Positions 1 through 46,636 of a stretch of DNA of 46,636 nucleotides are shown here, piece after piece (the first letter of the stretch is position 1; the number at the start of each line of letters is the position of its first letter). Below the pieces are notes generated by a model. That model had not been told where the DNA came from and made no database searches. It was given only the letters and a program-made list of their open reading frames with translations. The position numbers and the translations under genes are program-made. The stretch comes from Synechococcus sp. AG-683-C23 (GTDB lineage: Bacteria; Cyanobacteriota; Cyanobacteriia; PCC-6307; Cyanobiaceae): NCBI GenBank assembly GCA_003208835.1, contig QCVD01000019.1, positions 1 to 46,636 of the forward strand. The letters are read 5' to 3'.

Positions 1-72
1 TCACTTCGAGTCAGTGTTCCGAGCTCCTTCGATCTGACCTTGGAACCCTGTTTTGTGAAGTCCCGTTGAGAT

Positions 73-208
73 GGGGAGGGGGGTTTCCTTCACCTGGGAC
101 CCTGGTGGGGACCCAAGCTAAGACGCCCCAGTCATACCAATGGATTGTAAAGAAAACCTTCGCCTTCATAACCCGAAGGTCGGGAGTTCAAATCTCCCCT
201 CTCCACCA
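73..208 (+). ncRNA. tRNA-like CCA-ending RNA (3' half of a CAU tRNA)
   Basis: Positions 165-208 read as the 3' half of a CAU-anticodon tRNA: a seven-base anticodon loop (165-171, CAT at 167-169), a five-base variable loop, a T-arm with loop TTCAAAT (187-193), discriminator A205 and an encoded CCA (206-208). No normal 5' half (acceptor plus D-arm) precedes it. Instead GGGGAGG at 73-79 can pair with CCTCTCC at 198-204, placing a G-U pair at the third position, and 82-93 can pair with 147-158 (10 of 12 pairs). T-stem plus acceptor total 11 rather than 12 pairs. A terminator follows directly. It resembles an initiator tRNA 3' half, but could be a tRNA remnant, an island attachment scar, or an RNA whose 5' part lies outside the window. 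The 5' end given is inferred from pairing only. Confidence 0.4.
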
Positions 209-224
209 AATCTGATTGAATTTG

Positions 225-251
225 AGATCCTCCATTGGAGGATCTTTTTTT
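225..251 (+). terminator. Rho-independent terminator
   Basis: A perfect 9-bp stem (225-233 with 237-245) closes a three-base loop and is followed by a run of T. It lies 16 bases after the CCA end of the tRNA-like RNA and 14 bases before the oxidoreductase start, so it most likely ends the RNA transcript. Confidence 0.8.
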
Positions 252-265
252 GGCACTGAGTCTTT

Positions 266-1921
266 ATGAGTAGCTCCAGCCAGGCGGTCGACGGGGTTTG
301 GGACGCCATCGTTGTTGGCTCTGGAGCGAGTGGTGGTGTTGCCGCCATGACCTTGGCTGAAGGGGGAGCCAGGATTTTGGTAATTGATGCGGGACCGAAC
401 CTCAGCAGTGGGGAAGCCCTGACCACTGAGCCCTGCAATTTGATGCGTCGCCTAGCTGGTCTGATCAGTGGACAGCATCGACGTCAGGCCCAACACCCTG
501 GGTATTGGAAAGCCAACCCCCGTTTGTACGCCGATGAGCGGTTGCATCCCTATCACCATCCGCCTGATCGTCCGTTTCTCTGGACCCGTGGTTTGCAAGT
601 GGGTGGTCGCAGCCTGACCTGGGGCGGTATCACGCTGCGACTCTCCGATGAGGATTTCGCGGGTGTTCAACTCGATAGTGAGAGGGTGTCGTGGCCGATC
701 AAAAGCCATGACTTAACGCCGCACTACGCCGCTTTAGAGCAATTTTTGAAGGTACATGGTGGAAGCAACCACCTTGGCCATCTTCCGGACGGAGCCACTG
801 AGCCACCCCTTCCTTCCACCGATGCTGAACAACGCTTCATGGAGGCGGTTCAGGATCAGCTTGGAATCGATGTGATCCCCTCGCGGGGATTTGGCCCCCA
901 CGACTCCAATCGTGATGGCCCTTGGCCCCGTTCCAGCAGTTGTGGCAGTACCTTGCCTCGCGCGATGGCTACGGGCAGGGTTCAGCTGCTGTCCAACCAC
1001 CTAGTCGAGCGATTGGAGATGGCGGCCTCGGGTTCGAAAGCGATAGGAGTTGTCGCCGTTAACCAAGTCAATGGCAACCGCCATCTGATCCATGGCGATC
1101 TTGTTGTGCTGGCCGCTTCCACCATTCAGTCGGTGTCGATCTTGCTGCGCTCGAGTGAGCAATGTCAGCAGGGCGGCCTGGTGGATCCGTCTGGGCGGCT
1201 TGGGACCCGGCTGATGGATCATGTCTCCACAAGTCAGTTTTTTGCGGTTCCAGGACGAAGCTCAGGGCCCCAACCACCCCTTACCGGAGCCGGTAGCTTT
1301 TTTGTTCCTTTTGGACGTCACGTTGATCAGTCCCCCGACCAGCCGAGATTTCAGGGTGGTTATGGATTGTGGGGGGGCATCGGTCGATTTGATCCGCCGG
1401 CTGTCCTAAAGCGACGGCCAAACACCACGACAGGATTTTTGATTGGGCACGGAGAAGTGCTTCCCCGAGCTCACAACAGGGTGACCTTGCAGGGACAGGT
1501 GGATCGTTGGGATGTGGCTGTTCCCCATATCAACTGCCAATGGAGTGCCAACGAATTGGCGATGGTGGATCACATGCGCGGACGCATTCAGGCTTGCATT
1601 TTTGCTGCCGGGGGTGAACCCTTACCCATCAAAGATCTGTTTCACCTGCCTTTGGTGGAGCCCTTCTTGAAAGGCGCAGTAGCGTTAACGGAGGGGGCTG
1701 CACCTCCTGGCTATTACATACATGAGGTGGGAGGCGCCCCATTCGGTACAGATGAACGCAACAGCGTCCTTAATGCCAGCAACCGTTTGTGGAGAGCTCC
1801 AAACGTGCTTGTCGTGGATGGGGCTTGTTGGCCAACCTCCGGTTGGCAGTCTCCAACGCTCACGATGATGGCGATCAGCCGCCGCGCTTGCCTTCTCGCC
1901 GCTACTGATCGGGTCGGATAA
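266..1921 (+). CDS. GMC-family FAD oxidoreductase
   Basis: A 551-residue flavoprotein of the glucose-methanol-choline (BetA-like) family, which oxidises an alcohol or sugar using FAD. The N-terminal dinucleotide-binding motif GSGASGG lies at residues 18-24 with an acidic residue closing the second strand at 41. The family's substrate-proximal motif GGRSLTWGG lies at 113-121. The C-terminal FAD-contact segment (VVDGACWP, near residue 520) is intact, so the protein looks full length. The ATG at 266 is the first in-frame start after the terminator; no strong ribosome binding site is visible. The gene stands alone behind the tRNA-like RNA, a position typical of acquired genes, but its base composition does not stand out. 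The substrate cannot be read from sequence. Confidence 0.85.
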   Translation: MSSSSQAVDGVWDAIVVGSGASGGVAAMTLAEGGARILVIDAGPNLSSGEALTTEPCNLMRRLAGLISGQHRRQAQHPGYWKANPRLYADERLHPYHHPPDRPFLWTRGLQVGGRSLTWGGITLRLSDEDFAGVQLDSERVSWPIKSHDLTPHYAALEQFLKVHGGSNHLGHLPDGATEPPLPSTDAEQRFMEAVQDQLGIDVIPSRGFGPHDSNRDGPWPRSSSCGSTLPRAMATGRVQLLSNHLVERLEMAASGSKAIGVVAVNQVNGNRHLIHGDLVVLAASTIQSVSILLRSSEQCQQGGLVDPSGRLGTRLMDHVSTSQFFAVPGRSSGPQPPLTGAGSFFVPFGRHVDQSPDQPRFQGGYGLWGGIGRFDPPAVLKRRPNTTTGFLIGHGEVLPRAHNRVTLQGQVDRWDVAVPHINCQWSANELAMVDHMRGRIQACIFAAGGEPLPIKDLFHLPLVEPFLKGAVALTEGAAPPGYYIHEVGGAPFGTDERNSVLNASNRLWRAPNVLVVDGACWPTSGWQSPTLTMMAISRRACLLAATDRVG

Positions 1922-2234
1922 ACAGGTCGTCGAGATAACGCTCGCTTACGGCCCGACTGTCACTGCCGTTTTGGAAGAGAAAGTGGGCCAGTGCCGAACT
2001 CATCACCCGGTATTGATCCCAGGTGGGGTGGTCTCCAATGAAATCCTTCATGCCGAGATAGAGCACTTCAGGGATTTCTGCTTCAAGGCTGACGTAGGCA
2101 TGGGCTTGTGATGAAGCACTACTTGTGAGGTGAGGCGTGCTTGTGGAAAGAACAGAATCTGTTGCTCCCAACCCATGACATTTTTCCAAGTGGTTCCGTT
2201 CCATTGAGCCTCGCTCTGACTCGTTGACGTACAT
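1902..2234 (-). CDS. DUF2811 family protein
   Basis: The last 65 or so residues, beginning near VSLEAEIPEVLY and ending in YLDDLF, match the short cyanobacterial DUF2811 family, whose function is unknown. The conserved core includes the segment MKDFIGDHP and the helix AHFLFQNG. Family members are about 65-80 residues, so the ~45 residues before the core, of low-complexity Ser/Thr-rich character, may be a wrong extension. No ATG, GTG or TTG lies closer to the domain, so either a far-upstream ATG is used or the start region has degraded. The gene converges on the oxidoreductase with a 20-bp overlap of 3' ends. No membrane segment or signal peptide is seen. Confidence 0.65.
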   Translation of the reverse strand: MYVNESERGSMERNHLEKCHGLGATDSVLSTSTPHLTSSASSQAHAYVSLEAEIPEVLYLGMKDFIGDHPTWDQYRVMSSALAHFLFQNGSDSRAVSERYLDDLFIRPDQ

Positions 2235-2593
2235 AAGAAAGCCACACCTACCCCGTATTCGTCAAAAGCCCTGTTATTCGCAAAATGTGTGGATGAGACT
2301 TGGCAAGAAATCAGTGTTTGCAATCGATTGGAGCAGTTAAGTTCAAATTCCTATTCAAGACGATGTCCGATTGAGGTGCCTGTCAAGACAGATTTTGGTT
2401 TTGGTGCCGTCTTCACAGGCTCCAGGCTCAATGGGTGTCTTGAGGAACTGCTTGTGGAAATCAAGGCCACTGCTGTGGAAAAAGAAGGCACTACAAGCCC
2501 GTTTTTTCAATGATTAATAAATCTGATACAAGCAAGATCTCGCGTGTCCTTGCTGAGATTGGTTGCGTCAACCCTTCAAAGGATTTGTTTTCC
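2235..2593. other. Intergenic stretch, no convincing gene
   Basis: This 359-bp gap lies between the divergent DUF2811 gene and the cbiX stop. It contains one open frame (2289-2513, plus strand, 74 codons) with no signal peptide, recognisable domain or ribosome binding site, which I do not call a gene. I see no clear hairpin terminator, repeat or RNA element. Confidence 0.4.
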
Positions 2594-3700
2594 TTAAGAC
2601 TTCCGTAGGGAATCTTTAGAGGCTTGCAGCGTTCGGTTCAGCGTTACAGGGCCCAGCGGATGCTCAGCATGGGGATAAGGGGGGTGATGGTGCGCATGAT
2701 CCGGTTCACCATGTTCATGAATGTGTTCATGGCTGTGAGACTCAAGCGGAACACCATCGGGTTGGCAGACTCCCGTGCATTCCCGCTCGCAGAGTGTGCA
2801 GCTTTCAGCGATTCCCTCCACGTGATGGTGGTGGCTCTCCTGGGCCCGTCCAACATCTTGTTCAAAGCCCAGAACTTGTGCTCTGTACTTGCAAAGAGAG
2901 CAATTCATTGCCGTGTCTCCTCGGAGCACTTCGTCTACCCGCTCTCGGAATGTGTCCACCACCATCGAGTGTTGGCCTAAATAGCCGGAGGAGAGGAACT
3001 CCACATCGGGGTGGTCGGCCGCGACCAAGTCTGTGTGCTGGCGGATTCGGCTCACCAGAACCCCAGAAAATAAAAAATAAGGGGCCACAACGATGCGACG
3101 GAAACCCAAGCGGACCACATGTCGAAGACCAGGATCCACTAATGGAAAAGTGACCCCGGAATAGACGGTTTCACCCCAGCCAAAGCCAAACCCCTCCACC
3201 AACATTCGAGTGACCTTCGCCACATTCGAGTTGGCGTCTGGATCGGAGGATCCTCGCCCAACAACAACAAGCAATGTCTCGGAGATGGGGATGTCGTTGG
3301 ATGCGCGGTCCAAGGCTTCTTGAACCCGGGCCCCTGCGGCAGCCACCATCAATCGATCGACGCCCAATTCGCGGCCGTATTCGATGGGCAGGCCAGTTTC
3401 CGCTGTGTAGGTATTCAGAACGGAGGGAATGTCGTTCTTGGCGTGCCCTGCCGCAAACAACATGGCAGGGATGGCCAGCACTTTGGTGACCCCCTGTTGG
3501 CGTAGGGAATCCAAACCCTCCCTCAAAATCGGTTGGGCGAATTCCAAGTAGCCGTGCTCCACAGGCATGGGAGCAAGCTTGGGTCGAAGTTTATCGACCA
3601 TCTGTGCAAATTCTGCAACGGCAAGACGGTTGCGGCTGCCGTGGCCACAGATCAGCACCCCAAGGCGTTCAACTGCTGGTTGTGCTTGGAAGTCGGCCAA
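2594..3700 (-). CDS. cbiX: Sirohydrochlorin chelatase, long CbiX type
   Basis: A 368-residue class II chelatase expected to insert Co2+ (or Fe2+) into sirohydrochlorin for cobalamin or siroheme synthesis in the cytoplasm. It carries two tandem CbiX-like halves: the first opens with the active-site motif GHGSR (residues 19-23) and includes a second conserved His in AGHAKND; the second starts near VVVGRGSSDPDAN. The C-terminal hundred residues form a metal-binding tail with two Cys clusters (NCSLCKYR and CTLCERECTGVC), an HHHH tract and many His/Glu pairs, ending in the PYPHAEHPLGP block seen in cyanobacterial homologues. It is divergent from the FAD oxidase gene with 49 bp between starts, suggesting a shared promoter region. 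Confidence 0.85.
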   Translation of the reverse strand: MADFQAQPAVERLGVLICGHGSRNRLAVAEFAQMVDKLRPKLAPMPVEHGYLEFAQPILREGLDSLRQQGVTKVLAIPAMLFAAGHAKNDIPSVLNTYTAETGLPIEYGRELGVDRLMVAAAGARVQEALDRASNDIPISETLLVVVGRGSSDPDANSNVAKVTRMLVEGFGFGWGETVYSGVTFPLVDPGLRHVVRLGFRRIVVAPYFLFSGVLVSRIRQHTDLVAADHPDVEFLSSGYLGQHSMVVDTFRERVDEVLRGDTAMNCSLCKYRAQVLGFEQDVGRAQESHHHHVEGIAESCTLCERECTGVCQPDGVPLESHSHEHIHEHGEPDHAHHHPPYPHAEHPLGPVTLNRTLQASKDSLRKS

Positions 3701-3749
3701 GGCGCTCGTTTCGCTATACGAATGGCTAGACCCTATTCGGCGTGCAGCA

Positions 3750-4961
3750 ATGGATCAGGCTCCCCTCGATCTATTCAATGCGCAGGCACAAGATGCTGGA
3801 CCTGTAGGGGTCTTGCATCCGTCTCCATTTGAATTATCCGATTTGCTGAAAGGCTGGTCCGGGCCGCGGCCTTTGCGGGTTTGCAGTGGTGGGACAAGTT
3901 CGTTGGCTGCGGCCCAGAACCAATGGACACTTGATCTGCGACCGCAACTCAATCGGATCGTCTGGCAGAGCACTGATCACGCGGTCTGGGTGGGTGGTGG
4001 ATGTCGGATGCGGGATGTGCTTCAAGCCTTGCTCCCTCACGGCCAATCCATCCCAACCGGTTTGTCTAGCATTCCAGGACTCGGATATGTCTTGACCGGC
4101 GGTATGGGACCCCGTAGTCGTGCGCTGGGTTTGGCCATCGACCACATCCTCGACATCCGGGGAGTGTGGGGAAATGGGGAGGAATTCTGGCTTCAGCGCC
4201 ATCGCGATGGCGATTCAGCTGAGTGGCGTGGTCTTTGTGGTGCTGCACCATTTTTGGCTGTTGTGAGTGAGGTGCGTCTGCTTACCCACCCCCGTATTCC
4301 GCTTTGGGTCGAGCAGTGCCGTCTTCCATCAGATGCCCTCTCTGACTGGATGAAAGAGGCTGAAGCCTCTGATCCATCCATCTGCCTTCAGTGGCATTGG
4401 GGGGATACTGATCGGTTGGATATCTTGCGGGTGTATGGACAAGATCCTGGCTTTAGCAAGATCGGGCGCATCGACGGTTTGGATCAATTGCCTGCCTTAG
4501 TGGTTCCTAGTCCGGGTGCAGATCGTGTGCACTCCGAGGTGGTGGGACTGTTGGGGCCGGCAGGAGCCGCTGGCTGGAAAGAACGCATACCCCTTCTTAG
4601 GGATTGCATGGATCGCCGTCCCCACTCTTCATGCAGCCTGTCGTGTCAGCAATTAGGGGGTGCAACCTCCCTTGTGCCTAGTGATCACACGTCGTTCCAC
4701 CACCGTGACGCTGTTTGGAAGCCTTGGATTACGGCGGGTTGGGTTGCAGGTGATTTGGCGATGCGTCAACGAAGCCTGCAGTGGCTCGAGGAGCTTTGGT
4801 CTGTTTTGCAACCGCTATGCCCAGGCGTTCATCTGGCTCAGCTTCATGACCATCTTCCGTTTCATCAATGCGAACTTGAACAAGCTTTTGGTGGATGGCT
4901 GCCTGGCTTGAAAGCCCTAAAGCAGAAGGTCGACCCAGCTGGCAACCTGCCGCCGCTCTGA
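3750..4961 (+). CDS. FAD-linked oxidase (GlcD-like FAD-binding protein)
   Basis: A 403-residue protein with an N-terminal PCMH-type FAD-binding fold: an RVCSGGTSS loop, the VGGGCRM segment, and the pyrophosphate-binding stretch GLSSIPGLGYVLTGG near residues 110-125. The family (FAD_binding_4) includes glycolate and lactate dehydrogenase subunits and other alcohol or hydroxy-acid oxidases; the substrate is not evident. I chose the ATG at 3750 because the frame upstream of it, open from 3567, overlaps the divergent cbiX start and does not resemble the family. The SulP transporter gene starts 25 bp after its stop, so the two may be co-transcribed. The C-terminus lacks a recognisable second domain. 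Confidence 0.75.
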   Translation: MDQAPLDLFNAQAQDAGPVGVLHPSPFELSDLLKGWSGPRPLRVCSGGTSSLAAAQNQWTLDLRPQLNRIVWQSTDHAVWVGGGCRMRDVLQALLPHGQSIPTGLSSIPGLGYVLTGGMGPRSRALGLAIDHILDIRGVWGNGEEFWLQRHRDGDSAEWRGLCGAAPFLAVVSEVRLLTHPRIPLWVEQCRLPSDALSDWMKEAEASDPSICLQWHWGDTDRLDILRVYGQDPGFSKIGRIDGLDQLPALVVPSPGADRVHSEVVGLLGPAGAAGWKERIPLLRDCMDRRPHSSCSLSCQQLGGATSLVPSDHTSFHHRDAVWKPWITAGWVAGDLAMRQRSLQWLEELWSVLQPLCPGVHLAQLHDHLPFHQCELEQAFGGWLPGLKALKQKVDPAGNLPPL

Positions 4962-4986
4962 TCTACGGTCGCGGCAGCCTACGGCG

Positions 4987-6564
4987 TTGGTCATGGCCAA
5001 GCGATCCAGTTCCACTTTGGTGAATCAGTGGTTCTCCAATCCCGGCAAAGACCTGCTTTCAGGGTTGGTCGTCGCCTTCGCGATGATTCCTGAGGCGATT
5101 GCGTTCTCCGGAATTGCTGGGGTTGATCCCAAGGTCGGGCTTTTTGGAGCCTTTTGTCTGTCCTTAACGATTGCGGTCGTTGGCGGACGGATGGCGATGA
5201 TTACGTCTGCGACAGGATCGACAGCTTTGTTGATGACTGGCCTTGTGGCCAGTGGTGAGGGGATCGGCCCTGGCTTAGGGGTGAAATATTTGTTGGTGGC
5301 TGGTCTTGTGACCGGGGTGCTTCAGATTCTCTGGGGTTACATGCGCTTAGCCGATCAGATGCGCTTTGTTCCCCAAGGGGTGCTCAGCGGATTTGTGAAT
5401 GCCTTGGCATTGTTGATCTTCCAAGCGCAGCTTCCCCAACTTGGTTTTGGCGGTGGGCATGGTGAGGGAGGTGATCATGCGGCGGGTCTGTTGTTGCCCC
5501 ATGGCGGCCAGGTCTCGGTGGTGTGGGCTTTGGTGGTTTTAGGGCTCGTGATCATTTATGGGTTGCCAAGGTTGACGCGGGTTATCCCTTCACAGCTGGT
5601 GGCGATCGTTGTGCTGACGGCCATCAGCATCGGGTTCCATTTCGATATTCCGACGGTCAGCAGCCTGGGCAATCTTCCGGATGGCTTACCCAGCCTTGGC
5701 ATTCCTTTCGGTCAAGGCAATGGAGGTGTGCCGTTCAACCTCGAAACCCTTGGCTTGGTCTTGCCGACCGCTTTGGCTATCTCGTTAGTGGGCTTGATGG
5801 AAAGCTTTCTGACCCAAGACATCCTTGACGACAAAACTGATTCAACCTCCAACAAAAACGTAGAAGCCCGCGGTCAAGGCATCGCCAATATCGTCTCTTC
5901 GCTATTTGGCGGCATGGCTGGCTGCGCATTGGTTGGTCAATCCGTCATGAACATCGACAACGGCGGCAGAACTCGCCTTTCAACATTCTTCTCAGGAGTC
6001 AGTTTGCTGGCCATGATCCTGTTGGCGGGTTCCTGGTTGAAGCAGATTCCCATGGCTGCTTTGGTGGCCGTGATGATCAGCATTGCGGTCAGTACTGCCG
6101 ATATCAATGGCCTGCGCAATGTGCAACGGATTCCAAAGAGCGACACCTCGGTAATGCTGATGACGTTTGCGGTCACCATGCTCACCACTCCGCACAACTT
6201 GGCACTTGGGGTGTTGGCCGGTGTTGCCCTTGCGGGCATCTTGTTCAGCCGCAAAGTTGCCAAGGTGATTCGGGTGGAATCAGAAGAGATCAGTGCTCAA
6301 GAACGCCACTACCGGGTAATTGGTCAGTTGTTTTTTGTAAGCACCATCTATTTCGTTCAAGGTTTTGATTTGCATGATCATCCCGAACGAATCAGTATCG
6401 ACCTCTCTAAGGCCCATATCTGGGATCAAAGTGGTGTAACAGCCCTTGATCAAGTGATCCGAAAGTTACGTCTTGGTGGGTCAGAGGTCACCGTGGTGGG
6501 CATGAATCAAGAAACTCTTGATTTGTTTGAACGAATCGGAGGACAAGAGTCCGCCCATACTTAG
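4987..6564 (+). CDS. SulP-family anion transporter with STAS domain
   Basis: A 525-residue SulP (SLC26) membrane carrier. About ten to twelve hydrophobic segments run from residue 20 to about 425; the early motif [16 protein letters not shown] and the later [16 protein letters not shown] are typical of the bicarbonate/sulfate/dicarboxylate carriers of the family. A His/Gly-rich loop ([13 protein letters not shown]) sits near residue 160. The C-terminus is a STAS domain containing [16 protein letters not shown]. The sequence clearly differs from BicA, whose N-terminal part occurs at 44.4 kb, so bicarbonate transport should not be assumed; sulfate or another anion is equally possible. The start may be the ATG at 4987 or the one two codons downstream. 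Confidence 0.85.
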
Positions 6565-6664
6565 AGTTTAAATGCTGTTTTCTGCATAATGTTTAGGCAC
6601 GTATTGAGGTCATTATTCATCTCTACTAAGCATTGATTGATCTGTTGATTGTTCAGTGCAACAT

Positions 6665-6883
6665 TCATGTAACTAGTGGTGACGTCTTCGCCAATGCTGA
6701 GGAGTAGGTAAACGTCTCAATGTCACCACGAACTTGTGCAAGTTCTTTGGCTCCTTCCAGCAACAAACCAAGAAGGGCCTTTTTGTTGTTGTAATTGCTT
6801 CGATCGCCCTGCTCCCACGCGCCTGCTGAGGTTGTCAAGCTCAGCCCGATAAATGCAGTCAATAGCCAGCAGACAACTTTCAT
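6665..6883 (-). CDS. Small secreted protein, unknown function
   Basis: A 72-residue open frame whose first 22 residues form a clear Sec signal peptide: a short basic start (MK), a hydrophobic core and an A-G-A cleavage motif before WEQGDRS. The mature part, about 50 residues, is polar with an amphipathic stretch (KKALLGLLLEGAKELAQV). It lies alone between the SulP gene and the divergent amino acid transporter operon. I do not recognise a family; the signal peptide is the main reason for calling it. Confidence 0.5.
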   Translation of the reverse strand: MKVVCWLLTAFIGLSLTTSAGAWEQGDRSNYNNKKALLGLLLEGAKELAQVRGDIETFTYSSALAKTSPLVT

Positions 6884-6920
6884 ATCCAGGGCTGATGACC
6901 CTCAGAAGGTACCGATGTTT

Positions 6921-6949
6921 TTGTTTGTTGCGCGAGGATCTGGGACAAT
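6921..6949 (+). promoter_or_regulatory. Candidate sigma-70 promoter of the amino acid ABC operon
   Basis: TTGTTT (6921-6926) and GACAAT (6944-6949) are separated by exactly 17 bases and lie 25 bp ahead of the substrate-binding protein start at 6974. I saw no convincing NtcA site (GTA-N8-TAC) nearby. Call by pattern only. Confidence 0.35.
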
Positions 6950-6973
6950 CCGATCCGATTCGTCTCATCGTCA

Positions 6974-8035
6974 ATGTCCAGACCCATTTCTTGTCGTCTG
7001 ATTGGTGCCGTCGGCGGCTTGATTGGTCTGCTAAGTGGATGCGCCACCCTGGGTGATGGCACTGGTTCCAGGTTGGACTTGGTGCAGGAGAGGGGTGAAC
7101 TTTTTTGTGGAGTGAGTGGCAAGATCCCGGGCTTTAGTTTCTTGAGTCCTGATGGCCGCTATGCCGGTTTAGATGTGGATCTATGCAAGGCCATGGCCGC
7201 GGCCTTTGTTGGCGATAGCTCCAAGGTTCAATACCGACCCCTTACCGCACCAGAGCGATTCACTGCACTGCGGTCTGGAGAGATTGACCTGCTGTCGCGC
7301 AACACGACTCACACCCTTAGCCGTGATGCAGCCGGGGGAAATGGATTGAGCTTTGCCCCCACGGTGTTTCACGATGGGCAGGGATTAATGGTGTCTGTAG
7401 GGAGTGGCGTTAGTTCGATGGCTGGTCTGAGTGGCAAAGCCATTTGCGTTGGATCGGGAACCACCACTGAGCAGAATTTGAACGATGCGTTCGCCGCGCA
7501 GGGTCTTCCCTACACGCCGATCAAATACCAAGACCTAAACCAGGTGGTGGGTGGCTATTTGCAAGGTCGTTGCGCCGCTATGACCTCCGATCGTTCGCAG
7601 CTGGCATCGGCCCGTTCTGGATTTAAAGACCCGCAAGAGCATGTGATTTTGGCGGACCGGTTGAGTAAAGAACCCTTGGCTCCAGCCGTTGTTGGGGGTG
7701 ATCAACGGATGGCGGATGCCACCAATTGGGTGGTGTATGCCTTGATCGAAGCGGAGGAACGTGGCATTACCCAAGCCAACCTTGACGATGTTCTTGAGCA
7801 GGCTGTCGCGGATCCATCGCAGGCTGCGCTGCGTCGTTTCTTGGGGGTTGATGGAGGCCTTGGAGCGAAGCTTGGTCTCCCTGACGATTTTGTGGTTCAG
7901 GTGATTCGGGCGACAGGAAACTATGGCGAGATCTATAACCGCCATCTCGGCCCCGGGAGTGCCGTCACCATTCCGAGGGGCCCCAATCGTCTGGGTGGGG
8001 AAGGCGGTTTGATGATTGCTCCGCCGTTCACCTGA
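6974..8035 (+). CDS. natF: Amino acid ABC transporter substrate-binding lipoprotein
   Basis: A 353-residue periplasmic binding protein of the general L-amino acid family (AapJ/BztA/NatF). The N-terminus has a signal segment ending in a lipobox (LLSGC), so it is probably a lipid-anchored protein. The SBP_bac_3 fold is visible: RGELFCGV near residue 42, GRYAGLDVDLCKA, then FTALRSGEIDLLSRNTTHT, a signature of this subfamily. It is the first gene of a four-gene operon; its stop overlaps the next start (TGATG). By analogy with Anabaena N-II the system would import acidic and neutral amino acids; specificity is inferred. The gene symbol follows that analogy. Confidence 0.85.
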   Translation: MSRPISCRLIGAVGGLIGLLSGCATLGDGTGSRLDLVQERGELFCGVSGKIPGFSFLSPDGRYAGLDVDLCKAMAAAFVGDSSKVQYRPLTAPERFTALRSGEIDLLSRNTTHTLSRDAAGGNGLSFAPTVFHDGQGLMVSVGSGVSSMAGLSGKAICVGSGTTTEQNLNDAFAAQGLPYTPIKYQDLNQVVGGYLQGRCAAMTSDRSQLASARSGFKDPQEHVILADRLSKEPLAPAVVGGDQRMADATNWVVYALIEAEERGITQANLDDVLEQAVADPSQAALRRFLGVDGGLGAKLGLPDDFVVQVIRATGNYGEIYNRHLGPGSAVTIPRGPNRLGGEGGLMIAPPFT

Positions 8036-8937
8036 TGCCTCAGATTTTTCGTCGAGGACGTTTCTGGATTCAGCTTGGCGTTGTTGTTGCGTTGATGGCT
8101 TTTGGCGGCCTATTGATCAACAACATCACTGTGAATTTGATTCGTACAGGACTGGGATTGGATTTCGGTTGGCTATGGCGTCCGGCCGGTTTCGCCCTCG
8201 CGGAGACAGCGCTGCCCTATGCCCCAACCGATAGCTATGCCTGGGCCTTAGTCATTGGTTGGATGAACAGCCTCAAGGTGATCTTGGTGGGGTTGTTGCT
8301 GGCCACCATGCTTGGGGTAGCAGCTGGAGCTGCCCGTAGCAGTCGAAATCGGCTGTTGCGCAGCCTGTCAGGCGGCTATGTGGCCTTAATTCGCCAAGTG
8401 CCCCTGTTGCTGCAATTGCTCTTTTGGTATTTCGTGGCCTTCTTGGGGTTGCCAGACACTCCTGTGGGTGGATTGATTCACTTCTCAAACCAGGGCATAC
8501 GCCTTCTGGGGCTGAATCTCAGCGTGGAGTTTTGCTCGGTGCTTACGGGGTTGGTGGTGTTCACAGGAGCCTCGATCGCTGAAATCGTTCGAGGCGGAAT
8601 TAATGCTGTGTCCCTTGGCCAGTGGGAAGCCTTTCGAAGTCTTGGTTTGTTGGAGGGTGTAGGACTGCGCCGAATCGTTTTGCCCCAGGCTTTGCCAGCG
8701 ATTCTGCCGGCTCTTACAAGTCAATTCCTCAACCTTGCGAAGAACAGCACGCTTGCTATTGCGGTGGGCTATGCCGATCTCTACGCGGTGAGTGATACGA
8801 CCATCACGCAAACGGGCCGTGCGATTGAAGGGTTTCTGTTGTTATTGCTGAGTTTTTTATTGCTGAACTTACTAATTAGTGGCGGCATGGCCCTGATGAA
8901 TGGAGCGGTGCTGGGTCGTCTGCAGAGGAGTCGTTGA
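8035..8937 (+). CDS. natG: Amino acid ABC transporter permease 1
   Basis: A 300-residue inner-membrane permease of the HisMQ family (AapQ/BztB/NatG type). The first transmembrane segment is followed by a long periplasmic stretch that carries the subfamily's WLWRPAGFALAETALPY region, then the conserved core beginning at NSLKVILVGLLLA. The EAA loop that contacts the ATPase is seen as EAFRSLGLLEGVGLRRIVLPQA near residues 197-220. Its start overlaps the natF stop and its stop overlaps the next permease start (ATGA), indicating translational coupling. Confidence 0.88.
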   Translation: MPQIFRRGRFWIQLGVVVALMAFGGLLINNITVNLIRTGLGLDFGWLWRPAGFALAETALPYAPTDSYAWALVIGWMNSLKVILVGLLLATMLGVAAGAARSSRNRLLRSLSGGYVALIRQVPLLLQLLFWYFVAFLGLPDTPVGGLIHFSNQGIRLLGLNLSVEFCSVLTGLVVFTGASIAEIVRGGINAVSLGQWEAFRSLGLLEGVGLRRIVLPQALPAILPALTSQFLNLAKNSTLAIAVGYADLYAVSDTTITQTGRAIEGFLLLLLSFLLLNLLISGGMALMNGAVLGRLQRSR

Positions 8938-9911
8938 TGAACCGTTGGTTGGATAGATGGCTCACGTTGATGCTTTTGGCTTTGCTCGGCTGGGCGGGTT
9001 GGTCTTGCCTGCACTGGTTATGGCGTGGGGCCGACTGGACGGTTGTGGTGACCAACTTGCCCCTCTACGCAGTGGGCAGTTATCCGGAAGCTGAGCGTTG
9101 GCGGCCCTTGCTGTGCATCGTCGCTGTTGTCGTTCTGATCGTGATCACCCTGCTCGGAACGCGGCATGGCGAATGGCGTCGATCCCTGCCCCTGCTTTGG
9201 AGTGCCATGGCTCCCCTCGGGATTTGGCTTCTTGCAGGGGGACTGGGCCTCTCTCCTGTGGGAACGCAGAGTTGGGGTGGATTCAGCCTCACCTTGCTGC
9301 TCACTGCTGGAAGCGGCCTGTTGGCATTGCCGCTGGGGATCGTATTAGCGCTGGGTCGTCGCAGTGACCTACCCGTCCTGAGGGGTGGCAGTACGGCTTA
9401 CATCGAGCTGATGCGGGCTATTCCCCTCATCGCCGTGTTGTTCTTTGGACAGTTGTTGATCCCTCTGTTCCTCCCGCCCGGAGTTGAAATCAACAGAGTC
9501 CTGAGGGCTGTGGTGGCATTTGCCCTGTTTGCCGCGGCCTACATCGCTGAGGATGTGCGCGGTGGTCTTCAAGCGATTCCACCCACCCAGCGGGAGGCGG
9601 CAGCGGTGCTGGGTCTCTCGCCTCGGCAATCTCTGCAGTTAGTGGTGCTCCCCCAGGCGCTGCGGGTTGCGCTTCCTTCGCTGACCAATCAAGCGGTGGG
9701 CTTACTGCAAAACACAAGCCTCATGGCGATTTTAGGACTTGTGGAACTGTTGGGGATTAGCCGCAGCCTGTTGGCGAATCCAGCGTTCATTGGTCGTTAT
9801 CTCGAGGTATACATCTGGCTTGCTGCGGTTTACTGGCTGGCGTGCACGGCAATGGCTCTGCTGGCCCGTCACCTTGAGATCCAGCTCGACCCCGTCCGTT
9901 CTGCCCGATGA
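8934..9911 (+). CDS. natH: Amino acid ABC transporter permease 2
   Basis: A 325-residue partner permease (AapM/BztC/NatH type). Several hydrophobic segments lie in the first 110 residues, followed by the core starting at SWGGFSLTLLLTAGSG and by IELMRAIPLIAVLFF. The EAA loop (EAAAVLGLSPRQSLQLVVLPQA) lies near residues 220-240 and would dock on the ATPase. It overlaps natG by four bases and the ATPase gene by four bases. The two permeases should form a heterodimeric channel. Confidence 0.88.
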   Translation: MMNRWLDRWLTLMLLALLGWAGWSCLHWLWRGADWTVVVTNLPLYAVGSYPEAERWRPLLCIVAVVVLIVITLLGTRHGEWRRSLPLLWSAMAPLGIWLLAGGLGLSPVGTQSWGGFSLTLLLTAGSGLLALPLGIVLALGRRSDLPVLRGGSTAYIELMRAIPLIAVLFFGQLLIPLFLPPGVEINRVLRAVVAFALFAAAYIAEDVRGGLQAIPPTQREAAAVLGLSPRQSLQLVVLPQALRVALPSLTNQAVGLLQNTSLMAILGLVELLGISRSLLANPAFIGRYLEVYIWLAAVYWLACTAMALLARHLEIQLDPVRSAR

Positions 9912-10648
9912 CGATCGCTATTCGTGCCACTGATCTGGTGAAGAGTTATTCGCCGGGCCTGAACGCTCTTGATGGCGTCAGCTTGGAGGTCAGCGCTGGC
10001 GAGGTGCTGGTGGTGATGGGCCCTTCGGGCTCGGGCAAAAGTACCTTGATTCGCACCTTCAACGGCTTAGAAACCCTGGACTCAGGCTCGCTCGATGTGC
10101 TCGGCCTGCGGTTGGATGCGGCCCACGAAGAACGCCAAGTACGGGCGATTCGCGAGCGGGTGGGGATGGTGTTTCAACAATTCAACCTGTTCCCCCACCT
10201 CTCGATTCTCGACAACATCTCCCTAGCGCCGATCAAGGTGCAGAAGCGTGCAAAGGCCGCGGCGGAACACCTTGCGATCGAGTTGCTTGATCAAATGGGC
10301 ATTCGCGAGCAGGCCCACAAATATCCAGCCCAGCTCAGTGGAGGCCAGCAGCAACGGGTGGCCATTGCGAGGGCTCTTGCCCTCGATCCAGAGGTGATGC
10401 TTTTTGACGAACCCACGAGTGCTCTAGACCCAGAGCGGGTGAAGGAGGTGCTGGATGCGATGCGTCAGTTGGCGAAAGGCGGGATGACGATGGTGGTGGT
10501 GACCCACGAGCTTGGCTTTGCGCGCGAGGTGGCCGACCGAGTGATGTTTATGGACCAGGGACAAGTAGTGGAAACTTCAGATCCGCAAACCTTTTTCACC
10601 AATGCCAGGGAAGAGCGCAGTCGGCGCTTCCTTAGCCAGATGATGTGA
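9908..10648 (+). CDS. bgtA: Amino acid ABC transporter ATP-binding protein
   Basis: A 246-residue ABC ATPase with Walker [10 protein letters not shown] at residues 38-46, Q-loop [11 protein letters not shown], signature LSGGQQQR, Walker [13 protein letters not shown] and the switch His in VVTHELGFA. This is the polar amino acid class (GlnQ/AapP/BgtA). It starts inside the end of natH and closes the operon. In Anabaena the orthologous ATPase is shared between two permease systems; whether it is shared here is not visible in the window. The 3' end converges with a small minus-strand gene by 17 bp. Confidence 0.9.
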
Positions 10649-10820
10649 TCGTGTAATCGATTTTCTCGTCGTCCGAACAACAAAAATCTCTGTAATAACG
10701 CTCCAGTTCGTCGTAAGCCGCGTCGTAGCTATCGAACTTCAGGGATGTGACCTTGTCGGACAGCCCATCACTGCGGACCAAAACAAAGGTGTTGTTGGGC
10801 CTCGGGGCCTCAGGCATCAC
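10632..10820 (-). CDS. Small conserved-looking acidic protein
   Basis: A 62-residue soluble protein, rich in Asp, Ser and Tyr, starting MMPEAPRPNN and with a central segment SYDAAYDELERYYRDF. No signal peptide or membrane segment. I have the impression of similar short proteins in marine Synechococcus but can name no family. Start could be the first or second Met. It converges on bgtA with a short 3' overlap. Confidence 0.6.
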   Translation of the reverse strand: MMPEAPRPNNTFVLVRSDGLSDKVTSLKFDSYDAAYDELERYYRDFCCSDDEKIDYTITSSG

Positions 10821-10847
10821 AAAGGGGAAGACGTTGGAGACCCCTTT

Positions 10848-10970
10848 CTAGAGCTGTGATCTCGCGTTCAGTTTCAAGCCAGCATCATTGTCCATCGGTA
10901 GCGAGTCCACTTGCTCGGCGAGCACCGTCATCAAATGTTCGAACCGTCTTTGGAGATTCTTGCGAAGCAT
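10848..10970 (-). CDS. Possible 40-residue protein
   Basis: A short frame beginning MLRKNLQRRFEHLM and ending NARSQL would encode a basic, probably helical 40-residue peptide. The frame is open further upstream (to 11165) but there the reading opposes the AEC transporter start. No family is recognised; listed because the segment reads as a plausible amphipathic protein in an otherwise empty 230-bp gap. Confidence 0.3.
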   Translation of the reverse strand: MLRKNLQRRFEHLMTVLAEQVDSLPMDNDAGLKLNARSQL

Positions 10971-11080
10971 GCATCTCTTGTGGACGGTCGCTAGACTGGC
11001 ATAGCGTGCGGCGCCTCCTATGTTTCTGAGGTGTTTTGGCGGCGTGAGTTCTGCGGTTCCTGCTTGAGCTGCTTCCTTGT

Positions 11081-11956
11081 TTGCTGATCGGTTTTTGGAT
11101 TGGTGGGCATTATCCGAATTGGGCTGGTCGCTTCGCCGTCCCGCTGGTGCGATTTGGCGTACCAATCAGCGTGATGGGTCTGCTGTTGAAAAGTGGCCTG
11201 AATGGGGAGGTGTTGCAAGCTGCTGGCATCGCCGTGTTGGCGGTGTCCATGGTGTTGTTGGTGGGTGGATGGAGAGCCCAGGCGGGTGGAGGGCTCGCCA
11301 CCCCTTCGCTGTTGCTGGGGAGCTGCATTGGTAATACGGCTTACTTCGGTGTGCCCCTGGCTCTGGCCTTTTTGCCGCCCGCGGCTCTAACGATCACCAT
11401 TGGCTACGACCTGGGCGCAACGCTGCTGACCTGGAGTGTTGGCCCCCAACTGCTCGGGGGTGCTTCCACCAGTCGATGGCTGGCACTGCGCCAGCTGCTC
11501 GTGAGCATGGGGAGTAGCCCTGCAACGCGAGGCCTCGTTGGGGCCTTGGTGATTCAGGCGACGCCCTGGAGTGCTGCCATTAGCGAGGGCCTTTGGTGGC
11601 CTTCCCGGATCGTGATTGTGATGGCCTTAATGGTGGTTGGGATGCGTCTTGGCAGCCTGACGCGCAGAGGTAAGCCCCCTCGCTTAATGGGGGCGGGCCT
11701 TGGCCCAGCTTTGGTGGTCAAGCTTTTGCTCTATCCCTTGCTGCTTTTGATGCTTGGTTTGTTGTTTGGCTTGGATCCCTTGAAGCTTCAAGCGCTTGCG
11801 TTGCAAGGAGCGGCACCAACAGCAATATCAATTTTGTTGATTGCGGAGTCCGTTGGCCACGATCAAGAGCGGGCGGCTGCGCTGGTGTTTTGGAGCACCG
11901 TTCTCGCGGTTTTGACCGCTCCTGTTTGGGGTTTGGTGTTGCAGGTTTTTGTCTGA
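11081..11956 (+). CDS. AEC-family transporter (auxin efflux carrier-like permease)
   Basis: An inner-membrane protein of 291 residues or slightly more, with about ten hydrophobic segments, of the bacterial AEC/PIN-like family. Typical motifs are GNTAYFGVPLALAF and, near the C-terminus, QGAAPTAISILLIAE. Family members in bacteria are candidate exporters or facilitators of organic acids; no substrate can be assigned. The called start is a TTG at 11081, but the frame stays open upstream to 11048 and codes for eleven further hydrophobic residues (LRFLLELLPC) that match the usual N-terminus, with no ATG, GTG or TTG among them. The true start is therefore uncertain or uses an unusual codon. Confidence 0.75.
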   Translation: MLIGFWIGGHYPNWAGRFAVPLVRFGVPISVMGLLLKSGLNGEVLQAAGIAVLAVSMVLLVGGWRAQAGGGLATPSLLLGSCIGNTAYFGVPLALAFLPPAALTITIGYDLGATLLTWSVGPQLLGGASTSRWLALRQLLVSMGSSPATRGLVGALVIQATPWSAAISEGLWWPSRIVIVMALMVVGMRLGSLTRRGKPPRLMGAGLGPALVVKLLLYPLLLLMLGLLFGLDPLKLQALALQGAAPTAISILLIAESVGHDQERAAALVFWSTVLAVLTAPVWGLVLQVFV

Positions 11957-11969
11957 GCTTCTGTTGAAA

Positions 11970-12560
11970 TCACGCCTTTAAAAAATGACGAAAGGTTAAA
12001 TTAATTCGCATTGTTTTCACTTTGCGGCGTTGGGGCACGCTGTGCATCCAAAGCCCTTGGCAGCCGGGATGCATGATCAGCAAATCGCCATCAGTGAGAG
12101 GGATGGCTGCTCTCTTAGTTGGATCGCTGCGATGTCTAAACAAAAAGTCTCGAGTTGATCCCAGGGAGAGTGACGCAATCGGTTTGGTCTGGTCGATCTC
12201 TGTTTCGTCATCGGAATGCCAGCCCATGCGGTCGTCGCCGTCGCGGTACAGATTAAGAAGGCATCCGTTGAACTGAGCCCAAGAGGAGTGATTGACCTGT
12301 TCGAGTAACGGGAGGAACCATTCCGGCCAACCTTCCCCAACGTGGATGGCACCGCTATAGCGGTACTTCAGCCCCTGCTCAGCAACAAAAACCGTCTTAC
12401 GGGGTACGCGGTGGTATTTCCCAAACACCTGCACGAGCGGCTGCTCCCAGGTGATGTTGTGTTCAAGGAGCTGCAGCCATCGTTGAGCTTCGTCGGTCGA
12501 TAGCCAACTGGGGAACAGCGACCAATCTCTTTGTTCATCAGTGCTGATGACTGGTTCCAT
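11970..12560 (-). CDS. alkB: AlkB-like 2OG-Fe(II) dioxygenase
   Basis: A 196-residue Fe(II)/2-oxoglutarate dioxygenase of the AlkB family, which oxidatively demethylates alkylated DNA or RNA bases. The iron ligands are visible: H115 and D117 in MGWHSDDE, and H173 in WMHSVP. The 2OG-binding arginines lie in MRINLTFR (R185, R191). The NLYRDGDDRMGWH segment matches eukaryote-like ALKBH2/3-type and cyanobacterial members more than E. coli AlkB. I chose the ATG at 12560 (MEPVIST) rather than the upstream one at 12629, because the extension runs into the divergent gene. The start lies about 60 bp from the DUF723-like start. Confidence 0.85.
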   Translation of the reverse strand: MEPVISTDEQRDWSLFPSWLSTDEAQRWLQLLEHNITWEQPLVQVFGKYHRVPRKTVFVAEQGLKYRYSGAIHVGEGWPEWFLPLLEQVNHSSWAQFNGCLLNLYRDGDDRMGWHSDDETEIDQTKPIASLSLGSTRDFLFRHRSDPTKRAAIPLTDGDLLIMHPGCQGLWMHSVPQRRKVKTMRINLTFRHFLKA

Positions 12561-12619
12561 TCGTGACGTCGGATGACAAGCCCGGCTCTCGATGGGAACC
12601 CTCTCATACAGTTGTATGT

Positions 12620-12967
12620 ATGGGAGCACGCATCAACCAGGACGAATTTCTCAAACGAGCGAAGCAGCGTTTTGGGGATCAGTACACCTATGAGGGAATG
12701 ATTTGGCGGAGTTATAAAAGCCCCGTCAAAATCCGCTGCACGCACCACCCTGTGCAGGACATCAACATCACCCCTGAAAAGCATTTGCAAACCCTGGGTG
12801 GTTGCCGTCACTGCCTGAGAGCACGGCGTGTCGCGTCATTGGAACGTGAGTTAAATCGCAAATCTGCTGAACGCCCAACCGCTAAGCAGGTGTCCAAGAC
12901 ATCATCAAAAACCGTTGCCAAGAAGGCTTTGGTTGATCCGTCTAGGTCGAGGTCGAGCTCCTTGTAG
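12620..12967 (+). CDS. DUF723-like small protein
   Basis: A 115-residue protein. Residues 1-70 contain the pattern FLKRAKQRFGDQYTY, W-R-S-Y-K, ICTHHP-like (RCTHHPVQ) and ITPEKHLQTLGGCRHC, which resembles the DUF723 zinc-ribbon-like module found in phage, giant-virus and some bacterial proteins, often near endonuclease domains. The C-terminal 45 residues are Lys/Arg/Ser-rich and probably disordered, ending in RSRSSSL. A GTG start at 12563 is possible, but the ATG at 12620 begins the conserved part. It is divergent from the AlkB-like gene. The role is unknown; nucleic-acid binding is an inference from the Cys/His pattern and basic tail. Confidence 0.65.
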   Translation: MGARINQDEFLKRAKQRFGDQYTYEGMIWRSYKSPVKIRCTHHPVQDINITPEKHLQTLGGCRHCLRARRVASLERELNRKSAERPTAKQVSKTSSKTVAKKALVDPSRSRSSSL

Positions 12968-13014
12968 AGATCGGTGCTGAGAAAATCTGGTTAGGTCCAT
13001 GCTCTTGGTTGGTT

Positions 13015-13908
13015 TCAAGGGGCCATAGATACGCGCTGGTAGCAGAACCACAGCCACTGTTGAAACAGGAGATTGCGATGCGAACGCCAGAGTGTTTGTC
13101 TGTGGTCTGGATCGAAATTTTCCGGGGGTGGCACATCCCCGCGAGCTTTGTCACGTTCCATCTCGCCGATGATTCGGCCAACGTTGTACTCGGGATGGCC
13201 TAGGTGCATTAGTTGCCGTTGGTCCGGCGTTTCGAAGATTGTGTATCCAACCTTTTCTCCATGGGCCAACAGCCGAAGACGTCCTTGGCGTTGAGCTGAT
13301 TCCATCGCTGAATCCAGCAGACCCGCATACCGACTCTGTGGGCAAAGAAATTTGTCATCTTGCGTGCCCATTAATGGATGTCCGGGAACCAGGCTGCGCA
13401 TTGGATAAATCCCGAAAAGCTTTCTTTCGAAGGAGATTTTGTCGACACCTGCCATGTACGCCAGGGCAAATCCAGCCCAGCACAACCCGAGGGTGCTGGC
13501 ACAAGTCTTGCGAGCTTCCTCAATGAGCTTGGTGAGTTCTTTCCAGTAGGTCACTTGTTCAAAAGGCAGGTGCTCGACGGGAGCACCAGTGATGATCAAA
13601 CCATCCAAGGGCCCTTGGGATCTGACTTCATCCCAGGAGACGTACAGCTGCTTGAGGTGCTCTTGGTCCCAGCTTTTATAAGCATGGGAGTTCAAGCGAA
13701 TCCAGATCGGTTCGATCTGGAGTACAGATAACCCCAAAGGATGCAGCAAATTAAATTCATATTGCTTTCCCAGCGGCATGATGTTGAGGATGCCAATGCG
13801 CAGCGGTCGGATGTCCTGAAGTTCCGCCTGTTTGGCTTCAATCCAGGAAATTCGGTTGCGTTCAACCGCCGAGATTTTGTGATAACTCCGAGGAAGAATG
13901 AGCGCCAT
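13015..13908 (-). CDS. metA: Homoserine O-acyltransferase, probable acetyl type
   Basis: A 297-residue MetA-family enzyme that activates homoserine for methionine synthesis. The nucleophilic Cys lies in GLCWAGFALAY, the catalytic His in LGHPEYN, and the N-terminal block NIMPLGKQYEFN is intact. The residue that decides acyl-CoA choice in this family follows TGAPV: here it is Glu (E112), the form tied to acetyl-CoA, where the E. coli succinyl enzyme has Gly. That fits the adjacent metY, whose product uses O-acetylhomoserine. The gene is 17 bp downstream of metY on the same strand, so the two form an operon. The name MetA describes the fold; the predicted activity is homoserine O-acetyltransferase. 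Confidence 0.92.
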   Translation of the reverse strand: MALILPRSYHKISAVERNRISWIEAKQAELQDIRPLRIGILNIMPLGKQYEFNLLHPLGLSVLQIEPIWIRLNSHAYKSWDQEHLKQLYVSWDEVRSQGPLDGLIITGAPVEHLPFEQVTYWKELTKLIEEARKTCASTLGLCWAGFALAYMAGVDKISFERKLFGIYPMRSLVPGHPLMGTQDDKFLCPQSRYAGLLDSAMESAQRQGRLRLLAHGEKVGYTIFETPDQRQLMHLGHPEYNVGRIIGEMERDKARGDVPPPENFDPDHRQTLWRSHRNLLFQQWLWFCYQRVSMAP

Positions 13909-13925
13909 AAATGCTTAATCGAAGC

Positions 13926-15260
<1,335 letters not shown>

Positions 15261-15292
15261 TCAATGAAGCACTGATCCAGTTCTAGTCGTCT

Positions 15293-15970
15293 CTACGCAT
15301 CTGGCAGCTCTGGTTTGTCGGTTTCTGCCAGGGAGGGGAATGTGGTGCGAATCAGGGTGTGGATTTCGCGATGTGCCTCGCGCCGGAACCCCTCGATTGC
15401 ATCAACGCTCAAGATTGGGTAGGTGCGATCGCTGGCGTCAACATCGCGCAGATGTTTCCAGCGATTGCTCTCTTTTTCCTTTAGTACCATCAACGCAGCC
15501 TGGAAGTCGTAAGCCTTTGTGGTTCCAAGAGCAGCTGCTTGGGAGGCCAGAGTTTCACGGACAGGACCAAGGGCTCTGGCCTTGATGGTGTCCGGTAAAC
15601 CGAGCACGGGTTCGTAGTGATCGAGGATTCGCAGTTCGGCCTCCAACAGCACAGTCCACGCCCCTTTCTCTCCATCGCTTAATCCCATCTCCGCTTCAGC
15701 AGCAGTCATGGCATCGCATTGAAATCGGAGCCAGCTGTAGTAGCTCTTGTCCTTCAAGGACTTTTTGGCAGCCGCTCGCCCAGAAAGAATTTTTGGGAGT
15801 GCGTTTTCTGCTTTCCGCAGAAACAAGCGATCTTCCCGCTCAAGATTCATGGCCCCCCAGCGCTGGCGGTATTCCCAGAGCTCGACATATCGGAAAACGT
15901 CGGCTTCGGACCAGCCGAGGCCCTTCAGTTCATCGCCACGGTGAGAAGTTTCCTTGGACACCCGTTGCAT
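15293..15970 (-). CDS. Uncharacterised soluble protein
   Basis: A 225-residue, mostly helical, charged protein without signal peptide or membrane segment. Segments such as VFRYVELWEYRQRWGAMNLEREDRLFLRKAE read like a conserved family restricted to cyanobacteria, but I do not recognise a named domain. It starts 34 bp from the lytic transglycosylase stop and ends 41 bp from the metY start, all on the minus strand. Its codon use matches its neighbours. No function is proposed. Confidence 0.75.
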   Translation of the reverse strand: MQRVSKETSHRGDELKGLGWSEADVFRYVELWEYRQRWGAMNLEREDRLFLRKAENALPKILSGRAAAKKSLKDKSYYSWLRFQCDAMTAAEAEMGLSDGEKGAWTVLLEAELRILDHYEPVLGLPDTIKARALGPVRETLASQAAALGTTKAYDFQAALMVLKEKESNRWKHLRDVDASDRTYPILSVDAIEGFRREAHREIHTLIRTTFPSLAETDKPELPDA

Positions 15971-16004
15971 GCATTACGCCTGTGATCAGGGTAGGTGTTG
16001 ATGC

Positions 16005-16946
16005 TCAATTTGCCGGAGGTCGACTGGTTGGATGGTTTTTGAGGTAGTTCTCAACAGTGATGGGCTTGGATTGGTGGTAGCCCACTGGCAGCCATAGGTC
16101 GCCATCTGCGGCGTTGAAGTGGATTTCCCAGTGATAAAGCCCGATGTAGGCCAGTGGATCCTCCCGCATCAATGAGGCATACAGCAGAACGGCACGTCCG
16201 TAGTAGTCGCTGTTGTTGTACCCCCATAACCCCTTGCTGATATCCGCTAGCCCACCGCGTCTCACCAAATAACGGGCTGCAGCTTGGATTGCATCGTGCG
16301 GATCGCGAATATTGCCTTGTCCGATTCCTGCTTCCGCCCAAGTGGTGGGCAAGAACTGCATGGGGCCTTGCGCGTTAGCCACTGAAATGCCATCGATGCG
16401 CCCCATGCCGGTCTCAACCAAATTCACCGCTGCCAGGACTTCCCACTCAATGCCTGTGGTCGACTCGGCTTTTTGGTAATAGGTCAGCAGGTTTTGCGCT
16501 GGTTCTGGATCAATAATTCTCCAGGCAGGTAAAACAGTCGGGCGGCGAGTCCGGCCCATCCGTAAAAATTCGCGTCGGGCGGCCAAGTGCCGCTCCACCA
16601 CACGTTTCCATCGCTCGGGCAGTGCAGCAAGCACTTCTGAGGACAGGGTTGGGTTGGCGGAAAGCACCCGATAGATCACCTGCTGTTGATGCCCCAGGTC
16701 GGGGAGTAATCCTGCGGCGGTCGCAGGATTACTTAAAGCGGTTTCAACGGTGTTGAGCAGCGCCGCAATGTCGTTGGGATGGGAGGGAACTCTCGGATAG
16801 CTCCTGCCTTTGGCGATCTTGCCTTCCTCTTGGCGAGGTGAGCTACCTATCGAGGAGAGCGCAACAGTTTTGGGTTGTTTCTGCACCACCAATGCCAGGG
16901 TTGCGGCGGCAGCCACAGCAGCAATCAGAACAGACCGGCTCCGCAT
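16005..16946 (-). CDS. Lytic transglycosylase (SLT domain)
   Basis: A 313-residue exported murein-degrading enzyme that cleaves the MurNAc-GlcNAc bond of peptidoglycan. Residues 1-22 form a signal or anchor segment (MRSRSVLIAAVAAAATLALV). The SLT domain occupies roughly 155-280: catalytic Glu is E178 in VNLVETGMG, followed by NAQGPMQFLPTTW and the helix DAIQAAARYLVRRGG. The domain is of the MltB/SLT_2-like bacterial type. It is the third gene of a minus-strand run behind the DOMON-like gene, with 38 bp between. Confidence 0.85.
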   Translation of the reverse strand: MRSRSVLIAAVAAAATLALVVQKQPKTVALSSIGSSPRQEEGKIAKGRSYPRVPSHPNDIAALLNTVETALSNPATAAGLLPDLGHQQQVIYRVLSANPTLSSEVLAALPERWKRVVERHLAARREFLRMGRTRRPTVLPAWRIIDPEPAQNLLTYYQKAESTTGIEWEVLAAVNLVETGMGRIDGISVANAQGPMQFLPTTWAEAGIGQGNIRDPHDAIQAAARYLVRRGGLADISKGLWGYNNSDYYGRAVLLYASLMREDPLAYIGLYHWEIHFNAADGDLWLPVGYHQSKPITVENYLKNHPTSRPPAN

Positions 16947-16984
16947 TTCGTCATAACGGGCAGTGGCGTGACATTACGGCCCAT

Positions 16985-17560
16985 TCAGCCCTTAAGGAAT
17001 GTTGTTCGGTCGTGAAAATCAGCTTTCGCTTGATGGCGATGGGCCCAGTGACTCAACCCTGCCTCGCCATGGTCGATCACGGCTGAGAGGTTGACCTCTG
17101 GGCACACCCCAGCAGACCACCAGGGCGCCAGGGGAAGGCGGACATCCACGCGAAGATGATGGTGTAAGCGTTGGATGCCAATCACAGGTTCTTGCTTCAG
17201 CGGCTGCGGCTGCTGGCCACTTCGATACCCCTCGAAGCTATAGACCGCCCAATCGCCATTTGGGGAAAGATTGATTTCCCAATAACGGCTCTGATCCGGC
17301 AAGGCCAGAAAGGCCTCGAAGCAGGTGGCTGTCCAGAGCCCATCTTTGCGGTGTCCGTGCTGGGGGCCGTCCTCTAAAGGGGAGGGGAGCACCAGCGTCG
17401 ATAGTCCGGGGGGCGCTAAAGCAAGCAGTCCATAGCTGAGCTCTAGCCAGCCATTGCTGTTCCAAACGAGCGCTGCACTGACTTGAAGATCACTGGGAAT
17501 GGAACGCTCGAAGGGTGTTAAGCGCGCCACCTGACGCAGCATGACGGCGGGGCGAGGCAT
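16985..17560 (-). CDS. DOMON-like domain protein
   Basis: A 191-residue protein matching the cyanobacterial DOMON-like family, a beta-sandwich related to carbohydrate- or heme-binding DOMON domains. Diagnostic stretches are GLWTATCFEAFLAL, YWEINLSPNGDWAVYSFEGYR and VNLSAVID near the C-terminus. There is no signal peptide. The start lies only 6 bp after the stop of the upstream NahK-like kinase, strongly suggesting co-translation. The WEINLSPNG motif is also seen in glycoside-binding folds, so a sugar ligand is an attractive but unproven guess. Confidence 0.7.
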   Translation of the reverse strand: MPRPAVMLRQVARLTPFERSIPSDLQVSAALVWNSNGWLELSYGLLALAPPGLSTLVLPSPLEDGPQHGHRKDGLWTATCFEAFLALPDQSRYWEINLSPNGDWAVYSFEGYRSGQQPQPLKQEPVIGIQRLHHHLRVDVRLPLAPWWSAGVCPEVNLSAVIDHGEAGLSHWAHRHQAKADFHDRTTFLKG

Positions 17561-17566
17561 ATCTAG

Positions 17567-18697
17567 TTAGACCACCGGTCGATCACTGAGGCGTTGGATC
17601 AGGCGTTGAAGGGCTGGCATCTGATTCTCAATGTCTTGTACAAGCTTGAACTGAACGGCGGCGCGCTGGAGATTGTGGCCTGGTCGATCTGTTTTGAAAT
17701 AAACGTTTCCCTCAAGATGATCCGTGAGGAAGCGCAGTCCTAGTTCCAGGGGGATTAAGCGAATGCAGTCTGGGAGGTAATGAAGATCCCACGACGTCAG
17801 AAATCCTTGAGCCACCTCGAGATACCCCTTCAGGATGGCTTCGCAGAGAGTTAAGTCAAAGCGAACGCTGGCTAGATCTGTGGTTTCTTCGCCAGCTGCG
17901 TTGCAGCAGGAACGAATGCAATCGCCGATGTCGTAGTGAATTAACCCAGGTTTCACCGTATCGAGGTCAATCAGAGCGACAGCCTTGCCGCTGGCCTCGT
18001 CGATCATCATGTTGTTGATTTTGGGGTCCCCATGGATTGGCCGATGCTGCAACTCTCCACGGGCGAGAGCAGCTTCGAGAACATCCACACCCTGTCGACG
18101 CTTGTGAATGAAGTCACAGGCCGACTGCTCGGCAGTGCCCAGCCTTGCGTGGGATTTCAACACTAAATCGTAACGATATAGATACTCAGGCGTTACGTGA
18201 AAATTCTCAAGGGTGTCGGCCAGCTGGTGAATGGCCAGGTCATGAATCAAGTTGTGGAACATGCCGAGCCCGTAACCCAGCTCATGGGCATGGCCGCAAT
18301 CCTGAATTTCATCACTGGTGGATGCGGCGCCGATATAAGTGATCGAGCGCCAAAACTCACCGTTGTGCTCAACCCATGCCGACTCTTCGCAGCGGCAGCG
18401 CACAATCCGTGGGACTTCCCAGCGACGGCCCTGGAGCTCTGGTGGTGGAGTGGCCAGCCGCCGGTCGATGTGCTCGCCCAGCGCTTGCAAGTTGCGCATC
18501 ACCAAATCGGGACGTTCAAACACGGCCGTGTTGAGCCGTTGCATCACGAAATGACCTGTTTCACTCGACCCTTCGTGGGTCACAAGAAAGGTTTCATTCA
18601 CGTTTCCCGAGCCGAGGGACCGAATCGCCGTGATCTGTTCACGGGGATGGAAGCGATCGGCGATGGCTTCCAGGGCCTCGGTCATCTGTAATCGCAA
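17567..18697 (-). CDS. APH-fold sugar kinase, N-acetylhexosamine kinase-like
   Basis: A 376-residue phosphotransferase of the APH/choline kinase fold, closest in feel to NahK-like sugar 1-kinases. Visible motifs: the nucleotide-binding region SLGSGNVNETFLV (about residues 28-40) and VMQRLN; the catalytic loop HGDPKINNMM with Asp and Asn; and the Mg-binding LIDLDTVKPG followed by YDIGDCIRS. The protein is cytosolic. Two starts are possible: the called one, and a Met five residues in. The DOMON-like gene follows after 6 bp. The substrate (a hexosamine, another sugar or an amino alcohol) cannot be told from sequence. Confidence 0.75.
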   Translation of the reverse strand: MRLQMTEALEAIADRFHPREQITAIRSLGSGNVNETFLVTHEGSSETGHFVMQRLNTAVFERPDLVMRNLQALGEHIDRRLATPPPELQGRRWEVPRIVRCRCEESAWVEHNGEFWRSITYIGAASTSDEIQDCGHAHELGYGLGMFHNLIHDLAIHQLADTLENFHVTPEYLYRYDLVLKSHARLGTAEQSACDFIHKRRQGVDVLEAALARGELQHRPIHGDPKINNMMIDEASGKAVALIDLDTVKPGLIHYDIGDCIRSCCNAAGEETTDLASVRFDLTLCEAILKGYLEVAQGFLTSWDLHYLPDCIRLIPLELGLRFLTDHLEGNVYFKTDRPGHNLQRAAVQFKLVQDIENQMPALQRLIQRLSDRPVV

Positions 18698-18774
18698 TGG
18701 TCTTATTTCAAAACCATGCCGTTAACTGTTGGGATCCCCCCTGCTTGGTGTGCGGAACAGCAGGCGACTACGAC

Positions 18775-20289
18775 TTAACTGTCCATCTGACTTTCAATGA
18801 CCTCCATGAGCTGTAGGTAGGCGGGCACCCCAGCTTCATTGGCTTCATCAAGCGTCACTTCGCCACGCATGGCCTGACGCGCGTTATCGGCGATCACAGC
18901 ATTGACCAATAAGTCGAGGGCTTCTGGGACCTCGAGGTTTTGCAGAGCTTCGCCGTAGCGACGGCTGTGGCTAGGTCGCACCGATTCCTGGCAGTAGCTC
19001 GACAATTCACGACTTTCCGTCATCACTTTGTAAGCGGTTTCCTTGACGCCAGGTCGCCCATAGATCGCCATGTAGAGCAAATTCACCATGGAGGCGTCAT
19101 GGACTGGAATGGCGTATTTACGGGCGATTTGTGGCCAATAGCGCAAGGATTTCAATCCTTCCAGGCCCCCCTTTCGCATTCCGGCGGATTCACACCATTC
19201 TTCGAGTTCTTCCATGGAGTGAGGACAACGCTCATGCTCCTGCATGCGCATCGCAAGCACCTGGCCGGCTTGGAAATTACGCGTGGGGCTGCCGGAAACA
19301 GGCAACATCATGCTGCCGCGGACATCCGCCACCATCGCAGTGAGCTGGCTGAAGGTGTGGTCCCGCACCTTCTCGAAATCACCGTCTCGAACAAGCGTTG
19401 CTTCAATTCTTGGCACCGCATAACCCAGCTCCGTGAGTGGGATCGGTTGCCGGTGGTAGAGCTTTTGGCGATCAGGGCGCGCCATCGAAACGGTGGCGGC
19501 CTGGTCCATGCACTGATCGAGGAGCAGTGTCAGCAGTGTGGGGAGCACACCCGGATTCTCTTGGTGAAAGGTGTAGCCAAACCCAGCAAAAACGGAGGCC
19601 ATGTTTTTGGCCGCTTTGATGTATTGCCCTTCAACGTTGTGAACCCCTGCTGCTACTTGAATGTTGGGGGATAGTTGATCGAGTATCTGGGCCCCCAACA
19701 TCGCCGTTAGGGCATTGGGATGGCAGAAATTGGCGGTGAAGCTATCAAACGGATTTCGAAGGGCCCCATGCCGATGGAACCCTGAGAAAAAGGCCAAGTT
19801 GGGCTCCTTTTCGCATAGCACATAAGCGTTGTTACTGATGGGGTCGTGGTTAAAGGAACCAGCTAAACAAGCCAGAACCACTTGATCACGTCCCAGCTCT
19901 TCCCGTAGACGCGTTGCTTCCAGCAAATCCTCTTCAATGTGATTGCTGTTGGCGCTGAGTACAACAAGCTCACAACGTTGAATGAGATCTTCCAGCGTAT
20001 TGGGAGTCCGCTCATTGCCCGTTCGGTGGCTGCCCATATCGAGCACCGTTTCCACGTGTCCGGGGTCCATGTTTTTGATGGATTCCGCAGGAAAGGCCCC
20101 GAGCAGCTCCCGCCCTGAACGAGGGGCGAGCAACAGCCGTCCGGCCTCGTTCTGCATGGCGCAGTTGTAGGCCAAGGACGCTGGGTAAAGGCCAACGCTG
20201 TAGAAGCCAACTTTTCCGGCCGCAACCTCATGGATCCTGCGTCGGATCGACACTGCATCCAAGCTTTGGTCGAAAAAAGAATTACGCAT
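18775..20289 (-). CDS. Uncharacterised protein with dehydrogenase-like features
   Basis: A 504-residue soluble protein. The N-terminal 150 residues read like a degenerate Rossmann fold (VGFYSVGLYPASLAYNCA, then VVLSANSNHIEEDL and VVLACLAGSF), and the middle holds helices like those of glycerol-3-phosphate or 6-phosphogluconate dehydrogenases (GVHNVEGQYIKAAKNMASVFAGFGY). I know no assigned function for this cyanobacterial family, and a canonical GxGxxG is missing, so cofactor binding is a guess. It is divergent from the small GST gene with 55 bp between starts, and upstream of the kinase/DOMON pair with a 77-bp gap. Confidence 0.7.
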   Translation of the reverse strand: MRNSFFDQSLDAVSIRRRIHEVAAGKVGFYSVGLYPASLAYNCAMQNEAGRLLLAPRSGRELLGAFPAESIKNMDPGHVETVLDMGSHRTGNERTPNTLEDLIQRCELVVLSANSNHIEEDLLEATRLREELGRDQVVLACLAGSFNHDPISNNAYVLCEKEPNLAFFSGFHRHGALRNPFDSFTANFCHPNALTAMLGAQILDQLSPNIQVAAGVHNVEGQYIKAAKNMASVFAGFGYTFHQENPGVLPTLLTLLLDQCMDQAATVSMARPDRQKLYHRQPIPLTELGYAVPRIEATLVRDGDFEKVRDHTFSQLTAMVADVRGSMMLPVSGSPTRNFQAGQVLAMRMQEHERCPHSMEELEEWCESAGMRKGGLEGLKSLRYWPQIARKYAIPVHDASMVNLLYMAIYGRPGVKETAYKVMTESRELSSYCQESVRPSHSRRYGEALQNLEVPEALDLLVNAVIADNARQAMRGEVTLDEANEAGVPAYLQLMEVIESQMDS

Positions 20290-20344
20290 GGCCCCTAGCC
20301 TAAGCAGGGTCGTTCGTGAGCATTAACAGCTCAGGGTTAATTCG

Positions 20345-20929
20345 ATGGCACTCACTCTGTATGGCGGTCCAAAAACGAGGGCCTCGATGCCCCGTTGGTA
20401 CCTCGAAGAACAGGGGATTGTTTATGACTTAGTCGAACTCGACCTGCGGGGTAATCAACACCGTCAGCCCGACTACCTCCAAATCAACCCATTCGGAAAA
20501 TTGCCGGCTCTGGTTGATACCAGTATTCAATCCTCCGATGGGACAGCCCTCAAGTTGTTTGAATCTGGAGCCATTCTTCTGCATTTGGCAGAACACCACG
20601 CTGGGCAGATCAATTCAGCTGCTGAACGTTCTCTAACGGCCCAGTGGTTGCTCTTTGCCAATGCAACGTTGGCGATTGCACTGTTTGTTCCCAGCAACCG
20701 GGAACGAGAATTTCCGCGGCTGATGCAGGAGCTGAATCACCAGTTGACCCCTGGCTATCCCCTCGTTGGTGATCAGTGGGGTGCGGCCGATTGCGCCGTG
20801 TCTGCCTATCTCGCCTACCTACCGATCTTTTTCCCCCAAGAAGATCTGTCGCCGTATCCAGCGATCCAAACATTGATCAGGGCCACCCAGCAGCGTCCGG
20901 CCTATCGCAAGGTGATGGGTATGGATTGA
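20345..20929 (+). CDS. Glutathione S-transferase family protein
   Basis: A 194-residue GST. The N-terminal thioredoxin-like domain begins LTLYGGPKTRASMPRWYLEE, with the cis-Pro segment FGKLPALVD near residue 56 and the glutathione gamma-Glu-binding FESGAILLHLAEH. The C-terminal helical domain carries GDQWGAADCAVSAYL. A Ser at position 14 may activate glutathione. Its divergent partner is the 504-residue dehydrogenase-like gene. Substrate unknown. Confidence 0.88.
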   Translation: MALTLYGGPKTRASMPRWYLEEQGIVYDLVELDLRGNQHRQPDYLQINPFGKLPALVDTSIQSSDGTALKLFESGAILLHLAEHHAGQINSAAERSLTAQWLLFANATLAIALFVPSNREREFPRLMQELNHQLTPGYPLVGDQWGAADCAVSAYLAYLPIFFPQEDLSPYPAIQTLIRATQQRPAYRKVMGMD

Positions 20930-20965
20930 TTGGAGACGGTGTAATGCGAGCAAAGTAGTAGCCCG

Positions 20966-21398
20966 ATGTCGCCAAAGTACCGAATATTTGTTGTTAGCGT
21001 GATGCTGGCCTGCTGCCGCTGTCGTCTCGAGTGTCGTCATAGCTGCTACGTCCATTCAATTGCTGAGCAAGCCGATTCCGATTGAGGGTGGTTTGCAGGT
21101 CGACAAGATCGTCTTACCCGCGAGTGTGACGATTCGATCGAATGCACCCTTGCCGGTTGCCGTTCGTGAGGATGTGGTGATTACAGGCAACAAGCCCTTG
21201 GCGGTTCAAGGTCAAGTTCAGGTGGGCGGAGAAGTAAGGGCCAATGTTTGTTCCATTGAAACTCCCGTTCAGGTAAATGCTTCTGTCACGGTGAACGAGA
21301 CCGTGAACGTGAACGGAAAAGTCAACGTGGGAGGAAAAGTGACAGTTGACGGAAATGTTGGAGCGAAAGTGAAACCCACCTTGCTGCCGTTGCCTTGA
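20966..21398 (+). pseudogene. Beta-repeat exported protein, frameshifted near its start
   Basis: Two frames together make one convincing gene. Frame one starts ATG at 20966 and gives MSPKYRIFVVSVMLA, the beginning of a signal or anchor segment. It then derails into a Cys/Arg-rich run. Frame two, open from 21003, gives AAAVVSSVVIAATSIQ, the natural continuation of the hydrophobic segment, followed by a roughly 110-residue domain. The frames differ by one base; dropping a single C from the GGCC at 21007-21010 joins them cleanly. The mature part is nearly all short beta-like repeats such as VNVNGKVNVGGKVTVDGNV, probably a surface or periplasmic beta-structure. Without repair, a TTG at 21060 could only start a cytoplasmic version. 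The shift may be a true mutation or a sequence error. Confidence 0.6.
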
Positions 21399-22718
21399 TT
21401 AAGCGAGTTGGTTGCGGGGCGCTGCACCGTCTCCCCGAACCAACCCTTTCTCCCAGCGAGACACTTGGCGGAGGGTTAACCCCGCAAGGGCTGCAGCGGC
21501 GAAACCAACGGCAGTCCATGGCCCTCCCTGGCCTAATCCCACAAGGGCTGCCGCACCCCATAAGACCGCCCACGCCCAAGGACGAGCAGCGCGGATCCGT
21601 TTCAGCGCGGTGGAGCAACTACGACAAGATTTGGTGTGACTGTGGAAGCGATCCATCAGATCTTCATTTCGTTGCCTTTCAGGTAGGAGTTCTCCAGCAA
21701 ATGGCTCCCCGCCGTTGCTGTTTAGCCAGCGATGCAGTGCGGCAACGTAGACGTCGGCTTTGTTGGGCATAAAGAAGGTTCGATCCGCAGCGGGACTGCC
21801 ACCAGCTCGCTCCAATACCCGTTCCTGCCAATGCAGAAAAACTTGATCGTCCTCGAGCACTTTGTGGTTGCCAATGTGTTGGAGCCACCTCGGTCGTAAA
21901 CCGATGAGCAGTTTTGGTGCGGCCGACTGAAATTGAAAGGGAAAGCGGGCAAATAAGCGACATTCACCGCGTCGGATCGGTACCGCGTAAACCACCGTGA
22001 GGATTCGGGCGAAACCTTTCGCGGTGAGGTCATGCCACATCAGCTGGGGGGCTTGAAAACGTGTGGTTTGGGAACCGAGTTTTCCTCGACGTGGACCCTC
22101 CTCCCAAAACGCGTCAAAGCCGTCTTCAGCTTCTCGGGTGATCGTGGCCAAAACCGGCGATGCATTGCCTCGATTGCCGACGGTCTTGTGGTGTGTGAAT
22201 GGAACATGACTCACGTCCAGCACGTTTTCCAGCAGGGTCACCGCATCCATGGGGAGGTCGCGAAAGGTGTCCTGCAGCGTCCAGCTGGATGGGTCCTCCT
22301 CTAGGGCTGGCACCAGGGGTAAGGGCGGCTGGTTGGCCGCATCCGGGGCTCCCATCCAAACGAACAACAGGCCCTGTCCAGTCGCTGTGAGGAGGTTGGC
22401 GCAGCGTGATCGGCGTGCTTCTGGTTTGGTGTTTTCGGTTGCTTGCGGAATTGAGCGGCAGTGGCCCTCCCCATCGAAACTCCAGCCGTGATACGGACAT
22501 TCCAGAAGGCCTTCGTCGTTAATCCTGCCCTCGCTGAGGGGCACAAGCCTGTGCGGGCAAACATCGGGGAAGACTCGCCAGCAATGGTGTTCAGCTTGTG
22601 TGTCCCACCAGATCACAAGGTCTCGCTCCAGCAGTGTGAAGCGGTTTGGTCTGCTGCGATCCAGATCCTGGAGATAGGCGATCGGCCACCACTGTTCTGT
22701 CCAAGTGGAGTGCATCAA
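21399..22718 (-). CDS. Rieske oxygenase of the PaO/Tic55 family
   Basis: A 439-residue Rieske-type non-heme iron oxygenase related to pheophorbide a oxygenase, Tic55 and Ptc52. The [2Fe-2S] ligands are C54 and H56 (CPHR) with C74 and H77 (CPYHGW). The mononuclear iron motif N165-x2-D168-x2-H171-x4-H176 lies in ENVLDVSHVPFTHH. A redox CxxC (CRSC) near residue 376 and two C-terminal hydrophobic segments complete the family plan; these anchor it in a membrane, probably the thylakoid or plasma membrane. Likely substrate is a tetrapyrrole or chlorophyll derivative, inferred from the family. It is divergent from ggpP with 102 bp between starts, and its stop abuts the repeat-protein stop. Confidence 0.85.
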   Translation of the reverse strand: MMHSTWTEQWWPIAYLQDLDRSRPNRFTLLERDLVIWWDTQAEHHCWRVFPDVCPHRLVPLSEGRINDEGLLECPYHGWSFDGEGHCRSIPQATENTKPEARRSRCANLLTATGQGLLFVWMGAPDAANQPPLPLVPALEEDPSSWTLQDTFRDLPMDAVTLLENVLDVSHVPFTHHKTVGNRGNASPVLATITREAEDGFDAFWEEGPRRGKLGSQTTRFQAPQLMWHDLTAKGFARILTVVYAVPIRRGECRLFARFPFQFQSAAPKLLIGLRPRWLQHIGNHKVLEDDQVFLHWQERVLERAGGSPAADRTFFMPNKADVYVAALHRWLNSNGGEPFAGELLPERQRNEDLMDRFHSHTKSCRSCSTALKRIRAARPWAWAVLWGAAALVGLGQGGPWTAVGFAAAALAGLTLRQVSRWEKGLVRGDGAAPRNQLA

Positions 22719-22820
22719 ATCGTCCTTCCAGGAGGGTCATGATCGCGCTCGCTTTGGCTTGGTGCGACTTGGCCTGGTGCGACAACCATGGGAAGGTGAC
22801 GGCTCGATGCCGCGATTGCT

Positions 22821-24041
22821 GTGCAGCGCCTCAGCCACGATCAACTGCTGCAGGAGCTCTGTGGTGTTGAGGATCTTTTGATCGTCCAAGACCTCGACGG
22901 GGTCTGCATGCAGCTGGTGAATGATCCGCTGACGCGGCAGATGAATGGGGCTTACGTGATGGCCGCGGGTCAGCTGGGGGATTCTTTTGCAGTGCTCACC
23001 AATGGCGAGCATGAAGGGCGCCGGGGCGTGAATCGGCTCGTAGAACAGGCGCTTCATGGAGACCATGATCCAGCGCAAGCCGGGTTGTATTTGCGTGGAC
23101 TAGCCGCTGGTGGTGTCCAGTTCCAGGATCGCTATGGCCACCTCAGCCATCCGGGCGTGAGTGAGGCAGAGATTGCGTTCCTGGCCGCGGCTCCGTCGCG
23201 TATGGAAGCGTTGTTGAAGGACGGGTTGCCGGAGTTATTTCCCCTTTACTCGTTGGAGCAGATTGCTCAGCTTGCCCACGCAGCGGTCCTGGACACTCAG
23301 GTGTCTCCGACGGTGAATCTCAATGGGATCTTCGCCTTGATTCCAGGGGAAGACGAGAAGCAACGGACCATGCAGAACCTGCTTCAGCGGCTGATGGAGA
23401 CGTTGCTGGCCGATGCGGCGCAGCAGGATCTTGTGGGGTCATTTTTTCTACATGTGGCTCCCAACCTTGGGCGCAATGCCGACGGTATGGAGCTTCTGAA
23501 GCCAGCGGTGGATGGTGATGTGGGCACCACTGATATTCAGTTCATGCTGAGTGGATCGATTAAAGAGGCCGGCTTGTTGGTGCTGCTGAATCAGCACATG
23601 GCATGTCGCTATGGGGAGGTCCCCTTCGGAGACGATTTCAATGTTCGCGTCGCTCCACAGGACCATGACGCGTTGTTGAAGCTTGTGCAGGATCGAATTC
23701 CTGCGGAGCGCATGCCTTTGCTTGTTGGCGTGGGTGACACAGTTACGTCCAATCCTTCAGCCGACGGTGCTACCCGGTTGCGGGGAGGAAGCGATCGTGG
23801 ATTTCTAACCTTGCTGCAAGCGTTGGGGGCCTGGAGCGGGAGAGAAAATCGCGTGGTTTTGGTTGATAGTAGCCATGGCGAAGTGGACCGCCCAAGCCTG
23901 TCTGATCCAGCCCTTACGGGTATTTCAGATCCCGATGATCCGCTGCAGATTGATGTGTTGATGACGGCAGGGCCAGAGCAATACATCAACTGGTTCTGCC
24001 AATTAGCCGCTCAACGTTTCCCAAGTCCTGCCACGATCTAA
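22821..24041 (+). CDS. ggpP: Glucosylglycerol 3-phosphate phosphatase
   Basis: A 406-residue protein matching StpA/GgpP, which removes phosphate from glucosylglycerol 3-phosphate to give the compatible solute glucosylglycerol, the main salt-stress osmolyte of these organisms. The hallmark is IVQDLDGVCMQLVNDPLTR near residues 20-40, whose DLDGV resembles the HAD-type nucleophile motif, followed by AVLTNGEHEGRRGVNR. The start is a GTG at 22821. No ggpS is seen in the window, so the synthase must lie elsewhere. The gene is cytoplasmic and followed after 30 bp by arsS. Confidence 0.85.
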   Translation: MQRLSHDQLLQELCGVEDLLIVQDLDGVCMQLVNDPLTRQMNGAYVMAAGQLGDSFAVLTNGEHEGRRGVNRLVEQALHGDHDPAQAGLYLRGLAAGGVQFQDRYGHLSHPGVSEAEIAFLAAAPSRMEALLKDGLPELFPLYSLEQIAQLAHAAVLDTQVSPTVNLNGIFALIPGEDEKQRTMQNLLQRLMETLLADAAQQDLVGSFFLHVAPNLGRNADGMELLKPAVDGDVGTTDIQFMLSGSIKEAGLLVLLNQHMACRYGEVPFGDDFNVRVAPQDHDALLKLVQDRIPAERMPLLVGVGDTVTSNPSADGATRLRGGSDRGFLTLLQALGAWSGRENRVVLVDSSHGEVDRPSLSDPALTGISDPDDPLQIDVLMTAGPEQYINWFCQLAAQRFPSPATI

Positions 24042-24071
24042 AGAGATTAGATCCTTAGGTGTGAGGCCCCA

Positions 24072-25016
24072 TTGACCGTTAGCCCTGCACTGTTTCCACC
24101 ATTGCAACGGGCTGCTTTGACCACATTGCAGGTCAACTTGGGCTACCGCTGCAACCAAAGCTGTGCCCATTGCCACGTCAATGCCGGCCCCACCCGCACC
24201 GAAATGATGACGGCAGAGCTGTTAGAGCTCATCCCCTTGGTGCTTCGTCGGCATGACATTGCCTGTTTAGACCTCACCGGCGGGGCTCCGGAATTACATC
24301 CTGGTTTTCGGAAGCTGGTAACCGAGACGCGGTCGGCTGGGGTGGTGGTCATCGACCGCTGCAATCTCACGATCTTGAATGAACCAGGCCACGGCGATCT
24401 TGCTGAATTTCTGGCGGAGCAGGGTGTTGCGGTGACGGCATCATTGCCCTGCTACACCGCAGATAACGTGGATCGTCAACGCGGTAATGGTGTATTTGAA
24501 CGAAGTATTCAAGGTCTCCATCAACTCAATGCTTTGGGCTACGGCAGCGGCGACCCAGAACGGCAGCTCGACTTGGTGTACAACCCGCTTGGCGCGGTTC
24601 TTCCTCCCCCTCAAGCTTCCCTTGAAGACGATTACAAACGAGAGCTAGCGCTACTCGGTATTCGATTTGATCACCTACTCACATTGGCCAACATGCCGAT
24701 CCAGCGCTTTGCTCGCCAACTGGAACTCAATGGCGAATTGGACCATTACTGGCAGGTGCTTGAACAGGCGCACAATCCCACCAATCTTGAGACGGTGATG
24801 TGCCGACAGCTGGTGAGTGTTGATTGGGAGGGTTCTCTTTATGACTGCGACTTCAACCAACAGCTGTCATTGCGACGCCCAGGGTTGATCCGGAATTTGC
24901 GTGACCTGCTTGATGATGAGGTGAACCTCAGTGGCGACTTCATTCACACCGGCCGCCATTGTTTCGGCTGTACGGCCGGTGCCGGCTCAAGCTGTGGCGG
25001 TGCTCTTCAAGGCTGA
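24072..25016 (+). CDS. arsS: Radical SAM/Cys-rich protein ArsS
   Basis: A 314-residue radical SAM enzyme. The [4Fe-4S]-binding CxxxCxxC is at C27, C31 and C34 (CNQSCAHC), followed by the LTGGAPELHP motif. The C-terminal Cys-rich region has Cys residues at MCRQLVSVDWEG, YDCDFNQ, and the terminal HCFGCTAGAGSSCGG. This is the architecture of the rSAM_SeCys family (TIGR04167), which includes ArsS, the enzyme that joins a 5'-deoxyadenosyl group to dimethylarsenite in arsenosugar synthesis. The start is a TTG. No arsM methyltransferase is in the window, but a transferase pair associated with this radical SAM family is present at 35.6-37 kb. Confidence 0.88.
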   Translation: MTVSPALFPPLQRAALTTLQVNLGYRCNQSCAHCHVNAGPTRTEMMTAELLELIPLVLRRHDIACLDLTGGAPELHPGFRKLVTETRSAGVVVIDRCNLTILNEPGHGDLAEFLAEQGVAVTASLPCYTADNVDRQRGNGVFERSIQGLHQLNALGYGSGDPERQLDLVYNPLGAVLPPPQASLEDDYKRELALLGIRFDHLLTLANMPIQRFARQLELNGELDHYWQVLEQAHNPTNLETVMCRQLVSVDWEGSLYDCDFNQQLSLRRPGLIRNLRDLLDDEVNLSGDFIHTGRHCFGCTAGAGSSCGGALQG

Positions 25017-25062
25017 CCAACCCAGCTGGGCATGATAGTTAGTTGAAGGTGTTTCTCGTTTC

Positions 25063-25281
25063 ATGGTGAACGTCCGACCGTTGATCAGTGCCTGCGCTCT
25101 GGTGCTAATCGGTGCAACCGTGAATGCGCAGCACGATCAGCCCAAGCAGGCGATGTTTAAAACCGAAGCCAAGGCCGAAGCTGCTGCCCCAGGGTTTGGT
25201 TGTGAGGGCGCCCATCGCATGGGGGACATGTGGATGGTGTGCGGGAAGCACTCCGATGCCAATTCACAACACGGACATTGA
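25063..25281 (+). CDS. Secreted DUF3721 protein
   Basis: A 72-residue protein with a Sec signal peptide (about residues 1-22, ending VNA before QHDQP) and a short DUF3721 motif, GCEGAHRMGDMWMVCGKH, near residues 47-64. The two Cys of the motif could form a disulfide or bind a metal with the flanking His and Met residues. The very end is HGH. The next gene carries the same motif at its C-terminus, making a tandem pair. The function of DUF3721 is unknown; export to the periplasm is predicted. The ATG at 25063 lies 46 bp after arsS. Confidence 0.75.
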   Translation: MVNVRPLISACALVLIGATVNAQHDQPKQAMFKTEAKAEAAAPGFGCEGAHRMGDMWMVCGKHSDANSQHGH

Positions 25282-25285
25282 TTCG

Positions 25286-25681
25286 ATGAATGGGGACGGT
25301 GATTGCGGCAGAAAATCAAAGCGCATTGCCATCGGTGTTGCACCGATGGGAACCATTGCCATCGGCATTGTGCCGATGGGAGTGATCTCCATTGGCGTGG
25401 TGCCGATGGGGGTGGTGTCGATTGGTGTTGTTGCCATGGGTGTGTTCAACGCCGCAATTGTGGGTATGGGTTTGATCGCGGTGGGGTTCAACACCATGGG
25501 TGTGTTGACCGCTGGGCCGATGAGCATGGGCTTGATTCAAATCCGCTCGACCACAAACCCCCGCTATCTCGCCTACCCCTCACGGGAGCAGGCCGAAGAA
25601 CAGGCAGGAAAACTCGGATGCGAGGGGATCCACCGCATGGGCGACCGTTACTGGATGCCATGCAACGAGCATCCGCATTAA
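25286..25681 (+). CDS. Met-Gly decapeptide repeat protein with DUF3721 end
   Basis: A 131-residue protein. Residues 14-83 (bases 25325-25534) are seven ten-residue repeats of the form I-x-I-G-x-V-x-M-G-x, the Met-Gly pair being invariant, for example IAIGVAPMGT then IAIGIVPMGV. Such a regular hydrophobic repeat suggests a beta-solenoid or membrane-embedded stack. After a linker with YPSREQAEEQ comes a DUF3721 motif, GCEGIHRMGDRYWMPC, as in the preceding gene. The ATG at 25286 follows that gene's stop by four bases; an ATG at 25256 would overlap it. No signal peptide is present, which is odd given its exported-looking partner. I know no characterised homologue. Confidence 0.7.
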   Translation: MNGDGDCGRKSKRIAIGVAPMGTIAIGIVPMGVISIGVVPMGVVSIGVVAMGVFNAAIVGMGLIAVGFNTMGVLTAGPMSMGLIQIRSTTNPRYLAYPSREQAEEQAGKLGCEGIHRMGDRYWMPCNEHPH

Positions 25682-25691
25682 TCAGTTGATT

Positions 25692-26171
25692 TCAGTTCTG
25701 ACAATCAGCGCAGATGGCTCTGACGTTCAAGCTTGATTCAATCAATTTGAAATTAAATGTTTGAGCGGCTTCTGCACCGGCGGCAAGCACTGAATCACTT
25801 TCAAATTCTTCGGTACGTCCACAACGGATACAAACCACGTGGTGATGGTCCCTGTGGTCGTCGTCTGCTAACTCAAACCGGCGCCCTCCTTCGCTGAGTT
25901 CAAGCTCCTGAAGAAAGCCCATGTCGGCTAGCAGTCGCAGGGTGCGATACACCGTGGCCAGGGATACCTTGAGCTTGAGATCCACCAGTTGCTGGTGAAC
26001 CTCTTCTGCACTGAGGTGGCAGCCCGAACCACGCCGTTCAAACAATTCCAGCACCCGTTTGCGCTGGGGAGTGAGACGTCGTCCGTCTTGATGAAGCCCA
26101 TCTTCGAGGGATCCGTCGTCAGGACTAGGCACTGAGGTCGGCAACACGCAAAGTCGACCAGCTGTTCTCAA
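25692..26171 (-). CDS. Fur-family metalloregulator
   Basis: A 159-residue Fur/Zur/PerR-type repressor. The winged helix occupies roughly residues 25-95 (LTPQRKRVLELF, then the recognition region SLATVYRTLRLLADMGF). The metal-sensing part has ELADDDHRDHHHVVCIRCG followed by a terminal CADC, giving two CxxC structural zinc sites. The His-rich core is present, so metal sensing is intact; which metal (Fe, Zn) or peroxide it senses cannot be decided. The called start is TTG; a GTG at 26147 or 26132 would give a more usual N-terminus. It is convergent with the repeat-protein gene. Confidence 0.88.
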   Translation of the reverse strand: MRTAGRLCVLPTSVPSPDDGSLEDGLHQDGRRLTPQRKRVLELFERRGSGCHLSAEEVHQQLVDLKLKVSLATVYRTLRLLADMGFLQELELSEGGRRFELADDDHRDHHHVVCIRCGRTEEFESDSVLAAGAEAAQTFNFKLIESSLNVRAICADCQN

Positions 26172-26315
26172 TAGTAACGACTAATGAGAGCTCGCACCAC
26201 CATTAAACCCACTCGCCTTGTTGACACATTGGCTTCTGTAATCGGGCGTTGAGGGGTGGTTGATGCCTTGATTACCGCGGTGATACGGTCCGGGCGTTGG
26301 TTCGTTTTTGGCTGG

Positions 26316-26582
26316 ATGGAAACCCATGTGCTCACATTCACCATCAAGAAACCGTTCAGCGAGTGGCTCAAGACCTATGACGCCTCGCGTCCTCTCCAAA
26401 AAATGGCTGGCATTACATCTCTCTATCGCGGGGTGAGTCCGGATGACCCCACCAAAATTTGTGCCGTGATGCAGGCCAAACCCGGTGTGATGGCTCAGTT
26501 TATGGATGATCACAAAGACACGATTGCCGCATCAGGACATGTGTTGGAGAGCACGGTTCATCAGGTTTTTGTGGATGCCTAA
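26316..26582 (+). CDS. DUF3764 family protein
   Basis: An 88-residue small soluble protein matching the DUF3764 family of marine picocyanobacteria, beginning METHVLTFTIKKPFSEW and including the GITSLYRGVSPDDPTKICAVMQ segment. The fold looks like a ferredoxin-like dimeric alpha-beta barrel small protein, which is only an inference. The ATG at 26316 is preferred over in-frame extension to 26256. Its stop overlaps the next start by one base (TAATG), so it is co-translated with the Trp-rich gene. Confidence 0.75.
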   Translation: METHVLTFTIKKPFSEWLKTYDASRPLQKMAGITSLYRGVSPDDPTKICAVMQAKPGVMAQFMDDHKDTIAASGHVLESTVHQVFVDA

Positions 26583-26848
26583 TGGCTTGGTTTCCAGCGA
26601 AGGCTTGGACGAGCCAACGGGCGGTTGGGGGGTATCGACATTTTCAGCTCGTGACCCAAGGCGGACAGGGCGATCAACGCTGGGTTGAGCTGTCTGCCGT
26701 TCTTGAACCAGCCCATCGAGAACGTGTTTTGTGGCGTGACCTCAACGATGCCGATTACTGGTGCAGTGGTTGGCAGCAGATCGTTGAAAACGACGATGAC
26801 GTTGTTAATCACAATCATGATGTTAAATCCGGTGAGGCTGTGGAGTGA
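26582..26848 (+). CDS. Trp-rich conserved protein (TIGR02450/DUF2389-like)
   Basis: An 88-residue protein with spaced tryptophans: KAWTSQRAVGGYRHFQLV, then RWVELSAVLEP, VLWRDLNDADYWCSGW. This is the pattern of the small TIGR02450 family, common in cyanobacteria and marine proteobacteria, of unknown function. The last 25 residues are acidic (ENDDDVVNHNHDV) and variable. It follows the DUF3764 gene with a one-base overlap. Confidence 0.7.
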   Translation: MAWFPAKAWTSQRAVGGYRHFQLVTQGGQGDQRWVELSAVLEPAHRERVLWRDLNDADYWCSGWQQIVENDDDVVNHNHDVKSGEAVE

Positions 26849-26854
26849 TGGTTT

Positions 26855-27106
26855 TCAGTCCATGCGCTGTTGCGACTCTCGGAATGCTTCAAGTTTGTCG
26901 ATATCTTTCTCCTCATCAATGGTGTAATCAGTGAGGATTAATGCCTTTCCGATTGTGCCGAGCGCATATTCGATGCGATCTAAATAACGCCGTCCGTCCT
27001 TATTTTGTTGTGCTGCCCGGATTACATCAGGTCTTAATTGATCCGAGAGGCGTTCGATGGTTTCAGCAATCTCCCGAGCCTCGATCAGGGAATGGTTTTG
27101 ATCCAT
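26855..27106 (-). CDS. Small helical hypothetical protein
   Basis: An 83-residue soluble, highly charged protein from the ATG at 27106 (MDQNHSLIEAREIAET) to the stop at 26855. It looks all-helical, with the conserved-looking core LRPDVIRAAQQNKDGRRYLDRIEYALGTIGKALILTDYTI. The frame is open to 27214, but the extra 36 residues do not match its character. Convergent with the Trp-rich gene. No family recognised. Confidence 0.6.
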   Translation of the reverse strand: MDQNHSLIEAREIAETIERLSDQLRPDVIRAAQQNKDGRRYLDRIEYALGTIGKALILTDYTIDEEKDIDKLEAFRESQQRMD

Positions 27107-27323
27107 TGATTCGAACCTGTCCAGATCCTCATCTTGACAGATTCCTTCAAAAATCCTGCACCATGGGTTGCTGATTAGAAAGGCTATTCTTCTGGCCCAT
27201 AAAAGAACGCTCAACAGGTTGCTCAGTTTCCACTCCCGTTATTGAGAAGGGAAGGTGGGGAAATTTCAATAAACTCCACGAGCCCGCTTCGTATTTTTTA
27301 CGCGTCGTGCCAGCGTTAGACGA

Positions 27324-27902
27324 TTGTTGGAGTTCATCTTGTTGGTCTCGATCCGCTCAGCATTCTTGGTGGCTCTTTTATGCGTTGTTGGATGCTCAGA
27401 TTCAGCAGAAACCCGATCTCCGCAGATGGTTCAAGCTGCACAAGATCAGGCTACGAACTCAGTGGTTCTGCCTGGTCAAGCGGGGCCAACATCAGAGCGT
27501 CCTGAGGCAGAAACCCTGCGCTTAACCATGCGAAGAACCAACGACCTCTTCCCTGATGGCAACAGTGTTTGGCTGGTGGAATTGCATAGTGATGCGTCCC
27601 TGTTGGCCAGCTGGACAGCCGCCAGTGGGATTGCGCAACGTCAAACTTCTGATCGCTTGTGGAGTCCTGGAAATGCTTCCCCGTTACCGGCTGGAACCTA
27701 TCGTCTTGGCGCGCCGGAACCTTGGGGGGATGACCTTTGGTTCGATCTTCAGCCTCGTTTTGAGACCACACGTAGTGCCTTGGGTGTTCACCGCTGTTAT
27801 CCAGGGACCGGATGTATCTGTATCCCAAGCCGCACTGACATTGATGCATTAGCTGGCTGGGTGAAGATGGCTGAACTGCGTGAGATTACGGTGAGCAATT
27901 AA
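27324..27902 (+). CDS. Lipoprotein with L,D-transpeptidase-like C-terminus
   Basis: A 192-residue protein. The N-terminus is a lipoprotein signal ending in the lipobox VVGC. A Ser/Gln-rich linker leads to a C-terminal domain in which SALGVHRCYPGTGCICIP followed by LAGWVKMAELREITV resembles the active-site end of L,D-transpeptidase (YkuD-like or related small) enzymes, where a His is followed by a Gly-Cys-Ile nucleophile segment. Here the segment reads GTGCICIP with an extra Cys. The domain is short, and I cannot confirm catalysis. The start is a TTG near 27324; periplasmic anchoring in the inner or outer membrane is predicted. Confidence 0.6.
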   Translation: MLEFILLVSIRSAFLVALLCVVGCSDSAETRSPQMVQAAQDQATNSVVLPGQAGPTSERPEAETLRLTMRRTNDLFPDGNSVWLVELHSDASLLASWTAASGIAQRQTSDRLWSPGNASPLPAGTYRLGAPEPWGDDLWFDLQPRFETTRSALGVHRCYPGTGCICIPSRTDIDALAGWVKMAELREITVSN

Positions 27903-28188
27903 TATATTTTATTCATTTTTTGGGATAAATAGTTGATCTTGGCTTTGCTTTCATGGTTTATTTTTGATTCAAAGATCCTCGCCTCTTGATTGACTCTCTG
28001 GACGTGCAGATAGGTTTCATTGAAATAGAATAGTGTGGTTTGATTTGGGTATCATCAAATTTTGCCTTGGGTGTTGATTAGAGTGGTTTCACATGACGTT
28101 GCGGTTGAATCGTTTTTGTTGACAGAGCGCTTCATTGAATTATTATATTTTCATGCTTTCTGGTGTTGTAAAAGAATCTATCTACCAT
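27903..28188. other. AT-rich intergenic stretch
   Basis: These 286 bp are visibly AT-richer than the flanking genes. The frame of the following small membrane protein is open from 28135, but I see no other gene, RNA or strong hairpin here. It marks the left edge of a 2.3-kb accessory region of very small ORFs. Confidence 0.4.
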
Positions 28189-28413
28189 ATGAGAATATTC
28201 TTTTTGACATCATCTGAACTTAGGTTTGCTCTTAAGGGCTTTGCGCTGAAGGTGATTCTATTTTTTGTGATTGAGTTTCTAGTCTGTCAGCTTGATGATT
28301 CGCGTGCTGCTTGTCGGCTTGTCGAGCGTGGATTTTTCCCCTCCCTCGCCGTATTTGCTGTGATGGATCTTCTGGTGATTCCTCGGCTTCGCCGCCGTAT
28401 CAAGGCTCGCTGA
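28189..28413 (+). CDS. Small membrane protein, unknown
   Basis: A 74-residue frame from the ATG at 28189 (MRIFFLTSSELRF), with a hydrophobic helix (VILFFVIEFLVC) near residue 25, a loop, and a second weaker hydrophobic segment (LAVFAVMDLLVIP) before a basic end (RLRRRIKAR). This positive-inside pattern suggests two membrane passes. Starts further upstream (28153, 28135) are possible. No family known. Confidence 0.5.
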   Translation: MRIFFLTSSELRFALKGFALKVILFFVIEFLVCQLDDSRAACRLVERGFFPSLAVFAVMDLLVIPRLRRRIKAR

Positions 28414-28500
28414 TGGATCAATGTGCAGGGTGGGTTTTCCCCACGCTTTGAGTGCACTGAGGAAATTGTTGTCTTGTAAAGTTGTCTTTTAGAAATTTCC

Positions 28501-28677
28501 ATGAATAAAGCGATAGGCCCTATTCGTCGCGCTTCTATCTATGGATCGGTCAGCTACTTAGGCCTTATTTTAATAAACAATAGCAATCTCGAACTGCCCA
28601 GTATGTGGATTGCGTATCTTCCAATGTTTATAGGTGTCTATGCCCTAACGCAATGGGTTGACCGTCGCTTTAGTTGA
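28501..28677 (+). CDS. Tiny membrane protein, unknown
   Basis: A 58-residue frame starting MNKAIGPIRRAS. It has two hydrophobic stretches (SYLGLILI and WIAYLPMFIGVYAL) separated by a polar loop and ends WVDRRFS. The gene follows the previous small membrane protein by 87 bp on the same strand. The reading is tidy and protein-like, but there is no known family. Confidence 0.4.
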   Translation: MNKAIGPIRRASIYGSVSYLGLILINNSNLELPSMWIAYLPMFIGVYALTQWVDRRFS

Positions 28678-28734
28678 TTCAGATCTTTAAGTAATTTTCC
28701 ATTCTAGATCAATAATTTGCTTAGTTCTGAGTTT

Positions 28735-28769
28735 TTGAACATTTCAGAGATGATGTCTGAAATGCTCAA
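28735..28769. repeat. Inverted repeat (hairpin)
   Basis: CATTTCAGA (28740-28748) and TCTGAAATG (28756-28764) form a perfect 9-bp stem with a seven-base loop; TTGA and TCAA extend it after one mismatch. It sits in the gap between the tiny plus-strand gene and the end of the 44-residue minus-strand gene, where it could end either transcript, though no long T-run follows. Confidence 0.5.
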
Positions 28770-28792
28770 AATATCTTCCTGACGCTTAATGG

Positions 28793-28927
28793 TTACCCAT
28801 TAAGAGAATAAGCATTCGCTACTCCCCAAACAGCGAGCGCCGTAATGGATGCAAAGACGACAGCTGTCCATGCTGCTAGCTCAGCCTGTTGTCCTTGATT
28901 TTGCGAAGCCTGAAGACGACGTGCCAT
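28793..28927 (-). CDS. 44-residue single-pass membrane protein
   Basis: A short frame starting MARRLQASQNQGQQAELAAW, then a single hydrophobic helix (TAVVFASITALAVWGVANAY) and a SLNG end. The layout, a short polar N-terminus and one membrane helix, is that of the many tiny subunits of photosynthetic and respiratory complexes, but I cannot match it to a known Psb, Psa, Pet or Ndh subunit or to a high-light-inducible protein. Too short for most gene finders. Confidence 0.5.
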   Translation of the reverse strand: MARRLQASQNQGQQAELAAWTAVVFASITALAVWGVANAYSLNG

Positions 28928-29017
28928 GGAGATTGATTTCAACTCTTCATGTTTGGCTCAGGATGATGTCTCAAATCAAGGAATGTGACCAAACCAGGAC
29001 GATGTTATGAGATTCAT

Positions 29018-29051
29018 GCTGATGGGATCCCTGTTAGACGGGATCATCAGC
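29018..29051. repeat. Bulged inverted repeat
   Basis: GATCCC (29026-29031) pairs with GGGATC (29040-29045), and GCTGAT (29018-29023) with ATCAGC (29046-29051), leaving a GG bulge and an eight-base loop. CCTTTT follows within three bases on the plus strand. Possible transcription terminator or processed RNA hairpin. Confidence 0.4.
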
Positions 29052-29148
29052 ACCTTTTCGTCGTTTTATTGTTGCCTTGGTGGAATATTTGTGAATCTAA
29101 AATGTCAATCAATATAGATGCAATAGTTAAAGATCTTGGTGGGCACGC

Positions 29149-29376
29149 TTACTGGTCTGGCTGCTCAGATTTTAATTTGGCAACAGCTTCATTTTCAGCG
29201 CGTTCTTTTAATACTCTTTTGGAAATACTTGCCACAGTAATACCTTGTTGATTTCTCAGAATAACGGCATCAATTCCAGTTGTACTTTTTGACAAATCGA
29301 TATCTGAAGCTGATTGGATTTTGCCAGTGCTTATGGCGAATTGAATGGCAGTGTTGAAAGAGCTCGTGTCTGCCAT
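29149..29376 (-). CDS. Small soluble hypothetical protein
   Basis: A 75-residue protein starting MADTSSFNTAIQFAISTG, with the internal segment DIDLSKSTTGIDAVILRNQQGITVASISKRVL and a charged C-terminus. It reads as a real, conserved-style protein of the marine Synechococcus accessory set, but I know no family. No signal peptide or membrane helix. Role unknown. Confidence 0.55.
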   Translation of the reverse strand: MADTSSFNTAIQFAISTGKIQSASDIDLSKSTTGIDAVILRNQQGITVASISKRVLKERAENEAVAKLKSEQPDQ

Positions 29377-29555
29377 GGTGAGATTGATGAACTATTTTAA
29401 TCCTAATTGATTGGCGTCAAGTTTGATGTTTGTATTGCCGTTTCGTATTGCTTCTTGTATTTGTATGACGAGGTGGTCAAGTTATCGGCCAAGTGCTTTG
29501 ACGTTGAATTCGTTGGTTGTTTATATGGGGTCATGAACATTCTGTTTTCAGTTGC

Positions 29556-29723
29556 TTATCGGCAGCATTTGTAGATTCTCTGTCGATCTGGGGTTCGGGC
29601 GACTTCTTTGCATTGTTCTCGATCTGGATTGGTTGGTGAGACGATCGTGAAACATTCTGCCGCCAAAGAACCAGTCCCAGTTGTCGCTAAGACAACTATT
29701 GCGTAAGCAACTACTTTGATCAT
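29556..29723 (-). CDS. Small secreted Cys-containing peptide
   Basis: A 55-residue frame. Residues 1-22 form a clear signal peptide (MIKVVAYAIVVLATT..., ending SLAA), leaving a mature peptide of about 33 residues with Cys at positions 24, 38, 53 and 54 and several Arg/Asp/Pro. Such a layout could form a disulfide-bonded exported micropeptide. It is too short for a default length cut-off, which may be why it would be missed. No family is recognised and expression is not shown. Confidence 0.45.
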   Translation of the reverse strand: MIKVVAYAIVVLATTGTGSLAAECFTIVSPTNPDREQCKEVARTPDRQRIYKCCR

Positions 29724-29769
29724 CTTGCTCGCACAATAAGCTTAATATTAGCAGATGTATTCTTCGAAA

Positions 29770-29943
29770 TTAGTTTTTTCTTGTGAGCATGGTGTCAGAT
29801 TTTTGGTTTGAATTCGTGCTCCATTGCGGCTGAGTTTGTGGCTTTTGCTCAAGAGTAATAACGGCGCTTGCGAAAATAATGATCAATGGAACGAGCTTCA
29901 AGCCCTGATATCGATTGGCTTGTCGGAAAATACAGCGTGTCAT
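29770..29943 (-). CDS. Tiny single-pass membrane protein
   Basis: A 57-residue frame starting MTRCIFRQANRYQG with one hydrophobic helix (LKLVPLIIIFASAVITL) and a polar Gln/Asn/Thr-rich tail. The basic N-terminus before the helix fits an N-in orientation or a signal anchor. It lies upstream of the secreted Cys peptide on the same strand (47 bp gap). No family known; the call rests on the helix and charge pattern. Confidence 0.35.
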   Translation of the reverse strand: MTRCIFRQANRYQGLKLVPLIIIFASAVITLEQKPQTQPQWSTNSNQKSDTMLTRKN

Positions 29944-30034
29944 TGCCGACCTAAAACAGTTTCTATAGCTCTAGGCAAAGACACTGAATCTGGGCTTCGC
30001 TGCAGCTGTGAAAATGGTTTGAATTGTCTGAGAA

Positions 30035-30265
30035 TCAACCAGACGATTCAGGTTTTTCAATGTCGCGGCGGATCAGTTCCAGAAGATACGAGGGGGATTT
30101 GTAACGGGTCGGCAAGCAACGATTCAGGGTTTCAAGATGACCCCAACACACCGTGCGTTCAATTTCTTTGGCTGATTTCCCTTGTTGAAGCAAGCGCCGT
30201 AGTGCCTTGCAGTACATGGGATAGCCCGCCTCGAGTTCGCCGATGGTGAGTTTTGCCTGAGGCAT
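30035..30265 (-). CDS. Small conserved-looking protein
   Basis: A 76-residue basic protein starting MPQAKLTIGELEAGYPMY with KALRRLLQQGKSAKEIERTVCWGHLETLNRCLP in the middle. The central helices, and the Trp/Cys pair in RTVCWGHLETL, look like a compact helical domain, possibly helix-turn-helix-like, though I cannot name it. It is the most upstream gene of the minus-strand small-gene group. Confidence 0.6.
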   Translation of the reverse strand: MPQAKLTIGELEAGYPMYCKALRRLLQQGKSAKEIERTVCWGHLETLNRCLPTRYKSPSYLLELIRRDIEKPESSG

Positions 30266-30411
30266 CGAACCTTCTCATCCACCAATACAACTTATGTGTT
30301 CGTCCTTCCTAAAAAGTGAACCTGTTTTCCTTCTTGACGAGGAGAGTGCATGGCGTCCTTGATCCATCTGCACCCCTGCTGGTTTTGAGTTTCAGTGGTT
30401 CATTTCAAAAG

Positions 30412-30801
30412 TCATCCCATCCATGCAACGCAATCGATCTCAACCCTTGCACCTTTAGGGAGCGCTGCTACTTGAACGCAGGCGCGGGCGGGGCTAATTC
30501 CGCCACCAAACATCTCCGCATAAATAGCATTTACTGTTCCAAAATCGGCTAGATCAGCTAAGAAAACGGTGGTGCGAACCACCTGTTCCGCAGATGCTCC
30601 AGCTTCCGTAAGTACGGCCTTTAAATTTTTCAAGACTTGATGGGTCTCGGCCGCAACATCGCCATTCCCCACCATGGCTCCTGTGGCTGGGTCGAGAGGG
30701 ATCTGCCCCGAGCAATACAACCATCCCCCAGCCAAGACTGCTTGGTTGTACGGACCAACAGGTGCTGGGGCAGCTGTGGTGGTGATGGCTTGATGCGGCA
30801 T
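30412..30801 (-). CDS. ridA: RidA family enamine/imine deaminase
   Basis: A 129-residue RidA (YjgF/YER057c/UK114) protein, which hydrolyses reactive 2-aminoacrylate and related enamines released by PLP enzymes. Family marks: PVGPYNQAVLAGGWLYCSGQIPLDP, the ETHQVLKNLKAVL helix, and the C-terminal active-site Arg in PARACVQVAALPKGARVEIDCVA. Length is normal for the family; it should form a trimer. Its ATG (30799-30801) shares bases with a candidate ATG of the divergent ABC ATPase gene. Confidence 0.93.
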   Translation of the reverse strand: MPHQAITTTAAPAPVGPYNQAVLAGGWLYCSGQIPLDPATGAMVGNGDVAAETHQVLKNLKAVLTEAGASAEQVVRTTVFLADLADFGTVNAIYAEMFGGGISPARACVQVAALPKGARVEIDCVAWMG

Positions 30802-30820
30802 GGCTGGACAGCAGAGCAGA

Positions 30821-31939
30821 ATGGTTTCAAATCATCGCGTTTTACTGTTGGAAAGGGTCTCAGGACCGGTTGAAATTCGCGGTCTTTGGCATCGCTACAA
30901 GGAGTCGTCGAGCGACTGGACCCTTCGTGGCATCAATCTTGAGCTCCAAGCTGGAGAGCTTGTGGGGTTGTTGGGGCCCTCTGGTTGCGGAAAGACGACC
31001 CTTCTTCGCTTGATTGCAGGCTTCGAGCGCCCTGAGCAAGGATCCGTTCATCTTCAAAACCGCATCGTGGCGGGGGGGCAGCACTGGATTCCCCCTGAGC
31101 GCCGCGGAGTTGGGATGGTGTTTCAGGACTATGCCCTGTTCCCCCACCTCACAGCGTGGCAAAACGCTTGCTTTGGCCTTCGTCCAGGTCAAGACAACAG
31201 TCGTGCCACCTGGTTGCTTGATCTCTTAGGCCTCCAGGGGCTTGAGCAGCGCTATCCCCATCAATTGTCTGGCGGACAGCGTCAACGCCTGGCCTTAGCC
31301 CGTGCTTTGGCTCCAGCCCCTCAGGTGGTGCTCCTTGATGAGCCTTTTTCCAATCTCGATGTGGAGGTGCGCCTCCGTCTCCGCAGTGAACTGGCTTCGG
31401 TGTTGCAGGTTTGCGGAGCCAGTGGACTGTTGGTGACCCACGACCCTGGCGAGGCTCTTGCCATCTGTGACCGTATTGCTGTGATGCGAGATGGGGTGTT
31501 GCACCAGTGCGCAACACCGAGAGATCTAGTTGATGATCCCGCTACTCCTTTCGTTGGGCGTTTTGTTCTCCAGGCGAATTTGATTCCTGTTTGGCCAGAG
31601 GCAGACAACCGCTTGCACTGTTGCCTTGGCAGCCTTCCTGTGCCGCCGCAGCTGTCCTTGGAGTCTTGGCCCGACGATGCAAGTGTTCTGGTGGATCCAG
31701 CAGCGATCTCATTGGAGCCTGAGCCCGAGTCTGAGGCCTGTGTGATGGGACGAGAATTTCAAGGCCATGCATGGCAACTAAGGGTCCAAGCGGCTGAACA
31801 TCAGCTTCGTGTCACCCAGCCCCTGGAGAACGATTACGACAGAGGCACACGCTGTCGTCTTGGTTTCCGAAAGGGCGCCAAGGCCATGTTGTTTCCCCAA
31901 CGCATCAGTTTGAGCGCCAGTGATCCTTATGGCTCCTGA
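30821..31939 (+). CDS. futC: Fe3+-type ABC transporter ATP-binding protein
   Basis: An ATPase of 372 residues (from the ATG at 30821) or 379 (from 30800). Walker [11 protein letters not shown]-loop [11 protein letters not shown], signature [15 protein letters not shown], Walker [13 protein letters not shown] and switch His VTHDPGEAL are all intact. The C-terminal ~130 residues form the regulatory TOBE-like domain seen in Fe3+ (FbpC/FutC), sulfate and spermidine importers. FutC is the best guess by overall resemblance, but no permease or binding protein is adjacent, so the ligand is unproven. Starts at 30800 and 30821 are both possible; the first overlaps the ridA start. Confidence 0.8.
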
Positions 31940-32660
31940 GCTCGGCGAGTTGTTCGATCGATTCCGCCTGCATAAATAAGTTCGTGCGTTTCTCGGCACC
32001 AATGCTTGAGGGAAGACTCAGATCCCCGCGGCAGCGGAGCTCCTTCACGGACTGATAGCGCGAGGTGATTTCGACGTCGTTAGGACGTTGCTCTGTGGCC
32101 CAGCGCAAATTGGCTTCTGTGTATTCATGGGCGCAGCACACAAGAGTTTCCTCCGGCAACGCCGCTAAGCGTTGGAGCGCTCGATACATGTCCTGAGCGG
32201 AGCCCTCAAACAACCGTCCGCAACCACCGGCAAAGAGTGTGTCGCCACAAAACACCAGCGGTCCCAAGTTTGGGTCCTTCTCTGCGTCGTCCCGAAGGAT
32301 GAATGCGATGTGGGCGGAGGTGTGGGCCGCTACATCCATCACTTCAACACGCCGACCCAGAACGTTGATCGCATCGCCATCGGAAACGCCCATTGTTTGA
32401 AAAGGGATCCTGAGCCGATCGGCAGCGGCTGCTACGACTTCTGCCTGAGGCCATTCGCGCAACAGTTCTGGGGTTCCACCGATGTGATCGGCGTGATGGT
32501 GGGTTTGAAGGATTGCTGTCAGACCTATCCCGTGGGTCTTGAGCCAATGATTCACTGGATCAGCCACTGCTGGATCCACGACGACGGCGTTTTTGCCCCG
32601 AACCCAGATCCAAATCACGTTGTCTTGTAGGACGGGCAAGGCATGAAGTGTGGAGTGCAT
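31905..32660 (-). CDS. gloB: Glyoxalase II (hydroxyacylglutathione hydrolase)
   Basis: A 251-residue metallo-beta-lactamase-fold thioesterase that hydrolyses S-D-lactoylglutathione to lactate and glutathione. The binuclear metal motif THHHADH gives H54, H56, D58 and H59; further ligands lie in [21 protein letters not shown] and CAHEYT. The ATG at 32660 was chosen because the frame upstream of it (open to 32873) runs antisense through hisG. The start faces the hisG start with about 40 bp between, and its 3' end overlaps the ABC ATPase gene by 35 bp. Confidence 0.92.
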
Positions 32661-32700
32661 CGTTAAAGTCCTGCCTGGTGTCCCGGTCAACGCTGGATCC

Positions 32701-33351
32701 ATGATTACCGTCGCGTTGGCAAAAGGTGCGCTTCTAAAAGACTCCGTGGCGCGTTTCGCTGCAGCGGGTCTCGACTTTTCGGCTGTGCTGGATAAGGACA
32801 ATCGACAATTAATGGTTCCGACCCCGTGTGGACGGGCACGAGCCTTGTTGGTTCGAAATGGTGATGTGCCCACCTACGTGTCCTATGGACAAGCTCAACT
32901 CGGCGTTGTCGGATACGACGTTTTAAAGGAGCACCAGTTGCCAGTCGCACAGTTGGTTGACCTTGGTTTTGGTGGATGTCGGATGTCCGTTGCTGTTAAG
33001 GCCACTAGCGGATACCAACGAGCCTTGGATCTTCCCGCTCACTGCCGCGTTGCCAGCAAGTTCACGCACTGCGCTAGGGAATATTTCGATGCACTCGACC
33101 TTCCAGTTGAGCTGGTTCATTTGAACGGTTCCGTTGAACTCGGCCCGATTACAGGGATGTCTGAAGCGATTGTTGATCTCGTTGCAACGGGTCGCACGTT
33201 GCGGGATAACGGCCTCGTTGAAATCGAAGAACTGTTTCGCTCGTCGGCTCGATTGGTGGGACACCCTCTCTCCATGCGCCTCGATGACGGTGCGTTGTCC
33301 GAGATCGTGACGGCGATTCGCACCGTCACTTCACCGAAGGGAGAGGCTTAA
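32701..33351 (+). CDS. hisG: ATP phosphoribosyltransferase, short form
   Basis: A 216-residue HisG of the short class, catalysing the first step of histidine synthesis (ATP plus PRPP to phosphoribosyl-ATP). Starting at the ATG 32701 ([14 protein letters not shown]) gives the family N-terminus. The PRPP-binding region is seen as [25 protein letters not shown]. Short HisG lacks the C-terminal regulatory domain and normally needs a HisZ partner, not found in this window. Its stop overlaps the ABC exporter start. Confidence 0.94.
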
Positions 33352-35129
33352 TGGGAGCTGGAGCTGATTGGAAACGCGTTCGGCGTCTTGGCCGCTATTT
33401 GGCCCGCGATCGGCGTCGTCTCTTCGTCACCCTCGCTTTGCTCGTGCCACTTGCACTGGCAGGGTCGATCCAGCCCTTGCTGGTTGGTCAGGCGATCAGT
33501 GTTCTGCGCCGCGAGCCAAGCCTTCCTTGGCTGTCTGGATTGTCGATTCCTCAGGCGATCCAAACGATCGTGGGTCTGCTCTTAATCTCTGTGTTGTTGC
33601 GACTGGCCCTGCAAGGGATTCAGTCTTTCAACATTCAGGCCGTTGGGCAACGGCTCACGGCTCGAATCCGAGACGATCTTTTCCGGCACGCCCTTTCGCT
33701 TTCCCTTCGTTTCCACGACAGCATGCCGGTGGGCAAGCTGCTCACCAGGCTGACCAACGATGTGGATGCCTTAGCTGAGGTTTTTGGAAGCGGGGCTGTC
33801 GGGGTGCTCGGCGATTTGGTGAGCTTGACCGTGATTGCCACCACCATGCTGCTGATTGAGTGGCGCCTCGGTTTATTGCTGCTGGTGACCCAAGTCCCCG
33901 TCACTTTGTTCGTGTTGTGGCTGCAAGGTCGTTTTAGGAAAGCCAATTACATGGTCCGTGAAGAGCTGTCCCAGCTCAATGCTGATTTTCAGGAAAATCT
34001 TCAGGGACTTGAGGTTGTTCAGATGTACCGCCGGGAGCAGGTCAATAGCCGCCGTTTCTCCCGCACCGGTGCCGCCTATCGCAGTGCGGTGAATGGAACG
34101 ATTTTCTTTGACAGCAGCATCTCCGCGTTCCTGGAATGGGTGAGCCTTGGAGCCGTTGCTTTGGTGCTGGCCCTGGGCGGCTGGATGGTGACCAGCGGAG
34201 CCATGGGGTTAGGCACACTCACCACCTTCATTATTTATGCCCAGCGATTGTTTGATCCCCTGCGACAGCTAGCGGAACGCTTTACCCAGATTCAGGGGGG
34301 GCTGACGGCGGTGGAACGGATTGGGGAGTTGATGGAAAAGCCCTTGGAGATTGTTGAAGCCGATGACCCTCAACCCTTAAATGCGGTGGGTGCTGGTGAA
34401 TTGATTTTCGAAAATGTCAGTTTTTCGTATCGGCCGGACGACCCAATCCTTCGGAATCTGTCCTTTCGGATTGCTCCCGGAGAGCATGTAGCCCTTGTGG
34501 GTCCCACAGGGTCGGGAAAATCCACCGTGATTCGATTGTTGTGTCGCTTATACGAACCTCAGGAGGGGCGAATACTGCTCGATGGCCGCGATATCCGGTC
34601 GATTTCAACGGCGGATCTCCGTCGCCAGTTGGGCGTGGTGCTTCAGGACACGTTTTTGTTCAGTGGCAATGTCGCTGACAATCTGCGTCTTGATGCTGAT
34701 GTCAGCGATGAACAGCTTCAAAGAATCTGTTCTGATCTCGGACTGGATGAGCTGCTTCGGCGGCTTCCTCAGGGGCTCGAAACTGAGTTGCGTGAACGGG
34801 GAGGCAACCTCTCCTCCGGTGAACGGCAGTTGTTGGCCGTTGCGAGGGTGGCGATCCGCAACCCAACAGTTTTGGTGATGGATGAGGCCACTGCTTTCAT
34901 GGATCCATCCACAGAGGCCACCTTGCAGCGTGATCTCGATCGGTTGTTGCAAAAGCGGACGGCAGTGGTGATTGCCCATCGTCTCGCCACCGTCGAGGCT
35001 TCAGATCGCATCTTGGTTTTGAAAGCTGGAGAGTTGATTGAGCAGGGCACCCATGTGGAGTTGCGAGCCAATGGTGGTTTGTATGCCCAGTTAGCTGACC
35101 TACAAGAACGGGGGCTTGCCAAGCTGTGA
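33351..35129 (+). CDS. ABC exporter, fused membrane-ATPase half-transporter
   Basis: A 592-residue type IV ABC exporter (MsbA/MdlB-like). Six membrane segments occupy residues ~20-310, with the inner loop RLTNDVDALAEVFGSG. The nucleotide-binding domain has Walker A GPTGSGKST, signature LSSGERQLLAVARV (LSSGE replacing LSGGQ), Walker B VLVMDEATAFMD and the IAHRLATV switch. It should act as a homo- or heterodimer in the inner membrane. The ATG overlaps the hisG stop, and the GNAT gene overlaps its own 3' end by four bases, giving a hisG-ABC-GNAT operon. Substrate unknown; multidrug, lipid or peptide are all possible. Confidence 0.9.
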   Translation: MGAGADWKRVRRLGRYLARDRRRLFVTLALLVPLALAGSIQPLLVGQAISVLRREPSLPWLSGLSIPQAIQTIVGLLLISVLLRLALQGIQSFNIQAVGQRLTARIRDDLFRHALSLSLRFHDSMPVGKLLTRLTNDVDALAEVFGSGAVGVLGDLVSLTVIATTMLLIEWRLGLLLLVTQVPVTLFVLWLQGRFRKANYMVREELSQLNADFQENLQGLEVVQMYRREQVNSRRFSRTGAAYRSAVNGTIFFDSSISAFLEWVSLGAVALVLALGGWMVTSGAMGLGTLTTFIIYAQRLFDPLRQLAERFTQIQGGLTAVERIGELMEKPLEIVEADDPQPLNAVGAGELIFENVSFSYRPDDPILRNLSFRIAPGEHVALVGPTGSGKSTVIRLLCRLYEPQEGRILLDGRDIRSISTADLRRQLGVVLQDTFLFSGNVADNLRLDADVSDEQLQRICSDLGLDELLRRLPQGLETELRERGGNLSSGERQLLAVARVAIRNPTVLVMDEATAFMDPSTEATLQRDLDRLLQKRTAVVIAHRLATVEASDRILVLKAGELIEQGTHVELRANGGLYAQLADLQERGLAKL

Positions 35130-35629
35130 TGTCCTCGTTGCAAGTGCCTGCAGAGCCGTTACTGAAGCAATACGGCGAGGACGCAAGGTTGTGTCACTGC
35201 GCGAATGATCAGCTCACCCTGGTGTTCAGTCAGTCCCAGCCGTTTGATCTCATTGAGCTTGAGCAGTTGCTCGAAGCTGTGGGTTGGAGTCGCCGCCCCG
35301 CCCGCCGTGTGCGGAAAGCTTTGTCAAACAGTCTTCTGAAGGTGGGTTTATGGCGCCATGACCCAAGGGTGCCCCGGCTTGTTGGGTTCGCCCGGTGCAC
35401 GGGAGATGGCATTTTTGAGGCCACCGTTTGGGACGTGGCTGTTCACCCCCTTTATCAAGGCAATGGCTTGGGCAAACAAATGATGATTTATGTCCTTGAG
35501 GCCCTGAACCAGATGGGCACGGAACGGGTGAGCCTGTTTGCTGATCCCGGGGTGGTGAATTTCTATCAGCGTCAGGGGTGGGATCTTGAGCCTCAAGCGC
35601 ATCGTTGTGCTTTTTGGTATTCCAATTGA
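35126..35629 (+). CDS. GNAT acetyltransferase, plastid/Ycf52-like
   Basis: A 167-residue GNAT enzyme. The acetyl-CoA-binding core is VWDVAVHPLYQGNGLGKQMM (motif A, with QGNGLG), followed by VSLFADPGVVNFYQRQGW. This is the type found in cyanobacteria and in red-algal plastids (Ycf52), whose plant relatives (NSI) acetylate chloroplast proteins. It is cytosolic. It overlaps the ABC exporter gene by four bases and converges with the glycosyltransferase gene (8 bp between stops). Confidence 0.82.
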   Translation: MMSSLQVPAEPLLKQYGEDARLCHCANDQLTLVFSQSQPFDLIELEQLLEAVGWSRRPARRVRKALSNSLLKVGLWRHDPRVPRLVGFARCTGDGIFEATVWDVAVHPLYQGNGLGKQMMIYVLEALNQMGTERVSLFADPGVVNFYQRQGWDLEPQAHRCAFWYSN

Positions 35630-35637
35630 GGGATGGA

Positions 35638-36324
35638 TCAACGTCGATAGGTTTGGATTAACTGTTCGGCGTTCACGCCGTTTCTCCAGCGTCGTCTGAG
35701 CTGAGCATTCTTCCAAGCTTGGTTCAAAACGCTGCGACGGCTCCAACGGCGTGAACTTGTGGTGAGGGCGCACCCCAGGGCACCGATCCGACTGATCTGT
35801 CGAAGCCGTTGGATGAGGTCGAGATCTTCCATGAGAGCTAAAGAGCGATAGCCCCCAACGCGGTCATACAGGCTGCGGTGGATCAGCAGTCCTTGGTCTC
35901 CATAGGGCATTTGTCCCCAGCGGCTGCGAAGCCCGACACACCATTCCAGCAGCCTCAACATTGGCCGGCGTTCATCGACGCGAAAGTCGAACGCCCAAGC
36001 CTGCTGCCGTCCTTGCGCCATGGTGTGAACCCTTTGGACGTGGTCGACCCAGTTCTGGCTGAGCCGACTATCGGCATGCAAGATCAGCAACCAGGCGTGC
36101 TGTGAAGACTGCAGACCCTGTTGGAGTTGCTGGCCCCGTCCCTGAACGGGGCTTTGCAAAACGCGGGCACCTCCTTGATGGGCCACCTGAATGGTTTTGT
36201 CTGTACTGCCACCATCCACAACAACAATCTCGAGGGCATTTGGCCACCGCTGGAGATCTGCCAGGAGAGAGGGAAGGTGCCGCGCTTCGTTAAGGGCGGG
36301 AACCACCACCGTTAGCCCTGCCAT
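35638..36324 (-). CDS. GT2 glycosyltransferase, radical-SAM-associated transferase 2
   Basis: A 228-residue family 2 glycosyltransferase with the N-terminal nucleotide-sugar site (VVVPALNEARHLPSLL, VVVDGGSTD) and the DXD-like HADSRL. The acceptor part carries YGDQGLLIHRSLYDRVGGYRSLALMEDLDL. This is the TIGR04283 pattern, named transferase 2, rSAM/selenodomain-associated, a partner of the ArsS-type radical SAM proteins. It overlaps the upstream transferase-1 gene by 13 bp, so they are a co-translated pair. Confidence 0.82.
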   Translation of the reverse strand: MAGLTVVVPALNEARHLPSLLADLQRWPNALEIVVVDGGSTDKTIQVAHQGGARVLQSPVQGRGQQLQQGLQSSQHAWLLILHADSRLSQNWVDHVQRVHTMAQGRQQAWAFDFRVDERRPMLRLLEWCVGLRSRWGQMPYGDQGLLIHRSLYDRVGGYRSLALMEDLDLIQRLRQISRIGALGCALTTSSRRWSRRSVLNQAWKNAQLRRRWRNGVNAEQLIQTYRR

Positions 36325-36953
36325 GGCCTTAGGTCTGAGAGGTGATCGAGATCGTTCCGCTGTGCGATGAGTGCTGTGCTCAGTAGGTTTTGTCTTGCTT
36401 TAGCTGTGGTTTGTTCCAGCACATTTGCTGTCCCCCAGGGAATTCCCTCCAGGGGCCAATGGTGCGGGCGTCGAAGCAGTTTCGGGCTGAAGCCAATTAG
36501 CCAGTAGCCGCCGTCCTCAGCAGGACCGAGCACAAGATCGTGGCTCTGAAGGCTGGTGATTGCCGATCGAAGGTCGTTGGAGTTCAGATCCGGAAGGTCA
36601 GTGCCAATGAACAGGGTGCTGAGTTCATTGCTTTGGCACATCAGAAGCTGGCGTTTCATCCGGCAGCCCAAGTTGCCGGTCCCTTGCAAGTTCACTTTTG
36701 TTAGGCCGAGTTGCTCTCCCCAGCGCCGGGCCGCTTTGGGGCCAAGGCCTTCAACGGCCAATGTTGCTGTGATGTCGTGGGCCGTTTCCATCGACGCCAC
36801 CACACGGGCCGTATGAAGCGTGAGTTCACGTTGGATACGCATCGCGCTTTCCCCGGCATGGACCATTCCAGCGCAGTGCTTCAGGTCATGCTTAAGGCGT
36901 TGTTTACACCGGTTGGGTGATGGCCAACGGGCCATCACCACGATGCGTGGCAT
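36312..36953 (-). CDS. TIGR04282/DUF2064 nucleotidyltransferase-like transferase 1
   Basis: A 213-residue protein (from the ATG at 36953, MPRIVVMARWPSPNRCK), of the CofC/DUF2064-like family, transferase 1, rSAM/selenodomain-associated. Typical marks: LFIGTDLPDLNSNDL and LVLGPAEDGGYWLIG, a nucleotide-binding GT-A fold. The frame is open to 37010, but upstream residues overlap the htrA end. It pairs with transferase 2 and by family association may supply a nucleotide-activated sugar for arsenosugar or related synthesis. That role is inferred from co-occurrence. Confidence 0.8.
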   Translation of the reverse strand: MPRIVVMARWPSPNRCKQRLKHDLKHCAGMVHAGESAMRIQRELTLHTARVVASMETAHDITATLAVEGLGPKAARRWGEQLGLTKVNLQGTGNLGCRMKRQLLMCQSNELSTLFIGTDLPDLNSNDLRSAITSLQSHDLVLGPAEDGGYWLIGFSPKLLRRPHHWPLEGIPWGTANVLEQTTAKARQNLLSTALIAQRNDLDHLSDLRPWQG

Positions 36954-36954
36954 C

Positions 36955-38082
36955 TCAATTTTGACGGGGTAATTCTTTTGGCCGCACTTCAACGGAGATT
37001 TCATTGCCATCGCGTCTCAGTTTCAGCTGCATGGGTTGTCCCACCTCGCCGCGGTCAACGGCGAGCTGAACTTCTGTGGGGTTTTGCACCGATTCGCCAT
37101 CCACATCAAGAATTAGATCGCATTGGCGGATGTCGGCCTCCGCTGCAGGGGTGTTGGGTACCACCTCCACCACCAGAACCCCATTGCGCTCAGGCACATT
37201 GCAGCTGCTGCCAGTGGCATTGATTTCTCGGGCCAGCTGCGGCGTCAGGCTCCGAAGTTGCACCCCGATGAAGGGATGTGAGGCTTCCCCCGTGCTCACA
37301 ATCTGTTGGGCGATTCGCTTCGCCAGATTGACGGGCACGGCGAAGCTGAGTCCTCCCCCTGGTGCTGTTCTGATCGCAGTGTTGATGCCGATCACCTGGC
37401 CCGCGGCATTGATGAGCGGCCCGCCACTGTTGCCTGGATTGACGGCTGCATCCGTTTGGATATAAGGAACGCGTTGACCTTCACCAACGGCGTTGGTTCG
37501 GTCGACGGCGCTGATAATGCCAGCCGTCACTGTGTTGTTGAGGCCAAAGGGATTGCCAATGGCGATGGCCCATTCACCGGGCTTCAAATCATCAGAGTTG
37601 CCAAGGGATGCCACCGGTAGGTTTTCGGCAACCACCTTCACCACTGCAACGTCGGTTAAGGGGTCACCTCCGAGCACCTTGCCCTTGAAGCTGCGCCCAT
37701 CTGGAAGGGTCACGGCCACTTGGTCGGCCCCTCGAACAACATGTTCATTCGTGAAAATCAATCCATTGCTTCGCGTGATGAAGCCTGAGCCCTGACCTTG
37801 CTGTCGCTGGGTCGAAGGGCCGATTCCAAAAATCCCGCCCAGCGGATTATTCACTTTTTTCACCACATCGATGCGCACCACTGCGGGCCCCACCCTGTCC
37901 ACCGCTTTCACGATCACATTCTCTCGGGCCTGGAGTGGCGCACTTCGAGGTTGGTCATTGACAACTGGTGGAGCCAGTTGAGTGGGTTTGGGACCCAATC
38001 CCAATTGGGACTTGATCAAACCGCATGACGACAGGCTTGTACCGATCAAAGCGAGTCCGATCCAACGAGAGAAAGTTGGCAT
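36955..38082 (-). CDS. HtrA/Deg-type serine protease with PDZ domain
   Basis: A 375-residue exported protease/chaperone that degrades damaged periplasmic or thylakoid-lumen proteins. From the ATG at 38082 the N-terminus is a lipoprotein-like signal (SLSSC). The catalytic triad is H114 (TNEHVV), D144 (LTDVAVV) and S219 (GNSGGP). One PDZ domain occupies the C-terminal ~90 residues ([18 protein letters not shown]). The plan matches cyanobacterial HhoA/HhoB/HtrA. An ATG at 38106 would add eight residues. Divergent from dnaA, with 87 bp between starts. Confidence 0.92.
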
Positions 38083-38169
38083 CACGGTTTTGTCGGTAAT
38101 GATCAATCTAAGAATGGCCGCAGCCTCACAACCTGCGTAGATTCAACTTTCAGGAGAGCGGCGATTTTC

Positions 38170-39558
38170 GTGGAGACGGGAGACGAGCTCTGGACCAAGG
38201 TTCGACAGGGGTTACAGGACAAGCTCTCCAAACCCACCTTTGAGACGTTCATTCGTCCGACGAGCTGCAGCAGCTTCAGCAATGGCGAATTGAAGTTGTT
38301 GGCTCCCAACCCTTTCACCAGTATTCGACTGCGGGAGCAGTTGCTGCCCACCATCGCTGAAATGGCGACAAGTATCAGTGGTCGATCTGTTCAAGTCACG
38401 GTCTTGGCAGAAACTGCACTGCCCAAGTCGGAGGTCGCTACCAATGCGGCTCCTGTGGACAGTGCCGATGTGGCTGAACCACCTCGACACTCAGCCCCAG
38501 CACGCCCTAGTGGGCAGCGCCGCTATTTGCCAGCGCTTAATCCCCGTTATGTGTTCGGTCGCTTTGTGGTGGGTCAGAACAGCCGCATGGCCCACGCCGC
38601 TGCTTTGGCAGTGGCAGAGGCCCCTGGGCGGGAATTCAATCCTTTGTTCATTTGTGGTGGCGTTGGCCTAGGAAAAACCCACCTGATGCAGGCCATTGGC
38701 CATTACCGCCTCGAGATCGATCCGGGGGCTCGGGTGGCGTACGTGTCCACCGAAACGTTCACCAATGATTTGATTCAAGCGATTCGTAAGGACGGCATGC
38801 AGGCCTTTCGTGATCGTTATCGAGCTGCTGATTTGATCCTGGTCGACGATATTCAATTCATTGAGGGCAAGGAATACACCCAGGAGGAGTTTTTTCACAC
38901 GTTCAACGCTTTGCACGAGGCTGGACGCCAGGTGGTGATTGCCAGTGATCGCCCTCCCAGCCAGATCCCGCGCTTGCAACAACGGCTGATTTCTCGTTTT
39001 CAGATGGGACTGATTGCTGATATCCAATCCCCCGACCTTGAGACGCGGATGGCGATTCTTCAAAAGAAGGCGGAGCAAGAGCGGATGGCTTTGCCTCGGG
39101 ATCTGATCCAGTACATCGCTGGTCGTTTTACCTCCAATATTCGAGAGCTGGAGGGAGCTCTGACCCGAGCGGTGGCGTTTGCTTCGATTACAGGTCTGCC
39201 GATGACGGTGGAGTCGGTCGCGCCGATGCTTGATCCCACCGGACAAGGCGTGGAGGTGTCTCCTCAGCAGGTGATTGAGAAAGTTTCCGAGGTGTTCGAT
39301 GTCACCGCAGAGGAGATGTGCAGCAGTACCCGCCGTCGTGCCGTCAGCCAGGCTCGTCAGGTGGGGATGTACTTGATGCGTCAGGGCACAGACTTAAGTC
39401 TTCCTCGTATTGGCGACACCTTCGGGGGTAAGGACCACACCACGGTGATGTATGCGATTGATCAAATCGAAAAAAAGTTAGCTTCCGATCCGAAGCTCGC
39501 CGGTCAAGTGCAGAAGGTGCGGGACTTGCTGCAAATTGATTCAAGAAGCAGGCGTTGA
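38170..39558 (+). CDS. dnaA: Chromosomal replication initiator DnaA
   Basis: A 462-residue DnaA. Domain I begins [21 protein letters not shown]; domain III starts near [13 protein letters not shown] with Walker [11 protein letters not shown] and Walker [10 protein letters not shown]; domain IV ends with the DNA-binding signature [12 protein letters not shown]. The start is a GTG at 38170, preceded at a modest distance by an AGGAG. As often in cyanobacteria, dnaA is not next to dnaN, and I saw no cluster of DnaA boxes (TTATCCACA-like) in the flanking spaces, so there is no evidence for an origin here. Confidence 0.96.
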
Positions 39559-39559
39559 T

Positions 39560-40249
39560 TCACTGGCAAGATGTTTTTTCTCCTTTCCAACCGGCCATAT
39601 CCCGTGCGCTTTCGGAGCACACCAAGCGTCTGGCAGGTGCGAGTGCAGGCTCCAATTGACGCGAACTGAACGGTGGAAGAGGCCGTTGGCGAAGCCAGGC
39701 AGCCCAACGAAATTCGTGATATGGGATGTGGGCTTGGGGTTTGATCAAGCCTTCCTGCTTCAGTCTCCAGACCAAGCTGCGGTAGGGATCGTCTTCCAAC
39801 GTCAGCAACGAACGTGGTAGCTCGCTGGGATGTCTGGGACCCTGCCCACGACTGTCATAGAGATAAAGCCAGCCTTGCTTCTGCAGATAATGAATCGCCG
39901 CCGTTGGATGTTGCCCATCAACTTCGGCAATCACATACCCCCATGTGGTGGCTTCAGGGTCAATGCCGAGCAGAGACCTCAACCTGTGATGACGATCCAC
40001 CATCCAAAGTGAGCCCTCTGCATTGCGCACCATCGGCACAGGCTTTTTACGCAGATAGTCCAGGCGGGTTTGCCGACTATCACTGGAAAAATCAACTTGC
40101 CGGGCCCAGACCTCGGCGTAGCCAACGCACCACTGTGTGGGGTGCAGAGCTGCGACAGAAACTTCCACCAGCGGCGTTTCTGGCGTGGGGGAGGGAATGT
40201 TCTGAGAAACGGACAGTCGGAGCGACACGCCTCTTTTGCGAGCCTTCAA
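39560..40249 (-). CDS. ParB-like (ParBc_2) protein
   Basis: A 229-residue protein of the ParB-like superfamily (ParBc_2 type). The core is VSVAALHPTQWCVGYAEVWARQ, followed by LDYLRKKPVPMVRNAEGSLWMVDRHHRLRSLLG, the DRHH segment matching the nucleotide/nuclease motif of the fold. It is not a chromosome-partitioning ParB: it lacks the helix-turn-helix domain. It lies 4 bp after the GST stop, on the same strand, and its 3' end abuts the dnaA stop. Function unknown. Confidence 0.75.
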   Translation of the reverse strand: MKARKRGVSLRLSVSQNIPSPTPETPLVEVSVAALHPTQWCVGYAEVWARQVDFSSDSRQTRLDYLRKKPVPMVRNAEGSLWMVDRHHRLRSLLGIDPEATTWGYVIAEVDGQHPTAAIHYLQKQGWLYLYDSRGQGPRHPSELPRSLLTLEDDPYRSLVWRLKQEGLIKPQAHIPYHEFRWAAWLRQRPLPPFSSRQLEPALAPARRLVCSESARDMAGWKGEKTSCQ

Positions 40250-40253
40250 ACCA

Positions 40254-41504
40254 CTATGGCTGAATCAAAAAAGCTCTGGGGTCTTGGTCGAACCGATTTC
40301 GCACCCCCAGAGGTTCCGCTTGTTGTGAACCATCCATGGCCGCCGTGGCTTCAAGGGCTTGGCGAAGCAGACGCCCGGCGGGTACGGGCATATCGCGCGG
40401 AATAGAGATGCGGTCCCGTAGATAGCGCAGCGATGCTGCAGAGCCTTTTGGAGGTTGACAAGCTGCTCCGGTGATCAGTCGGGTCAGTGCGCAACGCAAC
40501 GGCAGGTCAAATCCCTTGTGGCCTAAGGGACTGCGTTTCAGCAGCTGGCGGCGATGGCGTAACACCCTCGATAAGGCAAGGGGGGCTTGGCCCTTGAGGC
40601 TCTCGTCGGGCCAAACGGCTTCGTCGTCACCGAGTCCATCTCCACGGTCGATTTTTGCCGCAAGGTCTTTGGCAATCTCCGAGTTGTCCGTCCAACAACC
40701 TCCCATTTGTGGCGGCAAGTCATGGACATGGGTGTGCATATCGCTCTGGGTTCCGCGGTAAGTCTCCAGGGATTCAAGAGCACGAAACCATCGATCAATG
40801 CTGGGGTGCTCGTGTCGCAATCGATAGCCCTTGTAGTACGCCAATGAGGCGTTCATCCGCTCCACATAAGGAACAAACAACAAGTCGACGGTTTCGGGTT
40901 GTTCGCTGCGTAGCCAAGGTCCAGCTGTGGTGTTGAGCTGCTGTTCAAAGCGCTGGGCGACCGCTCTGAATTGTTCCTTTGCTTGATTTTGCTGGCGAGG
41001 ATTGAGACCTGGACTACAGAGCCAGATGCACCAAGCGCGGAACAAGAGACGCTCTAAATCACGTAGTTCCAAAGAATCTGGATCGGTCATCGCACCACCA
41101 AGGGGGCCAAACTGTTGCTCAAGAGCAAGCAAAATCACATCGCTTTCTGTGATGAGTTCCCCGTTGAGTTCCAGGGCAGGGAGCATGCCTGAGGGAACTT
41201 TTTTCAAAAACCAAGGTTCCTTTGGTCCATAGCAACGCATGGTCACCTTTTTGATCTTGTAGGGAATCCGCTTGAACTCCAACCAAAGCCAAATCTTTTG
41301 GCAGTAGGGGCACCAGGCGTGATGGTCTCTAAACAATGTGATTTGCACATTGTTCGGGTCATGGCCGAAGAGACGCAGGTTGGCTTGGGCGTTGGTGGGT
41401 CCTTGGATACGTTCCTGTTCGGGAGCTGCATGCTGTGTCAGCTCGTCCCAGCTCAGCGGGTTGATGGCTGCGGATACAACGGTGGCGGATGAAAAGGTCA
41501 TCAC
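40254..41504 (-). CDS. Large glutathione S-transferase family protein
   Basis: A 416-residue GST, twice the usual length. The thioredoxin-like domain begins near residue 55 (ITLFRDHHAWCPYCQKIWLWLE, with a glutaredoxin-style CPYC), the cis-Pro is in VPSGMLPALELNG, and the SDVILLALE motif binds glutathione. A helical domain follows to ~residue 235. The last 150 residues form an additional helical region (ending FLIQP) seen in cyanobacterial and plant members. Likely a glutathione-dependent reductase or lyase rather than a simple transferase, from the CPYC. Divergent from gor. Confidence 0.85.
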   Translation of the reverse strand: MMTFSSATVVSAAINPLSWDELTQHAAPEQERIQGPTNAQANLRLFGHDPNNVQITLFRDHHAWCPYCQKIWLWLEFKRIPYKIKKVTMRCYGPKEPWFLKKVPSGMLPALELNGELITESDVILLALEQQFGPLGGAMTDPDSLELRDLERLLFRAWCIWLCSPGLNPRQQNQAKEQFRAVAQRFEQQLNTTAGPWLRSEQPETVDLLFVPYVERMNASLAYYKGYRLRHEHPSIDRWFRALESLETYRGTQSDMHTHVHDLPPQMGGCWTDNSEIAKDLAAKIDRGDGLGDDEAVWPDESLKGQAPLALSRVLRHRRQLLKRSPLGHKGFDLPLRCALTRLITGAACQPPKGSAASLRYLRDRISIPRDMPVPAGRLLRQALEATAAMDGSQQAEPLGVRNRFDQDPRAFLIQP

Positions 41505-41662
41505 AAAAGTGCAAACAGTGCGTTGACTCCAGAGGTCAGTGGATCCTCAGTTATCAGCCTTCAGGGCGTCACTCTGACGGGTTCTCTCCACAGTTGGCTG
41601 CTGATCACTCTGTGGGCGGTCACGCCGGCGATTAACCACAATGACTGGAGAGCTCTTGCCCG

Positions 41663-43021
41663 ATGGAATTGCCTTTTGACTTGGTTGTGCTTGGAGCTGG
41701 TTCAGGTGGACTTGCTGCGGCTAAACGGGCGGCGAGCTATGGCGCGCGCGTGGCCATCCTGGAGGGTGATCGCGTTGGTGGTACCTGCGTGATCCGCGGT
41801 TGCGTTCCTAAGAAACTGCTGGTTTATGGCGCTCAAGCACGGCATCAACTGGCCGATGCCCCTGCTTATGGCCTCAAGCTCGGCTCCATTCAGTCCGATG
41901 TTCCGGAGCTGCTGCGACGTGTGCGCTCGGAGGTGGACCGCCTCAACACACTTCACTTGGGCTTTCTTGAGAAAGCTGGTGTGACGCTGATCTCTGGGTG
42001 GGGGCGGTTCACTGGACCCCACAACATTGGTATATCGCAACAGCGTGGCGGAGCGATCAGTGAAGAGGTCATTGCATCTCGGTTCCTTGTCGCCGTTGGT
42101 GGTCGGCCGGCGCGTCCGCAAATTCCTGGGATTGAGAAGACCTGGGTGAGTGATGACATGTTTGAGCTTGAAGATGTCCCCTCTTCGGTTTTGGTCGTGG
42201 GGGCAGGCTTCATTGCCTGTGAATTTGCTTGCATCTTGCGGGGCCTTGGTGTTTCGGTGACGCAGGTCGTGCGGGGGGCAAGGCTGTTAAGGGGGTTTGA
42301 TACCGAATTGGCCACTGCCGTACTCGAAGGGATGCGGGATAGCGGGATTGAGGTGGTGTTTGATCAAACGGTCATCGCAGTGGAGGGAGACCCTGGCGCG
42401 CTTACTGCGCAGCTCTCCGATGGAACCTCGAGAGCTTGTGGTGGTGTTCTGATGGCGACAGGGCGTCGTCCCTGGCTGCATGATCTTGGCTTGCAAGAAG
42501 CCGGTATCAACATCGAGGCTGGGCGCATCAAGGTGGACTCCGATTCATACACGTCGGTTTCTCATATTGCTGCTGTTGGGGATGTCACAGACCGAGTGAA
42601 TCTCACTCCGGTTGCGATCGACGAAGGACGTGCATTTGCCGATAGTGCTTTTGGTACTCGTCACCGTCGTGTTGACCATGAGCTGGTCGCAAGTGCTGTC
42701 TTTAGTGACCCACAATTGGCGACGGTCGGTTTATCGGAAGAGGCTGCAATTGAGCGTTTTGGCGCTGAGGGGGTTGTTGTACATCGTGCCCGCTTCCGCT
42801 CGATGTCTCGGGCTTTGCCTGCTTCGGGTCCCCGATGTTTGCTCAAATTGGTGCTCGAGAAGGCTAGTGATCGTGTGCTGGGATGCCACATGGTGGGTGA
42901 GCACGCGGCGGAAATCATTCAAATGGCGGCAATTGCTGTGGGTATGGGAGCAACCAAAGCAGATTTTGATCGCACCATGGCACTCCATCCCTCCGTGTCT
43001 GAGGAGTTTGTGACCATGTGA
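41663..43021 (+). CDS. gor: Glutathione-disulfide reductase
   Basis: A 452-residue flavoenzyme that reduces GSSG with a pyridine nucleotide. FAD motif GAGSGGLAAAKRAA (11-24), redox disulfide C42/C47 in GGTCVIRGCVPKKL, second Rossmann region VLVVGAGFIACEFACIL, and the dimerisation domain with the catalytic His-Glu near the end (ALHPSVSEEF). The length is normal. It is divergent from the large GST; a single promoter region of 158 bp serves both, which fits a shared glutathione role. Confidence 0.94.
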   Translation: MELPFDLVVLGAGSGGLAAAKRAASYGARVAILEGDRVGGTCVIRGCVPKKLLVYGAQARHQLADAPAYGLKLGSIQSDVPELLRRVRSEVDRLNTLHLGFLEKAGVTLISGWGRFTGPHNIGISQQRGGAISEEVIASRFLVAVGGRPARPQIPGIEKTWVSDDMFELEDVPSSVLVVGAGFIACEFACILRGLGVSVTQVVRGARLLRGFDTELATAVLEGMRDSGIEVVFDQTVIAVEGDPGALTAQLSDGTSRACGGVLMATGRRPWLHDLGLQEAGINIEAGRIKVDSDSYTSVSHIAAVGDVTDRVNLTPVAIDEGRAFADSAFGTRHRRVDHELVASAVFSDPQLATVGLSEEAAIERFGAEGVVVHRARFRSMSRALPASGPRCLLKLVLEKASDRVLGCHMVGEHAAEIIQMAAIAVGMGATKADFDRTMALHPSVSEEFVTM

Positions 43022-43306
43022 GTGGGATGATTTCAAGCTTGAGGAATATCTTTATTTTTGAAATTATTGATGAGGCTTGTTTGCATTTTTTGATCTAATT
43101 TTAGGAATATTGCGATTGTCTTCCGCGGAGGGACTATGCGGAGGAATGATATTTCAGTAAAGGGTTTATTTGAAAATCTGTCGATGAATTAATAATTATT
43201 TCGTTGTTAATAGTAGGCACTGTATTTCCAATATTAAACATTTAAATGTATCGAAAATATATTCATTTGGGTCTCTATCAGGATTGTTGGTTCTGTTGAA
43301 ATCAAC
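43022..43306. other. AT-rich intergenic stretch
   Basis: A 285-bp gap between the convergent gor and cation exchanger genes, visibly AT-richer than its surroundings. I see no ORF of note or tRNA. A short CCGC/GCGG repeat (about 43122-43141) might form a hairpin, but there is no clean terminator. Confidence 0.35.
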
Positions 43307-44392
43307 TCATCGACTCGTTCGCCAATACACCACTGCTTGCGTGATGATCGTGATCATCACTACAGGGAGAACCAAGCAAAGCATCACCAATCTGAATTCA
43401 TCAGACCAACTGGAGAGGTTTGTTCGGGGAAGAACGTTGTCAACGATGTATAAAAAATAGAGTCCAAGCAACAACCCACCTTCCAGTCGACTGATGCGTC
43501 CGCGAGTCCAGAAGATTGGTAGGCAGGCCAGGCTCGTCAGCAGCATCACCGGCAAGTCGTCATGAATAAGGTCCGGCGTCACATTCAGTCCCTGACTACC
43601 AGTGACCAATGCGGTTCCTCCCAGAACAAGCATCAGGTTGAGAAGGCAACTACCAACAACGTTGCCGATGGCTAGATCGGTCCGACCTCGAAGGGCTGCA
43701 ACGAGTGAGGTAATCAGTTCCGGCATGGAGGTGCCGGCCGACACGATGGTCAATCCGATGACGGCTTCACTCACACCAAGAAGTGATGCAGCGCTAGTGG
43801 CACCACTCACCAGCACTTTGGATCCAACCGTGAGAACCGCGATGCCCGCGATCAGCTTGAGAACAGCCCGATGCCAACCGCCTTCTGCGGCGTTGTCTTC
43901 GATGTCTGGTTCTGCACCTTCGCTGTCATCCGGTTGTTCCCTCGCGGTTCGAATTTCCCAAATGGTGTTGATGATCAGCCCTACCAGGAGTGCAAGTCCT
44001 GCTTGCCAGGTCACGCGTCCTGCGGATGCCATCCCCCACACGGCGGCTGAGACGGCAATCATCAGAGGTACATCTCGGCGTACAAGCCGACTCTCAACAC
44101 GCAGGGGCAGCACCAACGCACTGCTTCCCAGTACCACCATCACGTTGAAGATATTGCTGCCCACCACGTTGCTTAGGGCAAGAGCATCAGACCCTTGTAA
44201 TACCGAATTGAGACTCACAAAGAGCTCGGGCGCACTAGTTCCCAGTGACACCACGGTGAGACCAATCACCAGCTGAGGAATTCCGAAAATCACGGCCAGG
44301 GCGATGGAGCCCTGAACAAAAAGTTCTCCACCGCCGAACAGCAGAGCGATGCCAATCAGAACTTCGATCGTGGCCTGTAGGAATTCAGGCAT
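43307..44392 (-). CDS. CaCA-family Ca2+/cation antiporter
   Basis: A 361-residue inner-membrane exchanger with ten or so hydrophobic segments and the two inverted alpha-repeats: VVSLGTSAPELFVSL near residue 55 and IVSAGTSMPELITSL near residue 235, each with the ion-binding Pro-Glu. The central acidic cytosolic loop (EQPDDSEGAEPDIEDN) separates the halves. Members export Ca2+ in exchange for Na+ or H+. Convergent with gor and divergent from the bicA fragment. Confidence 0.92.
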   Translation of the reverse strand: MPEFLQATIEVLIGIALLFGGGELFVQGSIALAVIFGIPQLVIGLTVVSLGTSAPELFVSLNSVLQGSDALALSNVVGSNIFNVMVVLGSSALVLPLRVESRLVRRDVPLMIAVSAAVWGMASAGRVTWQAGLALLVGLIINTIWEIRTAREQPDDSEGAEPDIEDNAAEGGWHRAVLKLIAGIAVLTVGSKVLVSGATSAASLLGVSEAVIGLTIVSAGTSMPELITSLVAALRGRTDLAIGNVVGSCLLNLMLVLGGTALVTGSQGLNVTPDLIHDDLPVMLLTSLACLPIFWTRGRISRLEGGLLLGLYFLYIVDNVLPRTNLSSWSDEFRLVMLCLVLPVVMITIITQAVVYWRTSR

Positions 44393-44407
44393 GGAAAACC
44401 GGGAAGT

Positions 44408-44803
44408 TTGGGGGATTCTGCTTTGCCGAGAACCGATCTAAGGTCGTTAGCTACGGGGCAGAGTCACGATTTGTTGAATCGCATCAACGCCACGAACCTA
44501 CGGGGTGATGCCTTCGGTGGGGTTACCGCTGCTGTGATTGCTTTGCCGATGGCTTTGGCTTTCGGTGTGGCTGCCACAGGTGACCCGGCTCCAGGGCTTT
44601 GGGGAGCTGTGATCATTGGTCTTGTGGCCGCTGTGTTCGGGGGGACTCCCACCCTGATCTCGGAGCCCACCGGTCCGATGACGGTTGTGTTCACTTCCGT
44701 GATCTTGAGCTTTACGGCCACGGCCCCAGATAAAGAAACGGCGATGGCGATGGCCTTCACCGTGGTGATCCTCGCCGGACTCTTTCAGATCCTTTTTGGT
44801 GTG
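44408..44803 (+). pseudogene. bicA: bicA, 5' part only (truncated)
   Basis: This is the N-terminal ~110-130 residues of a BicA-type SulP sodium-dependent bicarbonate transporter: RGDAFGGVTAAVIALPMALAFG, then LWGAVIIGLVAAVFGGTPTL and ISEPTGPMTVVFTSVILSFTA. It is clear through [10 protein letters not shown] (ending about 44800). Family members continue for another ~430 residues. After 44803 the frame reads through the antisense strand of trpA, which has no relation to SulP proteins. The true start is uncertain: the frame is open from a TTG at 44408, and the homologous part begins near 44471. Gene is broken by the junction described in the findings; no intact bicA lies elsewhere in the window. 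Confidence 0.85.
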
Positions 44804-45045
44804 GTGCCAGCCGCCAGAGCTCGTGCGGCTGCAGCTTGGATCACAGGTCCATCCGCAAGAGGATCGCTGTAGGGCATTCCAAGCTCCACCATGTCTGCAC
44901 CAGAAGCTTGGAGACTGAGCAACACCTCCGCAGTAACGGACAAATCAGGATCTCCGGCCATCAAAAATGGCATGAGGGCCATGCGGCCTTCTCGCTTCAG
45001 CTGTTCGAAACGCAGCGCGATGGGCGATGACTGCTGACTCGACAT
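44785..45045 (-). pseudogene. trpA: trpA, 5' part only (truncated)
   Basis: The first 86 residues of tryptophan synthase alpha chain. It includes [13 protein letters not shown] and the catalytic region [19 protein letters not shown], with the Glu and Asp equivalent to E. coli E49 and D60. The match runs through AAGTTPKR, then a stop occurs two codons later at 44785. A full protein is about 265 residues. It lies 34 bp behind the DUF3007 gene on the same strand, as expected for its normal context, so its upstream side is native and its 3' side is not. Without an intact copy the cell could not complete the indole-glycerol phosphate step. Confidence 0.88.
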
Positions 45046-45079
45046 CTCGACGGTTCAACTTGGACGACACCTGCCAAGC

Positions 45080-45451
45080 CTATGGCTCAGCAGAGGTGGG
45101 GTCGTTGACAGAGCTTGTGGAAGGGGCATCGCCTCCTTCGACACCGATACGACGGAGCAAGGCCTGCTGTTCGTCCGCTGGGAGGGCATCAAAGCGGGCT
45201 TGGATGGCGTCAGCGGCAATTTCGTCGTAGACCCCGCGATAGCGGCGACGCTGCTCCATGTAGGTCATCTGGCCTGTGACAACACGAAAGAGATAAGACC
45301 CTGTCCACATGACCACGATCAGCACCAACAGGGTCTGAGCCGCAATACCGGCGGAGAAACCTTGGAAACCAGCAGCCTGAAAACCCACTTGACCGAGGCC
45401 ACCAATCAGGAGGACCGCCAGGCCGATCAGCAGAACTTTTCCTCGCGTCAA
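45080..45451 (-). CDS. DUF3007 membrane protein
   Basis: A 123-residue protein with two membrane helices (VLLIGLAVLLIGGLGQVGF and TLLVLIVVMWTGSYLF), then a cytosolic region MTYMEQRRRYRGVYDEI and a variable acidic tail. This is the cyanobacterial/plastid DUF3007 family, found beside ndhL, whose function is unknown. One base separates it from the ndhL stop, so the two are co-transcribed and perhaps work together at the thylakoid membrane. Confidence 0.82.
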   Translation of the reverse strand: MTRGKVLLIGLAVLLIGGLGQVGFQAAGFQGFSAGIAAQTLLVLIVVMWTGSYLFRVVTGQMTYMEQRRRYRGVYDEIAADAIQARFDALPADEQQALLRRIGVEGGDAPSTSSVNDPTSAEP

Positions 45452-45452
45452 C

Positions 45453-45704
45453 TCAAACCTCTCCCTGACCGCTTAGGCGGAGGTTGATGAAGGGAGCAAA
45501 CACGATCATTCCCGGAAAGAAAAGGAACACGAGTCCGTAAACCCCTAACCGTTCGTACTTGCTCATGCGGTACCAACGCAGATTGATCCAGGCGTAAAGC
45601 GCTAGAGGAACAGCGACCAGGTAGGTGCCAAGCACCACCCCGTAGGCCAGCAGTACGAACAGCGTCTCCTGAGGGAATTGGCTTAAGAGGGCCTGAAAGT
45701 CCAA
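45453..45704 (-). CDS. ndhL: NDH-1 subunit L
   Basis: An 83-residue subunit of the cyanobacterial NAD(P)H dehydrogenase-like complex, which serves cyclic electron flow, respiration and inorganic carbon uptake. Two membrane helices ([19 protein letters not shown] and [17 protein letters not shown]) flank the conserved [16 protein letters not shown]. Length matches the family. It is divergent from the tRNA-Leu gene, with 40 bp between. Confidence 0.92.
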
Positions 45705-45744
45705 GATGTAAGGACAGGTGTCCTAAATCTAGGATGTCTGAAGA

Positions 45745-45830
45745 GGGGGCATGGCGGAATCGGTAGACGCACCAGACTTAAAATCTGTCGGCACGCAAGT
45801 GCTGTGGGGGTTCAAGTCCCCCTGCCCCCA
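45745..45830 (+). tRNA. tRNA-Leu (UAA)
   Basis: An 86-base class II tRNA. Acceptor GGGGGCA (45745-45751) pairs with TGCCCCC (45823-45829), discriminator A at 45830; a TAA anticodon sits in the loop CTTAAAA, there is a long variable arm, and the T-arm has loop TTCAAGT. CCA is not encoded. The anticodon loop carries no group I intron, which is present in this gene in many other cyanobacteria and in plastids. A possible -10 box (TAGGAT, 45730-45735) lies ten bases before it. Confidence 0.96.
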
Positions 45831-45839
45831 TCCGATTGA

Positions 45840-46142
45840 TCAAGACGGCAGTAAATCCGAGAGCTTGGTGCGAAATTCACCTTTCTGCATCCCGCCTTTC
45901 AACTCAGCATGGATGGTGAAATCGCCCTCAGGGTCAGTCACCAACAAGTAAGTGGGCCAGCCCATCCCTTCTTTATTCGGATACTGCTTCAAGAGGATCT
46001 TGCGGTACTTGCGATAAGCCTCTGTGTCTTGAAGCATCACTGAGACAAAGGTGCAGCCAAGTTCTTCCGCCACCTTTGCGTCGTAATGACTCATCCGATG
46101 GCAAGTACCGCAGTCCTCAGAGCTGAACTTGATCACGTGCAT
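45840..46142 (-). CDS. Thioredoxin-fold protein
   Basis: A 100-residue thioredoxin-like protein with the active-site CGTC (C11 and C14 in SSEDCGTCHRM) right after the first strand, and a cis-Pro in GWPTYLLV. The order and the short length fit the small cyanobacterial thioredoxin-domain proteins, probably a thiol-disulfide exchange or redox-sensing partner. From the ATG at 46142 the N-terminus is MHVIKF. It overlaps the 3' end of pyrC by ten bases, so it follows pyrC in one transcript. Confidence 0.85.
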   Translation of the reverse strand: MHVIKFSSEDCGTCHRMSHYDAKVAEELGCTFVSVMLQDTEAYRKYRKILLKQYPNKEGMGWPTYLLVTDPEGDFTIHAELKGGMQKGEFRTKLSDLLPS

Positions 46143-46636
46143 GGTTGAAGCCTCCAAGGGAGCGTCTCCCCAGCATGAAAGGGAACGAGCCCATTCACCA
46201 CATCTGGCACTAATTCGTCTTCACGTTGCAAGGTGACGAAACCTTCATTCACCGGTAAGCCATAAAACGCGGGTCCATGCAACGAGGCAAAGGCCTCAAG
46301 CCGATCAAGCTTGCCGTCTTGAGCGAAGGCCAGGGCATAGCTCTCCAATGCATGGGGAGCATTAAAAATGCCCGCACAACCACAGGACGTCTCCTTACCG
46401 GGTCTGGCGTGAGGAGCCGAATCTGTGCCGAGAAAAAAGCGCCTGTCACCGCTCATTGCCGCCCGTCGAAGGGCTAGACGATGACGTTCCCGTTTGGCCA
46501 CTGGCAAACAGAAAAAATCACTGCGAAGGCCGCCCGCAAACATGGCGTTGCGATTGATGTGGAGATGGTGAGGGGTAATCGTGGCCGCCAAATTTTGATC
46601 AGAGGAGCCCACAAAATCCACCGCCTGTTCTGTGGT
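46133..46636 (-). CDS. pyrC: Dihydroorotase, 3' part (runs off the window)
   Basis: The C-terminal ~165 residues of a class II dihydroorotase, which cyclises N-carbamoyl aspartate in pyrimidine synthesis. Visible are AATITPHHLHINRN (metal-ligand region), FFLGTDSAPHARPGKE with the catalytic Asp, and the C-terminal GLPVNEGFVTL. The frame stays open to the last base of the window, so the N-terminal half lies beyond it. The stop overlaps the thioredoxin-like start. Confidence 0.9.
   Translation of the reverse strand, partial: TTEQAVDFVGSSDQNLAATITPHHLHINRNAMFAGGLRSDFFCLPVAKRERHRLALRRAAMSGDRRFFLGTDSAPHARPGKETSCGCAGIFNAPHALESYALAFAQDGKLDRLEAFASLHGPAFYGLPVNEGFVTLQREDELVPDVVNGLVPFHAGETLPWRLQPCT

Follow-up and report, generated by a model that had tools for sequence, protein, structure and literature searches.

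Truncated bicA and trpA meet head to head near the end of a Synechococcus-like contig, very probably as a chimera of whole-genome amplification

The window analysed here is the whole of contig C19, 46,636 b in length, one of the 81 contigs of an assembly that totals 1,914,326 b, with listed values of 77.46 for completeness and 0.04 for contamination. To judge from its congeners and from the named records closest to its bicA fragment, the host is a Synechococcus-like picocyanobacterium, probably marine, and the DNA of the assembly was presumably amplified from a single cell. The last-numbered contig of the assembly is 2,114 b long, which, set against the marine single-cell pipeline in which contigs above 2,000 b are described as retained (PMC6122165, PMC5519541), is a hint of a single-cell assembly rather than proof of one. 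Close to the right end of the window two truncated genes, bicA and trpA, face each other across a short stretch of sequence that fits both of them. The features around this join are as follows.

41663-43021, plus strand: gor-like gene in the left arm, in normal order (collinear with the closed genomes G006 and G015, and placed as in other relatives); the name is that of the original prediction, given without a family search
43307-44392, minus strand: calcium/sodium antiporter in the left arm, in normal order (PF01699, 1.7e-57; TIGR00367)
44471-44803, plus strand: first fifth (5') of bicA, a bicarbonate transporter gene, truncated by the join (NF050096, positions 3-112 of 547)
44795-44803 (44791-44803 possible), no strand: junction fitting both genes (overlap of the G006 and G015 alignments; site comparison in 17 relatives)
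44795-45045, minus strand: first third (5') of trpA, truncated by the join and inverted with respect to relatives (TIGR00262, positions 1-73 of 256)
45080-45451, minus strand: DUF3007 gene in the inverted arm (PF11460, 2.2e-29; order in relatives)
45453-45704, minus strand: ndhL in the inverted arm (PF10716, 6.2e-28; order in relatives)
45745-45830, plus strand: tRNA-Leu(taa) in the inverted arm (ARAGORN; within the inverted G006 match)
45840-46157, minus strand: small, presumably thioredoxin-like gene in the inverted arm (syntenic in relatives), named from its CxxC motif and with no match in Pfam or NCBIfam
46133-46636, minus strand: 3' half of pyrC in the inverted arm, running off the contig end (TIGR00856, positions 172-341 of 341)

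On the plus strand bicA is recognisable up to 44803 and on the minus strand trpA starts at about 44795, so that both genes end at one point. The frame at 44408-44872 (plus strand) matches BicA over the listed profile positions only (1.1e-47), and the frame at 44785-45045 (minus strand) is likewise confined to the listed positions of TrpA (3.5e-26), with a further match to PF00290 (259 positions, 1.2e-27). When compared with the closed genome G006 the bicA and trpA pieces meet at 44802/44793 with 10 bases in common, and when compared with G015 they meet at 44803/44795 with 9 bases in common. At most 13 bases (44791-44803) fit both bicA on the plus strand and trpA on the minus strand, the upper figure being possible because the strain's own intact copies of the two genes are absent from the assembly. 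Among random inverted joins simulated in a G006 stretch (L116; 500,000 draws), at least 9 shared bases occur at a frequency of 5.2e-5 and at least 10 at 2.2e-5. The 12-mer at the junction has a single exact occurrence within the window. The original prediction, that bicA and trpA are truncated at the same point with some 10-13 bases fitting both, is thus borne out by the profile matches and the two alignments in its coordinates as well as in its count, the aligned overlap being 9 (G015) or 10 (G006) bases and the maximum 13.

The gene order of relatives identifies the right-hand segment as the inverted one. Positions 166-44802 of the window are collinear with both closed congeners (842932-888112 in G006), interrupted by four short unaligned gaps of 58-286 b of window sequence with respect to G006. 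Within this span, window 43306-44802 on the plus strand corresponds to G006 886616-888112 in the forward direction, and from 44793 to 46636 the window corresponds to G006 891767-889951, reversed. The two joined points, 888112 and 891767, lie 3,655 b apart in G006, and the contig ends inside pyrC 1,834 b past the join. The neighbourhood common to relatives consists of gor, the cation exchanger, bicA, pyrC, the small thioredoxin-like gene, ndhL, the DUF3007 gene and trpA, much as the original prediction had it, and the comparison with closed relatives agrees with its proposal of an inverted right-hand segment, which measures 1.83 kb. Of 30 relative loci, 21 carry trpA on the strand of bicA and downstream of it, with pyrC in the interval; 9 have no trpA hit in the stretch examined, and the two genes are opposed in none of the 30. 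Taking the relatives' order as the true one, the second segment of the join is inverted. A simple deletion between convergent genes was discarded, as bicA and trpA share one strand in relatives.

Two further observations were made during the comparison of gene order. Window 27183-29153 aligns poorly and with gaps to both closed relatives, at 74-81% identity compared with 86-87% around it. In the locus of a metagenome-assembled genome (Synechococcus sp. ARS1019, L107 3-2480) the gene to the left of gor is inverted relative to other loci, with its aligned pieces separated by 0.86 kb.

The left end of the contig is of a different nature. Window 1-165 occupies the place of the 5' half of a tRNA-Met gene in relatives and is followed by the 3' half of that gene. 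An intact tRNA-Met is present at C3:13-89, at the end of the contig that adjoins C19 on the left in the order of G006. Window 1-211 recurs at C48:4735-4943 (84%) and at C47:401-601 (78%), and this recurrence, together with the ending in the tRNA-Met 3' half, led to rejection of the left end as a third chimera. For the same reasons it resembles the attachment end of an element integrated at tRNA-Met between C3 and C19. Elements that integrate at tRNA genes are known from picocyanobacteria. On C47 (L148, 401-5661) the tRNA-Met 3' copy is followed by three overlapping frames and then by frames with AAA_25 and Prim-Pol domains, an arrangement that may represent a small integrative element. A Pfam search of the three frames adjoining the tRNA-Met copy returned no family and no integrase; perhaps, as a guess, they are a broken integrase.

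The original prediction had pointed to the rest of the assembly as a place where intact bicA and trpA might be found, and neither was found there. The assembly, which is 77% complete, has no other match to the trpA family, and it yielded neither the missing part of bicA, nor the 5' half of pyrC, nor the missing part of trpA, nor an orthologue of G006 888113-889950, the stretch skipped by the join. When the assembly was searched with the G006 sequence that starts at the bicA break and reaches 5.7 kb beyond the trpA break, the inverted piece and five short matches at 68-75% came up. The BicA model (NF050096) has two other matches, C30:5831-7477 (555 bits) and window 5032-6276 (168 bits), which score lower per position and are taken as probable SulP paralogues, so the genome would keep BicA-like paralogues. 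Across the genus, 28 of 33 congeners have an open bicA frame of at least 551 aa, and the other five, which lack a match, are 53-75% complete. The trpA family scores above its cut-off in 28 of 34 genomes, a set that includes the present one, scored as a miss; the four genomes without any trpA match are 53-75% complete, and in the other low scorer (G017) trpA lies at the end of its contig, with a match that runs to 9,963 on C64, 9,965 b in length. All 19 genus genomes that are at least 90% complete have a trpA match. In the present assembly trpB scores above its cut-off and has no internal stop. These results support the view that the missing parts of bicA and trpA are simply unassembled rather than lost.

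A second join of the same type was found on another contig of the assembly. On C39 (L210), bases 3-240 correspond to G006 913479-913242, reversed, and from base 244 onwards the contig follows G006 forward from 914052, making an abutting inverted join at 240-244, only 240 b from the contig end, between points 810 b apart. Both sides fall within one G006 frame of 1,599 aa, which we take to be TamB-like. Compared with G006 this join has zero shared bases, and three bases fit neither arm. For an estimate of frequency, 64 assembly stretches were compared with 479.5 kb of G006 and totals were taken over the 13 stretches in which more than 1,000 bases aligned, giving two abutting inverted joins (C19 and C39) in 221,623 aligned bases, so that one further join, C39:240-244, accompanies the bicA-trpA join among the 13 aligned stretches. 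The 24 relative loci, which mostly span the bicA-trpA neighbourhood only, gave none in 325,771 aligned bases. If the rates were equal, the chance of both joins landing in the present assembly would be about one in six, and the contrast of two against none is weak by itself. Three control loci from records named as single-cell (L035, L036 and L100) also contain no inverted join. Non-abutting pairs were left out of the count, namely one in the assembly (C13_L, 206 b at 76%, with 7.7 kb between its pieces) and one in the control set (L107, 204 b at 80%, with 0.86 kb between its pieces). More weight than these counts carry comes from the form of the C39 join itself, in which two pieces of one gene stand head to head with 0.8 kb skipped. 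Fold-back palindromes, considered as a sign of chimeras that needs no reference, were uninformative, with one pair (67 b, 88%, on C12) in 60 stretches.

The join at 44795-44803 is thus very probably a chimera that arose in whole-genome amplification by a phi29-type polymerase and afterwards entered the assembly. Lasken and Stockwell (2007, PMC1855051) describe chimeras of multiple displacement amplification (MDA) of which 406 of 475 (85%) were inverted, 337 of these 406 joining segments separated by less than 10 kb, with the sequence between them deleted; complementarity of 2-21 nt is given for more than 70% of chimeras, and for 93.5% of the inverted joins that span less than 10 kb. Their model is one in which displaced 3' ends re-prime on neighbouring displaced strands. 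The bicA-trpA join resembles the chimeras described there in its inverted second segment, in the 3,655 b (in G006) between the joined points with the stretch between them skipped, and in a short complement of 9-10 b (at most 13) that lies within the 2-21 nt range. It differs in that those chimeras were observed in single reads, whereas this join is known as an assembled contig whose amplification we infer. Under such a mechanism a new strand would have been synthesised across gor, the exchanger and the first part of bicA until its 3' end was displaced at about CTTTTTGGTGT. The displaced end would then have re-annealed to the near-perfect complement in trpA, some 3.7 kb away, probably on a displaced strand close by in the same branched molecule, and extension would have continued backwards through trpA, the DUF3007 gene, ndhL, tRNA-Leu and pyrC to the contig end. 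The chimera would not have been overridden because the region was presumably amplified thinly and a correct copy was lacking. The original prediction had held an artefact to be likelier than real loss of both genes, a preference that gains support from the gene order of relatives, from the C39 join, from gene parts that are merely unassembled and from the presence of trpB.

Some published figures bear on how expected such a join would be. In a benchmark of a marine single-cell pipeline 1.5 misassemblies per 100 kb were reported (PMC6122165), and one join in a 46.6 kb contig is therefore unsurprising. Single-cell assemblies of Prochlorococcus marinus tended to have the fewest misassemblies among the benchmarks reported in PMC5519541, a tendency that counts against a chimera, as does the lack of intact bicA or trpA elsewhere, which leaves the true arrangement not directly visible. 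In a literature search, no paper among the matches listed bears on the bicA-trpA join.

Alternatively, about 3.65 kb could really have been inverted between short inverted repeats lying within bicA and trpA, an event that would have broken both genes in the lineage of this cell, made it a tryptophan auxotroph without this BicA and placed the second breakpoint (bicA 3'/trpA 3') beyond the contig end. Inversions at short inverted repeats (microhomology) occur in bacterial chromosomes, and the present case resembles them in having two inverted repeats of 9-13 bases about 3.7 kb apart at the breakpoints. In the closest relatives the join sites are indeed near-identical inverted repeats (11 of 13 bases in G015, 10 of 13 in G006), and the assembly has no intact copy of either gene. 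However, the inverted order occurs in none of the 30 examined relative loci (9 of them with no trpA hit), trpA is kept by every near-complete genome of the genus, trpB is retained here, and a second join of the same type lies inside one gene on C39. Moreover, the sequence beyond the join is missing altogether from the assembly, so that loss of the remainder needs no inversion. Unlike microhomology inversions, this one would cut two genes of a conserved block, and a reciprocal breakpoint joining bicA 3' to trpA 3' was not found in an assembly that is itself only 77% complete. A real inversion is accordingly very improbable, and slightly more so in its full form, a cell-specific event that would have left a free-living marine cell naturally auxotrophic for tryptophan and devoid of this bicarbonate transporter. 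A programmed or phase-variable inversion was dismissed, since none of the seven neighbouring frames searched matches a recombinase family (one matches nothing) and, at fixed offsets, the two sites agree at 4-10 of 13 bases in the 15 relatives besides G006 and G015 among the 17 loci compared at the junction site.

Least probable of all is that no displacement amplification was involved and that the join is the work of the assembler alone or, in a metagenome bin, of chimeric molecules in the library. The fragmented, 77% complete state of the assembly and the existence of metagenome bins of close relatives would agree with it, but a k-mer assembler would not be expected to join on as few as the 9-13 bases shared here, and library chimeras, being rare, would not usually dominate a contig. 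An inversion within 4 kb is moreover the signature of amplification as PMC1855051 presents it.

By far the best reading is therefore that the bicA-trpA join is an artefact and not a real feature of the genome, and it matters only as a caution. Anyone who took the joins literally would be misled on gene loss or gene order in this assembly, as regards the missing parts of bicA, trpA and pyrC and the cut gene on C39, presumably TamB-like, and neither the last 1.83 kb of C19 nor the first 240 b of C39 should be treated as joined onward. There is no support for this cyanobacterium having lost BicA or the synthesis of tryptophan, and in the living cell bicA and trpA are most likely both intact.
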